Origin: Xanthomonas cissicola
GTDB taxonomy: Bacteria; Pseudomonadota; Gammaproteobacteria; Xanthomonadales; Xanthomonadaceae
NCBI RefSeq assembly: GCF_008801575.1
Contig: NZ_VZPL01000007.1
Coordinates: 62,001 to 126,000 of the forward strand
Direction: 5' to 3'
Length of the DNA stretch: 64,000 nucleotides
Shown: piece by piece, positions 1-64,000 of the stretch
Layout of the letters: each line of letters opens with the position of its first letter
Numbering within the stretch: position 1 is the first letter of the stretch
Made by a program: the position numbers and the translations under genes
Notes under the pieces: generated by a model
Seen by the model: only the letters and a program-made list of their open reading frames with translations
Told to the model about the DNA's origin: nothing
Database searches by the model: none

Positions 1-694
<694 letters not shown>

Positions 695-700
695 GCGCGA

Positions 701-728
701 GCGCCTGCGGCCACGTCGCCGCAGGCGC
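701..728 (+). terminator. Hairpin after hemB, possible terminator
   Basis: GCGCCTGCGG and CCGCAGGCGC form a perfect 10-bp stem around an 8-nt loop seven bases after the hemB stop. It is followed only by ATCTTAG, not a real T-tract, so termination by this hairpin is inferred and may be weak. Confidence 0.5.
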
Positions 729-879
729 ATCTTAGAGCGGCCAACAAAACGTAGCGAGCAGCCGTCAGGTGGGTGCGGACGGCGCGCTCAGAACCGCAGT
801 GTACGGGTGGTACATGCCGATTCCGAGCACCGGCCGCGCCCGCCTGGCGGCTGCGCAGTCGTTTGTTAGCTGCTCCTGG

Positions 880-1872
880 TCAGTGCGCTGGTGCCAGCAA
901 CGGTGTCGGCAGGCAGCCTAATCCGGCGAGCGTCGCCTCGACGGCGTCGTCCAGGGGTGTGTGCGGTTCCTCGCCCAGTACCTCGCGCAGGCGCGTATTG
1001 CGCAGGCGCAGCGAGTTGCGCCACAGCGGGCGGATCTCGCGCAGTTCGCGTGCCAGCGGCACGAACGGGCTGGCCAGCGGCAGTGCCCACCACGGAAAGC
1101 GGCGCAGTGCTGGTTGCGCGCCGTTGTGGCGCACGACCACCCGGCCGATCGCCGCGGCCATCTGCGTACCGTCTGCATCCCAGTGCCCGGCCATGTGCAG
1201 GCGGCAGAACGCTGGCAGCGTGTCGCGGCGCTGCAGCAGCCGCAGCATGCATTGCGCAACGTCGGGCAGGTAGGCCCATTGATGGCCAACGCCCGGCGCG
1301 CCGGGCAGGGTCACCGTGGCGACCGGGCGCCCTGCGGTGACCAGCCCCTGCGCGAACCAGCTGTTGCGCGCGCGCGGGCCGAAGTAGTCGCCGGCGCGCA
1401 CGATCAGCGGCCGCGCACCGTGCGCGGTGGCGGCCTGCAGGCGGCGCTCCATCTCGACCCGGATCGCGCCTTTGCGGCTGGTCGGCGTCTGCGGCGCCTC
1501 CTCGTCCGGCGATGGATAGGCGCTGGGGCCGTAGTTGTAGACGGTGCCAGGCAGCACGAGGGTGGCGCCTTCGGCGCGAGCCGCGGCGATACTGTTGTCG
1601 AGCATCGGCAGCACCAGCTCTGACCAGCGCCGGTAGCCGGGCGGATTGACCGCATGCACGATCACCGCACAACCGCGCGCTGCCTGCAGGACATCGTGTC
1701 GTTGCATGGCGTCGCCGCGGCGCCAGTCGATGCCATCGTGCTGCTCGGCGGTGGCCGCCAACCCGCGTTGCAACGCACGCACCTGCCATCCTGCATCGCG
1801 CAGTTGCCGCGCCAGTTCGCCGCCGATGCCGCCACTGGCGCCCAGTACCAGGGCGGTTGCTGTCTGTGTCAT
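880..1872 (-). CDS. NAD(P)-dependent epimerase/dehydratase-like (extended SDR) protein
   Basis: 330 residues with an N-terminal Rossmann nucleotide-binding motif, GASGGIGG, at about residues 11-18. The body resembles NAD-dependent epimerase/NmrA-like proteins, with a T-x3-YG-like segment (GTVYNYGPSAYP, about residue 110) and an R-A-G-D-YFGP segment. The substrate cannot be told from sequence. It is divergent from the LysR-type regulator next door, an arrangement that commonly means the regulator controls this gene (inference). The ATG start is chosen because it begins directly before the Rossmann strand. Confidence 0.85.
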   Translation of the reverse strand: MTQTATALVLGASGGIGGELARQLRDAGWQVRALQRGLAATAEQHDGIDWRRGDAMQRHDVLQAARGCAVIVHAVNPPGYRRWSELVLPMLDNSIAAARAEGATLVLPGTVYNYGPSAYPSPDEEAPQTPTSRKGAIRVEMERRLQAATAHGARPLIVRAGDYFGPRARNSWFAQGLVTAGRPVATVTLPGAPGVGHQWAYLPDVAQCMLRLLQRRDTLPAFCRLHMAGHWDADGTQMAAAIGRVVVRHNGAQPALRRFPWWALPLASPFVPLARELREIRPLWRNSLRLRNTRLREVLGEEPHTPLDDAVEATLAGLGCLPTPLLAPAH

Positions 1873-1952
1873 GGGTCTGCTCCGCTATCGAGATGCGGCC
1901 AGTGTGGATAAGCCGTGGCTACGAATAAATTGCCGAAACTGCGCGTGCAGCT

Positions 1953-1966
1953 ATACATTTATGTAT
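1953..1966. promoter_or_regulatory. Palindrome over the start of the LysR gene
   Basis: ATACAT-TT-ATGTAT is a perfect dyad whose right arm runs into the ATG of the LysR-type gene, in the 92-bp region shared with the divergent dehydrogenase gene. It could be an operator for autoregulation or part of a promoter for nearly leaderless transcription. Function is inferred only from position and symmetry. Confidence 0.4.
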
Positions 1967-2879
1967 GGCCGACACGATCAGCTGGGAGCTTTACCGGTCC
2001 TTCCTTGCGGTGCTGGAGGAGGGCTCGTTGTCGGCAGCGGCACGCGCGTTGGGTCTGACCCAGCCCACCATCGGGCGGCATGTCGTAGCGTTGGAGGACC
2101 TGCTGGCGGTGCCGCTGTTCGTCCGTTCGCAAACCGGGCTACTGCCGACCGACGCCGCACAGGCGTTGCGCAGCCATGCACGGGCGATGGCCGACATTGC
2201 CGCAGCGTTGCAGCGCGCAGCCAGCCGTCATGGTGAGACGGTGCAGGGCACGGTCAGGATCTCGGCCAGCGAGGTGGTCGGTGCGGAAATCCTGCCGCCG
2301 ATCCTGGCTGCGTTGCGTGCTGCGCATCCGCAGCTGCGCATGGAACTGGTGTTGAGCAATCGGGTGCAGGATCTGCTGCACCGCCAAGCCGATGTGGCGG
2401 TGCGCATGATCCGGCCGCAGCAGGACCTGCTGGTGGCGCGCCGCATCGGCAAGGTCGCGATCGGGCTCCACGCTCATCCGGACTATGTGGACCGGCATGG
2501 CCTGCCGCAGCGCCCGGAGGATCTGGCCCAGCATGCGCTGGTAGGTTTCGACACGGACACGCCGTTTCTGCGCGGCGCGCGCAAGGGCTTCCCGTTTTGG
2601 GAACCTGCGGCCTTCGCGCTACGGGCCGACAGCGATCTGGCACAGCTGGCGCTGATCCGCGCCGGGTGCGGCATTGGCTTCTGCCAGGCGATGTTGGCAC
2701 GGCGAACGCCGGGCCTGCTGCCGGTGTTGCCGCAGCAGGTCGGCGTTGCCCTGGACGTCTGGGTCACGATGCATCAAGACCTGCGCGCCAGCGCTGCCTG
2801 CAGTGCGGTGTTCGCGGCCCTGGCAGATGGATTGGCCGCGCACTGCGCCGCGCCGGACGCTGGCCTCGGCAGCAACTGA
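1965..2879 (+). CDS. LysR-family transcriptional regulator
   Basis: 304 residues, the usual LysR length. An N-terminal winged helix-turn-helix lies at residues 5-65 (SLSAAARALGLTQPTIGRHV is the recognition region), followed by a co-inducer-binding domain with the usual periplasmic-binding-protein fold. The ligand is unknown. It is divergently transcribed from the SDR dehydrogenase gene, which is the likely target (inference). No Shine-Dalgarno sequence precedes the ATG; instead an ATACAT/ATGTAT dyad overlaps it, so the true start could be slightly different or the message may be leaderless. Confidence 0.92.
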   Translation: MADTISWELYRSFLAVLEEGSLSAAARALGLTQPTIGRHVVALEDLLAVPLFVRSQTGLLPTDAAQALRSHARAMADIAAALQRAASRHGETVQGTVRISASEVVGAEILPPILAALRAAHPQLRMELVLSNRVQDLLHRQADVAVRMIRPQQDLLVARRIGKVAIGLHAHPDYVDRHGLPQRPEDLAQHALVGFDTDTPFLRGARKGFPFWEPAAFALRADSDLAQLALIRAGCGIGFCQAMLARRTPGLLPVLPQQVGVALDVWVTMHQDLRASAACSAVFAALADGLAAHCAAPDAGLGSN

Positions 2880-2921
2880 CAGCGGCTGGGTGCCTGCGCC
2901 CTGCGTGGCATCCAGCCGCTG
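2880..2921. terminator. Hairpin between convergent genes
   Basis: CAGCGGCTGG pairs with CCAGCCGCTG across a 22-nt loop just after the LysR stop and before the 3' end of the convergent nuclease gene. There is no T-tract on either strand, so a bidirectional termination role is only suggested. Confidence 0.35.
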
Positions 2922-3008
2922 CGATCAACGAGTCCGTTTGCCGTTTGCGTGCGATGTCCGCCTGCGCGACGCGATGCAGCCGACTGCCGCACGCACAGTT
3001 GGCCATCC

Positions 3009-3760
3009 TTACGGCAGCACCAGCGCGATCGCGTGCGACTTCACGCTGGCGCTGAGCGAGGGGAACGGGTCGACGTTGGTCATCACGACCAGGTCGTCGA
3101 TCGACACCACGTCGCAATTGATGCTGCTGTCGTTGACGCACAGATACGCGCCGGCGCCCACGCCCGGTTCGTAGATCGCCTTCCACACATATGCCGGGAC
3201 GCGACCTTGTCGGTGCCGATGGTCGGTGCAGTGCCGCTGTCGAACGCTGGGCCGGTCACCACGTACAACTCGCCGTGTTGCTTGGCCAGCTGACGCACCT
3301 GCTCTTCGATGTGTGCCCACTCTCCGGTGTTGAGCTTGTGGTCCTGCGGGACGACGTTGGCCATGGAAAAGCTTTCTTTTTCCGAGCTTTCGGTCGATGC
3401 ATCGCCGGCCGGCGTCATGTGCCCGCGGTCGTAGCCGGTGTTGGTGTAGTCGGAACTTTTGGAGCGGTCGGCGGCCGGAATGCCGGTTTCATCGTGAAAC
3501 GAGCCGACCCGGCCGATCGCCTCGGCACCGGCGACCTGCTGGTCGGTGAGATGCTCGGCCGAATACACCGGGTCCTTGGTCACGCCCGAGGCCAGCAGCA
3601 CGTATTCGGTGTGGCAGACCTCGGTGGTGCGGGTCGTGCCGCTGCTCACGCTAGGCGGGGTGCCGTTCGCGTAAAGAGTGGGACAACGGGTGGCGGCGAC
3701 CGCCACGGAGGTCGTGCACAACACTGCCAGGGCCACACAACCGCGCAGGAAGAAGGACAT
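3009..3760 (-). pseudogene. Secreted DNA/RNA non-specific endonuclease, frameshifted
   Basis: Endonuclease of the NUC1/NucA type (PF01223 family): signal peptide MSFFLRGCVALAVLCTTSVA, then the catalytic DRGHMTPAGD with the metal-site histidine, and the downstream N-V-V-P-Q segment with the conserved asparagine. The reading frame breaks near position 3195: the first frame reads ...GTDKV and then nonsense, while the family C-terminus (VPAYVWKAIYEPG... to VKSHAIALVLP) continues in another frame, consistent with loss of one base in the 3190-3205 GC-rich stretch. Either a true one-base deletion or a sequencing error. The start at 3760 is chosen because it begins the signal peptide. If intact, the enzyme would act outside the cytoplasm on nucleic acids. 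Confidence 0.85.
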
Positions 3761-3934
3761 TGCAGAGCTCGCTTGCCAAGGGGAGTGAGGAAGGTGGCGA
3801 TGCGCGATGTCCGAACGATGACCGCGCCATGTGCGGCAGATGACGGCGAGGCAGAACGCATCCGACAAGACGGACCGTTTCCGGTGCTTGGCGTGCAATG
3901 GGACGCGGGCCGCCATCGGCATCGATGCAGATCG

Positions 3935-3955
3935 GATGCGAGACTCATTCTCATC
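3935..3955. promoter_or_regulatory. Possible Fur-type iron box
   Basis: The reverse strand carries GATGAGAATGAGTCTC, with the GAGA/TCTC dyad and the ATGAGAATGA half-site often seen in Fur boxes, 36-56 bases before the start of the PepSY-flavoreductase gene. The match to the 19-bp consensus is partial, so this is a candidate only. Iron control would fit a ferric-siderophore reductase. Confidence 0.35.
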
Positions 3956-3990
3956 TACAATGGCCGGCCGTCCTGTTTCGTGGCCAGGTC

Positions 3991-6525
3991 TTGATCAAGA
4001 CGCTCCTGTTCCAGCTGCATTGGCTGCTCGGCATCACTGCCGGGCTGGTGCTGTCGGTGATGGGGTTGACCGGCGCGGCGATGTCGTTCGAAAACGAGAT
4101 CGTGCGCATGGCCAATCCGGCCATTGCGCAACTGGCGCAGCGGCATGCGGCGGGCGAGCGGGCCTTGCCGGTGGATGTGCTGCTGCAACGGCTCGATCTG
4201 GCGCCAGCCGGTGTGGGGCAAAAACAGGCGGTAACGCGCCTGTTGATCGACCCCACCGGTGCGCGCCCGTCTGCCGGGCGTCTTTCCGGCAAGGGCGCGG
4301 GCCGGGTGTACTTCGACCCCTATACGGGTGAGCGGGTCGCGCCGCCGCGGCTGAGTACAGCGTTTGCCTTCATCGAAGACCTGCACCGCAACCTGACGGC
4401 CGGCAAACGCGGGCAGGCGGTCACCGGTGCGAGCGCCCTCATCTTGCTGTTCTTCTGCGTATCGGGGCTGTATCTGCGCTGGCCGCGACGGTGGTGGAGC
4501 CCGCGCACCTGGTGGGCGGTGGAATGGCGACGGCAGGGGCGCAGTTTTTTGTGGAGCCTGCATGCGGTGTTCGGCACCTGGTGCTTGCTGGTGTATTTGC
4601 TGGTCGCGCTGACCGGGCTGACCTGGTCCTACCCCTGGTATCGCGATGGCATGGTGGCCTTGCTCGGCGGCCCGCCTGCGATACGTGGCGACAAAGGCGA
4701 TAGCCGCCCGGCCACCGTCGATCTTGCACGCGTGCAGCGCACGCTCGATGGCATTCCCGCCACGCGCAGCGCCGCCCTGGATCTGCGCATTCCCACGCGC
4801 GCCGGGCAGCCGTTGAATGTGCGGTTCTTGCCCGACAATCCGGCTCACGATCGCGCCTACAACAGTCTTGATATCGCGCCGGACAGCGGAGCACTGCTGC
4901 AGCGCCAGGACTACGCGCTGCTGCCGCGCGGGCAGCAATTGGCGGTGAGCATGTTCCCGCTGCATTCGGGCAGTTTCTTCGGGTTGCCCGGGCGCCTCGT
5001 GGTGATGCTGGCCAGCCTGGGCATGTCGGTATTCTTCGTCACCGGCTGGATGCTGTATCTGGATCGGCGCCGCAAAAAACGCGCGCTGCGCGCAGCGCGC
5101 AAGGTGTTGCAAGGCGCAGCACCGGCCTCGCAGGCGGCACCATGGTTGATTGCGTTTGCCAGCCAGAGCGGTTTTGCCGAGCGCCTGGCGTGGCAGGCCG
5201 CCGGGCATCTGCAGGCTGCCGGCTTGCCGGTGCAGGTGCGCTCGCTGGCGCAGCTGGATGCACAGGCACTGCAACGCACCGGGCATGCGTTGTTTGTGAT
5301 CAGCACGTTTGGCGATGGCGAACCCCCGGATGCGGCACGCGGCTTCGAGCGTGGGCTGCTGCGGCAACGCCTGGAATTGCCGCACCTGGCCTACGCGGTG
5401 CTGGCGCTGGGAGACCGCCAATACGCGCAGTTCTGCGGGTTTTCGCGGCGTGTCGAACAGTGGCTGGATGCGCAAGGTGCACGCGCGTTGTTTCCTGCGG
5501 TGGAACTGGACAACGTCGACCCGCAGGCGCTGGCGCACTGGCATGCGCAGCTGGGCCAGATCGCCGGTGCACCCATGAACGTGGCGCCGCTGGCACGCCC
5601 CAGATTGACCGAATGGACCCTGTCCTCGCGCACGCATCTGAATCCGGGCAGCGAGGGGGCGCCGATCTGGCGTATCGATCTGCAGCCACCCGCCGATGCG
5701 CAGTGGCAGGCCGGCGACATCCTCGAAGTGCAGCCTGCGCATGCCCAGGCACAGGTGCGCACCTGTCTGGCGGCATGGGGCCTGGCGCCGGACGCACTGG
5801 TGCATGTGGATGCGCAGCTGCTGCCATTGCAGCAGGCTGCCGCCGAGCGCGTACTGCCCGAGCCGCCCGCGACGCCGCTTGCCCATCGCCCTGATCCGCA
5901 AACCTGGCTGGACGCATGCGCCTGGCTGCCCACACGCGATTATTCGCTCGCCAGCGTACCGGCTGACGCCACTGCGATGGTGGTGGTGCGGCTGACGGCG
6001 CGTGCCGATGGCAGTCCCGGTCTGGGTTCGGGCTGGTTGATCTGCCACGCGGCGATCGGCGCGCCGGTGCGCGCACGGTTGCGCACCAATCCCGGGTTCC
6101 ATCGGCTCGAAACGATGCCGATGGTCTTGATCGGTAACGGCACCGGCATTGCGGGCCTGCGCGCGCTGCTACGCGAGGCCGAGTTGGCCGGTGTGCATGG
6201 GCACTGGTTGTTGTTTGGCGAACGGCATGCGGCGCACGACCGCCTGTTCGCCGACGAGCTGCAGCTCTGGCAGGCGAGTGGGCATCTACAGCAGCTGGAA
6301 TGGGTGTTTTCGCGCGATCAACCACAAAAACGCTACGTGCAGCATCACTTGCGCGACGCCGCCGACACGTTGCGACACTGGATCGACCGAGGTGCGGTGA
6401 TTTACGTCTGCGGCAGTCTGGACAGCATGGCGCGCGAGGTCGATGCGGCATTGCGCGAAGTACTCGGTGACACGCGTCTGGACTCATTGACCGCGGCGGG
6501 GCGTTATCGACGCGATGTGTACTGA
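3991..6525 (+). CDS. PepSY-membrane/flavodoxin/FAD-NADPH reductase fusion (iron or sulfite-reductase-like flavoprotein)
   Basis: 844 residues from a TTG start chosen because it begins directly before the first membrane helix. N-terminal PepSY_TM part: helices at about 10-40, 145-170, 190-215 and 335-360. Then a flavodoxin-like FMN domain (about 385-525; SQSGFAERLAWQ, STFGDGEPPD, LGDRQYAQFCGF) and an FAD/NADPH reductase half (RDYSLASVP, IGNGTGIAGLRAL, VYVCGS) ending in the cytochrome P450 reductase/CysJ-type YRRDVY tail. Such fusions pass electrons from NADPH across or into the membrane. Reduction of ferric siderophores is the likeliest role in this family, supported weakly by the Fur-like box. 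Exact substrate not deducible. Confidence 0.88.
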   Translation: MIKTLLFQLHWLLGITAGLVLSVMGLTGAAMSFENEIVRMANPAIAQLAQRHAAGERALPVDVLLQRLDLAPAGVGQKQAVTRLLIDPTGARPSAGRLSGKGAGRVYFDPYTGERVAPPRLSTAFAFIEDLHRNLTAGKRGQAVTGASALILLFFCVSGLYLRWPRRWWSPRTWWAVEWRRQGRSFLWSLHAVFGTWCLLVYLLVALTGLTWSYPWYRDGMVALLGGPPAIRGDKGDSRPATVDLARVQRTLDGIPATRSAALDLRIPTRAGQPLNVRFLPDNPAHDRAYNSLDIAPDSGALLQRQDYALLPRGQQLAVSMFPLHSGSFFGLPGRLVVMLASLGMSVFFVTGWMLYLDRRRKKRALRAARKVLQGAAPASQAAPWLIAFASQSGFAERLAWQAAGHLQAAGLPVQVRSLAQLDAQALQRTGHALFVISTFGDGEPPDAARGFERGLLRQRLELPHLAYAVLALGDRQYAQFCGFSRRVEQWLDAQGARALFPAVELDNVDPQALAHWHAQLGQIAGAPMNVAPLARPRLTEWTLSSRTHLNPGSEGAPIWRIDLQPPADAQWQAGDILEVQPAHAQAQVRTCLAAWGLAPDALVHVDAQLLPLQQAAAERVLPEPPATPLAHRPDPQTWLDACAWLPTRDYSLASVPADATAMVVVRLTARADGSPGLGSGWLICHAAIGAPVRARLRTNPGFHRLETMPMVLIGNGTGIAGLRALLREAELAGVHGHWLLFGERHAAHDRLFADELQLWQASGHLQQLEWVFSRDQPQKRYVQHHLRDAADTLRHWIDRGAVIYVCGSLDSMAREVDAALREVLGDTRLDSLTAAGRYRRDVY

Positions 6526-6989
6526 GCGCGGCGATGACGGCACCAGCCCCGCTTTACATCGGCTAGCAGAACCTGGCGAGTGAGCACTGTGCGGGTGCGC
6601 AGAGTGTAGAACCGCAGATCACCGTGGACGACGGATACGCGCCCACTTCGGGTGGCGAGCGTTCTACGTTTGCATGGCTTGGTGCAGCGTTGTATCGGTT
6701 TACGACCTGTTGGACGCTTCAATAAATCCTCGCCGGTCGAGCGTGCGGTGTCCTCGCCGCTTGCAGGACACGCCGTGAACCCATCCCTGCGCGCCGGATG
6801 GCGGCATCCGTGCCGCCATCGGGCGCGCAATCGGCGAGGGCAACACGCCAGTCAGTTCGCTGGTTGTTTATTGAAGAATGAGGACTTCGCGTCGCACGGC
6901 TTGCTAGTCACCTCATCGGAGGCGATCAGCAGCTCTGCGGCGAATGCCCAGATAACATCTTCTCGATCTGACCGATGCACCCATCCACC
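6526..6989. other. Intergenic region without a credible gene
   Basis: Convergent spacer between the reductase fusion and the PD40 protein. Apart from the hairpin repeat listed separately, no protein with coherent composition, no tRNA and no clear terminator was seen. Confidence 0.6.
6797..6820. repeat. Perfect intergenic hairpin
   Basis: GATGGCGGCA and TGCCGCCATC flank a TCCG tetraloop: a perfect 10-bp stem in the spacer. It follows a segment reading CACGCCGTGAACCCATCC, the style of short dispersed intergenic repeats in xanthomonads (recollection, not a search). Confidence 0.55.
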
Positions 6990-7871
6990 TCAACGGCAAC
7001 TCGCATCGCCATCGGCTGCCGGTGCCTTCATCCGGTAAATGTCCAACTGCCCTGCGCGCGGCGCGCGAGCACTGCCGGTCACCAGCAATTCGCCGGGCTT
7101 GGCCGTATCCACGACCGCGCCGAAAGTGCGCTCCTGCGGCCCGTTGAACGACAGCGGCAGCGGCGAGCCCTGTATAAAATGCCCGTCCTTGCAGATGGCC
7201 AGCAGCAACTGGCTGGGTTCATCGGTCTTCCCGCGCGCCCATACCAGCGCGCGCCCGTCGCCGAGCCAGGCGGCGTCCAGCTCGTCGGCTGCGCTGTTGA
7301 TGTCGACCAAGGCCACCGGCGCAGTGAACGCCTGCCCATCCCAGTGCGCGACGAATAGATCCATGCCGCCAGCACCGCCATGCCCGTCGCTGGCGAACAG
7401 CAGGCGTGTGCCGTCCAGCGACAGCGTCGGTGCGCGCTCGTTGCCGGCGCTGTCGATCGCTGCGCCCAGCGATTGCACCGGGCCGACGGCGCCTTGCGCA
7501 TCCACCGGTGCACGGTACAGGTCGCTGCCGCCCGCGCCGCCTGGCCGGGTGGAGGCGAACAGCAGCCAGCGGCCATCGGCACTGAAGAATGGGGTGGTCT
7601 CGTCCTGCGCGGTATTGATCGGCAGCGGCTGCGCGTCCTGCCAGCGCCCGCCGCGCAGCTGCGCCTGCCACAGATCCCAGCCGCCGGTGCCACCGGTCCG
7701 GTCGCTGGCCCAAACGATGCGCTGTCCGTCCGGGCTGAGCGTGGCGCGTGCCTCGTTGGCCGGCGTGGAGACCACACCCATGCCCTCGATGCCGAATTCA
7801 GCAAGCCCCGAAGCGGACGGGACGCAGAGTAAACTTGCCGCCAGCGTGAGCAGCGTCCATCGATAGTGCAT
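6990..7871 (-). CDS. Exported WD40-like PD40 (TolB-type) beta-propeller protein
   Basis: About 293 residues with a signal peptide (TLLTLAASLLCVPSASG). At least four PD40 repeats are visible, each of the form LSPDGxRIVWASDRxGGxGGxDL: SPDGQRIVWASDRTGG, SADGRWLLFASTRPGG, SLDGTRLLFASDGHGG and a decayed fourth. This is the beta-propeller unit of TolB-like proteins; the GG-D repeats suggest a periplasmic binding or scaffold role, but no function can be named. The start at 7871 has a good AGGAA Shine-Dalgarno sequence and begins the signal peptide, unlike the longer frame 13 codons upstream. It is divergent from aroE. Confidence 0.85.
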   Translation of the reverse strand: MHYRWTLLTLAASLLCVPSASGLAEFGIEGMGVVSTPANEARATLSPDGQRIVWASDRTGGTGGWDLWQAQLRGGRWQDAQPLPINTAQDETTPFFSADGRWLLFASTRPGGAGGSDLYRAPVDAQGAVGPVQSLGAAIDSAGNERAPTLSLDGTRLLFASDGHGGAGGMDLFVAHWDGQAFTAPVALVDINSAADELDAAWLGDGRALVWARGKTDEPSQLLLAICKDGHFIQGSPLPLSFNGPQERTFGAVVDTAKPGELLVTGSARAPRAGQLDIYRMKAPAADGDASCR

Positions 7872-7935
7872 GCGGTGTTCCTGCCTCAAGAGCGGCTCTA
7901 AGTCGCGCACAGTCTAGTCAACCAGAGAGCGTTTC

Positions 7936-8787
7936 ATGCCCGTCTCCCGTTATGCCGTATTCGGTCACCCCGTCGCCCATTCGCTGTCGCCGGCCATCCA
8001 TGCCGACTTCGGGAAGCAGACCGGCATTGCGCTGGACTACACCGCCATCGACGCGCCGCTGGAAGACTTCAGCGCCGCGCTGCAACGCTTCGCCGATGAA
8101 GGCGGCAAAGGCGCGAACGTCACCCTGCCGTTGAAGGAAGCCGCCTATGCGCTGGCCAGCAGCCTGAGCGATCGCGCGCGGCTGGCCGGGGCGGTGAACA
8201 CGTTGGTGCGTAACGACGGCCAGTGGCAGGGCGACAACACCGACGGCGCCGGCCTGGTGCGCGATCTCACCGAGCGCCAGGGCCTGGATCTGCGTGGCCG
8301 CCGCGTGCTGCTGCTGGGCGCCGGCGGCGCTGCGCGCGGCGTGGCGCCGGCGCTGCTGGAGGCGGGCATCACCGCAATGGTGGTGGTGAACCGCTCGCCC
8401 GAGCGCGCCGATGCCTTGTGCGATGCGCTGGGCGAACCGGCGCGGGTGACGTCGCGCTACATCGAAGACCTGCGCGAGCTGGGCGACTTCGAACTGATCG
8501 TCAATGCCACTGCCGCTGGCCGCGATCGCGATGCCGGCGCGTTCGCATTGCCACTGGGCCTGGTCAACAGCCTGACCGCCGCGGTCGACCTGAATTACGG
8601 CGACACCGCCATTGCGTTCCTGGCCTGGGCGCGCGCGGCGCACTGCCGGTATGCCATCGACGGGCTGGGCATGCTGGTGGAACAAGCCGCCGAGAGCTTC
8701 GCGCTGTGGCATGGCGTGCGCCCAGATACCGACCCGGTCTACGCCGCGCTGCGCGCGCGCGAGGCCGTGCTGATCAGTGCCGACTGA
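7936..8787 (+). CDS. aroE: Shikimate 5-dehydrogenase
   Basis: Reduces 3-dehydroshikimate to shikimate with NADPH in the chorismate pathway. 283 residues, the usual length. Substrate-binding S-x-S motif ([11 protein letters not shown], residues 15-25), catalytic lysine in NVTLPLKE, asparagine/aspartate pair GAVNTL and [12 protein letters not shown] Rossmann motif GAGGAARG (about 130) and NRS-x-ERA basic patch. The gene is followed by two small membrane-protein genes overlapping it and each other, suggesting one transcript. Confidence 0.97.
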
Positions 8788-9151
8788 CGTGGGCAGCGCC
8801 GATGCCACCGCGATCCTGCTGACCCTGGTCACCAGCCTGCTGTCGCGTGTGCCGATGTTGATTGCGCTGCTGCTCGGGCTGGTCCTGGTGTGGCGCGCAC
8901 CGCATAGCCCGCTGCGGCGCGCCGGGCTGGCCGCGCTCTGGCTGCTGCTGGGCTGCCTGTTCGCCGAGGTGGCCGTCCAGGCAATTCCGATGGTGTTGCT
9001 GCAGCAAGGCAACGTGCGCCAGATCAGCATGGTGGTCGGCGTCGCCCACTTCGTGCTGATGGCCATACAGGCCGTTGGCATTGGCGTGCTGGTGTGGACG
9101 CTGGCGGCCAGCCTGCAGCGTTTGCCCGCCGGCACGGGTCCGCGCCCGTGA
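8777..9151 (+). CDS. Small membrane protein, unknown function
   Basis: 124 residues with three or four hydrophobic helices (about 10-40, 48-70, 85-112) and no recognised family. It starts with GTG inside the last codons of aroE (11-bp overlap), so it is probably translationally coupled; a second GTG at 8789 is an alternative start. It is followed by another small membrane protein in a GTGA overlap. Nothing in the residues points to a substrate. Confidence 0.65.
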
Positions 9152-9384
9152 TTCCGCTCAAAGCCATCTTGCTGGTGATCGTTGGGCTGGTCTGCGCCGG
9201 GCAGGGCGTGTGGACGCTGCTGCATCTGCAGGCACTGGCGGCAGTCAATCGCGGTGGCCTGTTGTACGAACGCTTCGGCCCGAATGGCGTGGGCGCCGGC
9301 ATGTTGCTGATGGGTATTGCGATGGCGGCCATCGGCTTGGCGTGGGCGCGCTATGCGTGGCCGGCGCGCGGGCGGCGGAACTGA
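9148..9384 (+). CDS. Small membrane protein, unknown function
   Basis: 78 residues from a GTG that overlaps the preceding stop codon (GTGA), the arrangement that decides the start. Two hydrophobic helices ([19 protein letters not shown] and GAGMLLMGIAMAAIGLAWA) separated by a short polar loop, and a basic C-terminal tail. No family recognised. It ends the aroE group. Confidence 0.6.
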   Translation: MIPLKAILLVIVGLVCAGQGVWTLLHLQALAAVNRGGLLYERFGPNGVGAGMLLMGIAMAAIGLAWARYAWPARGRRN

Positions 9385-9651
9385 ACGCGCATTGATACTG
9401 CCTACGCGTTAAAGACAGCGGCGTTGCCTGCATCGGCATTCACTGCGCCGTCTTTCGGGTTACCCCGGCGGCGAGTGCCTGCAGGCGGCCGCTGCTGGCA
9501 GGCAACCATCGGGGAATCGAACCATGCCCTCGGCCGCGCAGCAGTCGTATCGGCACGGGATTCGCCGAGTCGCCGCTGCAAGCAGGCAACCTGTTCAGCC
9601 GTGCGGCGCGCCGGTCGCAGTCACTGCGCCGGTCCGTGCGAAAATAGCGCG

Positions 9652-11787
9652 ATGAGTGAAGTCGCCCCTCCGGCCGCGCCGTCGGCGCCCGTTCCCACCC
9701 AGCGCAGCCTGACCGACCCGATCAAGGCCAGCATCCGCGACGCCTACGCCAAGCTGCAGGCCAATACGCCGGGCTTTGCCACGCGGCGCGCACAAAGCCA
9801 GATGATCGGCCTGGTCTCGCGTGCACTGGCCACCTCTGGCGGCATCGGCATCGCCGAGGCGCCCACCGGCGTGGGCAAGAGCCTGGGCTATCTCACCGCC
9901 GGCGTGCCGATCGCGTTGGCCACCAAGAAAAAACTGGTCATCAGCACCGGCACCGTTGCGCTGCAATCGCAGCTGGTGGAACGCGACATCCCGGCCTTCC
10001 TCAAGGCCACCGGGCTGGATGCCACCGTGGCGTTGGCCAAGGGCCGCACGCGCTACCTGTGCACCCGCAATGCCGCCGAGCTGGAAGGCGACACCAGTCA
10101 GAACGCCATGTTCGAAGACGAGCAGGCGCTCTACGACCGCCCGCTCAGCCCGGTCGATGCGGATCTGGCCAAACGGTTGGCCAAGGCCTACGCCGCCCGC
10201 ACCTGGAATGGCGATCTGGACGATGCGCCAGAACAGATCTCCGTGCCGCTGCGCATGCGCATCACCACGCCGGCGTCCGGCTGTGCGGGGCGCCGCTGCA
10301 GCTACGCAGCGCAATGTCCGGTGCTCAGGGCACGCACCGATGTGCGCGAAGCGCAGATCGTGGTCACCAACCATGCCTTGCTGTTGTCGTCGCTGTCGCT
10401 GGGCGATGCCGAAAACGGCCAGCCACTCATCGCCCCGCCAGCGGACATGCTGCTGGTACTCGACGAAGGCCACCACATCGCCGGCGTAGCGATCGATCAG
10501 GGCGCAGCCAACCTGCCGCTGGACGACATGGCCAGGCGCACCGGGCGCATGCAGATCCTCATCGCGGCCGCTTATCGCGCAGTGGACAAGGACAAGCTGG
10601 GCAACTTGCTGCCCAACGAAGCCATCGAGGTGGCTGCGCGCGTGTCCAAACTGCTCAAGGCCTTCCACGCCGAGGTCGAACGCGTGTGGAAGCCGGAGCC
10701 CGGCGAGCGCGATCCGCTGTGGCGCGCGGCCAATGGCAAGTTGCCGCCGCAATGGGGCCCGGCCATCGAAGAGCTCGGCGAAGAAACCCGCGCGCTGTTC
10801 AACTGGGTGCATGCCGCACACAGCGCCATTGCCAAGGGAAAACAGGACGATTCCGCGCGCGAACGGCTGCAGCGCAGCCTCGGCCTGGCGCTGGAAATGG
10901 CCGAGCAACAACACAATCTGTGGAGCGGGTGGCGCCGCGAGGACAAGGAAGGTCAGCCGCCGATGGCGCGCTGGATCACCCTCTCGCGCGATGGCGACCT
11001 GATCTGCCATTGCTCGCCGGTGTCGGCCGCGCAGGTGCTGCGCACGATGATCTGGAACGAGGTGGATTCGGTGGTGATGACCTCGGCCACGCTGACCGGT
11101 GGCGGCGATTTCCAATCCTTCGCCATCGACAACGGCTTGCCCGATCACGCCGAAATGGCATCGCTGGCCTCGCCGTTCGACCTACCCAACCAGGCCGAAT
11201 TGATCGTCCCCAATTTTCCGGTGACTCCCGATGACCGTGAAGGCCATCCCAAGGAAGTGGCCAAGTATCTCGTACGCGAACTGGATTGGAACGCCAAGGG
11301 CAGCATCGTGCTGTTCACTTCGCGCTGGAAGATGGAAAAGGTGGCCGACCTGATGCCGCTGGCGCAGCGCAACCGCGTGCTGGTGCAGGGCGAGGGCAAC
11401 AAGTCGCAACTGATCACCGAACATCTGCGCCGCATCGGCGCTGGCGAAGGCTCGGTGTTGTTCGGCCTCAATTCCTTCGGCGAAGGATTGGACCTGCCCG
11501 GCGAAGCCTGCACCACCGTGGTCATCACCCAGGTGCCGTTCGCCGTGCCCACCGATCCGCAAACCTCCACCTTGAGCGAATGGCTGGAAAGCCGCGGCCA
11601 TAACGCCTTCAACCTGATCGCCATCCCGCATGCGTTGCGCACGCTCACCCAATTCGCCGGCCGCCTGATCCGCAGCTCCAGCGACCACGGCCGCGTGATC
11701 ATTCTCGACTCGCGCCTGCTCACCCGTCGCTACGGCAAACGCATCATCGATGCCTTGCCGCCGTTCAAGCGGGTGATCGGGCGTTGA
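9652..11787 (+). CDS. dinG: DinG-family ATP-dependent DNA helicase with Fe-S motif
   Basis: 711 residues. Superfamily 2 XPD/DinG-like helicase: Walker A APTGVGKS at about residue 70, DEGHH as the DEAH box at about 270, SATL motif III-like and the Q-x2-GRLIR motif VI region near the C-terminus (FAGRLIRSSSDHGR). Four cysteines (RYLC near 137; SGC, RRC and QC at 209-222) lie where XPD-type helicases bind a 4Fe-4S cluster. The role is unwinding of 5'-overhang, R-loop or fork structures in DNA repair (family knowledge). The ATG at 9652 precedes the helicase core; the longer upstream extension has no protein-like composition. DinG rather than YoaA is chosen on length. Confidence 0.9.
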   Translation: MSEVAPPAAPSAPVPTQRSLTDPIKASIRDAYAKLQANTPGFATRRAQSQMIGLVSRALATSGGIGIAEAPTGVGKSLGYLTAGVPIALATKKKLVISTGTVALQSQLVERDIPAFLKATGLDATVALAKGRTRYLCTRNAAELEGDTSQNAMFEDEQALYDRPLSPVDADLAKRLAKAYAARTWNGDLDDAPEQISVPLRMRITTPASGCAGRRCSYAAQCPVLRARTDVREAQIVVTNHALLLSSLSLGDAENGQPLIAPPADMLLVLDEGHHIAGVAIDQGAANLPLDDMARRTGRMQILIAAAYRAVDKDKLGNLLPNEAIEVAARVSKLLKAFHAEVERVWKPEPGERDPLWRAANGKLPPQWGPAIEELGEETRALFNWVHAAHSAIAKGKQDDSARERLQRSLGLALEMAEQQHNLWSGWRREDKEGQPPMARWITLSRDGDLICHCSPVSAAQVLRTMIWNEVDSVVMTSATLTGGGDFQSFAIDNGLPDHAEMASLASPFDLPNQAELIVPNFPVTPDDREGHPKEVAKYLVRELDWNAKGSIVLFTSRWKMEKVADLMPLAQRNRVLVQGEGNKSQLITEHLRRIGAGEGSVLFGLNSFGEGLDLPGEACTTVVITQVPFAVPTDPQTSTLSEWLESRGHNAFNLIAIPHALRTLTQFAGRLIRSSSDHGRVIILDSRLLTRRYGKRIIDALPPFKRVIGR

Positions 11788-12186
11788 AGATCGCCTGGCG
11801 ATGCCGATACGGATGTAGCGCGCCGTTTTGGGTGTTGCACGATGCAAGCCGGTGCCGCGTTGTGCAGCTACACGGGGAGATGGCCAGTCGCACCGCATCG
11901 GCATACGCGCGATGCGCAATAGGCCACTCGCACCATCCACACTGCGAACGACCCTTGCAGCGCAACATTGGCTGCGCGCGATTGGAATCCAGGTCGCGCA
12001 AAAAACGCAATGACGCACATAGCGCTCAGTAATGCGGTTATTTGCTATGCGCCGCTCGCGGGTTTGGCGATGCATATCACGCAACGCGGTCATCATCATG
12101 TTCCCCTATCGAAGCGATCATAACTAACGACTTCTCACGTTTCGGCCTGCTGGCGATGATTCAGCCTCCTCAAACGAGCCGACGCC
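11788..12186. other. Intergenic region upstream of the catalase
   Basis: About 400 bases holding the presumed promoter of katB. No open frame of normal composition. AT-richer stretches lie at 12010-12050 and 12100-12140. An OxyR site would be expected here but no convincing ATAG-spaced pattern could be assigned by eye. Confidence 0.5.
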
Positions 12187-13710
12187 ATGCGCCCTGGACA
12201 CCTCATGGTGCTAGCCCTGCTAGCCCCGACGTTGATCGCTCCGCCGGTCTTCGCCCAATCCGTTCTGACCCGCGACAATGGCGCCAAGGTCGGCGATAAC
12301 CAGAATTCGCAGACAGCCGGTGCCACCGGCCCGACGCTGCTGCAGGACGTGCAGCTGATACAGAAGCTGCAGCGTTTCGATCGCGAGCGCATTCCCGAGC
12401 GCGTAGTGCATGCACGCGGCACTGGCGTCAAAGGTGAGTTCACCGCCACTGCCGATCTCTCCAATCTGACCAAGGCCAAGGTATTCAGCGCCGGCGAAAA
12501 AACTCCGGTGTTCGTGCGTTTTTCGTCGGTGGTGCATGGCAACCACTCGCCGGAGACGCTGCGCGATCCGCATGGCTTCGCCACCAAGTTCTACACCAGC
12601 GAAGGCAACTGGGATCTGGTCGGCAACAACTTCCCCACGTTCTTCATTCGCGATGCGATCAAGTTCCCCGACATGGTGCATGCGTTCAAGCCGGATCCGC
12701 GCACCAATCTGGATGACGATTCGCGTCGCTTCGATTTCTTCTCGCACGTGCCCGAAGCCACGCGCACGCTGACCCTGCTGTATTCCAATGAAGGCACGCC
12801 TGCTGGCTACCGCTTCATGGACGGGAATGGCGTACATGCCTACAAGCTGGTCAACGCGCAGGGCGAAGTGCACTACGTCAAGTTCCACTGGAAGACGCTG
12901 CAGGGCATCAAGAACCTCGATCCCAAGCAGGTCGCTGCGGTGCAGGCCAAGGACTACAGCCACCTGACCAACGATCTGGTCGGTGCGATCAAGAAGGGCG
13001 ATTACCCGAAATGGGATTTGTACGTGCAGGTGCTCAAGCCGGAGGACCTGGCCAAGTTCGATTTCGACCCGCTCGACGCCACCAAGATCTGGCCGGACGT
13101 GCCGGAGCAGAAGGTCGGCCAGATGGTGTTGAACAAGAACGTCGACAACTTCTTCCAGGAAACCGAGCAGGTGGCCTTGGCGCCGGCCAATCTGGTGCCG
13201 GGTATCGAGCCGTCTGAAGACCGTCTGTTGCAGGGCCGTATTTTCTCGTACGCCGATACGCAGCTGTATCGCATCGGTGCCAATGGGCTGAGCCTGCCGG
13301 TCAATCGCCCGCGTGTGGCGGTCAACAACGGCAACCAGGATGGGCAGGGCAACATCGGTCAGACCACCAGTGGCGTGAACTACGAGCCGAGCCGCCTGGA
13401 GCCGCGTCCGCAGGACACCGCTGCGCGCTACAGCGAGCTGCCGCTGTCGGGTACGACCCAGCAGGCCAAGATCACCCGCGAACAGAACTTCAAGCAGGCC
13501 GGCGAGTTGTATCGTTCCTACAGCAAGAAGGACCGTGCCGACCTGGTGCAGAGCTTCGGCGAGTCGCTGGCCGCCACCGATACCGAAAGCAAGCACCTGA
13601 TGCTGTCGTTCCTGTACAAGGCCGACCCCGAGTACGGCACCGGCGTCACCCGCGTGGCCAAGGGCGACCTGGCACGGGTCAAGCAGCTGGCCTCCAGCCT
13701 GCAGGACTGA
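12187..13710 (+). CDS. katB: Exported monofunctional heme catalase
   Basis: Converts hydrogen peroxide to water and oxygen. 507 residues with an N-terminal signal peptide (VLALLAPTLIAPPVFAQS), so periplasmic. Distal histidine in RVVHARGTGVKGEF, distal asparagine in LVGNNFPTFFIRD, and the proximal tyrosine in RIFSYADTQLYR. These features and the small-subunit length match clade 3 catalases such as KatB of Pseudomonas and Xanthomonas. An ankyrin-repeat gene follows, as in the katB-ankB unit of P. aeruginosa, with a strong terminator between them. Peroxide induction through OxyR is likely from family knowledge but not shown here. Confidence 0.95.
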   Translation: MRPGHLMVLALLAPTLIAPPVFAQSVLTRDNGAKVGDNQNSQTAGATGPTLLQDVQLIQKLQRFDRERIPERVVHARGTGVKGEFTATADLSNLTKAKVFSAGEKTPVFVRFSSVVHGNHSPETLRDPHGFATKFYTSEGNWDLVGNNFPTFFIRDAIKFPDMVHAFKPDPRTNLDDDSRRFDFFSHVPEATRTLTLLYSNEGTPAGYRFMDGNGVHAYKLVNAQGEVHYVKFHWKTLQGIKNLDPKQVAAVQAKDYSHLTNDLVGAIKKGDYPKWDLYVQVLKPEDLAKFDFDPLDATKIWPDVPEQKVGQMVLNKNVDNFFQETEQVALAPANLVPGIEPSEDRLLQGRIFSYADTQLYRIGANGLSLPVNRPRVAVNNGNQDGQGNIGQTTSGVNYEPSRLEPRPQDTAARYSELPLSGTTQQAKITREQNFKQAGELYRSYSKKDRADLVQSFGESLAATDTESKHLMLSFLYKADPEYGTGVTRVAKGDLARVKQLASSLQD

Positions 13711-13718
13711 TCCGCCCC

Positions 13719-13755
13719 GACGACATCGCGGCTGCGCCGCGATGTCGTCTTTTTT
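13719..13755 (+). terminator. Strong intrinsic terminator between katB and ankB
   Basis: GACGACATCGCGGC / GCCGCGATGTCGTC form a perfect 14-bp stem with a 3-nt loop followed by six T. It sits between katB and the ankyrin gene, whose start is 12 bases downstream, so it would either attenuate ankB or force it to depend on read-through. Confidence 0.92.
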
Positions 13756-13767
13756 CGGGAGATCCCT

Positions 13768-14349
13768 ATGCGCACCCTGTTGTTTCTGATGCTTGGCAGC
13801 GTGTCTGCGATTGCCAACGCTGCGTCACCTGCATCCGCATCCGCATCCGCTGCCAGCGCGACGGCCACCGCCACGCCTGAGCAGATCAAGCTGCAGCTGC
13901 GCGAGTATTTCTTCGACGCCGCGCGCGAGGGCCGCCAGGACATGCTGGCCGAGTTCATTCGCTCGCATTACGACCTCAATACCCGCGACGAGAAGGGCTA
14001 TACCGCCTTGATCCTGGCCGCGTACCACGGCCAGCGGCCAGCGGTGGAGCAGTTGCTGAGCGCCGGCGCCGACCCCTGCGCGCAGGACAAGCGCGGCAAC
14101 ACCGCACTGATGGGCGCCATCTTCAAGGGCGAGCTGGGGATCGCCAAGCGCTTGATGCAGGCCGATTGCGCGCCGGACCAGCGCAACAACGCCGGCCAGA
14201 CCGCTGCGATGTATGCGGCATTGTTCCAACGCACCGACGTGCTCAAGGACCTCGCCGCCAAGGGAGCGGACCTCAGCCTCAAGGACGGGCAGGGCAACGA
14301 TGTGACCAAGCTGCAGCGCGGCGAATTCGCCACCACGCCGGCGCGCTGA
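13768..14349 (+). CDS. ankB: Exported ankyrin-repeat protein partner of catalase
   Basis: 193 residues. A signal peptide (TLLFLMLGSVSAIANA) is followed by a low-complexity Ala/Ser/Thr linker (residues 20-38, an SASASAS run) and four ankyrin units from about residue 45 to 180: AAREGRQDMLAEFI, GYTALILAAYHGQ, GNTALMGAIFKG and GQTAAMYAALFQR. In P. aeruginosa the ankyrin protein AnkB, encoded after katB, is needed for full catalase activity and is thought to sit in the periplasm (established for that system); the same job is inferred here. The start lies only 12 bases after the terminator T-run, within GGGAGATCCCT, a usable ribosome site. Confidence 0.88.
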   Translation: MRTLLFLMLGSVSAIANAASPASASASAASATATATPEQIKLQLREYFFDAAREGRQDMLAEFIRSHYDLNTRDEKGYTALILAAYHGQRPAVEQLLSAGADPCAQDKRGNTALMGAIFKGELGIAKRLMQADCAPDQRNNAGQTAAMYAALFQRTDVLKDLAAKGADLSLKDGQGNDVTKLQRGEFATTPAR

Positions 14350-14921
14350 GCGCGCCAGTCTTGCCTGCCAGGCCTGCTGCCCACAGCGTGTCGTATCGGC
14401 CGCGATGCGCCTATGTGGTTGCGCTTTACCTGCTAGAAGCAGCGGGCGGCTGCTCGTAGCCAACGGCTGCTGTGCGGCAGGTAGTAGGCACGCGCGCTCG
14501 TCGCAACGCGTCTCGGCTCTGGCGAAGCACGCCACGGCTGGGGGTGCATGACGCGCCGCCTATCTGGTCGCTGCGCATCCTCCAGCTCTTGCTGCACCTG
14601 CCACGTCGACGCCGTCGAGGGGCATCGCCGCATCCATCGCAGCACTCCGAGCCACTGTCTGGTAGCGCCAAACCGCTCCTGGCAGCGCCGTCGGTTTTCC
14701 GCCACGGCCGCGCTGGATCTCTGACGGTGGCGGTGATTTTTTCGCCATTTCGTCAGGATTTTTCTGACGCGCAAACCCTTGTGCGCCAAGGCTTTGACAG
14801 AAAACTGAGTGCTTGCTGACTTGCTTTGAATCGCCTGGGAAAAACCGCACAAAACAGTTCAAGAAAGCGCCGGGAACGCCGATGCTGCAGCTATCGCATC
14901 GCACCTTGGAACCCCCGGACC
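14350..14921. other. Intergenic region, no gene seen
   Basis: Over 570 bases between ankB and the small membrane protein. Open frames here have Arg/Ala/Ser-rich shadow composition. The last 150 bases are AT-richer (TTTTTTCGCCATTTCGTCAGG) and may hold the promoter of the next gene. Confidence 0.55.
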
Positions 14922-15146
14922 ATGAAGCTCGATCCCTCCATCCCTTTCCTGATGTCGCTGCTGGCCATGGTGCTGTGCACTGCCACCGCCGTCGTTGCGC
15001 TGGTGTTCGGCCAGGTACACGTGCTGGCCAAGTCGTGGAGCTTCTACACGGTCATGGGCACGGCCCTGATCACGCTGATTGCCTCCTACCATGCGCTGGG
15101 CAAGCCGCTGAGCGCCGAAGAGCGTGTCGGTGTCCGTAACCCGTAA
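14922..15146 (+). CDS. Small two-helix membrane protein, unknown function
   Basis: 74 residues: MKLDPSIPFLMSLLAMVL starts a first helix (8-35), then a second (VMGTALITLIASYHALG, 44-60) and a short charged tail. No recognised family. The start is the ATG just before the hydrophobic stretch; the open frame continues upstream but with shadow composition. It stands alone, with no gene close enough to form an operon. Confidence 0.55.
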   Translation: MKLDPSIPFLMSLLAMVLCTATAVVALVFGQVHVLAKSWSFYTVMGTALITLIASYHALGKPLSAEERVGVRNP

Positions 15147-15597
15147 ATTTCGCTTCCGTCCGGACGCAGCAGTGATTGCGGCACTGGACCGAGAAAGCTC
15201 CGCTCGTCACTGACGATGCAACGCGTTCGCTCCGCAGAGCGAACGCATACAGGCACCGCGTATCCTGCGGCGATGCCTCCGCTCCCGCCGGTCCTCGGCG
15301 AGCGAGGGAAAACCACAACAGTGCCAATGTCGGTGTTCATCGCTTCCGACGGTCGAACGTAGCCGTGATGCTGGCCGCCCATGCAGCACCAGCGGCATTT
15401 GCATTTGCGTCTAACGGTCGGGTTCGACCAACCGGTCCTCCTAGATCATCCGGCACGCGAACAAGCGACCTTGCAGCCAGGCTGAAGCGCAGGTGTTCCC
15501 GCATCCCATGCCGCACTGCCGCAGATTCATCGGGGCCCGTGTAAGCTGTTGATCCTGCTTCGCATTCCCATGGCCGCTTGCTGCGGCTACCTCGTCG
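15147..15597. other. Intergenic region upstream of dusA
   Basis: 450 bases without a credible gene. It contains the perfect hairpin listed separately and presumably the dusA promoter near its right end. Confidence 0.5.
15223..15246. repeat. Perfect 10-bp hairpin with CGCA loop
   Basis: GCGTTCGCTC-CGCA-GAGCGAACGC lies 76 bases after the small membrane protein gene. No T-tract follows (ATACAGG), so it is either a weak terminator, an RNA-stability element or a dispersed repeat. Confidence 0.5.
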
Positions 15598-16602
15598 ATG
15601 ACCGCTTCCACCGATCGTTACGCCGCCTCCCTGCGCCTGTCCGTTGCCCCGATGATGGATTGGACCGACCGCCATTGCCGGGTCTTCCACCGCCTGTTGG
15701 CGCCGTCGGCACGCCTCTACACCGAGATGGTGCACGCCAACGCGGTGATCCACGGCGATCGCGCGCGCTTGATCGGCTTCGATGCGGTGGAACATCCGCT
15801 GGCGCTGCAACTGGGCGGCAGCGATCCTGCCTTGCTCGCGCAGGCGGCGGCAATCGCGCAGGAATGGGGCTTTGATGAGATCAATCTCAATTGCGGTTGC
15901 CCGTCCGACCGCGTGCAGGCCGGGCGTTTTGGCGCCTGCCTGATGCGTGAGCCGGCGCTGGTGGCCGAGTGCGTTACGGCTATGTGCGCGGCCACCCACT
16001 TGCCGATCACGGTCAAGTGCCGCCTGGGCGTGGACGACGATGACGACTACGCGCTGTTCGCCCGCTTTGTCGACCAGGTGGTCGCGGCCGGCGCCGCCAT
16101 GGTGGTGGTGCACGCCCGTAATGCCTGGCTCAAGGGCTTGTCGCCGAAGGAAAATCGCGAAGTGCCGCCGCTGCGGTACGACTGGGCCTATCGGCTCAAG
16201 CAGGAGCGGCCCGGTCTGCCGGTCGTGCTCAACGGCGGCATTGTGGCCGTTGAGCCGGCGATAGCGCATCTGCAGCACGCCGACGGCGTCATGCTCGGCC
16301 GCGCCGCCTACCACGATCCGTACGTCCTGCACTGTCTGGATGCAGCCCTGAACCAGCGGCCCGAGCAACCGCGTGAGTCCTTGCTGCGCGCCTATCAGCC
16401 GTATGTGGAATCACAGCTGGCACAGGGGTTGGGCTTGAAGCACATGACCCGGCACGTGCTGGGCCTGTTCCACGGCCAGCCTGGAGGCAGGGCGTTCCGG
16501 CAGGTCCTGAGCGAGGGCGCCCATCGTCCGGGCGCCGGCTGGGAATTGGTCGAGCAGGCATTGGAGCGCACCGATACGCGGTCCTGGCGAGTCGTTGCCT
16601 GA
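15598..16602 (+). CDS. dusA: tRNA-dihydrouridine(20/20a) synthase DusA
   Basis: FMN/NADPH enzyme that reduces uridines 20 and 20a in the tRNA D-loop. 334 residues, the family length. SVAPMMDWTDRHCR at the N-terminus is the Dus signature, the catalytic cysteine lies in NLNCGCPSDRVQAGRFGACLM (second half of the motif), and HARNAWLKGLSPKENR is diagnostic for the DusA subfamily. The TIM barrel ends with NGGI and a phosphate-binding LGRAAY. Phages and islands often integrate into dusA, but the gene is intact here. Confidence 0.96.
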   Translation: MTASTDRYAASLRLSVAPMMDWTDRHCRVFHRLLAPSARLYTEMVHANAVIHGDRARLIGFDAVEHPLALQLGGSDPALLAQAAAIAQEWGFDEINLNCGCPSDRVQAGRFGACLMREPALVAECVTAMCAATHLPITVKCRLGVDDDDDYALFARFVDQVVAAGAAMVVVHARNAWLKGLSPKENREVPPLRYDWAYRLKQERPGLPVVLNGGIVAVEPAIAHLQHADGVMLGRAAYHDPYVLHCLDAALNQRPEQPRESLLRAYQPYVESQLAQGLGLKHMTRHVLGLFHGQPGGRAFRQVLSEGAHRPGAGWELVEQALERTDTRSWRVVA

Positions 16603-16883
16603 CTTTGGCCCACCGCTTGCATTCCTGAACAGGCTGCCGGCATATCCGAGTATTTCCGGCCGCTTCTGCAGCAGGCGCGTCCGCAACAACGCGCGCTGGT
16701 CGTGCGCGCGGATCTGATCGGTATTCATTTCACTGAACGCCGTTAACGTGAAGCTAAAAAGTTCAGATCGGATTCACCCCGAAAAATCAAGAATTTGCCT
16801 CGATTCCGATGCTCGACCTTCAATTGTGCCTGGTCGATTTCACGAATTTTGAATGTTCCTGAACAACCCGCTAGGATCTGTTT

Positions 16884-17243
16884 GTGACCCAATCGCTCTG
16901 CCGCGCTCGCCAAGTCGCTCTGGTCGCCCTCTGGGTTGCCATGGCCGCGCCGTCGGCCTGGGGCCAGGGCTATCCGATGGTGCAGAGTGGGCGCGAGGCA
17001 TTGCCGCCCTCGGCGCGCGGCAATAGCCGCACACTGTCGGACACCATTCGGCATGTGCAACGGTCTACCGGTGGACAGATTCTGGGTGCCGAGCGTGTGC
17101 CGTTCGATGGCGGCAATCTCAATCGGGTCAAGTACATGAAAGACGGGCGCGTGCACACCGTGTATGAGCCGGAGCAGACGCAGGCCGCGCCTGCGCGCAA
17201 CTTGCCGCCCCCCGACGCGCCACCACGCGACGATAACCACTGA
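16884..17243 (+). CDS. Small exported protein upstream of phoP, unknown function
   Basis: 119 residues from a GTG start: signal peptide (VALVALWVAMAAPSAWGQ), then a conserved-looking core (TLSDTIRHVQRSTGGQILGAERV...VKYMKDGRVHTVYEPE) that resembles PepSY-like or small sensor-associated domains, and a Pro/Asp tail. It lies 71 bases before phoP in the same direction, a position where PhoQ-type systems often keep a periplasmic accessory. A link to PhoQ signalling is inferred from position only. No better family name can be given. Confidence 0.65.
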   Translation: MTQSLCRARQVALVALWVAMAAPSAWGQGYPMVQSGREALPPSARGNSRTLSDTIRHVQRSTGGQILGAERVPFDGGNLNRVKYMKDGRVHTVYEPEQTQAAPARNLPPPDAPPRDDNH

Positions 17244-17264
17244 ACGTAGATAGTTCTGCGTTCA
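17241..17264. promoter_or_regulatory. Dyad in the phoP leader
   Basis: TGAACG-N12-CGTTCA begins in the stop codon of the preceding gene and lies just before TCTTATAAAT, which resembles a -10 element, about 50 bases before the phoP start. It is a candidate autoregulatory site; no PhoP-box direct repeat was recognised. Confidence 0.3.
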
Positions 17265-17314
17265 GTCTTATAAATTCCCCGGCCACTGGCCGACAACGTA
17301 ACTAGGGAGAGTGC

Positions 17315-17998
17315 ATGCGTATCCTTTTGGTCGAAGACGAAGCTCCGCTGCGCGAAACCCTTGCGGCGCGTCTGAAGCGCGAAGGCTTTGCGGTCGACGC
17401 TGCACAGGACGGCGAAGAAGGCCTCTACATGGGCCGTGAAGTGCCATTCGATGTCGGTATCATCGACCTTGGCTTGCCCAAGATGTCGGGGATGGAGCTG
17501 ATCAAGGCCTTGCGCGATGAAGGCAAGAAGTTTCCGGTGCTGATCCTGACCGCGCGCTCGAGCTGGCAGGACAAGGTCGAGGGCCTCAAGCAGGGCGCCG
17601 ACGATTATCTGGTCAAGCCGTTCCACGTCGAAGAGTTGCTGGCGCGCGTCAATGCGCTGCTGCGGCGTGCTGCCGGCTGGAGCAAGCCCACGCTGGAATG
17701 CGGTCCGGTCGCGCTGGACCTGGCGGCGCAGACGGTGAGCGTCAACGGCGCCAACGTCGATCTGACCAGCTACGAGTACAAGGTGCTCGAATACCTGATG
17801 ATGCATGCCGGCGAACTGGTCTCCAAGGCCGATCTCACCGAGCACATCTACCAGCAGGACTTCGACCGCGATTCGAACGTGCTGGAAGTGTTCATCGGTC
17901 GCCTGCGCAAGAAGCTCGATCCTGATGGTGAACTCAAGCCGATCGAAACCGTGCGTGGCCGCGGTTATCGCTTCGCCATTCCGCGTACCGAAGGCTGA
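17315..17998 (+). CDS. phoP: OmpR/PhoB-family response regulator PhoP
   Basis: 227 residues. Receiver domain 1-115 with acid pocket ED (VEDEAP), phospho-acceptor aspartate in IIDLGLPKMSG, T in LTARS and K in LVKPF. C-terminal winged helix (LTSYEYKVLEYLM, DRDSNVLEVFIGRLRKKL, ETVRGRGYRF). Together with the kinase 29 bases downstream it forms a PhoP/PhoQ-like system, which in plant-pathogenic xanthomonads senses Mg2+/peptides and affects virulence (established for X. oryzae). Start preceded by AGGGAGAG. Confidence 0.92.
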   Translation: MRILLVEDEAPLRETLAARLKREGFAVDAAQDGEEGLYMGREVPFDVGIIDLGLPKMSGMELIKALRDEGKKFPVLILTARSSWQDKVEGLKQGADDYLVKPFHVEELLARVNALLRRAAGWSKPTLECGPVALDLAAQTVSVNGANVDLTSYEYKVLEYLMMHAGELVSKADLTEHIYQQDFDRDSNVLEVFIGRLRKKLDPDGELKPIETVRGRGYRFAIPRTEG

Positions 17999-18027
17999 GT
18001 CAGCGCGTCAACGAGCAGGAAGACCAA

Positions 18028-19443
18028 GTGCCGGGCCGCTCCAAGTGGTATAGACGCTGGCGGCCGCGCTCATTGCAGGCCCGCCAGCTGCTGGCCGCCA
18101 GCCTCAGCCTGGTGGCCTTCCTGGCGCTGGCGGGTTACGCGCTGGATGTGGCGTTTGCCGACACCGCCGAGAAGAACCTGCGCGAGCGGTTGAAGAACTA
18201 CGCCTCCGCGTATGCGGCCAATATTGATTTCGTGCGCGACGGGTCGCTGTATATCGGCGGGCAACCGCCCGACCCGCGTTTCGATGTGCCTGGTGGCGGC
18301 CTGTATGTGGAAGTGGTGCGTCCGGACGAAAGCTGGACCTCGATGTCGGCCGAAGGCCCGAACATTCCGCACGGCCGCATGCTGGAGCCGCGCCAGGAAG
18401 AATTCATCGGCCCACTGGAAATGACCCAGATCGACGGCAGCCTGGGCCAGCTGTATCGCTACGGGCTGGGCGTGAGCTATGTCGAACGCGAACACGGCGG
18501 CGAGATTCCGTACACCATCTACGTGATGGAGGACGCGCGCTCGATGGGCGCGCAACTGCGTGTGTTCCGTGGTGCGGTTTGGTTCTACCTTGGCAGCGCC
18601 GGTGTGGTGTTGCTGGTGTTGCAGGCCTTCATTCTGCAATGGAGCCTGCGTCCGCTGCGGCGGGTCATCAACGAGTTGACCAAGGTGCAGCGCGGCGAGA
18701 TCCAGCGCATGAGCGAGCAGCATCCGCGCGAACTGGAGCCGCTGACCGACAGCATCAATGCCTTCATCGAGAGCGAACGCGACAACCTGGAGCGTCAGCG
18801 CAATACGCTGGCCGATCTTGCGCATAGCCTCAAGACGCCGATCGCCGTCTTGCGCACGCAATTGGATAGCGGTGCGTCCGAGCGCGATCTGCACGAAGAA
18901 ATGGATGTGCAGCTGCGCCGCATGAACGACCTGGTGTCGTATCAGCTGGCACGTGCGGCTTCCAGTGGGCACAAATTGTTCGCGGCACCATTGCCGATCG
19001 AGTCGACCGCCGAAGAAATCGTGCGCGGTCTTGAGAAGGTGTATTCGGTCAAAGGCGTCTTGTGCGAATTCGATATTTCCCCCGAGGCCCGCTTTCATGG
19101 CGAGCCGGGCGATTTGCAGGAACTGCTCGGCAACCTGCTGGAAAACGGCTTCAAGTGGGCGCGCAGCCGCGTGCTGCTGACCGCGAAACCGGGGCCCACC
19201 ACCGGTAGCCGTCGTGCCGGCCTGATTCTGTCGGTGGAAGACGACGGCCCCGGCATCGCGCCGGAAGATGTGGCCAAGATCCTGCAGCGCGGCGTGCGTG
19301 GCGACGAGCGCGTGCAAGGGCACGGCATCGGCATGTCGATCGTGCAGGACCTGATCAAGGGCTATCGCGGCGAGCTGCAGGTGGTGCGCTCGCAGGAACT
19401 GGGCGGCGCCCGCTTCGATGTGACCCTGCCGCCGGGACTGTGA
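18028..19443 (+). CDS. phoQ: Sensor histidine kinase PhoQ
   Basis: 471 residues from GTG. Membrane helices at about 20-40 and 178-200 enclose a periplasmic sensor region; HAMP follows (RPLRRVINELTKV). The phospho-acceptor histidine is in LADLAHSLKTPIAVLRTQ, the N box in LLGNLLENGFKWA, and the G boxes in VEDDGPGIAPED and GHGIGMSIVQDL. The HSLKTP form of the H-box is shared with PhoQ of enterobacteria. It is the cognate partner of the regulator immediately upstream. Confidence 0.92.
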   Translation: MPGRSKWYRRWRPRSLQARQLLAASLSLVAFLALAGYALDVAFADTAEKNLRERLKNYASAYAANIDFVRDGSLYIGGQPPDPRFDVPGGGLYVEVVRPDESWTSMSAEGPNIPHGRMLEPRQEEFIGPLEMTQIDGSLGQLYRYGLGVSYVEREHGGEIPYTIYVMEDARSMGAQLRVFRGAVWFYLGSAGVVLLVLQAFILQWSLRPLRRVINELTKVQRGEIQRMSEQHPRELEPLTDSINAFIESERDNLERQRNTLADLAHSLKTPIAVLRTQLDSGASERDLHEEMDVQLRRMNDLVSYQLARAASSGHKLFAAPLPIESTAEEIVRGLEKVYSVKGVLCEFDISPEARFHGEPGDLQELLGNLLENGFKWARSRVLLTAKPGPTTGSRRAGLILSVEDDGPGIAPEDVAKILQRGVRGDERVQGHGIGMSIVQDLIKGYRGELQVVRSQELGGARFDVTLPPGL

Positions 19444-19560
19444 CCGCCGCAGGGCCGATGAACCCGTGGCCAATGTGCGCTGGCGTTCCGACAACCGTTT
19501 AACGCCTCACGCGTTGGCTTACCCATACTGGGTGGCAAGCCGTTGCGATGGAGGGGCTGC

Positions 19561-21150
19561 ATGTTCGAGCAAGCTGGCCAGGCCGTGTGGGTGCACGCGC
19601 GCGTCGCGCGCGCGCAACACACGCGAGGATGGCGGGTGCTGCCGCTGTTGATCGGCAGCCTGTACGCGCTCACTTGCACGGCTGCGCAAGCGCCGCTGAC
19701 ACCATCGCAGATGCGCTGGCTGCAGCGGGCCACCTACGGTGTTGATGCCAGCAGCGCGACCCAGCTGACACGGCTGGGCCCCAAGCGCTTTGGTGCGCTG
19801 TTGTTGCAGCCCAGCGACGACGCTGCGTTGCCCGCGCCGGTACGCGCGCAGCTGCAGCGCTTCGACGCGCTGCATACCCCGCTGGTGGATCTGCTGACCC
19901 AGTACGAAGCCGACAAGGTTCGCCTGCAGTCCATGCCCGATGGCGATGAGAAGGTTGCCTTGCGCAAGCAGTGGCAGGCGCGCGGTGGTCAGATGCTGGT
20001 GCAGGCGCGGCAGGCGCAACTGTTGCGCGCGGTGTACGCGCCGGATCAACTGCGCGAGCAACTGGTGTGGTTCTGGCTCAATCATTTCAGCGTGTATGCC
20101 GACAAGGCCCGGGTGAAGTGGATGGCGGCCGACTACATGGAAAACGCGATCCGCCCCAATGCCACCGGCAAGTTCGCCGACCTGGTGATGGCCACGCTGG
20201 AAAGCCCGGCAATGCTGGAGTACCTGGACAACGCCAAGAACGCCAAGGGCAAGGTCAACGAAAACTACGCACGCGAGTTGATGGAACTGCACACGCTGGG
20301 CGTGCACGGCGGCTACAGCCAGCAGGATGTGCAGCAACTGGCGCTGATCCTCACCGGCGCGGGCCTGGTACCGATCAAGGCCACCGGCGCACCGCCGTTG
20401 GCGCCCGCAGCGCCAGGGCAGGCGCAGGTCGTGCGCAAGGGTCTGTTCGAATTCAATCCGGCGCGTCACCAACCCGGCGACAAGATGCTGCTTGGCCAAC
20501 GCATTGTCGGCGGTGGGCTGGATGAGATCGAACGCGCCGTGCAGCTGTTGGTGCGGCAGCCGGCCTGTGCGCATTTCATTTCGCAGCGCCTGGCCGAGTA
20601 CTTCGTCAGCGACACGCCGCCCACTGCGCTGGTGACGCGCATGGCCAATACCTTCCAGCACAGCGATGGCGATATCGCCAAGGTCATGCAGACCATGCTG
20701 GCGTCGCCGGAGTTCGCGCAGGCGCAACCGCGCAAGTTCAAGGACCCGAACCGCTTCGTGGTGTCGGCGATGCGGGTGGCGTACGAGGGGCAACCGGTGA
20801 TCAATGCCGCGCCAATGGCCAGTTGGGTGCAGCAGCTGGGTGAACCGTTGTTTGGTCGCATCACGCCCGATGGTTGGTCGCTGCAATCGCAGGCCTGGAC
20901 CAGTTCCGGGCAGTTGGCACGCAGGTTCGAGGTGGCGCGTTTGATCGGCGGCGGACCGAAGCAGTTGTTTCGTCTGGAGGGCGACAACCAGACGCCGATT
21001 CCTGCGCTGGTGCAGATCGAGACGCGCCCGTCGTACCGCTGGTTGGCGCCATCGCTGTCGGCTGCCACACGGCAGGCGCTGGATCAGGCGCGCTCGCCTG
21101 CCGAATGGAATGGGTTTTTGCTGTCGTCGCCAGACTTCAACTATCGCTGA
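19561..21150 (+). CDS. DUF1800 family exported protein
   Basis: 529 residues. N-terminal signal-like helix (VLPLLIGSLYALTCTAAQA), then the DUF1800 pattern: LTPSQMRWLQRATYG, LREQLVWFWLNHFSVYADK, NYARELMELHTLGVHGGYSQQDV, and a C-terminal region with ARRFEVARL. DUF1800 proteins are exported and nearly always paired with a DUF1501 protein, as here; the biochemical role is unknown. The ATG at 19561 has GGAGGGGC before it, which decides it over the TTG upstream. Confidence 0.9.
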   Translation: MFEQAGQAVWVHARVARAQHTRGWRVLPLLIGSLYALTCTAAQAPLTPSQMRWLQRATYGVDASSATQLTRLGPKRFGALLLQPSDDAALPAPVRAQLQRFDALHTPLVDLLTQYEADKVRLQSMPDGDEKVALRKQWQARGGQMLVQARQAQLLRAVYAPDQLREQLVWFWLNHFSVYADKARVKWMAADYMENAIRPNATGKFADLVMATLESPAMLEYLDNAKNAKGKVNENYARELMELHTLGVHGGYSQQDVQQLALILTGAGLVPIKATGAPPLAPAAPGQAQVVRKGLFEFNPARHQPGDKMLLGQRIVGGGLDEIERAVQLLVRQPACAHFISQRLAEYFVSDTPPTALVTRMANTFQHSDGDIAKVMQTMLASPEFAQAQPRKFKDPNRFVVSAMRVAYEGQPVINAAPMASWVQQLGEPLFGRITPDGWSLQSQAWTSSGQLARRFEVARLIGGGPKQLFRLEGDNQTPIPALVQIETRPSYRWLAPSLSAATRQALDQARSPAEWNGFLLSSPDFNYR

Positions 21151-21269
21151 GGGCATGGCGCCGATTCGGATTCGCCGATTCAAGGCCCACGATTCACGTT
21201 CGCAGAATCAAAAACAACCGATCCAGCGATTTAACGAATGCCAGGCGGTCAATGCCGCGGGAGTACACC

Positions 21270-22454
21270 ATGCAACGACGTCAATTTCTGCTTGCCTCTG
21301 CAGCCGCTGCAAGCATGCCGTGGGCCGGTCGTCTGTTCGCTGCGCCACGCGATAGCGCACGCATGCTGGTGGTGTTTCTGCGTGGCGGCTACGACAGCAA
21401 TAATCTGCTGGTGCCGCATGGCAGCGATTTTTATTATCAGTCGCGGCCGAGCCTGGCCATTGCGCGGCCGGATCCGGCCAATCCAAACAGTGCTGTAGCG
21501 CTGAACGCGCAGTGGGGTCTCAACCCGGTGGTGCGCGAGACGCTGCTGCCACTATGGGAACGCAAGCAAGTGGCCTTCGTGCCGTTTGCCGGCACCGACG
21601 ACCTGTCGCGCAGTCACTTCGAAACCCAGGACGATATCGAATCCGGCCAGGCCGGCAAGCACCGCGATTACCGCTCCGGGTTCATGGCGCGCCTGTCGGG
21701 GGTGCTCAGTGGCGTGCCGGCCATCGCGTTCACCGATTCGTTGCCGCTGACGTTCCAGTGTGGTGGCGATTTACCCAATGTGTCGTTGCGGAGTATTGGC
21801 AAAGGCGGGCTGGATGCGCGGCAGGCACAGATCCTGTCGCAGATGTACGACAGTACGCCGCTGGCGGCCGCTGCGCGCGAGGGCTTGGCGCTGCGTCAGC
21901 AGGTCACCGCGCAGTTGCGCGAAGAGATGGAGCAGGCTGGCCGTGGCGCCGCCAGTGCACGCACCTTCGCCGATGAAACCCGGCGCATGGCCACCTTGAT
22001 GCGCGAGCGCTATCGCCTGGGCTTCGTCGATGTCGGTGGCTGGGACACGCATGCCAACCAGGGTAGCGTGGAAGGTGGCCTGGCCAACAACCTGCGCAAT
22101 CTCGGCGAAGGGCTGGCTGCCTATGCCGATGCGTTGGGCCCGGCCTGGAACGACACCGTGGTGGTCGTCATCTCCGAATTCGGCCGCACCTTCCGCGAGA
22201 ACGGCAGCAAGGGCACCGATCACGGGCACGGCACCACGTACTGGGTGCTGGGAGGTGGCTTGCGCGGCGGTCGCATCGCTGGCGAACAGGTGGCGGTCGA
22301 ACAGGCGCAGCTGCTGCAGAATCGCGATTACCCAGTGCTCAACAATTACCGCAGCCTGTTCGGCGGGATGCTCAGCCGTCTGTGGGGGCTGTCGCCAGCG
22401 CAGTTGGAGCGGGTGTTCCCGGGTGCCAAGCCACGCGATCTTGGATTGGTGTGA
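21270..22454 (+). CDS. DUF1501 family Tat-exported protein
   Basis: 394 residues. MQRRQFLLASAAAASMPWA is a twin-arginine-type signal. The body belongs to DUF1501, a branch of the alkaline-phosphatase/sulfatase superfamily: VVFLRGGYDSNNLLVPHG, SHFETQDDIESG, VGGWDTHANQG and VISEFGRTFRENGSKGTDHGHG carry the acidic and histidine metal ligands. It pairs with the preceding DUF1800 protein (119-bp spacing). The substrate is unknown; a phospho- or sulfo-hydrolase chemistry is inferred from the fold. Confidence 0.9.
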   Translation: MQRRQFLLASAAAASMPWAGRLFAAPRDSARMLVVFLRGGYDSNNLLVPHGSDFYYQSRPSLAIARPDPANPNSAVALNAQWGLNPVVRETLLPLWERKQVAFVPFAGTDDLSRSHFETQDDIESGQAGKHRDYRSGFMARLSGVLSGVPAIAFTDSLPLTFQCGGDLPNVSLRSIGKGGLDARQAQILSQMYDSTPLAAAAREGLALRQQVTAQLREEMEQAGRGAASARTFADETRRMATLMRERYRLGFVDVGGWDTHANQGSVEGGLANNLRNLGEGLAAYADALGPAWNDTVVVVISEFGRTFRENGSKGTDHGHGTTYWVLGGGLRGGRIAGEQVAVEQAQLLQNRDYPVLNNYRSLFGGMLSRLWGLSPAQLERVFPGAKPRDLGLV

Positions 22455-22602
22455 ATCTGCTTGGTGAACGATCGCACAGGCGAGGCCATGTGCGTGATGT
22501 CGACCGCGGGTTTGCGTCGATCCTGCGGCATCTGCTTCAAGCGACGGCTGCAGGTTGCCTCTGCCAACGGCGATATCGCACGCCGCTCCGCGACGCGGCA
22601 CA

Positions 22603-23358
22603 TCACCGTTGCACTGAATCTGCAAACGGCGAGGGCCCGTAAAACCGTTCCAGGTGCAGGGCGACCTGCGGCATGCTGCGCAAAAGCACGCGCGGTGCGG
22701 AGAAGTGATATTCGCTGACCACTGCGAAGAATTCCTCCGGGGCTTCGGCGGCATAGGGATCGATCTCGGTGTCTTGACCGGCATCGACGCGTTGGCAAAA
22801 CAGATCGTAGGCGTGCTGGAAATCGCGCGCCCAGGCGCGTTGCGCATCGCGCGGCAGGGGCGGCGTGCCGTCGAGCGCGCCATCCAGTGCATCGAGCTTG
22901 TGCGCCATCTCATGCACGATCACGTTGAAGCCTGCCTGCGGGTCGTCCAGGTCGGCTTGCACATCGGCCCAGCTGACGATCAACGGACCTTGCTCCCAGG
23001 CTTCGCCGATCAGGGTGTCGTCCCAGGCATGCATCACCCCGGCCGCATCCATGTGGGTGCGCTGCACGCGGAACGCATCCGGATACACGATCAGCTGCGA
23101 CCAGCCGCGCCAGCCGGCGGCGCCGATTTCCAGCAGCGGCAGGCAGCAGGTCGCGGCCAGCACAAGCTGATCGTTCGGTTGCAGCTGCAATCCGTCGACG
23201 GGCGAAATGGTCTTTTGCTGCAGGAACTGCGCGGTCAATGCGCGCAGACGGTGCTGGCGGGGCGGATCGAGCGCGGCGACCCAGGCGCAACTGCCGCACA
23301 GCGGCTGCCACAGCGCATCAGCAATGTCGGGGGGCGGCCGGCGCAGCCGGCGCGTCAA
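22603..23358 (-). CDS. mtfA: MtfA-like zinc metallopeptidase (M90)
   Basis: 251 residues. The zinc motif HEMAHKLD is at about residue 149, followed by a glutamate ligand in the AEAPEEFFAVVSEYHF segment. E. coli MtfA is a cytosolic peptidase that binds the repressor Mlc and so affects ptsG; Xanthomonas shows no sign of Mlc here, so the peptidase role is the safer statement. The small exported-protein gene ends 8 bases before its start in the same direction, so they are probably co-transcribed. Confidence 0.9.
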   Translation of the reverse strand: MTRRLRRPPPDIADALWQPLCGSCAWVAALDPPRQHRLRALTAQFLQQKTISPVDGLQLQPNDQLVLAATCCLPLLEIGAAGWRGWSQLIVYPDAFRVQRTHMDAAGVMHAWDDTLIGEAWEQGPLIVSWADVQADLDDPQAGFNVIVHEMAHKLDALDGALDGTPPLPRDAQRAWARDFQHAYDLFCQRVDAGQDTEIDPYAAEAPEEFFAVVSEYHFSAPRVLLRSMPQVALHLERFYGPSPFADSVQR

Positions 23359-23366
23359 CCACTGGA

Positions 23367-23639
23367 TCAGCGGAACATGCCCGGCAGGAAACTGTGCCAG
23401 CGCGGCATCGTGCGCATGCGCGGGAACAACGAATCGCCATCGCTGCCGCCGCCGCCGGTGGACGGCGTGGCTTTGTGCGGGCTGTTGCGCGCCGGTGCCG
23501 CCTCGGGCGCCGGTGTTCTGCCGCGTGCGGCCGAGTTGGTGCTGATGCAGCTGTCATGATCGCCGTCGATCAGCTGGTCCGATGCCAGGGCGGCAAGCGG
23601 AGCCAACAACAGCAGCAGGCAAACCGTGATTCGGCGCAT
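23367..23639 (-). CDS. Small exported protein, unknown function
   Basis: About 90 residues from the ATG that begins the signal peptide MRRITVCLLLLLAPLAALAS; an in-frame ATG three codons earlier is equally possible. The mature part is short, rich in Pro, Ala, Ser and Gly (TPSTGGGGSDGDS) with one cysteine near its N-terminus, and has no recognised domain. It directly precedes mtfA. Confidence 0.55.
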   Translation of the reverse strand: MRRITVCLLLLLAPLAALASDQLIDGDHDSCISTNSAARGRTPAPEAAPARNSPHKATPSTGGGGSDGDSLFPRMRTMPRWHSFLPGMFR

Positions 23640-24033
23640 CGTCCACATCCAGGGCAAGCGGCGTGAGTCGCCGATCATAACGCGCTTTTCACTTCCTCAC
23701 GCAAGCCGCGCTGGGCGCCCGGGAGGGCTTGGCGCATACTTTGGCGGATGGATTCGGGGACTTCGCGCGCAATGCACTGTGAGATGAAACGCGCCGGTGG
23801 CCGGCGGTACGGCGCAGGCGCTGCGGGAGATGGGTCTGGCGCGCGCATCGGTCAGTCGCAGGGTGCATGCTCGGTGCTGTCGGTCGCAGAACCGACCGCA
23901 CGCCTGGTCTGGCCCGTCGATGCTGCGTCACGCGCGTTGCCCCGGCGGCACACCGGCTGCGCAGCGCAGGCATTGCTTCCGGGTGCTGCAGCCCGCGCCG
24001 TCGCCACGTCACGCCCCATCGCCCGCCGCAGCC
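23640..24033. other. Divergent spacer between the small exported gene and birA
   Basis: Nearly 400 bases with no convincing gene. The open frame running into birA has shadow composition (Arg/Ala/Gly/Ser). It must contain the birA promoter; no BirA operator-like dyad was recognised. Confidence 0.5.
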
Positions 24034-24999
24034 GTGGATGACCGTGCGTTGCTGGCCAAACTTGCCGGTGGCCGGCTGTCTGGCGATGCCTTGGCGCGCG
24101 ATGCCGGGCTGACCCGCGCGGCGGTGTGGAAGCGCATCCAGAATCTGCGAGCGGCCGGCGTCGACATCGAGGGACGGGCTGGTGACGGGTACCGCCTGGC
24201 CACGCCGTTGGATCTGCTGGACGCGACGCGCATCCGTGCCGGCATGGCACCCGGTGCGGCAGCTGGGCTGGCGGCACTGGATGTGGCCTGGACGCTGGAC
24301 TCCACCAACACCACCTTGCTGGCGCAGCCGGCGCCCGAACAGGGTGTGGCGGTGCTGCTGGCGGAGCGCCAGACCGGCGGCCGCGGCCGGCGCGGCCGTC
24401 AATGGACCTCGCCGCTGGGCGCGCACATTTATCTGTCGGCGTCGCGCCGTTTCAATGGCGGGCTGGGCCAACTCGCAGGCCTGAGCTTGGCTGTGGGTGT
24501 GGCAGTGGCCGAAGCCTTGCGCGGTTGCGGGTTCGCCGATGTCGGGCTGAAGTGGCCCAACGATCTGCTGGCGCGGCAGCGCAAGCTGGGCGGCCTGTTG
24601 ATCGAAGGCGGCGGCGAGATGGCCGGCAACGCGCGTGCAGTGATCGGGCTGGGCTTGAACGTACACATGCCGGCGACCGCAGCGGCCAGCATCGACCAGC
24701 CGTGGGTCGACCTGGATACCCTGGCTGGCAGCCCGGTGTCGCGCGACCGGGTGACGGCAGCGGTGCTGTCCGGGTTGCTGCCGGCACTGGACCTGTTCGA
24801 GGCGCAGGGGCTGGCGCCGTTTCTGGGACGCTATGCAGACCTGGATGTCTTGAGCGGGCGAGCGGTGCAGGTCGAAGAAGCCGGCAACCGACATACTGGA
24901 GTCGCGCTCGGCCTGGCGGCCGATGGTGCGTTGCGGGTGCAGCTGGGCGAGACGGTGCGCCTGTTCCACTCCGGAGAAGTGAGCGTGAGACCTGCATGA
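24034..24999 (+). CDS. birA: Biotin-[acetyl-CoA carboxylase] ligase / biotin repressor
   Basis: 321 residues from GTG. N-terminal winged helix (DALARDAGLTRAAVWKRIQNL) is present, so this is the bifunctional type that can also repress biotin genes. Catalytic domain: DSTNTTLL, the biotinyl-AMP loop GRGRRGRQW, KWPNDLL with the KWPND lysine, and GGLLIE...GLGLNVH. The C-terminal SH3-like part follows. The stop overlaps the coaX start (ATGA). The start was chosen because the helix-turn-helix begins within a few residues. Confidence 0.94.
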   Translation: MDDRALLAKLAGGRLSGDALARDAGLTRAAVWKRIQNLRAAGVDIEGRAGDGYRLATPLDLLDATRIRAGMAPGAAAGLAALDVAWTLDSTNTTLLAQPAPEQGVAVLLAERQTGGRGRRGRQWTSPLGAHIYLSASRRFNGGLGQLAGLSLAVGVAVAEALRGCGFADVGLKWPNDLLARQRKLGGLLIEGGGEMAGNARAVIGLGLNVHMPATAAASIDQPWVDLDTLAGSPVSRDRVTAAVLSGLLPALDLFEAQGLAPFLGRYADLDVLSGRAVQVEEAGNRHTGVALGLAADGALRVQLGETVRLFHSGEVSVRPA

Positions 25000-25724
25000 G
25001 CGAGTGGTTGTTCGACCTGGGAAATTCGCGCTTCAAGTACGCGCCGCTGCACGGCAACCGTGCCGGCCAGGTGCAGGCATGGGCGCATGGCGCCGAGGCG
25101 ATGGACGCGGCGGCGCTGGCGGCGCTGCCATCCGGGCGTATTGCGTATGTCGCCAGCGTGGCCGCGCCGGCATTGACGCAACGCATGATCGCCTGCCTGC
25201 AGGAGCGCTTTACGCAGGTGCGCATCGTGCGGACCACCGCCGAATGCGCCGGCATCCGCATCGCCTATGCCGACCCGAGCCGCTTCGGCGTGGATCGCTT
25301 CCTGGCGTTGCTGGGTGCGCGTAGCGACGCGCCGGTGCTGGTGGCCGGCGTGGGCACCGCATTGACCATCGACGTGCTCGGCGCCGATGGCCTGCATCAC
25401 GGTGGCCGCATCGCCGCCTCGCCCACCACCATGCGCGAAGCACTGCATGCGCGCGCGGTGCAACTGCCGGCCAGCGGCGGCGATTACGTCGAGCTAGCCA
25501 TCGACACCGACGATGCCTTGACCTCCGGCTGCGATGGCGCGGCGGTGGCGCTGATCGAGCGCAGCCTGCAGCACGCCCAACGCAGCCTGGGCGTTCCGGT
25601 ACGGCTGCTGGTGCATGGCGGTGGCGCGCCGCCGTTGCTGCCGCTGCTGCCCGATGCCACGTTCCGCGCGGCCCTGGTACTGGACGGTCTGGCGACGTGG
25701 GCGACCGCCGCGTCGTCGCCGTAG
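24996..25724 (+). CDS. coaX: Type III pantothenate kinase
   Basis: Phosphorylates pantothenate, the first step of coenzyme A synthesis; 242 residues. ASKHA-type phosphate motifs: FDLGNSRFKYA at the N-terminus, FGVDRFLALLGA and VAGVGTALTIDVLGADG. Overlaps birA by 4 bases, and a birA-coaX order is common in proteobacteria. The SPOR gene follows after 9 bases. Confidence 0.95.
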   Translation: MSEWLFDLGNSRFKYAPLHGNRAGQVQAWAHGAEAMDAAALAALPSGRIAYVASVAAPALTQRMIACLQERFTQVRIVRTTAECAGIRIAYADPSRFGVDRFLALLGARSDAPVLVAGVGTALTIDVLGADGLHHGGRIAASPTTMREALHARAVQLPASGGDYVELAIDTDDALTSGCDGAAVALIERSLQHAQRSLGVPVRLLVHGGGAPPLLPLLPDATFRAALVLDGLATWATAASSP

Positions 25725-25733
25725 AATCGGGGC

Positions 25734-26627
25734 ATGTATGTGCGTGCCCTCATCGTCGTTTTGATCGTCCTCAACGCCGGGGTGGCGTTGTGGTGGGCCT
25801 TGCAGCCGCCACCGGCACCACCGTCGGCGCCGCCGCAGCCGAGCGGTGTGGCGCGGCTGGAGTTGCTGCCAACAGCGACCGGTGCTGGCGGGGCTGTGCT
25901 GCCGGCTGCAGCGCATACGGGATCGGGGTCTGCGGCAGAGAGTGCGTCGACAGCACCGGCGCCATCGACATCGACAGCATCCGGGCTTGCATCCGTACCC
26001 ACGCCGGCCACGTCGGCAGTTGCGGGTCCCTCCACGCCCACTTCTGCAGCGCCGACACCGGCCACCACTGCTGCAGCGGAAGCGCCGCGCAGCGCATCGG
26101 AAGCTGCTGCGAAACCAGTCAATGGCGTCGCCACGACGGCTGCACAATCATCGCCCGCGCCATCCCCGCCTGCCGCAGAGCGCTGCGCCAGCCTGGGACC
26201 CTTTGCGGCACGCGCCGATGCCGATGCCGCGCTGGCGCGCGTACGTGGGCAGGCCAGCCGCGCCAGCGTGCGCGAGGACAAGGACGCCGGCATCAGCACA
26301 TTTCGGGTGATGTTGCCCAATGTGGGCGATCGCGCGGCTGCGCAGGCCTTGGTCAAGCGCATTGCCGCGGCCGGGATGGGCGACTACTACGTGATCGCGC
26401 AGGGCGAGGACAACACCGTGGCGCTGGGCCAGTACCAGAGCCGCGAGCGCGCCGAGCGGCGCCAGGCCAGCCTGGTCGGCGCAGGATTTCCGGCGCAACT
26501 GGTGCCCAGCGGCAACGGCCAATCGCGGTGGTGGATCGATGTCCGCACCAGTGCGGCCACCAGCGCCCTGCAAGGGGCTGCCGGTGCCACGCGTCAGCGT
26601 TCGCTAGATTGCGCCGCGCTGCGCTAG
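25734..26627 (+). CDS. Single-span SPOR-domain protein
   Basis: 297 residues. One N-terminal membrane helix (ALIVVLIVLNAGVALWWAL), a long low-complexity Pro/Ala/Thr/Ser linker (30-150) and a C-terminal SPOR domain (150-275; CASLGPFAARADADAALA...YYVIAQGEDNTVALGQYQSRERAERR). SPOR domains bind denuded glycan strands of septal peptidoglycan, so a division or cell-wall role is likely. Last gene of the birA-coaX group; the integrated island begins directly after it. Confidence 0.88.
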   Translation: MYVRALIVVLIVLNAGVALWWALQPPPAPPSAPPQPSGVARLELLPTATGAGGAVLPAAAHTGSGSAAESASTAPAPSTSTASGLASVPTPATSAVAGPSTPTSAAPTPATTAAAEAPRSASEAAAKPVNGVATTAAQSSPAPSPPAAERCASLGPFAARADADAALARVRGQASRASVREDKDAGISTFRVMLPNVGDRAAAQALVKRIAAAGMGDYYVIAQGEDNTVALGQYQSRERAERRQASLVGAGFPAQLVPSGNGQSRWWIDVRTSAATSALQGAAGATRQRSLDCAALR

Positions 26628-26659
26628 AATGCGCACCGGCGCGCAACGCGCCTGCCTTC

Positions 26660-26697
26660 GCCGGCATAGCTCAGTTGGTAGAGCAACCGCCTTGTAA
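26660..26697 (+). pseudogene. 5' half of a tRNA-Thr(TGT) gene, cut at the anticodon loop
   Basis: GCCGGCA acceptor strand, TA, GCTC-AGTTGGTA-GAGC D-arm, then ACCGC and the anticodon loop CTTGTAA (anticodon TGT). After the loop the sequence reads CTCGGACGCGG, with no 3' anticodon stem, T-arm or acceptor. The matching 3' half lies about 3.65 kb downstream at 30345-30389: its TGTCGGC pairs with GCCGGCA (one G-T wobble). The gene is therefore split by an insertion. Confidence 0.85.
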
Positions 26698-26829
26698 CTC
26701 GGACGCGGTTGTTGTGGTGACGAGCCAGAAGGCTAAGCGCGGCAAGGCTTTAGGCTCGCCAGCGCGTAAACCCAGCGCGTAAACTGTGGGACAAGCCGGA
26801 CACGGTTTGAGCAAGAGAAGTACGACATC

Positions 26830-26905
26830 GCCGCTTTAGCTCAGTCGGTAGAGCAACTGATTTGTAATCAGTAGGTCGTCCGTTCGATTCGGACAAGCGG
26901 CACCA
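26830..26905 (+). tRNA. tRNA-Thr (anticodon TGT), intact, inside the element
   Basis: All arms pair: GCCGCTT with AAGCGGC, GCTC/GAGC, ACTGA-TTTGTAA-TCAGT, GTCCG-TTCGATT-CGGAC, ending in encoded ACCA. Anticodon TGT reads ACA and other ACN codons by wobble. It carries the same anticodon as the tRNA gene that the insertion destroyed, so it probably replaces it (inference). Confidence 0.96.
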
Positions 26906-26915
26906 TCCCTCGTAG

Positions 26916-27077
26916 TCAGCGCCCCTTCGCGCTGCTCTTTCTGGACTTCGGCTGGAGCCCGGCCGCGCGCTGCTCCAGGCATTCGTTCCCTGGCCAGAGC
27001 GGCGTTAGGGGGCTTTGCAATTCGCGTTGCAGCAGTTGTAACCACTCGTGAGGGTAGGCTTTCAGGTCGGTAGCCAT
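26916..27077 (-). CDS. Possible 53-residue protein in the element
   Basis: Starts MATDLKAYPHEWLQLL and ends in a basic SRKSSAKGR tail; two short helices and a Trp/Pro-containing turn give it a more protein-like composition than neighbouring frames. No convincing Shine-Dalgarno sequence and no family. It lies downstream of the membrane-protein gene in the same direction, 27 bases away. Confidence 0.35.
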   Translation of the reverse strand: MATDLKAYPHEWLQLLQRELQSPLTPLWPGNECLEQRAAGLQPKSRKSSAKGR

Positions 27078-27103
27078 GGCCAAGCGAAAATGTAGAGGCG
27101 GCT

Positions 27104-27436
27104 TTAGTTAGCAGCCTTTCGTCGGACTGACAGAAAAGTGAACGTCGCCAAGAAGTGGATCACCGGGAACAGGGTCACGTAGATGTCGGCCCCTGGACCA
27201 AGACGCAGGCGATGGGGAACGAACCCCAAGCCACATGCGGCCAGACCGGAAAGAACGACAATGCCAGTAAGTGTGGTTCTGACTTGGGCACTGAACGCAT
27301 TGAGGTACATGGCCAGGAACCACAATGCGCCGAACACGCCATACACGAGGATTTCTTGATCCTTCGTGTAAAGGAAGATCTGGGCGAGGTAGAGCGCCAG
27401 GGATAGCAATAGAGCGATGGGAGCCAGCGCTTTCAT
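27104..27436 (-). CDS. Four-helix membrane protein, third gene of the island operon
   Basis: 110 residues with four predicted membrane helices (about 4-22, 30-46, 55-72, 82-99) and a basic C-terminus (SVRRKAAN). No recognised family. Its ATG overlaps the stop of the Rhs-core gene (ATGA), so its translation is coupled to that gene. Sitting directly after a candidate polymorphic toxin, and being small and membrane-bound, it is a candidate immunity protein; this is inference from position only. Confidence 0.7.
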   Translation of the reverse strand: MKALAPIALLLSLALYLAQIFLYTKDQEILVYGVFGALWFLAMYLNAFSAQVRTTLTGIVVLSGLAACGLGFVPHRLRLGPGADIYVTLFPVIHFLATFTFLSVRRKAAN

Positions 27437-28149
27437 GGCTGCTGGGTCCTCCGCGTGATCTCTTCCGCACTCTGAGACCACACTTCCCTGGACTGGTTGT
27501 TCTTGGGGTCAAAGGCGCGTTGCAGGAAAGAGTCACCCTCGCCATACGTAATGATGTTCTGGGCACCGCCAGCTCCGGACTCCGTCGTTCGCAGCACGAT
27601 GCCCCAGGTCGCGGCATGGTCGCCGGTCGTGACATTCAACACTGCATTGCCGCCGTTTTGGAGCGGTACTTGGTACGACATCACGTTGTCCTGTCCCGTG
27701 AACCTGCTGATCGCGTTGTTAGCGTTCACGTCGATCTTGTTGCCCTGCAAAGTGGCGGGCTGGTTCTGCATGGGGGTTGGGTTGTTGACTAACTGATTGT
27801 TCAACCGCTGGCCATAAGGGGCATCACCACTACCGGCCGAATCAGAGAAACGGTAGACGTGGTGGAAGGTGGAATCCTGCGGGCTGATACTCGCGGGAAA
27901 ACCTTCTGGCCTCGGGAAGTTCACGGTGGGCAAGCCGCCGCCAATCGGCACCAACTGGCAGGTGTTGCCGGCGCACTTAATATCGCGGCCATCGGGGTCA
28001 ACGAACTTGTAGGGGTTGTTCGCTGCGTAGGAGTAGCGATTGAAGCTGGCACCCGTGTTCGGATTAGCCTTCACGGGATCGGTCGAGGCATGAGCGGTGG
28101 TAGCCACCAATGCTATCGACAGCACACTACCCGTCAGAATTGCGCGCAT
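27433..28149 (-). CDS. Secreted orphan Rhs-core protein with unknown C-terminal domain
   Basis: 238 residues. Signal peptide MRAILTGSVLSIALVATTAHA, then the very end of an Rhs-associated core (NRYSYAANNPYKFVDPDGRD, residues 38-57), the junction after which Rhs proteins change to variable C-terminal toxins. The remaining 180 residues (C59/C64 pair, VNFPRPEGFPA, NVTTGDHAATWGIVLRTTE) match no fold I recognise. All YD repeats are absent and the protein has its own export signal, so it is not a simple 3' fragment of a large Rhs gene. Start overlaps the upstream stop (TGATG); stop overlaps the next start (ATGA). Confidence 0.75.
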   Translation of the reverse strand: MRAILTGSVLSIALVATTAHASTDPVKANPNTGASFNRYSYAANNPYKFVDPDGRDIKCAGNTCQLVPIGGGLPTVNFPRPEGFPASISPQDSTFHHVYRFSDSAGSGDAPYGQRLNNQLVNNPTPMQNQPATLQGNKIDVNANNAISRFTGQDNVMSYQVPLQNGGNAVLNVTTGDHAATWGIVLRTTESGAGGAQNIITYGEGDSFLQRAFDPKNNQSREVWSQSAEEITRRTQQP

Positions 28150-29168
28150 CACGATCCCGCTTGGCCCTTGTCTTTCATGTTGTTGAAGTGGTGCAAGTAG
28201 CGCTGCCTTTCCGCCGGTCCCCACTGACGCCAGCCCAAGGACTCGGCCTTTTCGTACCAGGCCAAGTTTTGCTTACTGTAATCCAGATACTCGGCGCGAA
28301 GCTCCAAAGGTATCTGTTCTGCCTTCGGATACTTAGCCTTGAACCGCTGTTCGATGAGCAGGTAGTACGCATCCCCACGAAATGTCATTGCGTTGACATC
28401 CTTAGGGTTGACTGCAAGGACCAGGTCGCTCGCCGCAAACATGCGTTCGGCCTGCTTCATCTCCCGGTAGTGGGGCAATAGGGAAGCGGTTGCAAACAGG
28501 GCCACCGTTTCCCGTTGCGAGAAAGGGCGGAGGAACGTGTCGTTGCGCGTCGCCTCGGGTGGAATGCTCATGGCCTGTTCGTAGCCACTATCCGGATGGA
28601 ACAAGGCACTGGTGGCCTCGAAATTCGTCCACTGGCCCTGTTCTTCGTCGCCGTATTTGACGATCAAGTGATACGGCGCCGTGGTCATGGTCAATGGCAA
28701 GCCCAGCCGCTGGCCGATGACCAAGAAGGCGATCGGCATGATGACGCACTGGCCCTTGCGGGTGGCGAAGTAGTGCGACAGCAAGCCCTTCTTTACGTCT
28801 TGGCCGAACGGGTCGGTGTAGTCGTAGCCGAATGGTCGATGGTCATTCCAAGGACCCGGCTCGTAGAGTGTCGAAATGAGCAGGTTCATCTTGACCTTGT
28901 TCGACGCACCGGCTGGAAACCTGGCCCGCGCCTTCGCTGCCCACTGATCGACCTCGCGCAACGTAGCGTCAGGGTCGATGGAAGGATCAATCATTCGGTC
29001 GATCGCGACCTTGGCGCTTGCCAAATCGATAGAACCTTCTGGCTGCAGCAGCAGGAGGCGTAGCGTTGTTTCCTGGGGAGTGGACGTGGTCGCCCAGGCT
29101 GATGCAGCCATGAGCGCCAGGCACAGGCCCAGCACCCTTACGAATCGCCAGCAGACATTTCGCCCCAT
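28149..29168 (-). CDS. Exported transglutaminase-like protein
   Basis: 339 residues. Signal peptide (VLGLCLALMAASAWA), then a SirB1/transglutaminase-like core: ATRKGQC with the candidate nucleophile C141, APYHLIVKYG with H167, and TNFEATS with E184, in the family order Cys-His-acid. A TPR-like helical tail follows (MKQAERMFAASDLVLAVNPKD). It could be an amidase/protease or a structural member of the fold. Strong AAGGAGGGG ribosome site; first gene of the three-gene operon, 46 bases after the integrase remnant. Confidence 0.75.
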   Translation of the reverse strand: MGRNVCWRFVRVLGLCLALMAASAWATTSTPQETTLRLLLLQPEGSIDLASAKVAIDRMIDPSIDPDATLREVDQWAAKARARFPAGASNKVKMNLLISTLYEPGPWNDHRPFGYDYTDPFGQDVKKGLLSHYFATRKGQCVIMPIAFLVIGQRLGLPLTMTTAPYHLIVKYGDEEQGQWTNFEATSALFHPDSGYEQAMSIPPEATRNDTFLRPFSQRETVALFATASLLPHYREMKQAERMFAASDLVLAVNPKDVNAMTFRGDAYYLLIEQRFKAKYPKAEQIPLELRAEYLDYSKQNLAWYEKAESLGWRQWGPAERQRYLHHFNNMKDKGQAGS

Positions 29169-29214
29169 CGCCCCTCCTTGACGAACTCACTGTATCTCTA
29201 GTCACTGGCTCGCT

Positions 29215-30174
29215 CTAGAGGGAGCCATCGCTGCCGTGGCCGTAAGTAGTCGTTGTTCCTGACTTGTTCGGCCTTAATAAGTTCATCAGGTAGGGCGTCT
29301 TGCGTCTCACGTCGTCGGCGTTCGTCTCGCGGTGCGCCAGTAGGTCGGAGAGCGCCGACGACAGCGGCAGGTCGAACTTCTTGGCGCTGCCGCCCTTGGG
29401 GTTCGGGACGTGAAGACAATCCTCGCCGAGGTTCGCGCGCTTCGCCTCGCATGAGGCCGTCCGGCGCATGCCCGACAGCAGCATGAAAAGTTGCAGGTCA
29501 CGGCGAACAGGGTTGCCCAGCGACAGCACCGCCTTGCCCCAAGCTCTGAGCTTCTCGGGACTGGCGTCTACCTCGCGTCGGCGTATCCCGTTCATGTCCA
29601 CGTTGCCTATGGGGTTGGGTGGCAGGTCCGGGAACTGCCGCAGGGCACGGTTGTAGACTGAACGCAGCACCCGCATGGTGTTGTCGCCCGAGGTGGCGCC
29701 ACTCCTCTCGGTGATCCGACGGTGACGTTCGCGCACGCCCTGACGATCAGCACCGATTTCGGCCAGTGGCTTGTCGAGCCAGCCTTTGAGGTAGTAGGTG
29801 ACGTGGTACTCGTAACCGCTGCGGGTCTTGTCGGCCAGCCGCCGAGAGTTCAGATGCAGATCTAACCCCTCACGCAGGGTGATGCCTCGCGCCCGGGCCT
29901 TGCGTCGCTCCTGGTTCGGGTTGGTGCCGCCCCGCATGCCGACCAGCGTCTGCCGGGCGGCATCGCGGGCCTGCTTGGCGTCCATCGCTGGATGGTCGCC
30001 AAGCTTCGTCTTGAGTTGACGCCCGTTGACGAGGGACTGGACGTAGAAGCTGCGCTTGGTGGGGGTGACTATGAGATAAAACCCCCTCATCTCGGTGTCG
30101 GCGTACAGGACCGACTTGCCCGGCTCGGGCCGGGTTGCCCTCTCGACGAGGGACTGGGTGATCTTCGACTTCAT
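29215..30174 (-). pseudogene. Tyrosine integrase lacking its C-terminal catalytic end
   Basis: 319 residues from the ATG that begins MKSKITQSLVE. The N-terminal DUF4102-like arm-binding part (ADTEMRGFYLIVTPTKRSFYVQ), core-binding domain (LRVLRSVYNRALR) and first catalytic arginine (LLSGMRRT, about 235) plus the PKGGSAKKFDLPLS beta hairpin with its lysine are visible. The H-x-x-R and final tyrosine segments expected in the next 80-100 residues are missing; the frame stops and another gene starts 46 bases later. It therefore appears inactive. It lies next to the right att site, as usual for tRNA-integrating elements. Confidence 0.85.
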
Positions 30175-30344
30175 GTTGGCTCCAGGTAACGGGGCCACGG
30201 CTCGGACACGATTTCGCACCACAAGGTGCCGTGTTCAGACATGCCGTTTGTGCACCTGAAGCCTCATTAAGTCGCGGTTTTTCCTCAGTGTAAGCGGCCT
30301 CAGACCATCCGATTTCAAATCATGGCACGCTGTCCGCATGCCGA

Positions 30345-30389
30345 CTTGTAAGCATTAGGTCCCCAGTTCGAATCCGGGTGTCGGCACCA
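30345..30389 (+). pseudogene. 3' half of the split tRNA-Thr and right att site
   Basis: Begins with the anticodon loop CTTGTAA, then GCATT, AGGTC, the T-arm CCCAG-TTCGAAT-CCGGG and acceptor TGTCGGC-ACCA. The acceptor pairs with the 5' half at 26660. The 3' anticodon stem GCATT does not fully pair with ACCGC of the 5' half, so it has drifted or derives from the element. Confidence 0.82.
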
Positions 30390-30692
30390 TCTTCGATCCA
30401 TGCAGACGTGGCAATCACGGTCGACGTTGCTGCAGCCCGAGCACGCGATGCGGTGTGGGATTTGCATCAACTCATTGCCAAGCACGATGGCGCGTTGCTT
30501 GCCGCCATCTGTCCCAACAGACGGTAGCGTGCTCAGCGTTGTGTGAGCGGGCGTATGCGTCGCACTCCGATTCCGAGCGCGCTACCCATGCTCGCCTGAA
30601 GGCTGCTCGCATCGTTTTGGTAGCCGCTTCAAGTGGCTCGCACCATGTCACGTACATCGCGCGATGTTGATCGCGCGATGCGAGGTGCAGCA
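30390..30692. other. Spacer between the island junction and tmk
   Basis: About 300 bases, no credible gene or RNA. Frames here are short and of shadow composition. Confidence 0.5.
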
Positions 30693-31376
30693 TCAGGCCG
30701 GGCGGCCGGCCGAGAGCAGTTCCAGCGCGGCCTTTCCGGTGTCTGTATGTGCTGCATCGCCGCTCAGTCGGTCGGCCAATGCGGTCACGATGATGGCGTG
30801 GGCCTGGCGCAGCACGCTGTCGGCATCGGCGCTGGCGTCCACCACGTGTTTGCCGGGCAATTCCAGCGCGGCAAAAATCGTGCGGCAGCGTTCCAGGTTG
30901 TCCTGGGTTTCGAAGTGGTTGGGCGCATCGCCGCGGGCGCGGATACGGGCCAGGCCGGTGGGCGGGGGAAGGTCGAGCAGCAGCAGGACGTCCGGGCGCG
31001 GCGCGAAGGCGTTGCGCTCCAGGAGTTCGTCCAGCGGCAGACCGGCTGCGCCCTGATAGGCCACCATCGACGGGAAATAGCGGTCCAGGATGACGATGTC
31101 GCCGCGTGCCAGCGCGGGCGCGATCAACGTGTCCACGTGTTCGCGGCGGTCGCGGATGAGCAGTTCGGCTTCTTCCTCTGCACTCAGGCGGCCGGTGGCG
31201 GCGGACTGGCGCAATTGGGTGCCCCATGGGCCGTTGGTGGGCTCCTTGCTCAGCACGACGCGCGCGCCGGCGGCGTCCAGGGTGGCGGCCAGGCGGCGGG
31301 CGAGTGTAGTCTTGCCAGCGCCGTCGATGCCTTCGATGGCGATCAGCAAGCCGCCGGGCTTCAGTTCGATTGTCAT
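30693..31376 (-). CDS. tmk: Thymidylate kinase
   Basis: Phosphorylates dTMP to dTDP. 227 residues. P-loop [11 protein letters not shown] near the N-terminus, the DR-x motif [33 protein letters not shown] for the LID region, and the conserved EPTNGPWG. It stands alone on the minus strand, bordering the island's right junction. In many bacteria tmk sits with holB; this is not the case here. Confidence 0.95.
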
Positions 31377-31813
31377 CGCGCTACTTTATCTGATCGTGGC
31401 GATGGACCCTACCGCCAGCAGCAATGGCGAGCATGCAGTCTTCGCGACACCTGCGCTGGCGAAAATCAGCCGCAGGAGCATGTGGGATACGCGACGGCAA
31501 CGCGACGGGGGTGAAGCCGAAAGATCTGAGGCGCGCCGTGGCGGATATTGCCTAACTCTTATCGCCGGTATGTCCTGCGCGATGTCGGAAATGTCCCGAT
31601 ATCCTGGCTTCTAGCCGCGGGCCATACTGAACAAGTCAGACACACTGCACACGCACATCGCGACTGAGTCGTGTTTTTGGCTTCAAGGAAAACGGACGCG
31701 TCGCCGCCACCCTAGAGGCGGCATCCCCCGCGTGACGCCCTCTCAGGCACCGTCGTGACCAGATTCCTTGTCTTGCTTGCCGTGCCCAGCGCCCGCGCCA
31801 GGCGCGCTTTCGA
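31377..31813. other. Spacer upstream of tmk and downstream of the GTPase gene
   Basis: 437 bases with no credible gene. It contains GCCGCC-N8-GGCGGC (31706-31725), a hairpin that on the minus strand could end the GTPase operon message, and a short CTCTCAGGCACCG run discussed under rejected items. Confidence 0.45.
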
Positions 31814-32356
31814 TCAGCTGGTCGCCGAGGTGTAGCGGTAGGACAGCAGCGATTTCACCAGGAAGGTGATCTGGGTGGCCGAGCGCGCATCCACGCGCAT
31901 GACCGGCACGCGGAAGCCTTCGGCCACCAGGGCTTCGCGAAAGGGCGGCACCAGGAAATCCTCGACTTCATCGGTCATGGTGATGCCCACCGCCAAGCTG
32001 GCCTCGGGTGCGATCTGCGAAAACTCGCGCAACAACTCCAGCGTGGCTGTGAGCATCTGCGGGTCGCGTGCGTTGGTCAGCACGATCACACCCAGCGCAC
32101 CGTCGCACACCAGCGGCCACATGAAATCCAGGTATTTCTGGCCTGGCACACCGTAGACATGCAGCAGCTCGCCGTCTTCCAGCTCGATCGAGCTGTAGTC
32201 CAGCGCGACGGTGGTGTAGGTCTTGTCGCCGTACGCGTCCTGGCTGAGCGGCATTTCGGTGCTGACCGGCTCCACATCGGAGATGGAGCGCACTGCGGTG
32301 GTCTTGCCGGCGCCCATGCCGCCGACGAACACCAGCTTGTTGGCTGGAAGACTCAT
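31814..32356 (-). CDS. Small Ras-like GTPase (COG2229/Srprb type)
   Basis: 180 residues. P-loop GGMGAGKTT at 12-20, switch region DYSSIEL, a G3-like VYGVPGQKYLDFMW (proline in place of the usual D-T-A-G-Q layout) and TNARD in the G4 position. This is the class found beside roadblock/LC7 proteins, such as CvnD of Streptomyces conservons and, more distantly, MglA. Its ATG overlaps the stop of the upstream gene (ATGA). Last gene of a four-gene operon; probable role is a signalling switch, perhaps in polarity or motility (inference). Confidence 0.85.
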   Translation of the reverse strand: MSLPANKLVFVGGMGAGKTTAVRSISDVEPVSTEMPLSQDAYGDKTYTTVALDYSSIELEDGELLHVYGVPGQKYLDFMWPLVCDGALGVIVLTNARDPQMLTATLELLREFSQIAPEASLAVGITMTDEVEDFLVPPFREALVAEGFRVPVMRVDARSATQITFLVKSLLSYRYTSATS

Positions 32357-33270
32357 GACTGCCCCTGGAAGAGGGAAAGGCCGAACCGACGTGCGACCCA
32401 GGAAAAGAACCGCGTGTTTCCGCCGTCTGGGCGACGCTGCGTTGCAGGCACGGGAATCTCCGCAGTCTGGGCGAGGCCGCTGGCAAGTGCAGCGGCGAAC
32501 AGGCATTCCACCGTTTGCAGCGGCAGCTTGCAAGCATTGGCCAGCGCCTGCGGGCGCCAGGGGCGTGCATGCAGGTGGGCAATGGCCAGCAACTGGGCTG
32601 GCGAACTGGTTTCTGCAGTCAACTCCGGCCACTGGCGCAATTGCAGCGCATGCCCGGGTTCCACTGCCGGCAGCGCCTGGCGCAGATGCTCGGGCAGGGC
32701 GAAAAACAGCGCTTCGAAGGAAATGCGTTGGGGTAACGCGGTCGCGGCAAGGTCGGGCACGACGTGCCAGCCCGAGCGGTCCAGCGCGGCGATCACCTCC
32801 GCCAGCGCCACGCCAGCCGGCAACTGCACGCAACCATTGCTCGGGTCCACACGCACGTGCAACTGCGCATGCTGCAGCGTCACTGCGCCGGCACCGAATT
32901 CGCCGCGGCAATACCGCAGCAGCAATGCCGGCTCCGCGACCGGGGTGGCGTGCGGCGAGGACAACAGCAGGCGCATGTGTTCGTTGAGTTCGCGCACGGT
33001 GGCGCCGTGCTTGATCCACGCGCCGGCCATGGGCGTGCGCGACACCACCAGCACACGCACCGGTTGCCCCTGCAATGCCTGCCAGGCGGCCAAGCCATCG
33101 GCGCTGTCCAGGCCCAGTACCACCACATCGGCTGCGTGCTGCGGCCATTGGCCCAACTGCACGTCGATGCGTTCGGCGAGCAGCAGCGAGCACGCCAGTT
33201 TCAGGCGTGTGGTGTGCAGCAGGTCCAGGCCGGCCGTGGCGACCCGCATGGCGTTGATGGGTGTGGTCAT
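32353..33270 (-). CDS. Protein of unknown function in the GTPase operon
   Basis: 305 residues, cytosolic, no recognised family. The N-terminal 100 residues look like an alpha/beta receiver-like fold (DVVVLGLDSADGLAAW, VRVLVVSRTPM). The C-terminal 70 residues contain a possible winged helix (LLAIAHLHARPWRPQALANACKLP). A helix-turn-helix component (DUF742) occupies the analogous position in Streptomyces conservons. Overlaps the GTPase start by 4 bases, so stoichiometric co-expression is expected. Confidence 0.7.
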   Translation of the reverse strand: MTTPINAMRVATAGLDLLHTTRLKLACSLLLAERIDVQLGQWPQHAADVVVLGLDSADGLAAWQALQGQPVRVLVVSRTPMAGAWIKHGATVRELNEHMRLLLSSPHATPVAEPALLLRYCRGEFGAGAVTLQHAQLHVRVDPSNGCVQLPAGVALAEVIAALDRSGWHVVPDLAATALPQRISFEALFFALPEHLRQALPAVEPGHALQLRQWPELTAETSSPAQLLAIAHLHARPWRPQALANACKLPLQTVECLFAAALASGLAQTAEIPVPATQRRPDGGNTRFFSWVARRFGLSLFQGQS

Positions 33271-33366
33271 GAGCTGGCGCGGTGGCGGCGCATTGGATGA
33301 CGAGATGCCTGCCGGTCAGCACCGGCAGGCTGGATCAGGCGATGCGCTGGCAGCGCGCCGTCGGCA

Positions 33367-33726
33367 TCAACCGAAATCGAGGGTCTTTTCGAACGCCTTG
33401 AGCTCGTGGCGGGCCATGGCCAGGTTGGCCTTGGCGCGGTCCAGCACCACATACAGGAACAGCGTGCTGTTGCTTTCAAGTGGGCGCAGCAAATGGTACT
33501 GGCGTGCAAGCGTGATCAGGATGTCTTCGATGGTGTCGTTCAGGCCGAGCTGTTCGGCGATACGGCGCTTGGCGCGCACCACTTCGGTATTGCCGGCCGC
33601 CGCCAATTCCAGGTTGAGCTCGGCACCGCCGGTCATGCCCAGCGCCATGCCGCTGTCGCTATCGACCAGCGCCGCGCCGACGAAGCCAGCCAGCGAATGC
33701 AGGTGTTCCAGATTGAGTTTTGACAC
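33367..33726 (-). CDS. Roadblock/LC7-domain protein
   Basis: 119 residues, single roadblock/LC7 domain: FVGAALVDSDSGMALGMTGG at the N-terminus, a long helix (NLELAAAGNTEVVRAKRRI) and ESNSTLFLYVVLDRAKANLAMAR at the end. MglB of Myxococcus, a GTPase-activating protein, has this fold, so this may act on the GTPase encoded two genes downstream (inference). Third-to-last in the operon. Confidence 0.85.
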   Translation of the reverse strand: MSKLNLEHLHSLAGFVGAALVDSDSGMALGMTGGAELNLELAAAGNTEVVRAKRRIAEQLGLNDTIEDILITLARQYHLLRPLESNSTLFLYVVLDRAKANLAMARHELKAFEKTLDFG

Positions 33727-33789
33727 GTGTGGTCCTTACAAACGATGAGGAATGGGTGCCTTGCGGCATGCACGAACAGTGCCAAGTGC

Positions 33790-34242
33790 TCAGCCTTGCG
33801 TCGGCGTCAACACGGTGGCGAGGCGGCCGGCGCAATCGCGGGCATTGAACAACAGCGCAGCGGCATTGATGTCGCTACTGCCCACTGCGGTGAGCGTCAG
33901 CGGCTTGTCGGCGCGGATGCGGATCAGCACCAGCTGCCCGACGCGCGTGCTGATGGTGGCGTAATCGGCCTCTTTCAGGCTGGATTCGCGCGCCAGGGTC
34001 TCGCCCAGGGTCAGGAACGAATTGGCCATCGCGGCGAGCCGGCGACTGTCCACATCCAGGCTGGAACGCTCGGTAATCGCACGCCCGTCGGCAGTGGAGA
34101 GCATCAACAGACGGATGCCCGGCTCACGTTCGATGGTCTGCGCAAATTCGTGACCGATGCGCTGCAGATCGTAGAAATGCAATGCCCGCGGGACTTCGCC
34201 TACGGCAGCCTTGACGACCTGGTTGACGGCGTTGTGCGGCAT
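33790..34242 (-). CDS. Second roadblock/LC7-like protein, first gene of the operon
   Basis: 150 residues from an ATG with AGGGGGAG before it. The N-terminal helix (RALHFYDLQRIGHEF) is followed by a roadblock-like arrangement: RLLMLSTADGRAITERSS, a helix AAMANSFLTLGETLA, and GQLVLIRIRADKPLTLTAVG. Less typical than its neighbour but the same size and fold. It heads the operon on the minus strand, with arginase divergent on the other side. Confidence 0.75.
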   Translation of the reverse strand: MPHNAVNQVVKAAVGEVPRALHFYDLQRIGHEFAQTIEREPGIRLLMLSTADGRAITERSSLDVDSRRLAAMANSFLTLGETLARESSLKEADYATISTRVGQLVLIRIRADKPLTLTAVGSSDINAAALLFNARDCAGRLATVLTPTQG

Positions 34243-34562
34243 GAAACTCCCCCTGTTGCGTGATGGCCCGAGCGCGTACGTGCGTGGTGTGCCGCGCCGG
34301 GCGGCGCACCATACCACCCGGATCCGAGCAGGCTGTCACGCTCGCCCGTGATGCTTAACTGGGCGGTCAGACAGGCAGAATCGGCAAAGTCCGGTGCGCC
34401 ACAAAGTGCCCTGGCACGTCACGATAGCGGCGCGAGGAGGCAGATCTAAACCTCGCGTTTGCTCGCACTGTTCAGTACGGGCGACATGTGTGCTGCGCTG
34501 CCGCGCGTCACTGTGCGGGCGGGCAACTAGACTGCACGGCCTTATCGTGACTGGAGCAACGC
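34243..34562. other. Divergent promoter region, roadblock operon and rocF
   Basis: 320 bases between two divergent genes. No gene seen. Both promoters must lie here; no clear dyad or binding-site repeat was recognised. Confidence 0.5.
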
Positions 34563-35486
34563 ATGGCAACGCAGTACGTGCCGGTTTCCCTGATTGGCGT
34601 CCCCACCGACATCGGCGCGGGCCACCGCGGTGCGCGCATGGGGCCGGAGGCGCTACGCATCGCCGGCCTGCAGGAGGCGCTGGTCGGCCGCGGCGTGGAG
34701 GTGCGCGATCTGGGCAATCTGGATGGTCCGCGCAATCCCTGGCAGGCGCCGCAGGCCGGCTACCGGCATCTGGACGAAGTGGTGGCGTGGAACCAGGCGC
34801 TGATGGACGCTAGCTACGCCGAACTGCGTGCCGGGCGCATGCCGATCATGCTCGGTGGCGACCATTGCCTGGGCATCGGCTCGATCACGGCGGTGGCCAA
34901 GTACTGCCGCGAGCAGGGCAGGCCATTGCGGGTGCTGTGGCTGGATGCGCATTCGGATTTCAACACCAGTGAGGTGACCCCTTCGGGCAACGTGCACGGC
35001 ATGCCGGTGGCCTGCCTGTGCGGGCTGGGCCCCGAGGCGCTGACGCATCTGGGCGGCAGTGCGCCGGCGTTGTTGACCGAGCAGGTGCGGCAGATCGGCA
35101 TCCGCTCGGTGGACCCGGAGGAGAAGCGGCTGATCAAGCAGCACCGCATCGATGTGTACGACATGCGCTACATCGACGAAGCCGGGATGAAGCGCACCAT
35201 GGAAGCTGCATTGCAGGACATGAGCGCCGATACGCACCTGCACGTGAGTTTCGATGTGGATTTCCTCGACCCCAGCATCGCGCCGGGCGTGGGCACCACG
35301 GTGCCCGGTGGCCCCAACTACCGCGAGGCGCAACTGGTGATGGAGATGATTGCCGACACCGGGCGCATGGGGTCGTTGGATATCGTCGAACTCAACCCGG
35401 TGCTGGACAACCGCAACGCGACCGCCGAACTGGCGGTGGATCTGGTCGAAAGCCTGTTCGGCAAGTCGACGCTGATGCGGGATTGA
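34563..35486 (+). CDS. rocF: Arginase
   Basis: Hydrolyses arginine to ornithine and urea; 307 residues, dinuclear manganese enzyme. Metal-binding motifs in order: GGDHCLGIGSI, WLDAHSDFNTSEVTPSGNVHGMP, and SFDVDFLDPSIAPGVGT, with the closing ELNPVLDNRNATAELAVDL. All ligands (His, four Asp) are present. Arginase rather than agmatinase or formiminoglutamase is chosen because of the S-G-N-x-HGMP segment and N-P-x-LD-x-x-N-x-T-A end. Stand-alone, divergent from the roadblock operon. Confidence 0.95.
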   Translation: MATQYVPVSLIGVPTDIGAGHRGARMGPEALRIAGLQEALVGRGVEVRDLGNLDGPRNPWQAPQAGYRHLDEVVAWNQALMDASYAELRAGRMPIMLGGDHCLGIGSITAVAKYCREQGRPLRVLWLDAHSDFNTSEVTPSGNVHGMPVACLCGLGPEALTHLGGSAPALLTEQVRQIGIRSVDPEEKRLIKQHRIDVYDMRYIDEAGMKRTMEAALQDMSADTHLHVSFDVDFLDPSIAPGVGTTVPGGPNYREAQLVMEMIADTGRMGSLDIVELNPVLDNRNATAELAVDLVESLFGKSTLMRD

Positions 35487-35592
35487 TGCCGTACCGAGCG
35501 CACCGCGACGCGTTCACATCAAATCAACGGCCGCGCAGTCAGATTTGGCGCCAAGCCAGGTGCGCTGGCACCGTATTGAACGAGGACGAGCG

Positions 35593-35745
35593 ATGAAGCG
35601 ACTGCTGACACTGATGGTGCTGGGCCTGTTTTCGGCCGGCGTGATGACGGGCTGCAACACCGTGGCCGGCGCCGGCAAGGACATGCAGGGTGCGGGCAAC
35701 AAGGTCGAGAAAACGGCCGAAAAATGCAGCGACGGTAAGTGCTGA
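35593..35745 (+). CDS. Entericidin A/B-type small lipoprotein
   Basis: 50 residues. Signal MKRLLTLMVLGLFSAGVMTGC with lipobox cysteine, then [21 protein letters not shown]. The TVxGAGKDxxxAGxxxE core is the entericidin signature. Entericidins are small bacteriolytic or membrane lipoproteins that work as an antidote/toxin pair in E. coli. A second copy follows 74 bases downstream. Confidence 0.9.
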   Translation: MKRLLTLMVLGLFSAGVMTGCNTVAGAGKDMQGAGNKVEKTAEKCSDGKC

Positions 35746-35819
35746 TCCGTCACATCGCGTGGTCTTGTTGAATTGATCGATCTGCGGCAACGCGCCGCTT
35801 TACCCATGAGGAGTGTGTT

Positions 35820-35954
35820 ATGAAGCGTGCAATTGTGCTGCTGGTGCTGTTGATGTTGTCGGTGGGAATGCTGGCGGGTTGCAACACCGTCGCAGGTGCC
35901 GGCAAGGACGTGCAGGGCGCTGGCGAGAAGGTGGAAGACGCAGCGCGTAAGTAA
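35820..35954 (+). CDS. Second entericidin-type small lipoprotein
   Basis: 44 residues: [18 protein letters not shown] with lipobox AGC, then [23 protein letters not shown]. It keeps the same core as its neighbour but lacks the C-terminal SDGKC-like cysteine tail. GAGGAG-type ribosome site 5-10 bases before the ATG. An intrinsic terminator follows after 22 bases, so the pair forms a two-gene unit. Confidence 0.88.
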
Positions 35955-35975
35955 TCCGACGCTGCATGCAAAAAG

Positions 35976-35998
35976 ACGGGCCGCAAGGCCCGTTTTTT
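35976..35998 (+). terminator. Intrinsic terminator of the entericidin pair
   Basis: ACGGGCC-GCAA-GGCCCGT is a perfect 7-bp stem with a GCAA tetraloop and TTTTTT directly after; AAAAAG precedes it, so it may work in both directions. Confidence 0.92.
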
Positions 35999-36180
35999 GT
36001 GCGCGCTTACGTGGAAGGCGCGGCGCGACACATGCACGGCGTGCGAGTAAGACCCTCGATGGGGGTGGGCAACGGTTCAGTGCGGTGATCGGCGGTTTGA
36101 CACCTTTTGATCCAGTGCCAACGCCCGCGTGGGCACGCTGGCGCCACGGTCAATCGCGACCGCACCAGCGGAGTCAGCGC

Positions 36181-36390
36181 ATGAACAGTGACATCATTTC
36201 CGGCAAGTGGACCCAGTTGAAGGGCAAGGCCCAGGCGAAGTGGGGCGATCTTACCGACGACGATTTCAAGGTTGCCGAAGGCAATGCCGAATATCTGCAG
36301 GGCAAGCTCCAGGAACGCTACGGCTGGGATCGCGACCGCGCCCAGACGGAAGTGCGCGCATTCGAAAAGTCGCTGCGCGACGACACCTGA
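36181..36390 (+). CDS. CsbD-family stress protein
   Basis: 69 residues: [20 protein letters not shown]... GDLTDDDF...[16 protein letters not shown]. This is the CsbD pattern, small hydrophilic proteins induced by general stress (sigma-B regulon in Bacillus, YjbJ in E. coli); the molecular function is unknown. It follows the entericidins and has its own terminator, so it is likely monocistronic. Confidence 0.93.
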
Positions 36391-36435
36391 TGGTGCACCA
36401 GTCTGCCGCCGGTTGAGGCGAGCAGCTCGCAGACG

Positions 36436-36458
36436 ACGGGCCGCCTGGTGCGGCCCGT
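36436..36458 (+). terminator. Hairpin after the CsbD gene
   Basis: ACGGGCCGC-CTGGT-GCGGCCCGT is a perfect 9-bp stem followed by TCTGCGTT. The T-tract is poor but the stem and position support termination. Confidence 0.7.
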
Positions 36459-36548
36459 TCTGCGTTGGAGCGTCGAACCAACTCCCCGGCCTCTGCAGCG
36501 GTGGCAAAAGTGCGGAACCGCTAAACTTGGGGGCTACCCCATCCTGGC

Positions 36549-37847
36549 ATGACGTCGATGACCACCCGTGTCCTTACCGGCATCACCACCTCCGGCACCC
36601 CGCATCTGGGCAATTACGTGGGTGCAATCCGCCCGGCCATCCAGGCCAGTGCAGGCGCCGATGCGGAGAGCTTCTATTTCCTGGCCGATCTGCATAGCCT
36701 GATCAAGGCGCAGGACCCGGCACGCACGCAGCGTTCGACACTGGAAATCGCCGCCACCTGGCTGGCCTGCGGCCTGGACCCGGACAAGGTGTGGTTCTAC
36801 CGGCAGTCCGATGTGCCCGAGACCACCGAGTTGATGTGGTTGCTGACCTGCGTGGCCAGCAAGGGCATCCTCAATCGCGCGCATGCCTACAAGGCGGCGG
36901 TGGACAGGAACCGCGCCGATGGCGAGGACGAGGATGCCGGCGTTACCGCAGGCTTGTTCATGTATCCGGTGTTGATGGCGGCCGATATCTTGATCTTCAA
37001 CGCGCACCAGGTGCCGGTGGGGCGCGACCAGATCCAGCACATCGAAATGGCACGCGATTTCGCGCAGCGTTTCAATCATGTCTATGGGCGCGACTTTTTC
37101 ACCCTGCCCGAAGCGGTGATCGACGAGCAGGTGTCCACCTTGCCGGGCCTGGATGGCCGCAAGATGAGCAAGAGCTATGGCAATACCATTCCACTGTTCG
37201 CACCGCGCGAGGAATTGCGCAAGCTGGTGTTTTCCATCCTCACCGATTCGCGCGCCCCGGGCCAAGCGAAGGACACGCAGGGGTCGGCGTTGTTTCAGCT
37301 GTATCAAGCATTTGCCACGCCGCAGGAATCTGCCGCCTTTGCGCAGGCGTTTGCCGACGGCATCGGTTGGGGCGATGCCAAGCAGCAGGTGTTCGAGCGG
37401 ATCGATCAAGAGATCGCGCCGCTGCGTACGCGCTACGAGGGCTTGATTGCAGAGCCAGCCAGGATCGAAGCGATTCTGCGCGCCGGTGGTGCACGTCTGC
37501 GCGCGCGCTACGCCACCCCGCTGCTGGCCGAGTTGCGCGACGCGGTGGGCCTGCGCGATCTGTCCAGCCAGGCCGCCACCGCGGCGGTGCAGGCCAGCGA
37601 AAAGATCGCACTGCCGGTGTTCAAGCAATATCGTGAAAGCGATGGCCAGTTCTACTTCAAGTTGAACGATGGCGCGGGTGCATTGCTGCTGCAGAGCGAT
37701 GGCTTCGCGTCGCCACGCGATGCCGGACAGGTGATCGCGCGGCTGAAACAGGCCGCGCAGGCCAGCGATTTGCAGCTGCCGGGCGTGCATGCGCAAGTGG
37801 ATGCCGACGTGGTTCTTGCTGCGATGGACGCCTTGCGCGAGGCGTGA
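36549..37847 (+). CDS. trpS: Tryptophanyl-tRNA synthetase, long form
   Basis: Charges tRNA-Trp. 432 residues against about 335 for most bacterial TrpS. Class I signatures: TSGTPHLGNYVGA (HIGH variant) near residue 14 and GRKMSKSYGN near 205. The extra 100 residues at the C-terminus (IALPVFKQYRESDGQFYFKLNDGAGALLLQSDGF...) form an added domain like that known in longer TrpS of some proteobacteria. A second ATG four codons in is an alternative start. Confidence 0.95.
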   Translation: MTSMTTRVLTGITTSGTPHLGNYVGAIRPAIQASAGADAESFYFLADLHSLIKAQDPARTQRSTLEIAATWLACGLDPDKVWFYRQSDVPETTELMWLLTCVASKGILNRAHAYKAAVDRNRADGEDEDAGVTAGLFMYPVLMAADILIFNAHQVPVGRDQIQHIEMARDFAQRFNHVYGRDFFTLPEAVIDEQVSTLPGLDGRKMSKSYGNTIPLFAPREELRKLVFSILTDSRAPGQAKDTQGSALFQLYQAFATPQESAAFAQAFADGIGWGDAKQQVFERIDQEIAPLRTRYEGLIAEPARIEAILRAGGARLRARYATPLLAELRDAVGLRDLSSQAATAAVQASEKIALPVFKQYRESDGQFYFKLNDGAGALLLQSDGFASPRDAGQVIARLKQAAQASDLQLPGVHAQVDADVVLAAMDALREA

Positions 37848-37975
37848 CCTGCGCTGCGCAGCAGGCGTAGAGGTGGACGATCGCGGTGCGTAAGCTCGTG
37901 CCTGTGGCGACATGCACGACAGCGACGCCAGGCCTGGGCCTACACTGCAGTTCTTACAGCCGCCGCGGGGTGCGA

Positions 37976-38920
37976 ATGACAGCGACAGCCGAGTTCAACA
38001 TCCACACCATCGATACCGGCTTTGGTGGCGTGCAATTCGATGTGGCGTATCTGGTCGTCCAAGCGCAGCGGGCTGCCCTGATCGATTGCGGTACCTCGCT
38101 GTCGGTACCGCAGATGCTGGCCGCCGTGCAGGCGGCCGGGTTGTCGCCAGCGCAGGTGGAGTGGTTGATCCTGACCCATGTGCATCTGGATCATGCCGGC
38201 GGGGCAGGAGCGTTATTGCGGCATTTGCCCCATGCGCAGGTGCTGGTGCATCCGCGCGGTGCGCCGCATCTGGTCGACCCCACGCGGCTGATTGCCGGTG
38301 CCACCGCGGTGTATGGCGAGGCGGACATGGCGCGCAACTACGGCATCATCGAGCCGGTGCCGGCCGAGCGTGTGGTCGCGGCGGACGAGGGTCATACCGT
38401 GATGCTGGGCGAGCGCGTGCTGCGCATCATCGAGACGCCTGGACATGCACGCCATCATCTATGCGTGTGGGATGCGCGCAGCCGCAGCTGGTTCACCGGC
38501 GACACCTTCGGCCTGTCGTATCGCCAATTGGACAGCGCGCGCGGCGCGTTCATTCTGCCGACGTCTTCGCCGGTGCAGTTCGAACCCGAGGCCATGCTGC
38601 AGTCGATCGCGCGCCTGATGGAAGCCGCACCGCAGGCGATGTATCTGACCCATTACGGCCGTGTCACCTCGCCAGAACCGTTGGCGCAGGCGCTGGACGA
38701 GCAGATTCATGCGATGACCGACATTGCGCTGGGCTGCGCGCAGCGTCCGGACCGGCATCGCTGCATGGTGGCGGCATTGACCGCGTTGTATCTGGAGCGC
38801 GCACGCCAACATGGATGTCGGTTGGACGATGCCGCCGTGGAGCGACTGCTGACAACAGATATCGAGCTCAACGCGCAAGGGCTGGGCTGTTGGCTGGATC
38901 GTGCGGCGCGTACGGGTTAG
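37976..38920 (+). CDS. Metallo-beta-lactamase-fold hydrolase
   Basis: 314 residues. Zinc motif LTHVHLDHAGGAG (about 65), later histidine in IETPGHARHHLCVWD and aspartate in WFTGDTFGLSY, and LTHYGRV as the final histidine. The layout with a C-terminal helical extension resembles flavodiiron/glyoxalase II-type or quorum-lactonase-type members; the substrate is unknown. The start is the ATG before MTATAEFN, since the upstream frame has no protein character. Between trpS and the M28 peptidase, no operon evident. Confidence 0.85.
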   Translation: MTATAEFNIHTIDTGFGGVQFDVAYLVVQAQRAALIDCGTSLSVPQMLAAVQAAGLSPAQVEWLILTHVHLDHAGGAGALLRHLPHAQVLVHPRGAPHLVDPTRLIAGATAVYGEADMARNYGIIEPVPAERVVAADEGHTVMLGERVLRIIETPGHARHHLCVWDARSRSWFTGDTFGLSYRQLDSARGAFILPTSSPVQFEPEAMLQSIARLMEAAPQAMYLTHYGRVTSPEPLAQALDEQIHAMTDIALGCAQRPDRHRCMVAALTALYLERARQHGCRLDDAAVERLLTTDIELNAQGLGCWLDRAARTG

Positions 38921-39150
38921 TACAACCTTGGCCGCCGAACGAGGGACCTTCTGCGGCATGCCGTCTTTACGGCGTGTCCTGCGATGGTGCGTGGATGGGG
39001 TGCATTACCGCTCAACCGAAGATCGTCCACGCGTCGCCACGCGTGCAGTCCATCCGATCGAACGCAATTTCGCATCGTGGCGCTCCGGCGTTGGCTGCAC
39101 GCTTGTAAACTATGTGTCATCTACCGTTGCAAGGCCTCACCGTGAATCCG

Positions 39151-40803
39151 ATGCGTATCCTGCTGTTGTCTGCCTGCCTGTTTGTGGGAGGTGTGGCGCA
39201 GGCCGCCAACGATCTGCCGGGCGGCGGCATCGATGCCGAGGCATTGTCGCGTCACGTGCGCTTGCTGGCGTCGGACGAATTCGAAGGGCGCGCGCCGGCC
39301 AGCGCCGGTGAGCAGCGCACGGTCGATTACCTGGTCGAGCAGTTCAAGGCGGCCGACCTGGAGCCAGGTGGCGAGCAGGGCGGCTGGACCCAGGCCGTGC
39401 CGCTGGTGCGCGCGCAGGTGGATGGCCCGGTGCGCGCAAGCCTGCGCGTCGGCGGCAAGACCCAGGCGCTGGTCAATGGCAGCGATGTGACCCTGCAAAG
39501 CCTGCGTCCGCAGCAGGCGGTCGCGTTGAAGAACGCGCCACTGGTCTTCATCGGTTACGGCATCAGTGCGCCAGAGCGCCAATGGGACGACTACAAGGGC
39601 GTGGACCTGCGCGGCAAGATTGCGGTGGTGCTGATCAACGATGCCGATTTCGAATCGCCGCAGCCGGGCGCATTCGACGGCAAGGCCGTGACCTATTACG
39701 GCCGATGGACCTACAAGTACGAAGAGGCGGCGCGGCGCGGTGCGGCCGGGGTGTTGATCGTGCACGAGACAGCGCCGGCGGCGTATGGCTGGGGCACGGT
39801 GCAGAGCTCGGGCATGTCGCCGTTGTTCGACATCGAGCGCAGCGATGCCGATGCCCGCGCGCAGCACGTGCCGGTGCGTGGCTGGATGCAGCGTGCGCTG
39901 GCGGTGTCGTTGTTCAAGCAGGCCGGCCTGGATTTCGAACAGGCCAAGGCACGTGCGCAGCAGCGCGACTTCGCGCCTGTGGCCCTGGGCGATGCGACGT
40001 TGTCGGTGGATTTCAAGCTCAAGCGCGAGCGTGTGGTGACGCATAACGTGGTGGCCAAACTCACCGGCAGTCAGCATCCGGATGAGACGGTGATCTTCTC
40101 CGCGCACTGGGATGCGTTCGGGATCGGCAAGGCCGATGCCAGTGGCGATGCGATTCGACGCGGCGCCGTGGACAACGCCACCGGCGTGGCCAGCGTGCTG
40201 GAACTGGCGCGCGTTTTCGCAGCCGGCCCCAAGCCGCAGCGCACGTTGTATTTCATTGCCTTGACTGCCGAAGAAAAGGGCCTGCTCGGCGCCAACTACT
40301 ACGCCGCGCACCCGCTGGCGCCGTTGGACAAGACCGTGGCCGTGCTCAACATGGAAATGTTCAGCCCCGATGGTCCGACCCGCGACATCGCCTCGTGGGG
40401 ACGTGGGCGGGTGTCGCTGGAAGGCGACCTGGAAACCGCCGCCAAGGCGCGTGGTCGCAGCTATTCGCCGGACCCGAATCTGGAAGCAGGCTTCTTCTAC
40501 CGCGCCGATCATTTTGCGTTCGCGCGCATGGGTGTGCCGGCGATCACCGCCGGCCCCGGCCTGGACATGCTCGACGGCGGCGTCGCGGCAGGCAAGGCAC
40601 TGCGCGAGACGTATTTCGCCGATTGCTATCACCAGCCGTGCGATCGCTGGACCCCGCAATGGGATGCCAGCGGCCATGCCGCCGACACCACGCTGGTCTA
40701 CGACGTGGGCGTGGCGCTGGCCAATGGCCGGCAGTGGCCGAGCTGGCAGGATGGCTCTGAATTCAAGGCGATCCGTGCCAAGAGCGATGCGGTGCGCAAG
40801 TAA
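39151..40803 (+). CDS. Exported M28 zinc aminopeptidase with PA domain
   Basis: About 550 residues. Signal peptide MRILLLSACLFVGGVAQA (the GTG three codons earlier is an alternative start). A PA-like insert (LVFIGYGISAPERQWDDYKG...) precedes the peptidase core. Zinc/catalytic residues: FSAHWDAFG (His-x-Asp), GAVDNATGVAS (Asp), ALTAEEKGLLGA (Glu-Glu), NMEMFSPDG and the late CYHQPCDRW. Likely a periplasmic aminopeptidase of the M28 type for peptides. Confidence 0.92.
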   Translation: MRILLLSACLFVGGVAQAANDLPGGGIDAEALSRHVRLLASDEFEGRAPASAGEQRTVDYLVEQFKAADLEPGGEQGGWTQAVPLVRAQVDGPVRASLRVGGKTQALVNGSDVTLQSLRPQQAVALKNAPLVFIGYGISAPERQWDDYKGVDLRGKIAVVLINDADFESPQPGAFDGKAVTYYGRWTYKYEEAARRGAAGVLIVHETAPAAYGWGTVQSSGMSPLFDIERSDADARAQHVPVRGWMQRALAVSLFKQAGLDFEQAKARAQQRDFAPVALGDATLSVDFKLKRERVVTHNVVAKLTGSQHPDETVIFSAHWDAFGIGKADASGDAIRRGAVDNATGVASVLELARVFAAGPKPQRTLYFIALTAEEKGLLGANYYAAHPLAPLDKTVAVLNMEMFSPDGPTRDIASWGRGRVSLEGDLETAAKARGRSYSPDPNLEAGFFYRADHFAFARMGVPAITAGPGLDMLDGGVAAGKALRETYFADCYHQPCDRWTPQWDASGHAADTTLVYDVGVALANGRQWPSWQDGSEFKAIRAKSDAVRK

Positions 40804-41130
40804 GCGCGCAGGAGCGAGAGGGGACCGCGCGCTCGATCACGGGCTGAGAGCAGCGTCCAAGACGACTGCGCTGATCGCCAGAAGAGCGCAGCTGGACTCC
40901 ATGCGGCGTGTGCGCTCGTACACTTGGGATCCTGCACGCTGTCCATGCGTATCGAATGACTGCGCGCTACGCCAAGCGAACGCAACCGTTGCTCGGTGGC
41001 ATGCACTTGCTTGTGCGTGCGCGCCGTCCACGCTCATCAGGCAGCTGCTCGGGACGTTTGTCGTCGCGCGGTACAAATGCTGGCGTTGTGGTCAACGCCA
41101 TGGCATTGAACGACTGCGTATAGGCGTGCC
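40804..41130. other. Convergent spacer after the M28 peptidase
   Basis: About 330 bases between the 3' ends of two convergent genes. No credible gene, hairpin or RNA recognised. Confidence 0.5.
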
Positions 41131-41571
41131 CTACAGCTTGGCGGCATTGGCTGAATTGCCGCCGCCGGCACGCGTGCTCTTGTCGCCGCCGCTGCACGGA
41201 TAGCGCCTTGCCAGCGCCTGGACGATCAAGTCAGGTGCGGCTTGGTCCTGGCGTGTATCGGGCAGCGCGCCGATATCGGCGATGACCGCCTGCAGATCGG
41301 GCGAGCCGGTGTTGCCTGCAGGCATGCACCAGCCGGTGCGATAGCTGGCGCTGGCGACGCCGAGCAGATACGCACCGGCGCGGCTGGCCGAGACAAGCAC
41401 CTTGAACTCGCGTTGCTCTGGCGCGGTGATTTCTGGCGCAAGCGATCCGTCCAGTCCGGCTTCGATCAGCTTGCGGCCGCTGAGTTCCCACGGCTCGGGT
41501 GCGCGCGCCAATGCCGTGGCGGACGTTGCAAACAAGGCGGCCAGGGCCAGCCAGCGAAGAGGGCACTGCAT
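41131..41571 (-). CDS. Exported Rap1a/Tai-like protein
   Basis: 146 residues with signal peptide (WLALAALFATSATALARA). The mature part keeps the Rap1a/Tai-family layout: YLLGVASASYRTGWCMPAG, a spacer with LQAVIADIGALP, and a final ALARRYPC, giving the two conserved cysteines. Rap1a and Tai proteins of other bacteria are periplasmic immunity proteins against type VI secretion amidase effectors (family knowledge). No amidase effector or T6SS gene is visible nearby, so this one would be an orphan. Family assignment by pattern memory only. Confidence 0.6.
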   Translation of the reverse strand: MQCPLRWLALAALFATSATALARAPEPWELSGRKLIEAGLDGSLAPEITAPEQREFKVLVSASRAGAYLLGVASASYRTGWCMPAGNTGSPDLQAVIADIGALPDTRQDQAAPDLIVQALARRYPCSGGDKSTRAGGGNSANAAKL

Positions 41572-41679
41572 ATGCACGCTCGGATGCGGTGGGAAGTGCA
41601 CCATAGCGCGACCGAGGTGCGGCGTGGGCTTTGGCATGTGCTCTAGAATTGAAGGTTCCGCTGCACTGGCACTGTTCCG

Positions 41680-42576
41680 ATGTCTTCCTCTCACGATGCT
41701 GCCGCGCCTGCGCGCAGCGGGTTAGTCGTTCTCGCCTTGTTGCTGGTCTACGTGGTGTGGGGCTCGACCTATCTGGCGATCCGATTCGCGCTGGAAGGTG
41801 GCGCGCAGCCGCTGACGATGGTGTCCGGCGCGCGTTTCATCGTTGCTGGTAGCGTGCTCTACAGCGTGCTGCGCTGGCGCGGCGTGGCGGCGCCAACGCG
41901 TGCGCAGTGGAAGAACGTGGCGCTGATGGGGGCGGCGTTGCTGCTGCTCGGCAACGGCATGGTGGTGCTGGCCGAGCGCAGCGTGTCGTCCGGGCTGGCC
42001 GCGACCGCGGTGGCCTCGGTGCCGTTGTGGATGGCCTTGTTTGGCGCCTTGCGCGGGCAGCATGCCAGCGGCGGCGAATGGCTGGGCATCGTGATCGGCT
42101 TTCTGGGCGTGGTGTGGCTCAACGCCGGCAGCAGCCTGACCGCGACGCCGGGCGGCCTGGTGTTGTTGCTGATCGCACCGATCGGCTGGGCATTCGGGTC
42201 GGTGTGGTCACGCGGGCGCGATCTGCCTTCGCCGTTCATGACCGCCGCCGGACAGATGCTGTGCGGCGGCGTGTTGCTGGTCAGTACCGGCCTGCTGATC
42301 GGCGAGCGCCCGCAGGTGTGGCCGAGTCCGCAAGGACTGCTGGCGGTGGCGTACCTGTGCGTGTTCGGCTCGATCGTGGCGTTTACCGCCTACGTGTGGC
42401 TGCTGCATCACGTGCGCCCTGCGCTTGCCGGTAGCTACGCCTACGTCAACCCGGTGATTGCGGTCAGCCTGGGCGCCTGGCTCGGCCACGAGCGCTTCAG
42501 CGCGCAGGACATCGGTGCGATGGCGGTGATCCTGGCCGGCGTGCTGGTGGTCACCTTCGCCAAGGCGCGGCGATGA
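41680..42576 (+). CDS. yedA: EamA/DMT-family exporter, YedA-like
   Basis: 298 residues, ten predicted membrane helices in two EamA halves. LLLVYVVWGSTYLAIRFALEG at the N-terminus and NPVIAVSLGAWLGHERFSAQD in the second half are typical of the YedA/RhaT-like branch of drug/metabolite exporters. The substrate is not deducible. The stop overlaps the next start (ATGA), so it forms a unit with the RarD-like gene. Confidence 0.9.
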   Translation: MSSSHDAAAPARSGLVVLALLLVYVVWGSTYLAIRFALEGGAQPLTMVSGARFIVAGSVLYSVLRWRGVAAPTRAQWKNVALMGAALLLLGNGMVVLAERSVSSGLAATAVASVPLWMALFGALRGQHASGGEWLGIVIGFLGVVWLNAGSSLTATPGGLVLLLIAPIGWAFGSVWSRGRDLPSPFMTAAGQMLCGGVLLVSTGLLIGERPQVWPSPQGLLAVAYLCVFGSIVAFTAYVWLLHHVRPALAGSYAYVNPVIAVSLGAWLGHERFSAQDIGAMAVILAGVLVVTFAKARR

Positions 42577-43481
42577 GCGCGGTGTCGTCGCAGGAAGCGC
42601 GCCGCGGATTGTTGATCACCGCCTCCACCTTCGTGCTGTGGGGGCTGGTGCCGGTGTACTGGCATCTGCTCAAGGCGGTGCCGTCGCTGCAGATCATCGC
42701 CCACCGCATCGTGTGGAGCACGGTGCTGGTGGTGGCCTGGCTGCTGGCGAGCTCGGGCCTGCGCTGGTGGCGCAGCATCGCTGCGCAGCCCCGCGCGCTG
42801 CGCATGCTGGCCGGCAGCAGCGTGGCGATCGCGTTCAATTGGGGCCTGTACATCTGGGCGATCAACGCCGGGCATGTGATCGAGGCCAGCCTGGGGTACT
42901 TCATCAACCCGCTGCTGAGCGTCTTGCTGGGCGTGCTGGTGTTGAAAGAGCGCCTGCGCCGCGTCCAGTGGGTAGCGGTGGCCTGCGCCGCAGCGGGCGT
43001 GCTGTGGCTGACCATCGATGCCGGCGCGCCGCCGTGGATTGCCTTGGGACTGGCGGTGTCCTTCGGTATTTACGGGCTGCTGCGCAAATTGGTGGCAGTG
43101 GATCCGGTGGCCGGGCTGGGCGTGGAAAGCGTGTACCTGTTCGTGCCGGCGTTGCTGCTGGCGGCGTGGGGCGAGCAGGGCAACGGCGGCGCGTTCCTGA
43201 GCGGCTGGAGCCTGCGGACCGATGCGATGCTGATCTTCGGCGGCGTGGTGACGGCGTTGCCGTTGATCGGTTTCGCCTACGGTGTGCGGCGCATTCCGCT
43301 GTCGTTGGTGGGCATCCTGCAATACATCGCGCCGAGCCTGCAGTTGCTGCTGGGCGTGTGGTTCTTCCACGAGCCGTTCGATCAGGGACGCGCGATCGGC
43401 TTCGCCGCGATCTGGGTGGGTTTGCTGGTGTTTGTCGGCGACAGCGTGGTGCGTTCGCGGCAGCCGGTGGTGAGGCGCTGA
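42573..43481 (+). CDS. rarD: RarD-type EamA transporter
   Basis: 302 residues, about ten membrane helices. STFVLWGLVPVYWHLLKAVP and the FNWGLYIWAINAGHVIEASLGYFINPL segment are the RarD signature (the chloramphenicol-sensitivity protein family). The export substrate is unknown. Paired and translationally coupled with the YedA-like exporter upstream. Confidence 0.92.
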   Translation: MSAVSSQEARRGLLITASTFVLWGLVPVYWHLLKAVPSLQIIAHRIVWSTVLVVAWLLASSGLRWWRSIAAQPRALRMLAGSSVAIAFNWGLYIWAINAGHVIEASLGYFINPLLSVLLGVLVLKERLRRVQWVAVACAAAGVLWLTIDAGAPPWIALGLAVSFGIYGLLRKLVAVDPVAGLGVESVYLFVPALLLAAWGEQGNGGAFLSGWSLRTDAMLIFGGVVTALPLIGFAYGVRRIPLSLVGILQYIAPSLQLLLGVWFFHEPFDQGRAIGFAAIWVGLLVFVGDSVVRSRQPVVRR

Positions 43482-43559
43482 GTCAGCGCGACACCGCACG
43501 CAGTGCGTGTGGCATTCATCGGGGCGATTGCTTCGCGTCAGCGTGCGCGATTGCCGCGC

Positions 43560-44675
43560 TCAACTGCGCGGCGGCGCCAACGGGCTGGCCACTGCCAGCG
43601 TGGACGCGGGCAGCGCCTGCGGTGCAGGGCAATGGCTGGGGTCTTGTTGCACCTGTTCCAGCCATTGGTCGACGGGCCCACCGAGCAAGTCCAGCCGTAG
43701 TGGCAGGCTCAAATGGTTTTCGCCAGGCAGTTCGAGGTAATGCGCACGCGCGCTGGCCACGGCCAATGCACGGCCATGCGCCACTGGAATGTGCTGATCG
43801 GCATCGCCGTGCAACAGCAGCACGCAGCTGCGCGTGTCGGCCAGGGCGTGCGCGACGTCGACACGGTCCAGGTCCAGCTTGAGCTGGGTGTCGGCCGCTG
43901 CAATCACCGCGTCGATATTCTGGTCGGCATAGCGCCAGCGTGCATACGCCGCCACCGCCCGCCCACGCCACCCGTGCGGCTGGCTGGCGAGCAGGTGCGG
44001 CACCATGTCGCGGATGCCGCGCCCGGCATTGGCGAAGGACTCCATCGCCACCACGCCGGTTACGCGCGGGCCGAGTTTGTCGGCCGTGAACAGCGCGGTG
44101 GCGGCACCGTAGGAAATGCCGAACAGATACAGCGGGCCGCGGATTTCGCCGCGCGGCTGCAGGGCGTCGAGCACATCGATGACGTCGTCGGACTCGCGCG
44201 TGCCGTAGCCGGACGGCCCGCCGCCGGAATGGCCATGGTTGCGCAGGTCGATGGTGACCACGCGGTAGCCGGCCTGCGCAAGCTGCAGCGACCAGGGCAG
44301 CAGTGAGTCGCCATCCATCATCCAGCCGTGCAGCAGCACCACCGTGCCGCGCGGCGCTGGCGGCTTGGCAGTCGGTGCCTTGAAACTGAAATCCACATCC
44401 AGCGCATGCGCCGGGTCGGTGCGCTGCCCCATGTAGCGATAGTGCATGGCGTACTGGCCGGGGTCGATCGCGCGCCAGAAGATCGGCACGCCATCGCGCG
44501 TCACCACATGCCCGCTGCGGTTGGGCACCGTGGCGATGGTGGCGGCGATGCGTTCTTCGTCCAGCAGCGGCGAGGTGCCACCGGGCGCAACCAGGCGCTC
44601 GCTGAGCGAGCTCGAAGAAGAGGAGCAGCCGGCCAGCCACAGGCAGGCGCAGACCAGCACAAGCAGGCGCGTCAT
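43560..44675 (-). CDS. Lipoprotein alpha/beta-hydrolase
   Basis: 371 residues. Lipoprotein signal LLVLVCACLWLAGCSSSSSS with lipobox cysteine, so anchored in an envelope membrane. The hydrolase core has the oxyanion-hole HGWMMDG, the nucleophile elbow GISYG (Ser about 193), LLLHGDADQHIP with the acid, and GENHLSLP with the histidine. Function within the esterase/peptidase range is unknown. It lies downstream of the ABC export genes on the same strand but 185 bases apart, so co-transcription is uncertain. Confidence 0.88.
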   Translation of the reverse strand: MTRLLVLVCACLWLAGCSSSSSSLSERLVAPGGTSPLLDEERIAATIATVPNRSGHVVTRDGVPIFWRAIDPGQYAMHYRYMGQRTDPAHALDVDFSFKAPTAKPPAPRGTVVLLHGWMMDGDSLLPWSLQLAQAGYRVVTIDLRNHGHSGGGPSGYGTRESDDVIDVLDALQPRGEIRGPLYLFGISYGAATALFTADKLGPRVTGVVAMESFANAGRGIRDMVPHLLASQPHGWRGRAVAAYARWRYADQNIDAVIAAADTQLKLDLDRVDVAHALADTRSCVLLLHGDADQHIPVAHGRALAVASARAHYLELPGENHLSLPLRLDLLGGPVDQWLEQVQQDPSHCPAPQALPASTLAVASPLAPPRS

Positions 44676-44860
44676 GGCGATCGATCGTTGGAGCAAACGG
44701 CCGAGCAGGCTACGGCCTGCCCAGCCCGCGCATCTACCGCACTGCGGTGACAAAACCATGACAGCCTGCAATACGTTCAGCCGCCGCCGCAGCCGCAGCC
44801 GCGGGTCTGCCGCGGCTGTCACCATTCCCGATTCCCGATTCGCGGCGGGCCAACACCCGC

Positions 44861-46186
44861 CTACACCTCACGCAACGCCGTGGTAATCGGCAGACGCGCG
44901 GCACGCAGCGCGGGAAACAGCCCGCCCACCAGGCCGATGCCCAGCGCCCATTTCAGCCCGCTCCATAGCAGCTCCGGCGAGACCTTGAACTGGAACACCA
45001 CCTGGCTGAAGTTGCTGCCCAGCGTGGAGACGGTGTAGCCGTTGAACACCGCCCAGGCAATCGCGCCGCCCAGCAGCCCGCCCAGCAGTGCCAGCAGCAT
45101 GGTTTCCAGCATCAGCGCCATGATCACCGGCGTGCCACGGAAGCCGATCGCACGCATGGTGGCGATCTCGCGCGCGCGCGTGGCCACCGCCGCATACATC
45201 GTGTTGAGCGCGCCGAATACCGCGCCCACTGCCATGATCGCCCCGATCACCGTGCCCAGGATGTTGATCAACTTGTTCAAGCCGCCGCCCTGCTTGCCGT
45301 AGTAGGCGCGGGTGGTTTCCACATCCAGCTTGAGCCGCGGATCGGCGGCCATGGCGGTCTTGAACGCGCTGAAGCCTGCCTTGCCGTTGGTGCGCACGCT
45401 GATCGACTGATAGGCGCTCCGGTTGTAGGTGGTGGCCAGCGTCTGCGCGTCGGTCCACAGCTCCGAATCGTGCGCATCGCCGGAGGCGAACACGCCCACC
45501 ACGGTCCATTGCTGGCTGCCAAGCGTGAGTGTCTTGCCCAGCTCCAGTCCGCGGAACTGGTTCAACGCGCCCTTGCCCACCACCATTTCGCGCAGGCCGG
45601 TGTTGAAGCGGCGGCCTTGCACGATCTTGACCTTGTCATGCACGGCCCAGGCCTGTTCGCCCACGCCACGCAGTTGTGCGTTGACGTCGGTGCCGTCGGA
45701 GCGGGAGGCGATGTTCACCACTTGCGAGAGTTCCGGCGACAGCATCGGGCGGCCGTTGGCATCGGCGGTGATGCCGGGCAGGCTGCCGATCAGCGGCACC
45801 AGGTCGCGGGTGATCACCGAGTTGGTCTCCGCCTGCGAACCGCCGCGCAGGACGATCGCGGTGGTCTCGTCGCCGGTGCTGTTGAGCGTGGCCTGGAAGC
45901 CTTGGCCCATCGCCAGCATCGCCACCAGCACGCCGACCACGCCGGCGATGCCGACCACGATCACCGAGCTGGACCCCCAGCGCTGCGGCAACGTGGCGAT
46001 GCCGATGCGTGCGGCAGCCAGCGAGAGCCGCCCGCTGCGTGTGACCACCAGCCACACCGCCAGCAATCCACCGATCGGCAGCAGCACCAACCACGGCAGT
46101 GCGATCCAGGCAGCCAGCCCGATTGCCAGCAGCACGACCGACAGCGCGTTGACCCCACGATCTTTCCATTTGCGTTGCATGTGCAT
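44861..46186 (-). CDS. ABC transporter permease, FtsX/MacB-like (second)
   Basis: 441 residues. Four membrane helices: one pair near the N-terminus (SVVLLAIGLAAWIALPWLVLLPIGG), a large periplasmic MacB-PCD-like region between about 90 and 300, and C-terminal FtsX-domain helices (IGAIMAVGAVFGALNTMYAAVATRARE). It belongs to a lolCDE/macAB-type exporter with the upstream permease, ATPase and membrane-fusion protein. MHM at the start: either methionine is possible. It ends in LPITTALREV, the family C-terminus. Confidence 0.9.
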   Translation of the reverse strand: MHMQRKWKDRGVNALSVVLLAIGLAAWIALPWLVLLPIGGLLAVWLVVTRSGRLSLAAARIGIATLPQRWGSSSVIVVGIAGVVGVLVAMLAMGQGFQATLNSTGDETTAIVLRGGSQAETNSVITRDLVPLIGSLPGITADANGRPMLSPELSQVVNIASRSDGTDVNAQLRGVGEQAWAVHDKVKIVQGRRFNTGLREMVVGKGALNQFRGLELGKTLTLGSQQWTVVGVFASGDAHDSELWTDAQTLATTYNRSAYQSISVRTNGKAGFSAFKTAMAADPRLKLDVETTRAYYGKQGGGLNKLINILGTVIGAIMAVGAVFGALNTMYAAVATRAREIATMRAIGFRGTPVIMALMLETMLLALLGGLLGGAIAWAVFNGYTVSTLGSNFSQVVFQFKVSPELLWSGLKWALGIGLVGGLFPALRAARLPITTALREV

Positions 46187-46193
46187 GCTCCTG

Positions 46194-47354
46194 TCAGCGG
46201 CCGGCGAGTGCATCGACGATCTTCAAGCGCTGCGCGCGTAATGCCGGCAGCACACCCACCACGATGCCGATACCGGCCATCAGCCCGACCGCGACCAACC
46301 AGGTCTGCAGCGGCACGCTCTGGGTCGGCATCAGGCCACCGCTGCGCGCGGCAACCGCCGGGATCACCAGCGCCGCCAGCCCCATGCCGATCAAACCGCC
46401 CAGGCCGATCAGCAACATCGACTCCACCATCACCAGGCTCAGCACGGTGCGGTCCTGAAAGCCCAGCGTCTTGAGCGTGGCCAGCTCCGGAATCCGCTCG
46501 CGCACGGCCTGCGCCATAGTGTTGCCGGTCAGCAACAGCAAGGTGAAAAACACCGCGGCCATGATCGAGGTGACGATCAGGCCGATATCGGCGAACTGTT
46601 TGACGAAGGCCTGCTGGAACGCCGACTCGGTCTGCGACTTGGTTTCATGGTCGGAGTTGGCCGACAACGCATCGATGGCCTGCGCCACGCGCGATGCCTG
46701 GTCGGCATTGCGCAGCGTCACCGTGTACCAACTCACCCTGCTTTTGATGTAGTCGTTGGACTCGTCGAAGTACTTCCAGTTCATCATCAACTGGCGTTCC
46801 TGGTTGGCGGCCACCGTGCGGTCTTTCATGCGGAAGATGCCGACCAGTTGCAGCGGCCAGTCGTTGCTGCCGCCGCGCGGAAAGATGGTGGCCTGCAGCG
46901 GGATGGTGTCGCCGATCTTCCAGCCATTTTCCTTGGCCAGGCTTTCACCAACGATCGCGCCGGTGCGTGTGCTCTGGAAGGCTTTGAGCTGATCCTTGGG
47001 CAACTGATATTCGCTGTACACATCGAAGAAATTGGGCGCCACCGAAAAATTCGGGAAGAAGTTCTTCGGGTCGCGGTAGATGCCGCCGAACCACATTGCC
47101 GAGGTCACATCGCGCACGCCCGGCACGCTGCGGATCTGGTTTTCCAGAGTGATCGGCAACGATTGGGTGATCGACAGGCGCGATGCCACCACCAGCCGGT
47201 CCACGCCGCTGACGCTGCCACCGGAGGTGAAGGCCACGCGCACCGAATCGAGCATGCCGAACAATAAAAACGCCGCGACCACCGAGAGCAAGGTCAGCAA
47301 GGTGCGGGTCCTGCTGCGGAACAATTGCGCCCATACCAGCGAGAGATACTTCAT
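46194..47354 (-). CDS. ABC transporter permease, FtsX/MacB-like (first)
   Basis: 386 residues. [32 protein letters not shown] begins with the first helix, then a periplasmic region, then three C-terminal helices ([55 protein letters not shown]). It has the FtsX domain signature. It lies 7 bases upstream of the second permease and 12 downstream of the ATPase, so the three form one operon. Confidence 0.92.
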
Positions 47355-47366
47355 GGCAGCGCTCCC

Positions 47367-48056
47367 TTACAGTGCAAGCGGCGCGTCGGCCAGCTCGCCC
47401 TTGTCCAGATGGATGGTGTGGGTGGCGTATTCGGCGGCCTTGGGGTCGTGGGTGACCATCACGATGGTCTTGCCGTGTTCGCGGTTGAGCTCCTGCAGCA
47501 GGCGCAGGATTTCTTCGGCGTTGTGGCGGTCCAGATCGCCGGTGGGCTCGTCGCAGATCAGGAAGGTGGGATCAGAGACGATTGCGCGCGCAATCGCCAC
47601 GCGTTGCTGCTGTCCGCCAGACAATTCGCTGGGCTTATGGTTGCGGCGCTCCTGCAGGCCGACCAGGGTCAATGCGATCTCGGCATTGCGCTTGCGTTGG
47701 GCGGCATTGAGCGAAGTGAGCAGCAACGGCAGCTCCACGTTCTTCTGCGCGGTGAGCATCGGCATCAGGTTGTAAAATTGGAATACGAAACCGACGTGGT
47801 GACTGCGCCAGGTCGCCAGCTGACCGCCGCTCATGCGGTCGATGCGCTCGCCTTCGATCTCGATCTCACCCCCGCTGGGGTTGTCCAGCCCGCCGATCAG
47901 GTTGAGCAAGGTGGTCTTGCCCGACCCGGACGGGCCCATCAACGCAACGAAGTCGCCGCTGGCGATTTCCAGATCGATGCCGTGCAGCACCTGCACCTGC
48001 TCGGGCCCGCGTTGGTAGGTCTTGGTGATGTTGCGCAAACTGACGAGAGCGGACAT
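47367..48056 (-). CDS. ABC transporter ATP-binding protein, MacB/LolD type
   Basis: 229 residues. Walker [12 protein letters not shown]-loop region, ABC signature [14 protein letters not shown], Walker [13 protein letters not shown] and the H-loop VTHD. The GDLD after Walker B and the short size match the LolD/MacB subfamily. The start at 48056 has CCAGGAGTTGCC before it; longer frames upstream are shadows. It energises the two permeases encoded immediately downstream. Confidence 0.95.
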
Positions 48057-48432
48057 GGCAACTCCTGGCGGTGCGATGGAAGAGATGAAGCAGTGCGCAG
48101 AGCGACTGCGGATGTGATGCGGCACTGCAGTGACACGGCGAGCTGAAATGCGATGAAGCGATGTGGCGGGTGCAGGCAAGGCATCGACTGCTGTGACGAC
48201 CCATGTACGGCGCACGTTGCCGATGCCTGAAACGTGCGTGCGGCGACATTGGCTGAAAATGTTGACGAACATCGCAACCGCAGATGCGCAAGCACACAGT
48301 CGCCACCGCGTGACTGGATTTCAACGGCGTCTGTCGCAGCGCGGCGCAGGCGCCTGCACCGCTGCCGTTTCCATCAACGCCCTTTTCCGTGCCCGTTGAG
48401 CGGTTGCTGCGTGCGCTGTCTTTGGGTGTGCG
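48057..48432. other. Spacer between fusion-protein gene and ATPase gene
   Basis: 376 bases within an otherwise compact transport cluster. No credible gene. GCGCACGTTGCCGATGC... shows imperfect dyads around 48210-48250. The gap suggests a second promoter for the ATPase and permeases. Confidence 0.45.
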
Positions 48433-49677
48433 TTACTCGGTCGCGTTCGGCTCTGCTTCGGTCACCTTGTCGCCATCCTTCAAGGCTTGCGGCGGATCCA
48501 GTACCACGCTGTCGCCCGCGGCCAGGCCGGAGAGCACCTGCCTGTCTTCGCCCATCACCATCCCGGTGGTGACGGCATGCGCGCTGACGGTGTTGTGCTC
48601 GCCGACCACGAACGCGACCGTACGCGTGTCGCGCTCCACCAGTGCGGTGGCCGGGATGCGCACGCCTTGCGGCCTGGCTGCCTGCTGCGGTTTGGCCTGC
48701 TCCAGAAAGCTGACCCGCACACCCATTTCCGGCACGATGCGCGGGTCCTTGACCTTGAGCGCCACGCGCACTTTCACCGTGGCCTTGCCGCGGTCTGCGG
48801 TGGGGATGATGGCGATGACCTCGCCTGGAATCTTCCACTCCGGGTAGGCATTGAGCACCGCTTCCACCGGCATCTTGGGTTGCACGCGGCCGATGTAGGA
48901 CTCACCCACTTCCACCTCGATTTCCAGCGATTCCATGTCCACGATGGTGCCGATACCGGTGCGGGTGAAGCCGCCACCGGCCGACAACGGCGAGACGACT
49001 TCGCCAGGCTGCGCTGCTTTGGCCGTCACCACGCCGGCAAACGGCGCGCGCACCACATTGAAGTCCGAGCGGATACCGGCAATGGCCAGCTGGTCGGAGG
49101 CGACCTGCACGTTGCGCTGGGCGTTCTGCAGCTGCGCGCGCAAGGCATCGCGCTGCGCAATGGCCTGGTCGTATTGCGAACGCGACACCAGCTGCGCACC
49201 CACCAACGATTGCAGGCGCGTGGCATCGGCATTGGCCACCGCCAGCTGCGCCTGCATGTTGTCGACCTGGCTGCGTGCGGCCGACAACTGCGAGGCCGAC
49301 AAACTACGCTGCGCATCGGCATCGAGCGGGTCGAGCGTGGCCATCACCTGGCCTTGTTCGACGCGCATGCCTTCCTCGATCATCACCTCGCGCACCTTGC
49401 CGGTGACCTGCGCCGACACGGTTGCCATGCGTCGTGCCACCACATAGCCGGAGGCGTCCAGCACCGATGCGCTGCTGCTGCCGGCGCTGATCGCCACCAC
49501 CGGCGCGGTCTGCACCTTCACCATCGGGCGGCGCGTGAACCACCACGCGGCGGCGGCCAATACGATGACGACGATCACTGCGGCGAGGATCCAGCCGGTA
49601 CGGCGGGCGGGCGGCGGCGTGGCGGAGCGCTGGCGGTCGATGCGGAGTTGCTTGAGCAGATCGGCGGAAGTGTTCAT
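48433..49677 (-). CDS. Periplasmic membrane-fusion protein (MacA/HlyD-like)
   Basis: 414 residues. One N-terminal membrane helix (WILAAVIVVIVLAAAAWWF), a coiled-coil hairpin (SLSASQLSAARSQVDNMQAQLAVA...), flanking lipoyl halves (ATVSAQVTGKVREVMIEEG and VRAPFAGVVTAKAAQPGEV) and a beta-barrel part. It is the adaptor for the ABC permeases on the same strand, as MacA is for MacB. The start at 49677 is the ATG before the cytosolic leader. Confidence 0.92.
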   Translation of the reverse strand: MNTSADLLKQLRIDRQRSATPPPARRTGWILAAVIVVIVLAAAAWWFTRRPMVKVQTAPVVAISAGSSSASVLDASGYVVARRMATVSAQVTGKVREVMIEEGMRVEQGQVMATLDPLDADAQRSLSASQLSAARSQVDNMQAQLAVANADATRLQSLVGAQLVSRSQYDQAIAQRDALRAQLQNAQRNVQVASDQLAIAGIRSDFNVVRAPFAGVVTAKAAQPGEVVSPLSAGGGFTRTGIGTIVDMESLEIEVEVGESYIGRVQPKMPVEAVLNAYPEWKIPGEVIAIIPTADRGKATVKVRVALKVKDPRIVPEMGVRVSFLEQAKPQQAARPQGVRIPATALVERDTRTVAFVVGEHNTVSAHAVTTGMVMGEDRQVLSGLAAGDSVVLDPPQALKDGDKVTEAEPNATE

Positions 49678-50126
49678 CGATGACCAGGACGGAAGGCTGC
49701 GCGAAATGTGACCGGTCTGCGGGCGACGCCGCAAGCTGCCGGAAGTCACCAACTGCGGTGGGGCGACGAACGGTCGATGCGCCGATGCCGCCGCCAGATG
49801 GTGCGCAGCATGCGGTCAGCGCGGCGCGCTCACCAGTGACAGCTGTCATCTGCAAATCATGACATCGGCGACTAGTGCGCCAATGCTGCGGGCGGCCATG
49901 CTGGAGGCTCCTCGGCAACCCGTGACCGGCATGCTTTCCTTGCATATGCGAACCGCGCGTGTCTGGCTTGCGCCTGCGCAGGCGAATTGCAGCCTCGGTG
50001 GGCGATCGCATCGCAGCAGTTACCAGCAGCATGCATGAGGCCGCTCACCCCTATCGTCCTGCGCGCAGCCGCACGCAGACGGGCCCGGCAGTGGCAGAAT
50101 CCGCTCACCCACACGGATCTTCGCTG
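49678..50126. other. Divergent promoter region, exporter and two-component genes
   Basis: 449 bases separating the fusion-protein gene from the kinase gene. It contains the dyad listed separately and otherwise no gene of normal composition. Confidence 0.55.
49837..49864. promoter_or_regulatory. Candidate operator, three TGACA half-sites
   Basis: TGACAGCTGTCA is a perfect 12-bp palindrome, and TGTCAT-N9-ATGACA overlaps it, giving half-sites at 49837, 49844 and 49860. NarL/FixJ-family regulators bind such inverted repeats. It lies 160 bases before the fusion-protein start and 263 before the kinase start, so it may control the divergent exporter and itself (inference). Confidence 0.5.
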
Positions 50127-51308
50127 ATGCACCTCCGGTTTCCCGCATGGCTTCGTCCCGCCGCCAGTTCGCAGGTTGCCGCGCGGCTGGCGCAGGGGCA
50201 ATCGCCGTGGATGGATAGCGTGCACCTGTTTTGGTCGGCCTGGGTGTTCGTGGTGCCGGCGTTTTCTGCGCGTGGCTACGATAGCACCTGGCTGTTGTGC
50301 ACGCTGGCGTCTTATCCGGTGTTTGTGCTGCTCTACGCACGCATGTTGCTGGCGCCGCGCGGCACCTTGTACCGCTATGCCTGGGCGATGGCGGCGCTGA
50401 GTGCTGCCTTGCTGCCGGTGTACTCGGCGGGGCTCAGCTATTTCGTCTTCGCCTGCCTGACCTTGCGCCCCTCCACGCGGCATGCGTTGTGGCGGCACTT
50501 TGCGATGTTGCTGCTGATGAACGCCTTGTACCTGAGCTGGGCGCGCTGGCTCGGGTTGAGCATGCAGGCGCTGGTGTGGATGCCGGTGACGGTGCTGGGC
50601 ATGGCGGCCGTGGGCGCGGTGTACAGCATCAACGAACGCAAGGACGCGTTGCTGCGCCTGTCGCAGGACGAAGTCCGTCGGCTGGCGGCCACCGCCGAAC
50701 GTGAGCGCATCGGCCGCGACCTGCACGATCTGCTTGGCCACACCTTGTCGCTGGTGGCGCTCAAATCCGATCTGGCCGCGCGCCTGATCGAGCGCGACCC
50801 GCAGGCCGCACGCAACGAGATCGATGCGGTGGCGCAGGTCTCGCGCGAGGCGCTGGCGCAGGTACGACGCGCGGTCACCGGCATCCGTTCTGCCGGCCTG
50901 GTTGCCGAACTGGCATCGGCGCGCGTGCTGCTGGACCTGGACGGCATTGCGCTGGAGCAACAACTGGAGCCACTGGCGTTGCCGCCCGAGCACGAAACCG
51001 CGCTTGCGTTGGTCGTGCGCGAGGCGGCCACCAATGTGCAGCGCCACGCCCAGGCAAAACGCGTGCGTGTGCAGCTGCACGCGCACGGCGAGCAGGCGGT
51101 GCTGGAGATCACCGATGACGGCCGCGGTGGCGTGATCGTGCCTGGCAACGGCCTGGACGGCATGCGCGCACGCCTGCACAGCCTGGGTGGCGCGTTGGAT
51201 GTGCAGGCCTTGCCACGCGGCATGCGATTGCGCGCCAGTCTGCCGTTGCCGCGGCCTGCGGTCGTTGCCGCAACGCCGTCGCCGCCGGTGATGCCGCAGT
51301 CGCTTTAA
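50127..51308 (+). CDS. DesK/LiaS-type sensor histidine kinase
   Basis: 393 residues. Five or six N-terminal membrane helices (about 35-165) with little periplasmic sequence, as in DesK-type intramembrane sensors, then a HisKA_3 H-box ERIGRDLHDLLGHTLSLVALK and a HATPase_c domain (VVREAATNVQRHAQA, DDGRGGV, GNGLDGMRARL). Partner of the response regulator 84 bases downstream. The start is the ATG at 50127 because upstream codons have no protein character. The stimulus is unknown, likely a membrane-active compound given the exporter opposite. Confidence 0.9.
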   Translation: MHLRFPAWLRPAASSQVAARLAQGQSPWMDSVHLFWSAWVFVVPAFSARGYDSTWLLCTLASYPVFVLLYARMLLAPRGTLYRYAWAMAALSAALLPVYSAGLSYFVFACLTLRPSTRHALWRHFAMLLLMNALYLSWARWLGLSMQALVWMPVTVLGMAAVGAVYSINERKDALLRLSQDEVRRLAATAERERIGRDLHDLLGHTLSLVALKSDLAARLIERDPQAARNEIDAVAQVSREALAQVRRAVTGIRSAGLVAELASARVLLDLDGIALEQQLEPLALPPEHETALALVVREAATNVQRHAQAKRVRVQLHAHGEQAVLEITDDGRGGVIVPGNGLDGMRARLHSLGGALDVQALPRGMRLRASLPLPRPAVVAATPSPPVMPQSL

Positions 51309-51392
51309 CGCGCCCTGGTTGCGCTGCCAAGTGCACGGCATGCGTCGGCGCTGTTATTGTGCGCAACCGTTGCATGCATACGAGCGCGACCG

Positions 51393-51995
51393 ATGATCCG
51401 GGTGTTGTTGGCGGAAGACCAAGCCTTGCTGCGTGGCGCGCTGGTGGCCTTGCTCGGGCTGGAGGACGATATCGCGGTGGTCGGCAGCGCCGGCGATGGC
51501 GAAAGCGCATGGCGCGAGCTGCAGCGCCTGCAGCCGGACGTGCTGGTCACCGATATCGAGATGCCCGGCCTGACCGGGCTGGAACTGGCGCAGCGGATCC
51601 AGCGGCAGGCGCTGCCGGTACGGGTCATGATCGTCACCACGTTCGCGCGTCCGGGATTTTTGCGCCGTGCGCTGGATGCCGGCGTGGCCGGGTATCTGCT
51701 CAAGGATGCGCCCGCCGAACAACTGGTCGATGCGTTACGGCAGGTGCATCGCGGCGGGCGAGTGATCGACCCGCAGCTGGCCATCGATGCGTGGGTGGAA
51801 GCAGACCCCTTGAGCGAACGCGAACGAACCGTGCTGCGGCTGGCTGGCGAAGGCCGCTCCGCCAGCGAGATTGCCCAACAGTTGCAGCTCTCGCACGGCA
51901 CGGTGCGCAATTACTTGTCCGAATGCATCGGCAAACTGGGCGTGGCCAATCGCATCGAAGCCTATCGCCTAGCGCGGCAGAAGGGCTGGTTGTAG
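51393..51995 (+). CDS. NarL/FixJ-family response regulator (DesR type)
   Basis: 200 residues. Receiver domain with acid pair AEDQ, phospho-acceptor aspartate in VTDIEMPG and lysine in LLKDAP. C-terminal LuxR-type helix-turn-helix LSERERTVLRLAGEGRSASEIAQQLQLSHGTVRNYL. It is the cognate regulator of the kinase just upstream. The start overlaps a run without strong ribosome site; the first methionine before IRVLLAEDQ is chosen. Confidence 0.92.
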   Translation: MIRVLLAEDQALLRGALVALLGLEDDIAVVGSAGDGESAWRELQRLQPDVLVTDIEMPGLTGLELAQRIQRQALPVRVMIVTTFARPGFLRRALDAGVAGYLLKDAPAEQLVDALRQVHRGGRVIDPQLAIDAWVEADPLSERERTVLRLAGEGRSASEIAQQLQLSHGTVRNYLSECIGKLGVANRIEAYRLARQKGWL

Positions 51996-52211
51996 CGCGA
52001 CCGTTCGACGGATCGCGTCTGCGCGCGTGGGCCTTGCGTTGCCGGGTGCGGCGTTGCTCGCAGAAGCGATGCGATCGCACCAGGCTGCAGCCACTGAAGC
52101 GGTGGCATCCGTTACATCGGCAAGCGATCCACAGCGATTCCAAATGCCGGCCAAAGCATGCCAGCCGCGCGCAGGTACACTGCACAGCATCGAAAACACG
52201 GCGAGCGATGC

Positions 52212-53000
52212 ATGAAATGTCTGTGGCTGTCGGGCCTGCTGCTGGTGTGCGCCTTCAACGCTTCCGCCGAGCAATACAAGATATTGGTGGCTGCCATTCC
52301 CAACCAGTATCACCACGACTATATCCCCGTGGCCAAGCCGCAATTCGAAGCGATGGCGCGCAAGCATTATGTCGAGATGGTATGGGCGTGGAACGCCAAG
52401 GCGTTCGATGGCGACCTGTCGCAATACGCGGCCATCGTATTGCTCAATACGCCGGCCACCGATCTGGACCCGACGCAGCGGGCCAACTTTCAAAAATACG
52501 TGCGTAACGGCGGCGGCGTGGTTGCGGTGCACAAGGCCTTTGCGATCAAACGCGGGGACTGGGAGTGGTACGACCACATGATCGGCCGCTCGTTCCGCAC
52601 GCACCCTTACATGCAAACGGCGATGGTGGATGTGGCCGACGCCAATTTCCCGGCCACTGCCGGCCTGCCCAAGCGCTGGGTGTGGAGCGACGAATGGTAC
52701 GAATACGATCCGCCCTACAGCGACGATCTGGTCACGCTGCTCACCGTCGACGAACGCAGTTACGACCCCACCCTGATCTGGCCGGGCCAGGTCGCCAAGG
52801 GCATGGGCCAACAGCACCCGGTGGCGTGGTACCACCATTTCGAAGGTGGCCGCGTCTTCGCCACTGCACTAGGCCATCTGGCCGAAGCCTATAACGACCC
52901 ACGCTACCTGGAGCATTTGTACGGTGGGATCTATTGGGCCGCCACCGGCAAGGGCATCGAATCATCTGCGCCAGCGGCCAAAACAAAACGCCAGCACTAG
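52212..53000 (+). CDS. Exported ThuA-like protein
   Basis: 262 residues. Signal peptide WLSGLLLVCAFNASA, then the ThuA fold: a Rossmann-like core with VLLNTPATDLD, GGGVVAVHKAF, H-x-YMQTA, and the HHFEGGRVFATALGHLAEAY ending typical of ThuA/trehalose-utilisation proteins. The role within the glutamine-amidotransferase-like superfamily is unknown; carbohydrate metabolism is likely from the family. Stand-alone, followed by a 12-bp perfect hairpin. Confidence 0.88.
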   Translation: MKCLWLSGLLLVCAFNASAEQYKILVAAIPNQYHHDYIPVAKPQFEAMARKHYVEMVWAWNAKAFDGDLSQYAAIVLLNTPATDLDPTQRANFQKYVRNGGGVVAVHKAFAIKRGDWEWYDHMIGRSFRTHPYMQTAMVDVADANFPATAGLPKRWVWSDEWYEYDPPYSDDLVTLLTVDERSYDPTLIWPGQVAKGMGQQHPVAWYHHFEGGRVFATALGHLAEAYNDPRYLEHLYGGIYWAATGKGIESSAPAAKTKRQH

Positions 53001-53028
53001 CCCTCCCCCCTCGGGAGAGGGGGGAGGG
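53001..53028. terminator. Perfect 12-bp hairpin after the ThuA-like gene
   Basis: CCCTCCCCCCTC pairs with GAGGGGGGAGGG around a GGGA loop, starting the base after the stop codon. There is no T-tract (TATGAGG), so this is a GC-rich stop or mRNA-end structure rather than a textbook intrinsic terminator. Confidence 0.6.
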
Positions 53029-53034
53029 TATGAG

Positions 53035-53249
53035 GCAAAGCCACTCCAGACGGCAGTTAACCCGATGTTTCGTCCGCACCCTCATCCGCCCCTGCGGGGT
53101 ACCTTCTCCCGAGGGGAGAAGGGAACTCAAAGCCCCTCTCCTGCCGGGAGATGGGTTGGGGTGAGGCTACGGGGCAACGCCACTCCAGATGGCGGTTAAC
53201 CCGATGCTTTGCCCGCACCCTCATCCGCCCCTGCGGGGCGCCTTCTCCC
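53035..53249. repeat. Two copies of a 76-bp intergenic repeat, 139 bp apart
   Basis: Copies at 53035-53110 and 53174-53249 share about 85-90% of positions by eye: GCAAAGCCACTCCAGACGG / GCAACGCCACTCCAGATGG at the start, GTTAACCCGATG, and CACCCTCATCCGCCCCTGCG with CCTTCTCCC at the end. The first copy ends in a small hairpin (CTTCTCCC-GAG-GGGAGAAG). Such GC-rich dispersed units are frequent in xanthomonad intergenic DNA. Confidence 0.85.
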
Positions 53250-53299
53250 CCATAAAGGAGGACAATGTCCCGGCGGGAGAGGGTGCCAACACCCACCCA

Positions 53300-53842
53300 T
53301 CACCGCGCAGACCGCTCCCCACGCGCCATGCTGGAAAACACCCCGTCGCGGCGCACCCAGGCATGGAACAACGCCGCGCTCAGATGCCCCAACACGGTGG
53401 TAAATAACAGATACGCCAGCCAACCGTGCGCGCTGCGCAGCCAGGCATACAGCGCAGGGTCGTGCGGTGCGATCGGCGGCAGGTTCGCGCCCGGCCACAG
53501 CACGATCGGGTAGCCGCCGGCCGACAACATCGCCCAGCCGATCAGCGGCATGCCCAGCATCAACGCATACAGCAGCCAGTGCGAGGCGATCGCCGCGGCC
53601 TTCTGCCATGCCGGCAGGTCGGCCGGCAGCGGCGGAGGCTGGTTGCGCAAACGGTTGATCAAGCGCAGCACCGCCAGGATCAGGATCGCGATGCCCAGCG
53701 GGCGATGCAGATCGATCAGCCACGGCCGCTGCGTCACCGAGGCCACCATGCCGACACCGACGAACAGCATGGTCAGGATCATCGCGGCCATCAGCCAATG
53801 CAGCACGCGCGCCGGCAGATTGAAGTGGGTGCGGCGGTTCAT
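53300..53842 (-). CDS. Cytochrome b561-type membrane protein
   Basis: 180 residues with four membrane helices and the usual cytochrome b561 (PF01292) histidines: FNLPARVLHWLMAAMIL, LIDLHRPLGIAILIL, AAIASHWLLYALMLGMP and SAHGWLAYLLFTTVLGHLSAAL. It carries heme b and moves electrons across the inner membrane. It overlaps the upstream catalase-like gene by 4 bases (ATGA), so the two are co-expressed and perhaps functionally joined. Confidence 0.92.
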   Translation of the reverse strand: MNRRTHFNLPARVLHWLMAAMILTMLFVGVGMVASVTQRPWLIDLHRPLGIAILILAVLRLINRLRNQPPPLPADLPAWQKAAAIASHWLLYALMLGMPLIGWAMLSAGGYPIVLWPGANLPPIAPHDPALYAWLRSAHGWLAYLLFTTVLGHLSAALFHAWVRRDGVFSSMARGERSAR

Positions 53843-54930
53843 TGGCGTGCTCCCTGGCCAGTGGCGGCGCTGCCCGTGCCATTGGCGATCTCGTGTTCGC
53901 GGCGATTGAACGATTGCGAATACACCGACGAGCGCGCCGCCAGTATCGGGTCATTCGATGCGGCCAGACCCTTGGGCAAGATCAACGGGTCGTAATTGAG
54001 ATCGCGACACGGGCCGGTGGCCTGCGGCTGCGCACGCTCGATCGAGAGCGTACCGGCCACGATCTGCTTGCGGCTGTCCGGCCACGGCTGCGACGGATCA
54101 TCCACCGCATCGCCGGGCTCGGCAATGGTCAGCACCATGTCCCAACGCAACGGCCCCTGCGCCAGCCGCGCGTCCAGGTCGGTGGCGAGAAAATCGCCAT
54201 CGGCCTGCTTGCGTTGTTCGGCGTTCAATTCCTTGAATGGCGTATGCGGGCGCATCGACCAGCGGATGTAGCGTTCGCGCCCATCGGCGGCAATCGCGCG
54301 GAACGCATTGACGCCGTTGTACTGCGTATTGGCCCAGCTGTCCGACCACGGCGCGGTCTTGGCCCACTGCTGGAACTTGGCCGCTTCCGGATACTGCTTG
54401 CCGAACGCCGCCAGTTTTTCGGGGTCCGGCTTGCCGGTGGCCGGGTCCGGCCTGGAGGCCACGTTGAGCGCCTGAAAGCCAGCCGGCGTGGCGACCACGA
54501 AGAACGGAAAACTGTTCATCGCCGTGCGCCATTCCTGCCCATCGTCGCTGCGCAACAGCAGCGCCATGCTGCGCACGCGCGCCTGCCCGTCGGGCCCGTG
54601 CGGATCGCCGCCGCCGATCGACATGCGCCCCAGCACCGGCGTGCTGGGCTGGCTGAAGATGCGTGCCGACGACAGCCAGGTGGCCTTGCCGCTGGACTGG
54701 AATTGCCCGCTCACGCACACGCCCTTGGTATGCGCACGGCGGAAGCCAGGATGCGGCGGCCCGCTGGATTCGATGGTGTCGGTCATGCGTGCGGCAGTGA
54801 GCCGGTCGCCACCGATCCAGCCGGCCGTCCAGGCAAACGCCAGCGCAATGCCGCCGGCAATGGCGGCAATCCCCAACAACGGCAGTACGGGGCTGCGTGC
54901 GCGCGGGGGCGAAGGAGGTGGCAACGTCAT
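53839..54930 (-). CDS. SrpA-type catalase-related peroxidase, membrane-anchored
   Basis: 363 residues, shorter than true catalases. An N-terminal hydrophobic segment (VLPLLGIAAIAGGIALAFAWTAG) anchors or exports it. Heme-side landmarks: distal histidine in GFRRAHTKGVCVSG, FPFFVVATPAGF, and the proximal tyrosine-type segment ARSSVYSQSFNRR. Catalase-related peroxidases of this family (SrpA, mini-catalases) use a hydrogen donor rather than pure dismutation; the coupled cytochrome b561 could be the electron partner (inference). The start at 54930 has GAAGGAGGTGGC before it. Confidence 0.88.
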   Translation of the reverse strand: MTLPPPSPPRARSPVLPLLGIAAIAGGIALAFAWTAGWIGGDRLTAARMTDTIESSGPPHPGFRRAHTKGVCVSGQFQSSGKATWLSSARIFSQPSTPVLGRMSIGGGDPHGPDGQARVRSMALLLRSDDGQEWRTAMNSFPFFVVATPAGFQALNVASRPDPATGKPDPEKLAAFGKQYPEAAKFQQWAKTAPWSDSWANTQYNGVNAFRAIAADGRERYIRWSMRPHTPFKELNAEQRKQADGDFLATDLDARLAQGPLRWDMVLTIAEPGDAVDDPSQPWPDSRKQIVAGTLSIERAQPQATGPCRDLNYDPLILPKGLAASNDPILAARSSVYSQSFNRREHEIANGTGSAATGQGARQ

Positions 54931-55161
54931 GGCTGGCTCCGGTCTTGGGTCTGGAACGGCGTACGTACTGTCGCATGGCGACGGCTTGGTCGCCGCAGCC
55001 AAGCACGCCGGTGCCGCATCATCCGGAAGAGGCTGCCTTGGGCGTGTGACGGAACGCGGAGGTGGGGAGGCGTCAGCGCGACGCACACATACCGCTGCAG
55101 CTATGAACGAAGCGCAATCGATGTGGTGCTAGTCCACACCAGCGCACAGGCCTGGAGGCTC

Positions 55162-55740
55162 TCAAATAGATGCCAGGAGTTTTTGTTGTTGCTGGTTGGC
55201 CTTGTGATGGAGAGCCAAGCTGTAGAGCAGTTCTGGGTTGGTGGTTCTCACCAGTCCGAAGGTGTCACGGATGACGCGGTCAATGCGCGGGCCGCCTCCA
55301 CCAAGGATGGCCGCAGCTAGCGCCGGGACGATCAATTCAAGCAGCTCCGGAAGATGGGAAACGCGGCGCGCAAGTGCCTGCAGAGCATGCGCTCGTCGAA
55401 GATTGTGTGGCTCAGTTTCTGCAATGCCAAGTAGCTGACGAATCACATCTGCAGCCTGCGCCAGCGATCCTTCGGCCATCACGGCGACCGGCCAGGAGGC
55501 AACCGTCACGATGCGATTCGGTTCGCTTTGTTCGTGCGCAGCCTCAATCGCTGCTTTGAGAAGGGCAGTGCGTTTGGCGCCAGAGGAGAATTCAGCGGCA
55601 CGCGACAGCGCCTGGCACCGGTACCAGGGATGCTTGATTTTTCGAGCGATCATGGCAGCGCCATCAGGGTCGTCAGGCGCCATGGCGAAGACGCGCCCCC
55701 GTCCATGTATATCGGCCGTTGTAATAGGTAAGTCACTCAT
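55162..55740 (-). CDS. Alpha-helical repeat (HEAT/TPR-like) protein, unknown function
   Basis: 192 residues, cytosolic, no signal. At least three helical-pair units of 30-35 residues: KIKHPWYRCQALSRAAEF, ALLKAAIEAAHEQSEPNRIV, VIRQLLGIAETEPHNLRRAH and LPELLELIVPALAAAIL, consistent with HEAT-like scaffolds. No catalytic residues. Base composition is lower in GC than neighbours by eye, and the following gene is a pseudogene, so the block may be an acquired or decaying region. Confidence 0.65.
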   Translation of the reverse strand: MSDLPITTADIHGRGRVFAMAPDDPDGAAMIARKIKHPWYRCQALSRAAEFSSGAKRTALLKAAIEAAHEQSEPNRIVTVASWPVAVMAEGSLAQAADVIRQLLGIAETEPHNLRRAHALQALARRVSHLPELLELIVPALAAAILGGGGPRIDRVIRDTFGLVRTTNPELLYSLALHHKANQQQQKLLASI

Positions 55741-55864
55741 CGAGATCGGATGCCTTGATCAGTCAAGCGATGCTGCGGGCGACAGAGTTTCGCTCATCCG
55801 CCTCTCTTCATTGCGTATTTTCGCTGCGAAGCGGCGAAAACGATCAATCGAACATCGTCAGTGG

Positions 55865-56206
55865 TTACTTGACCAACTGATCAAACTCAGGGCGATAATG
55901 ATGTTCGTGCGGTGTGGGGACCACGGTTGTCGCTCGGGTGAAACCCATCGCCTGCAATGCAGCTTAAAACTGTGCGAGAGGGCTGTAGGCAAACAACTGG
56001 TTATGGCGGTCCCATACCACCGTCGCTTGGCTAGTCGGCAAATGCGCCCATAGGTCATAGCGCGCATCTGCGGAAAGAAATGCGCCAAACCATGATCAGA
56101 ACGCTTTGACGTCGAAGCGTTCCAGCGCAGGACTTTGGTAGCGGCCTGGTTCTGCCTCGCCCCGCGACATGTAGAAGAGATACAGCAAGTAGTACGGCGG
56201 CTCCAT
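55865..56206 (-). pseudogene. Dead hypothetical gene with two in-frame stop codons
   Basis: One reading frame from the ATG at 56206 (MEPPYYLLYLFYMSRGEAE...) stays protein-like through two nonsense codons: TGA at 56096-56098 and TAA at 55964-55966, and ends at 55865. The later parts read SWFGAFLSADARYDLWAHL, PTSQATVVWDRHNQLFAY and PTPHEHHYRPEFDQLVK. This matches a xanthomonad hypothetical protein family from memory. Without frame shifts but with two stops, it is a recent pseudogene of 114 codons. Confidence 0.85.
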
Positions 56207-56507
56207 GCATGCGTTCAGGCGCTCGAATATTGCACGGTTTCCGCCGGGAACTGCCACGGTGCGGTCTGTAGATTCAACACCGCCGGAGGCGAATGAGCGC
56301 GCCATTGCCCGCCTTCCAGATGTCCGATTGGGTATATGCGTGTCTGTTGCCTTGATTGAAGCAGCTCGCCGTAGTGAGGCCATGATGAGATCGGGCAATG
56401 CCTGGCGTGCGTTTGGATGTGATGCCTGGGGCGCGAGGCAGCCTAGACAATGCCATTCGATCCTAGTTGCCGGGCGAGCGAACGCCTGATTGCAGCGCTC
56501 GCCACGC
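56207..56507. other. Spacer upstream of the dead gene, downstream of leucyl aminopeptidase
   Basis: 300 bases with no credible gene; the frame that runs through it belongs to the pseudogene's upstream region. Nothing else recognised. Confidence 0.5.
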
Positions 56508-57878
56508 TCAACCGCCGTAGCGTTGCTGCAGCATCGCGAACGCCGAGCGCAGTGCCAGCGCTTCGCCGCCGGCAGGGCGGCCAGGGCGGTCGCTGTCGTT
56601 CCAGGCGTAGACGTCCAGATGCGCCCACGGCTGTCCGGGTGCCACGAAGCGTTCCAGATACAGCGCGGCGGTGACGGCGCCGGCCATGCGCGAGCCGGCG
56701 TTGGCCATGTCGGCCACATGGCTATTGAGATAACGCAGGTAAGGGCGCCAGAGCGGCATGCGCCACACCGGGTCGCGGGTCAGTTCGCCGGCACTGATCC
56801 AGGCCTGCGCCAGCGCATCGTCGTTGGCGAAGAGCGCCGGCAGGTCCGGGCCCAGCGCGATGCGTGCCGCGCCGGTGAGCGTGGCGAAATCCAGGATCAG
56901 ATCCGGGTGCTGCTCGGTCGCATAGCTCAGCGCATCGCACAGCACCAGGCGCCCTTCGGCATCGGTGTTGTCCACTTCCACCGACACGCCGGCGCGGGTG
57001 GTGATCACTTCGCCAGGGCGGAATGCATCCGGGCCCACCGCGTTCTCCACTGCCGCAATCAGCAGCGTCAGCCGCACCGGCAACTGCTGCGCCATCACCA
57101 ATCCGGCCAGCGCCAAGGCATGCGCCGCGCCGCCCATGTCCTTTTTCATGTTGCGCATGCCATCGGCTGGCTTCAGATCCAGCCCGCCGGTGTCAAAGCA
57201 CACGCCCTTGCCGACCAGCACCAGATGCGGATGCGCCGTGTCACCCCATTGCAACTGGATCAGTCGCGGCGCGCGATGCGAGGCGCGCCCCACGGCATGG
57301 ATGGTGGGGAAGTTCTGCGCCAGCAACGCGTCGCCGACGATCGCATCGACCTGTGCACCATGCGCTTGTCCCAGCGTGCGTGTGGCCTCTTCCAGATGCT
57401 GCGGGCCCATGTCTTCGGTGGGCGTGTTGACCCAGTCGCGTACCTGCAGGCACGCCTCGATCAGCGCACGCGTCTGTGCCGATGGCGTTGCAGCCAGTTC
57501 GGCCGGCGCGCGCGGCACCTTGCGATAACGCGAAAAGCGATAGGCGCCCAATCCCCAGCCCAGATGCAGCAACGCCTGCTCGGCATCGCTCAGCGGGTTG
57601 GCCAGCATCCAGCGGGTGGCCGGCGGTAAGGCCATCGGCGCATGCGCGTAGGCGTAGGCATCGGCCCGGTCGCCGATACCCAGGATCGCCCCGGCCAGCC
57701 CGTTGTCGCCCGGCAACAACAGCACGCTGCCCGGCGCGGCATCGAAACGCTGCGCCTGCGCCCACGACAGCACGCGGGTGGGCTGCTCCGCGCACCAGCG
57801 CGTAAAGCCCTCGCGGTCGAGCACATACAGCGGCAAGGCTGCGGCGTTGGGATCGATGAAACCGGTGAGATGCGACAT
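56508..57878 (-). CDS. M17 leucyl aminopeptidase
   Basis: 456 residues. The M17 C-terminal core is complete: LVGKGVCFDTGGLDLKP, MKKDMGGAAHALALA, the signature VDNTDAEGRLVLCDAL and DFATLTGAARIALG. All residues that bind the two metals (Lys, Asp, Asp, Glu) are in place. The N-terminal domain is shorter than in PepA, closer to the PepB-like branch. Removes N-terminal amino acids from peptides in the cytosol. The HAD gene starts 41 bases upstream on the same strand. Confidence 0.94.
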   Translation of the reverse strand: MSHLTGFIDPNAAALPLYVLDREGFTRWCAEQPTRVLSWAQAQRFDAAPGSVLLLPGDNGLAGAILGIGDRADAYAYAHAPMALPPATRWMLANPLSDAEQALLHLGWGLGAYRFSRYRKVPRAPAELAATPSAQTRALIEACLQVRDWVNTPTEDMGPQHLEEATRTLGQAHGAQVDAIVGDALLAQNFPTIHAVGRASHRAPRLIQLQWGDTAHPHLVLVGKGVCFDTGGLDLKPADGMRNMKKDMGGAAHALALAGLVMAQQLPVRLTLLIAAVENAVGPDAFRPGEVITTRAGVSVEVDNTDAEGRLVLCDALSYATEQHPDLILDFATLTGAARIALGPDLPALFANDDALAQAWISAGELTRDPVWRMPLWRPYLRYLNSHVADMANAGSRMAGAVTAALYLERFVAPGQPWAHLDVYAWNDSDRPGRPAGGEALALRSAFAMLQQRYGG

Positions 57879-57919
57879 GGAAATCCTCAAGTGCAGCGCC
57901 GTGCGCCGCGCGCAGTGGC

Positions 57920-58660
57920 TCAGGCGGGAAGGGTGATGCCGGCGTTCATAGGGCCCGGATGATGCGGCTGCTGTGCGTCCAGCCAATCGGCCAGCCCGGT
58001 CATGCTGTCGAATTGCAGATCCGGCTGCTGGGTGGGGTGCGACCACACCGCGCCTTCGCGATTGATCCAGCAAGCGCGAAGGCCGGCATCCAGTGCGCCC
58101 AGCACGTCCATGCGCACGTGGTCGCCCACATGCAGCACCTGCGCGGGAGGCACCTCGAGCCGGGCGCACGCGGCCAGGAAGATGCTCGGGTCGGGCTTTG
58201 CGCTGCCGTGTTCGCGCGAGCCCAATTGAAACGCGAAGTGGTGCATCAGCCCGATGCGCTGCAGATCGGCATTGCCGTTGCTGAGCGCGGCCACCGGCAC
58301 ATGGGCGGCAATGCGCGTCAGCGCGTCGAGCGCATCCGGGTAGCATTCCACCTGGTTACGCGCCGCATAGAACACCTCGTAGGCCGGCTCCAGCAACGCC
58401 AGATCGCCGCCGCTCTCGCGCAACGCCATTTCCAACGTCAACCGGCGCAGCGCGCTGAGGTCGTGATGCAGGTGCGGGTTGTCGACAAAGCTGCGCTCAC
58501 GCAGCTCGCGCATCGCCTCCACCGGAAAGCGCTCGGCAGTGACCGGGCTGTGCTCGCGCATCCAGTCGTACAGCACCTGATCGATCCGCGCCCCGATCGG
58601 CGCAAAGGGCCACAACGTATCGTCGAGGTCGAGGGTGATGGCGCGGATGTGGAAGCTCAT
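57920..58660 (-). CDS. HAD-family phosphatase (YigB-like)
   Basis: 246 residues. HAD motif I LDLDDTLWPF, motif II in AALSNGNADL, motif III lysine in GSAKPDPSIF, and motif IV VGDHVRMDVLGA. Cap insertion between 20 and 110. Closest to the YigB/YjjG-type phosphatases, which include the flavin-pathway 5-amino-6-ribitylamino-uracil phosphatase; that substrate is a possibility, not shown. It precedes the aminopeptidase gene by 41 bases. Confidence 0.9.
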   Translation of the reverse strand: MSFHIRAITLDLDDTLWPFAPIGARIDQVLYDWMREHSPVTAERFPVEAMRELRERSFVDNPHLHHDLSALRRLTLEMALRESGGDLALLEPAYEVFYAARNQVECYPDALDALTRIAAHVPVAALSNGNADLQRIGLMHHFAFQLGSREHGSAKPDPSIFLAACARLEVPPAQVLHVGDHVRMDVLGALDAGLRACWINREGAVWSHPTQQPDLQFDSMTGLADWLDAQQPHHPGPMNAGITLPA

Positions 58661-58686
58661 CGCCTGATTGTAATGCCGGGGATGGA

Positions 58687-58758
58687 GAGTCGGGAATCGA
58701 GAATGGGTAGAGCGGCGCCTCTGCTGTTGCGATTCCCAACTCCCGATTCCCCATTCGC
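58687..58758. repeat. Imperfect inverted repeat between HAD and AI-2E genes
   Basis: GGGAATCGAGAATGGG on one arm and ATTCCCAACTCCCGATTCCC on the other can fold into a long imperfect hairpin. Variants of GATTCCCGATTC also occur at 44822-44842, so it is probably a dispersed xanthomonad repeat. It may also act as a terminator for the AI-2E gene. Confidence 0.6.
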
Positions 58759-58760
58759 GG

Positions 58761-59867
58761 CTACTCCAGTAGCCGGGCCCAGCGCTGCATCCCGTCCACC
58801 CGGCTCAACACCATCTTGATGCAGACCAGCAACGGCACCGCCAGCAGCAGGCCGACCATGCCCCACAGCCAGCCGAACAGCATCAGCGCCAGGATCAGCA
58901 TCAGCGGTGAGATCGCCATGCGTCGGCCCAGCACGATCGGTGTCACCACCTGGCCTTCGATGGTATGCAGCGCCAGGTACAGGATCGCCGGTAGCAGCGA
59001 GGACAAGGTGGTGCGGAATTCCACAAAACCCATCAACAGCATCAGCATCACGCCGATCAACGGGCCGACATACGGTGCGAAATTCAGCAATGCGACCACC
59101 GTCCCCCATAGGATCGCTTCGGGTAGCGGAATCTGCAGGACATACAAAATACCGGCAAACACCAGTCCGACCAGCGTGTTGATCACGCTGATGGTAAGCA
59201 CGTAGCGCGAGACCTCGCGTTCGATGTCCAGCATGATCTCGGTGGTGAACCGTTGCTGCTGACGGTTCGGTAGCAAGGCGATCGCATGCCGCTGCAGGCT
59301 TTCGCCATACACCATGAAGAAGAACGTCAGCAGCACTACCGCCAGCACCGAGGCCGCCAGCTTTGGGGTGCGGACCAGTGCCTTGTAAGGGTCGTCCATC
59401 TGCGTGCGCACGATCTGCACGCCGCGCTGGCCTTCGCCACCGGCCGCGCGTGCAAAATTTTCCGCTGCCTGGTTGGCTTGCATCACCGGCTTGGTCAGAT
59501 CGCGCACATCGCGCGCAATCTGGCGCATCTGCCGTGGTGCCTGTTGTACCCATTCGGCGGCAGGGCCGGCCAATTGCGTGGCCAGCGTGACGGTACCGGC
59601 CAGGCCAAGGCACAGGATGAGCAAGGCACCGAGAAACCGCGGGATATACAGCTTGCGCAGACCCCGCAGGATGGGGTTGCCGATCAGCGCGAAAAACGCG
59701 GCCAGCATGATCGGCAGGATGATCGTCTGCGCCGCCCATAGCGTGTAACCAACGGCGAGCGTGGCCAGCACCACTAGCGAGGCCGGCGCGCGTGGGCGGG
59801 GCGCCGGTGCGGGCGGAAGCGAATCTGCCGCGGTGGCGGCATCCGGTGAGTCGACGGGAAGAGACAT
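58761..59867 (-). CDS. AI-2E/UPF0118 family permease
   Basis: 368 residues, about eight membrane helices with a central periplasmic segment. Family landmarks: LRKLYIPRFLGALLIL, the long RQMRQIARDVRDLTK coiled region, LNFAPYVGPLIGVMLML and IEGQVVTPIVLGRRMAISPLMLIL. The family includes TqsA (AI-2 export) and Na+/H+ antiporters; the substrate here is unknown. The start at 59867 is the ATG of MSLPVDSPDAA; the longer upstream frame is a shadow. Confidence 0.9.
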   Translation of the reverse strand: MSLPVDSPDAATAADSLPPAPAPRPRAPASLVVLATLAVGYTLWAAQTIILPIMLAAFFALIGNPILRGLRKLYIPRFLGALLILCLGLAGTVTLATQLAGPAAEWVQQAPRQMRQIARDVRDLTKPVMQANQAAENFARAAGGEGQRGVQIVRTQMDDPYKALVRTPKLAASVLAVVLLTFFFMVYGESLQRHAIALLPNRQQQRFTTEIMLDIEREVSRYVLTISVINTLVGLVFAGILYVLQIPLPEAILWGTVVALLNFAPYVGPLIGVMLMLLMGFVEFRTTLSSLLPAILYLALHTIEGQVVTPIVLGRRMAISPLMLILALMLFGWLWGMVGLLLAVPLLVCIKMVLSRVDGMQRWARLLE

Positions 59868-60445
59868 GCGCGCCCTGACAGCAGACTGGCGTGCTGCCAG
59901 CGGTGCGCCATTATCGGCGCAATGCGTCAACGGCGCGCACAGGGCCTGTGGGCAGGATGTCAGCGAGCGAAGGCTAGTCTGGCGAACTCGGCCGCATGTG
60001 CCCTTGTGCAGGTCGCGGTGCGCAGTGTCGGTCGTCGATGTGAGATTGCCACTGCCCCCACGATGATGCCGCAAGCTGCCAACCGCGATGGCACGCATGC
60101 TGCGCGAATGGCCGCCAGACATTGCAGCGATCGGCGAAGCTAAGTCGCCACATGTGGCGCGCGATCTCCGCATGTCAGAGCTGCTATCGGCCAGCAACCA
60201 CGGCGAGCAGTCATCTGCAGAAATGGAAGGCGCAGACGCCCATATCCGCGGGTTCGTGGTGCAGTCATTCCTTCGACCAATCCCCAAGCGTAGTACGTGC
60301 GTGCTGCGCCGGAGCCGAACATGTTCATCCGCCGTGGTACGGATTCTCGGTTGCTCCGGTGCATCAATGACTTGCATAGGCCGATGTGCGGTCGCCAACG
60401 ACAGCGGCCTCGCAGAGCGCTGGCCGCCGTGAATATCCTCCGCGC
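59868..60445. other. Spacer upstream of the AI-2E gene
   Basis: 578 bases without a credible gene. It contains the perfect palindrome CGCCACATGTGGCG at 60146-60159, possibly a regulator site. Frames in this stretch have mixed, shadow-type composition. Confidence 0.5.
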
Positions 60446-60829
60446 TCAGGCGGCACGATCGGCCGGGACCTGCACCACGGTCACCGGCGGGTCGGCTGCC
60501 ACTTCCTCGGCATTGTCTGCCGCACGTTCGGCCTGCTCGGAAGCTTCCTGCGCACGGTGCGCGGTGAACAGTGCGGAGATGGTACTGATCATCTGCAGAA
60601 GCTTGGGAATACCGCCAAGCTTGCTGGCGATGCTCCCCAATGCCGCCTGCGGTTCATTACGGCCGGTGACAAACCCCAGCCCGAAGCCCACCGTCATAAT
60701 GCGCAGCGGCGACCACCCGGCGCGCCAGGTCTGGCGGAGTTCGCTCCAATGCAGGCGCGTTTCCTGCGCACGTCCTTCGACCAGATATTCGGCGCGTTCG
60801 ACGCGTTGACGCAAGGTTCCAAATTTCAT
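60446..60829 (-). CDS. Small protein of unknown function, third gene of the YqjD-like operon
   Basis: 127 residues. Basic N-terminus (RQRVERAEYLVEGRAQETRL), a weakly hydrophobic glycine-rich helix (LRIMTVGFGLGFVTG) and an acidic, Ala/Glu-rich tail (AHRAQEASEQAERAADNAEEV). It overlaps the upstream gene by 4 bases. In E. coli the corresponding position holds YqjK; homology cannot be claimed. Confidence 0.65.
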   Translation of the reverse strand: MKFGTLRQRVERAEYLVEGRAQETRLHWSELRQTWRAGWSPLRIMTVGFGLGFVTGRNEPQAALGSIASKLGGIPKLLQMISTISALFTAHRAQEASEQAERAADNAEEVAADPPVTVVQVPADRAA

Positions 60830-61311
60830 GGACGTGCTCCACTGGCAGAGGTCGCCGCCTCATCGTCTTTGCCGGGGTCATCGAAAATCCCAAGCTTGAT
60901 GAGCTGACGGCGCGTCGCATTCATGCCGGTATGGTCGAAGTAGAAGAACACACGCCATGCCGCAATGCCGGTCACCAACAGACTCGCCAACGCAGTGAAA
61001 AACATCGCCTGGAACCACGACAGCCCGGCACGCTGCAGCAGGGCGATGATGGCGCCAGCCAGCAATAACCATGACGAGGCACCGAACACCACGGCCACGC
61101 AGGCCCAGGCCAGGCCTCGCCCGAATGCGCTGCGTGCCAGTTGCAGATCAGCCGACACCAGCCGGCGCAAGGCGCGATTGGTGTCCTTGGCCGAGCCCAG
61201 CGTGGCACGGCCGGCGGCGCCGACCGCACGTACGCTTTCGTCCAGTCCTGGCGTTTGCGCGCGCGCGTCTGGCGCGCCGGTTCCGGCAGCGGGAGAGGCC
61301 TGATCGCTCAC
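60826..61311 (-). CDS. Phage holin family / YqjE-like membrane protein
   Basis: 161 residues. Cytosolic N-terminus, then two membrane helices (GLAWACVAVVFGASSWLLLAGAIIA and AMFFTALASLLVTGIAAWRVFFYF) with a short loop, and a charged tail, the pattern of the Phage_holin_3_6/YqjE family. Not a phage gene by context: it sits between a DUF883 gene and a small helical gene, as in the elaB/yqjD-yqjE-yqjK order of enterobacteria. Stress-associated inner-membrane protein (inference). Confidence 0.8.
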   Translation of the reverse strand: MSDQASPAAGTGAPDARAQTPGLDESVRAVGAAGRATLGSAKDTNRALRRLVSADLQLARSAFGRGLAWACVAVVFGASSWLLLAGAIIALLQRAGLSWFQAMFFTALASLLVTGIAAWRVFFYFDHTGMNATRRQLIKLGIFDDPGKDDEAATSASGARP

Positions 61312-61314
61312 GAC

Positions 61315-61677
61315 TTAGTTGTCGTTGCTGCGTGCCAGCTTGGCGATGACCCAGCCAGCGGCGAATGCAACGCCGAAGGCGGCCAGCGGACGCTCGCGGA
61401 TCAGATCGGTGGCGCTTTCCAGCAGATCGTTGCCCTTGGCAACCAGGACGTCGATCTGCTCCTTGGCAGCGGCACCGCCGAACTCGGCAGCGGCCATGCC
61501 GGCCAGCGCGGTGTCGGACAGTTCGGCCTTGACGTTGGCGCGACCGAGCTTGAGCTCATCGCCGGCGGCGCTGGTCGCACCCCTGACGGCTTCGCCGGCG
61601 GCGCTTGCGGCCGACTTCAGGTGGGTGCCGGCTTCGCTCAGGTTTTCCTTCAGCTGATCGGTATTGGTGGGGCTCAT
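61315..61677 (-). CDS. DUF883 (ElaB/YqjD) membrane-anchored protein
   Basis: 120 residues. MSPTNTDQLKENLSEAG... an amphipathic helical N-terminus, then a C-terminal hydrophobic anchor (LAAFGVAFAAGWVIAKLA). ElaB/YqjD proteins bind ribosomes and tie them to the inner membrane in stationary phase in E. coli (established there). Start at 61677 with GAAGGAGATATCGC. First gene of the three-gene operon. Confidence 0.82.
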   Translation of the reverse strand: MSPTNTDQLKENLSEAGTHLKSAASAAGEAVRGATSAAGDELKLGRANVKAELSDTALAGMAAAEFGGAAAKEQIDVLVAKGNDLLESATDLIRERPLAAFGVAFAAGWVIAKLARSNDN

Positions 61678-61793
61678 GCGATATCTCCTTCGGTCATTGA
61701 TGGCAGCCGCCACTCACGTGCGGTCGAGCGGTAGCAATAGCACCGGGGGGGTGTAGGAGGCGTTAGTGCAACCAACTTTCGGTAGACAGTGCG

Positions 61794-63230
61794 TCAACGC
61801 ATCAGCGCGTCGTACTGCGCATTGCCACGCAGGATACGCACGACAAGCTGCTGCGGTTTACGTTGGAAATTGGCCCGCCAGCTGGCAAGGTCGGCGAACT
61901 CGCCCACGCTGCCGGCCACGATCACATCGCCGGCGACCAGGCCGTTGGCGGCAGCGCGACCGCCGCGTTTGACCTCGCTCACCATCACCCCGGTGATGCC
62001 CGACTGACGCAGCGATTCGGGGAGATCGACGAAGGTCGCGCCGGTCAGGCGCGGGTCCAGCATGTCGCCGGTGACGGCGCGGTCCTGCTCTTTCAGCGTG
62101 GCCTTGAGTTTGAGCGGCTTGCCATCGCGACGGATATCCAGGGTCACCGCACTGCCAACCGCCTGCAGGCCTTCGTAGTTGTGCAGCGCTTCGGCGCTGT
62201 CCACCCGCTGGTCGTTGGCCGCCACCACGACATCGCCCGGTTGCACGCCTGCCGCCGCCGCTGCGGAGCCCGGCAACACCCGTGTCACCAATGCGCCGCG
62301 CAACGAATCCACCCCCAGGCCCTGCAGCATCTGTTGGGTGAGGTTCTGGGTCTCCAGGCCGAGCGTGCCGCGCACCACCACGCCCTTGGTCACCAATTGC
62401 TCGACGACATTGCGCGCCAGGTTGGACGGAATCGCCAGCCCCAGGCCGATATTGCCGGCCATGCTGCCCTGCGGATTGAAGCTGGCGGTGTTGATGCCAA
62501 CCAACTGGCCTTGCAGGTTGACCAGCGCGCCGCCCGAGTTGCCGGGGTTGATCGAGGCATCGGTCTGGATGAAGTTCTGATAGCCCAAGCCGCGAATCCC
62601 GCTGCGCCCCACTGCCGAGACGATGCCGGAGGTGACGGTCTGGGTGAAGCCGAACGGGTTGCCGATGGCCACCACAAAATCGCCCACGCGTAGCGCGTTG
62701 CTGTCGGCCAGTTTGATATCGGTGAGGTTGTCGGCCTTGATGCGGATCAGCGCAATATCGGTATCGGCATCGGAACCGATGAACTCGGCCTTGACCGTGC
62801 GTCCGTCGCCGAGCGTCACCTGCACGTCGTCGGCGTTTTCGATGACGTGGTGATTGGTCAGCACATACCCTTTTTGCGCATCGATGATCACGCCCGAACC
62901 CAGCGACTCGTTGATGCGGTCCTGCGGAACCTGCGGAAACAGCCGGCGCAGGATCGGGTCGTTGAAGAACGGGTTGCGGACGCGCACCACCTGTTTGGTG
63001 TTCACGCTCACCACCGCGGGCATGGCCTGCTGCAGCATCGGCGCCAGCGACGGCACAGGTTGGCCGGCCACCGCCGCCGGCAATGCGGCGGCCGTCGGCA
63101 GGGTAAAGGCGGCATTGCTGGGGGGTGTGGCTTCGGCGCGATTGTCGAGCCAGGCGTTGATGCCGGTGGCGGCAAAGCCGCCGAAGGCAGCGGCCAGCGA
63201 AAGAGTCAGCAAGGTAGGCAGCGGTCGCAT
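61794..63230 (-). CDS. Periplasmic serine protease of the DegP/DegQ (HtrA) type
   Basis: 478 residues. Signal peptide-like N-terminus, then trypsin-like domain with His in VLTNHHVIENADD, Asp in DADTDIALIRI and Ser in NPGNSGGALVNL, followed by two PDZ domains (residues about 285-375 and 390-475; LPGSAAAAAGVQPGDVVVAAN and the VVRILRGNAQYDALMR end). The two PDZ domains place it with DegP/DegQ rather than DegS. Protein quality control in the envelope. Its promoter region is shared with the divergent LEA-like gene. Confidence 0.94.
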   Translation of the reverse strand: MRPLPTLLTLSLAAAFGGFAATGINAWLDNRAEATPPSNAAFTLPTAAALPAAVAGQPVPSLAPMLQQAMPAVVSVNTKQVVRVRNPFFNDPILRRLFPQVPQDRINESLGSGVIIDAQKGYVLTNHHVIENADDVQVTLGDGRTVKAEFIGSDADTDIALIRIKADNLTDIKLADSNALRVGDFVVAIGNPFGFTQTVTSGIVSAVGRSGIRGLGYQNFIQTDASINPGNSGGALVNLQGQLVGINTASFNPQGSMAGNIGLGLAIPSNLARNVVEQLVTKGVVVRGTLGLETQNLTQQMLQGLGVDSLRGALVTRVLPGSAAAAAGVQPGDVVVAANDQRVDSAEALHNYEGLQAVGSAVTLDIRRDGKPLKLKATLKEQDRAVTGDMLDPRLTGATFVDLPESLRQSGITGVMVSEVKRGGRAAANGLVAGDVIVAGSVGEFADLASWRANFQRKPQQLVVRILRGNAQYDALMR

Positions 63231-63473
63231 GGAACGGATTCCGGGTTACGCGGTGGATAAGGAATAGGGCGTCTGACTACGTAAATCAAGCTGAACGAGA
63301 GTGCCCGCATGCAATTTAACTGCCGGTGAAAGTGCCGCACATCCCTTGCCCTTATTGCGTTGACAGCCCGGCAGGCCGGGCGTAGCGTCCGCTTGATCCG
63401 ATGCCTGTTCAGCATGTTGCGTGCCGTCGCGCATCGCCTAAGTTTCCCGCACTGACGCCCTTAAGGAGGGTCT

Positions 63474-64000
63474 ATGAGCAACGGCAATGGTGTAACGGCA
63501 ACCCTGTCCGACGCCGTCGATAGCGTAAAAAGCACCGCCACCGAGTTGACCGAGACCATCGCCAGCACCGCCAGCGAGGCGGCTGCCAGCGTGCAGGAGG
63601 CTGCAGGCACGGCGGTGGAAGAGGTCAAGACGCAGGTGGCCAAAGCGCGCAAGGCGGTGGTCAAGGTCGAAAAGAACGTGGCCAGAAACGCCGGCACTGC
63701 GGCCAGCGCAGTGAAACGCAGCGTGGCCAAGACCAAGCGCTCGCTGGCGGCCACCAAGGAGGCCGCCAAGCAGAAGCTCACCGCCACCAAGGACGCGGCC
63801 AAGCAAACGTTGACCTCGACCACGCAGGCCGCCAAGCAGAAGTTGAGCAGCACCAGCGCCGCGGCCAAGCAGAAGCTCACCGACACCAAGGCCACTACCA
63901 AGCGCAAGCTGGAAACCGCCAAGGCCAATGCCAGGGCCGAAGCGGCCGCACTGAATGCCAAGACCGCCGCCAAGCGCGCCGCACGCAAGACCGCCGTTGC
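63474..64000 (+). CDS. Lysine/alanine-rich protein with 11-residue repeats, right-edge partial
   Basis: At least 175 residues, running off the window. Start ATG preceded by a strong TAAGGAGGG. Residues 1-60 are acidic/neutral helix (VDSVKSTATELTETIA...), 60-95 basic, and 97-151 contain five tandem 11-mers: AAKQKLTATKD, AAKQTLTSTTQ, AAKQKLSSTSA, AAKQKLTDTKA, TTKRKLETAKA. Such 11-mers form amphipathic coiled helices as in LEA group 3 and apolipoprotein-like or histone H1-like (AlgP) proteins. The function is unknown; desiccation or nucleoid association are possibilities. The gene continues to the right. Confidence 0.85.
   Translation, partial: MSNGNGVTATLSDAVDSVKSTATELTETIASTASEAAASVQEAAGTAVEEVKTQVAKARKAVVKVEKNVARNAGTAASAVKRSVAKTKRSLAATKEAAKQKLTATKDAAKQTLTSTTQAAKQKLSSTSAAAKQKLTDTKATTKRKLETAKANARAEAAALNAKTAAKRAARKTAV

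Follow-up and report, generated by a model that had tools for sequence, protein, structure and literature searches.

Rhs toxins are understood to require a large shell that encloses the toxin and cuts it free. The MafA/MafB/MafI system of Neisseria comprises MafI beside the exported partner MafA and the toxin MafB. In T6SS Rhs proteins, two aspartates (D1324 and D1346 in RhsA) cut off the toxin, and this cutting is required for toxicity (PMC8765631, PMC8636562); for a teneurin-like protein, a conserved arginine outside the motif is described in addition (PMC13018210). Transglutaminase fold, signal peptide and Rhs have been reported together in the form of inactive transglutaminase domains fused to Rhs repeats (Zhang 2012, PMC3482391), the one closely relevant work found in the open-access literature searched.

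We analysed a stretch of 64,000 nucleotides from Xanthomonas cissicola (the window) carrying a three-gene operon that encodes a transglutaminase-like protein (TGL, P0001), a protein made of a signal peptide and the end of an Rhs core followed by a variable domain (mini-Rhs, P0002), and a membrane protein (P0003). As in the self-cleaving Rhs/TcC toxins described in PMC8636562 and PMC8765631, a DP..DPxG core end precedes a variable C-terminal domain, there a toxin, and a partner gene adjoins; unlike those toxins, the mini-Rhs lacks a YD-repeat shell and any T6SS or Tc parts but possesses its own signal peptide and a separate TGL. The domain described by Zhang 2012 (PMC3482391) is fused N-terminal to the Rhs repeats and is without catalytic residues, whereas TGL is encoded by a separate gene and keeps Cys, His and Glu. 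MafA/MafB, as presented in the same paper, is similar in having a constant exported partner upstream of a signal-peptide toxin with a conserved N-terminal part and a polymorphic C-terminus, but differs in its MafB-N/DUF1020 domain and lipobox-bearing MafA, and is confined to Neisseria in that account (PMC3482391). Orphan or displaced Rhs tips likewise combine a core fragment with a tip and undergo cassette displacement; those described in PMC2935791 are fragments downstream of a full rhs gene and mostly startless, whereas the mini-Rhs has a start, a signal peptide and an accompanying TGL. A separate, active-looking TGL enzyme together with a signal-peptide mini-Rhs was not found described in the open-access literature searched, and PMC13274458 was set aside as a precedent because it merely lists two separate mutated genes. 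Owing to the absence of the shell we class the module as a polymorphic toxin rather than as Rhs proper, and we consider it probable that it is a Sec-exported toxin-immunity module derived from a split Rhs, with TGL acting in trans on the core end.

Operon structure and protein architecture

The operon is present in one copy in the source genome and has a GC content of 0.55–0.59, compared with 0.65 for the window (Table 1). As the preliminary description had stated, its three minus-strand genes overlap by 1 base (TGATG, TGL/mini-Rhs) and 4 bases (ATGA, mini-Rhs/P0003), and all three products appear exported or membrane-bound: signal peptides were called on TGL and the mini-Rhs by a crude rule, with A-x-A sites judged by eye, and P0003 has four hydrophobic segments by the Kyte-Doolittle rule.

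TGL matches Transglut_core2 (PF13369) at 38.6 bits against a cut-off of 23.5, and a TGL profile compared by sequence with solved structures recovered essentially TPR proteins. Across 55 aligned TGL proteins (P0001 and 54 of 56 TGL frames; L148 and L164, truncated or weak, were left out), every sequence has Cys141 and His167, and at least 90% have Glu184. These residues correspond to the Cys-His-Asp/Glu triad of an active transglutaminase-fold enzyme and, as far as residues can tell, bear out the earlier suggestion of a Cys-His-Glu enzyme. The Pfam domain and the TPR-like C-terminal part are shared with SirB1, from which TGL differs in being exported, in falling far under the cut-off of the NCBI SirB1 equivalog model (23.6 bits versus 391) and in its catalytic Cys, a position that reads GNP in the single SirB1-like genus paralogue examined (L215). 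Periplasmic transglutaminase-like proteases of the LapG type, which act on a secreted protein, provide an analogy to TGL and nothing closer; unlike these, TGL matches Transglut_core2 as its sole Pfam family, and its substrate would be another.

The mini-Rhs consists of a signal peptide, the last ~35 residues of an Rhs core comprising the DP..DPxG cleavage segment (the tag) and a variable C-terminal domain. Residues 21–54 match the NCBIfam model TIGR03696 (Rhs_assc_core) at 28.4 bits, below the cut-off of 32.5. The window protein has no Pfam match at all, neither to RHS_repeat nor to MafB-N/DUF1020, and RHS_repeat is not listed among the Pfam families matching the 55 mini-Rhs proteins aligned in this study, in agreement with the original reading of the middle gene as an Rhs-core end with its own signal peptide and no YD repeats. 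The tag follows directly after the signal peptide, with no PAAR or other T6SS N-terminal part between, and comparison of the C-terminal domain with solved structures by sequence gave nothing significant. None of the three window proteins matched a PADLOC model at E up to 1, and a known anti-phage defence system was set aside for that reason.

Table 1. Features of the operon and its surroundings, in positions of the window
Feature	Position	Strand	Basis or remarks
TGL, exported transglutaminase-like protein, 339 aa	28149..29168	-	Transglut_core2; predicted signal peptide 1-26; TPR-like C-terminal part
mini-Rhs, 238 aa	27433..28149	-	signal peptide, Rhs core end and variable C-terminal domain
mini-Rhs predicted signal peptide, residues 1-21 (AHA/S)	28087..28149	-	sequence and crude rule
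Rhs core-end tag, residues 22-55 (DP...FNRYSYAANNPYKFVDPDGR)	27985..28086	-	TIGR03696, conserved columns, breakpoints
variable C-terminal domain, residues 56-238, candidate toxin	27436..27984	-	kin in L106, L021, L121, L144
P0003, 110 aa, candidate immunity protein with four predicted TM segments	27104..27436	-	position and topology only
tRNA-Thr (tgt)	26830..26905	+	itself within the accessory segment
integrase ORF, probably a fragment	29215..30174	-	Pfam match to Arm-DNA-bind_3 only
tRNA 3'-half-like repeat, 49 bp, possible attachment-site relic	30343..30391	+	73% identical to 26859-26907
accessory segment	26698..30691	.	missing in G016, G008, G027

Association of TGL with the Rhs core end

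Searching with TGL alone recovered 61 loci in a one-genome-per-species collection and five in viral contigs. An Rhs core end was located no more than 2.3 kb from TGL in 61 of the 66 loci (the match in one, L154, being weak). The gene order is therefore not random; random order in relatives had been named in the preliminary description as a ground for refuting the three-gene module. The core end is downstream of TGL on the same strand in 51 loci, directly so in 50, and in 48 its distance from the TGL stop is between -3 and +78 bp. L135 and L138 are counted here by coordinates, the TGL frame being broken in both, and the core end of L162 is degenerate and lies at +361. Seven further loci have it upstream on the same strand (L126, L137, L144, L147, L150, L151, L156) and three on the opposite strand (L124, L145 and, at E 0.004, L154). 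No core end was found in L148 and L161, which lie near contig ends, nor in L163, L164 and L165, where TGL is partial or weak. Signal peptides were called in 56 of the 61 core-end loci (exceptions L117, L126, L145, L151 and L162). Five loci hold a second mini-Rhs or further core ends (L105, L118, L130, L153, L167); otherwise the flanks contain one more core match, in L106, which is weak (E 0.005), 5.9 kb away and on the opposite strand.

The core model used for the association, control and rhizobial scans was built from mini-Rhs proteins of the same loci, and TIGR03696 served as the independent check, matching 53 of 55 mini-Rhs proteins. These 55 sequences come from 51 loci and were hand-picked for a clean frame, leaving outside the alignment L117, L123, L126, L127, L151, L153, L156, L157 and L162 as well as the opposite-strand L124, L145 and L154.

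For comparison, a sample of 53 Rhs loci was drawn from the genus and family, of which 40 were fetched as controls, giving 82 core ends. Signal peptides are absent from 74 of these, two are weak cases (L104, L197) and six were called as signal-peptide mini-Rhs; one of the six, L183, was judged conventional by eye from its sequence, as were both weak cases. The five accepted (L171–L175) all belong to TGL-encoding genomes (G107, G133, G157); L174 and L175 adjoin TGL, L171–L173 do not, and the 17-kb TGL locus of G157 shows no Rhs gene. Chance neighbours or random Rhs debris were rejected as an explanation, since TGL and core end are associated in 61 of 66 loci and most other Rhs fragments carry no signal peptide. 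Exceptions to the pairing are the five TGL loci without a core end, L171–L173, the TGL locus of G157 and a Sinorhizobium chiapasense plasmid, pA, discussed below.

TGL carriers include Lysobacterales, Methylovorus, Chitinimonas, Paracidovorax, Ramlibacter, Rhizobacter and Mesorhizobium, and extend over alpha- and betaproteobacteria and MAGs labelled Bacteroidia, Rhodothermia, Zixibacteria and Myxococcales, labels that may be wrong: L145, labelled Eremiobacteraeota, groups with Rhodanobacter/Frateuria on the TGL tree. Among 398 genomes from the phylum, a sample less biased than the family set of 149 genomes, which shares genomes with the one-per-species collection, four have TGL at E up to 1e-35: the window's own, G050, G236 and G448. 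Behind each of the two TGL copies in G236 come a mini-Rhs with signal peptide and another small gene; the G448 copy is broken, with no core end in the stretch examined. Within the family set, strong TGL matches (E 3.9e-54 or better) were found at 14 places in 12 of the 149 genomes, and Rhs core matches in at least 83 of the 149, among the matches listed.

Five copies of the TGL module are located on viral contigs; L168 and L170 include terminase genes, L169 a phage primase and L166 an integrase. TGL also matched five plasmid records. Such copies, together with the accessory nature of the window copy, could point to a role in conflict with phages or elements, be it defence, superinfection exclusion or an addiction-like function, instead of competition. 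We regard this as very improbable, given the missing PADLOC match, the lack of an apparent trigger, and the repeated swapping of toxin and partner described below, which is typical of competition systems.

C-terminal domains and partner genes

Only the signal peptide and the tag align across the 55 mini-Rhs proteins. Within the tag, Y41, P46, D51 and G54 are invariant and D24, P25, Y39 and P52 are conserved in at least 90%. The C-terminal domains are exchangeable: they form 31 groups, and their type switches at least 16 times on the TGL tree (28 rows, 10 states). Pfam (E up to 0.01) identifies Peptidase_M91 in three, NLPC_P60 in two and, once each, CDI_toxin_EC869_like (a nuclease), Peptidase_C14, Lnb_N, DUF6288, Zn_peptidase_2 and DUF7289, while most of the 55 domains, the window's included, match no Pfam family.

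The gene downstream of the mini-Rhs tracks the C-terminal type. Partners were taken as the top-ranked downstream ORF under a rule favouring signal peptides and TM segments (none for five of the 55; the L021 partner, a four-TM gene behind a transposase, was entered by hand). Of 44 same-type pairs, 33 agree in partner class, compared with a shuffled mean of 10.97 and none of 10000 shuffles as high, and partners are homologous in 16 of 44 same-type pairs versus one of 1181 other pairs. The 50 partners comprise 16 signal-peptide or one-TM proteins, 14 multi-TM proteins, eight lipoproteins and 12 proteins without an export signal, which suggests that some of the candidate toxins probably act in the envelope and others in the cytoplasm. 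A reading of the C-terminal domains as toxins is supported by the known toxin or hydrolase domains of some other members and by the co-varying partner genes.

The C-terminal domain of the window mini-Rhs is related to those of L106, L021, L121 and L144. A protein with four predicted TM segments comes next in all five loci of this type, in L021 behind an inserted transposase gene, so that the pairing with a membrane protein noted in the window extends to its kin. The four-TM proteins of L106, L144 and L021 constitute one family (54 and 69% identity to L106). Homology of P0003 to them was not detected and was set aside (hhalign probability 0.1%), and P0003 matched nothing above family cut-offs in Pfam, NCBIfam or PADLOC; its position and topology make it a candidate immunity protein. 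The toxin/processing/immunity module of the preliminary description is partly supported by the toxin domains of some members and the co-varying partners, whereas its immunity part, as far as P0003 is concerned, finds no backing in homology to the kin four-TM family. We count both this lack of detectable relationship and the many C-terminal domains without a family against our preferred explanation.

With six relatives, L021 (88%), L106, L146, L105, L107 and L120, the window operon shares DNA homology that stops in each case at mini-Rhs codons 53–56, the DPDG boundary. L021 and L027, both of the same genus, share a site beside an SPOR-like gene and carry, downstream of a different multi-TM gene and just before the tRNA, remnants of the P0003 start (residues 6–24 at 74% in L021, residues 7–24 at 83% in L027). 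Such remnants would be expected if one toxin-immunity cassette had displaced another, and displaced cassettes have been described for Rhs tips (PMC2935791). TGL itself has a broken frame in L021 and lacks its N-terminal part in L027.

Breakpoints exactly at the tag end are also what a recombination arm would give, and the tag could be a mere arm for toxin cassettes, or could cleave itself, with TGL acting elsewhere, for example as a chaperone or second effector. Both aspartate positions of Rhs self-cleavage are mostly kept, and the tag type resembles the Rhs proteins of the host lineage. We nevertheless judge this rather improbable: the mini-Rhs lacks the part of the Rhs aspartyl protease that the shell contributes, and a recombination arm alone leaves the conservation of TGL across loci unexplained. 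Furthermore, both mini-Rhs proteins of L130 lack the first Asp-Pro and yet stand behind a TGL, which favours action in trans over self-cleavage and weakens the idea that the tag aspartates suffice.

Genomic site of the window operon

In G016, G008 and G027, whose flanks are 95–97% identical to the window, the SPOR-like gene and tmk are ~340 bp apart and the whole segment between 26698 and 30691 is absent, including its tRNA-Thr copy. The part of the flank bearing the tRNA has a full match in six of 35 genus genomes; strong TGL matches occur in four of the 35 and a weak SirB1-like match in all of them. G023 also carries the module between the SPOR-like gene and tmk, in the opposite orientation, and in L021 the conserved TGL stretch begins 49 bp from the tmk match, without an integrase ORF. 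Of the tRNA island originally proposed, the tRNA-Thr, the 49-bp repeat and the accessory segment stand, while the integrase looks like a fragment and L021 has the module at the same site without one. An ordinary intact tRNA island is weakened as an interpretation by these two points and by the position of the tRNA inside the accessory segment.

Split Rhs proteins in rhizobia and the proposed action of TGL

On two rhizobial plasmids, TGL directly follows a large protein annotated as TcdB-mid/N, with matches to RHS_repeat and TcdB_toxin_midN. The order shell end, TGL, tag was found in five rhizobial loci (L226, L227, L228, L140, L141), where the shell ends directly before TGL in GERFD.ETGL.YLNARY[YM]DP..GRF[VIL]P and a short tail; only the last 158 codons of the L228 shell are open, and that of L141 is open at the locus end. 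Behind TGL, the rhizobial mini-Rhs starts after its signal peptide with [RK]F[IV]SPD and extends to NG; the shell stops at the point of the core at which this tag sequence takes over. A Sinorhizobium chiapasense ORF (1127 codons) has shell end and tag contiguous in one frame, as do shorter ORFs of R. etli Mim1, Rhizobium NXC14 and Shinella, and TGL is absent from the stretches examined around these contiguous ORFs. The split is seen in three of the four TGL plasmid records examined (of five matched). On S. chiapasense plasmid pA, where TGL has no match, a mini-Rhs with a signal peptide follows a truncated shell. In most TGL loci no shell gene was seen next door, and a search of the window's genome for a shell-only Rhs gene found none: each of the Rhs genes on C9 and C120 possesses a core end of its own, which on C120 is contiguous with the core, and the gene on C62 is interrupted by the contig end.

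We posit that, in the course of such a split, only the core end (the plug and the DPxG cleavage segment) would have been retained in the mini-Rhs, where it would serve as a tag between the signal peptide and an exchangeable toxin domain, with the matching immunity protein encoded by the next gene, in the window a putative four-TM membrane protein. The exported Cys-His-Glu TGL would be the constant partner, acting in trans on the tag, and the toxin may then be delivered to other cells. The favoured reaction would be proteolysis at or near the DPxG junction, replacing the lost self-cleaving Rhs shell, with covalent docking of the tag as a close alternative. Cutting is preferred over joining because the toxin comes immediately after the tag, whose end coincides with the known cut site.

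In a joining reaction, the same toxin-immunity module would have its tagged toxin covalently attached by TGL to the shell, an envelope protein or peptidoglycan and displayed on the surface, in the manner of a transglutaminase or sortase. TGL does have a transglutaminase fold with Cys-His-Glu, and a joining step would make sense in rhizobia, where shell and tag-toxin are separate proteins with the TGL gene between them. We consider joining unlikely, as most loci show no adjoining shell gene, no acceptor is apparent, and the end of the tag at a known Rhs cut site would better fit cutting.

Returning to the split-Rhs module with TGL acting in trans, a broader scenario can be put forward as possible, though somewhat short of probable. 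Here the module would be a naturally split Rhs, with shell and tag-toxin as separate exported proteins and an exported TGL that processes or joins the core tag in trans. Most lineages would have dispensed with the shell, so that a tag of ~35 residues and TGL together would form a minimal, shell-free means of exporting and activating interchangeable toxins, portable across phyla, phages and plasmids.

Implications

The combination of a signal peptide, a core-end tag and an adjoining TGL offers a handle for finding unrecognised toxin/immunity families, and the rhizobial loci, in which three genes encode shell, TGL and tag-toxin, constitute a natural experiment on any action of TGL on the tag. 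If our interpretation is true, this widespread class, which keeps only the cutting segment and relies on an exported enzyme encoded separately, would reveal the extent to which the Rhs platform can be reduced and would be an example of a self-processing protein split into enzyme and substrate. The broader scenario would, in addition, represent a new, portable mechanism of toxin maturation.

Genomic context of the module

The module of an exported transglutaminase-like protein (TGL) and a mini-Rhs protein is carried by the viral contigs L166-L170. Terminase genes are present in L168 and L170, L169 contains a phage primase and L166 an integrase; no match to the TGL/mini-Rhs module was found among INPHARED phage records. 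At four loci (L105, L118, L130 and L167), one TGL gene is followed by two tandem mini-Rhs genes differing in C-terminal type. A single Sinorhizobium ORF combining a TGL piece with the Rhs tag is apparently a decayed module.

Large Rhs proteins with predicted signal peptides were also observed. The C-terminal domain of the L085 protein is a possible Tlde1 (25.3 bits, below the cut-off of 30.1). The protein encoded on contig C120 of the window's own genome carries a C-terminal domain of its own as well as a complete core, and is a possible shell (YD-repeat) partner or tag source.

Features discussed in this section
Feature	Location	Strand	Remarks
Signal-peptide Rhs, 1579 aa	L085:2405-7144	-	Adjoins TGL/mini-Rhs pair, on the opposite strand to it
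Rhs, 1215 aa, predicted signal peptide	L247:2331-5978	-	Contig C120
TGL piece and Rhs tag in one ORF	L253:4590-5354	+	Sinorhizobium RAC02
tRNA-Thr	window 26830-26905	+	Within accessory segment

Two further low-GC stretches occur in the window, at 12001-13000 (0.591) and 55001-56000 (0.583), resembling 27-29 kb (0.575). The window tRNA-Thr and its flank are fully matched in only 6 of the 35 genomes of the genus, and this tRNA copy therefore itself appears to be accessory.
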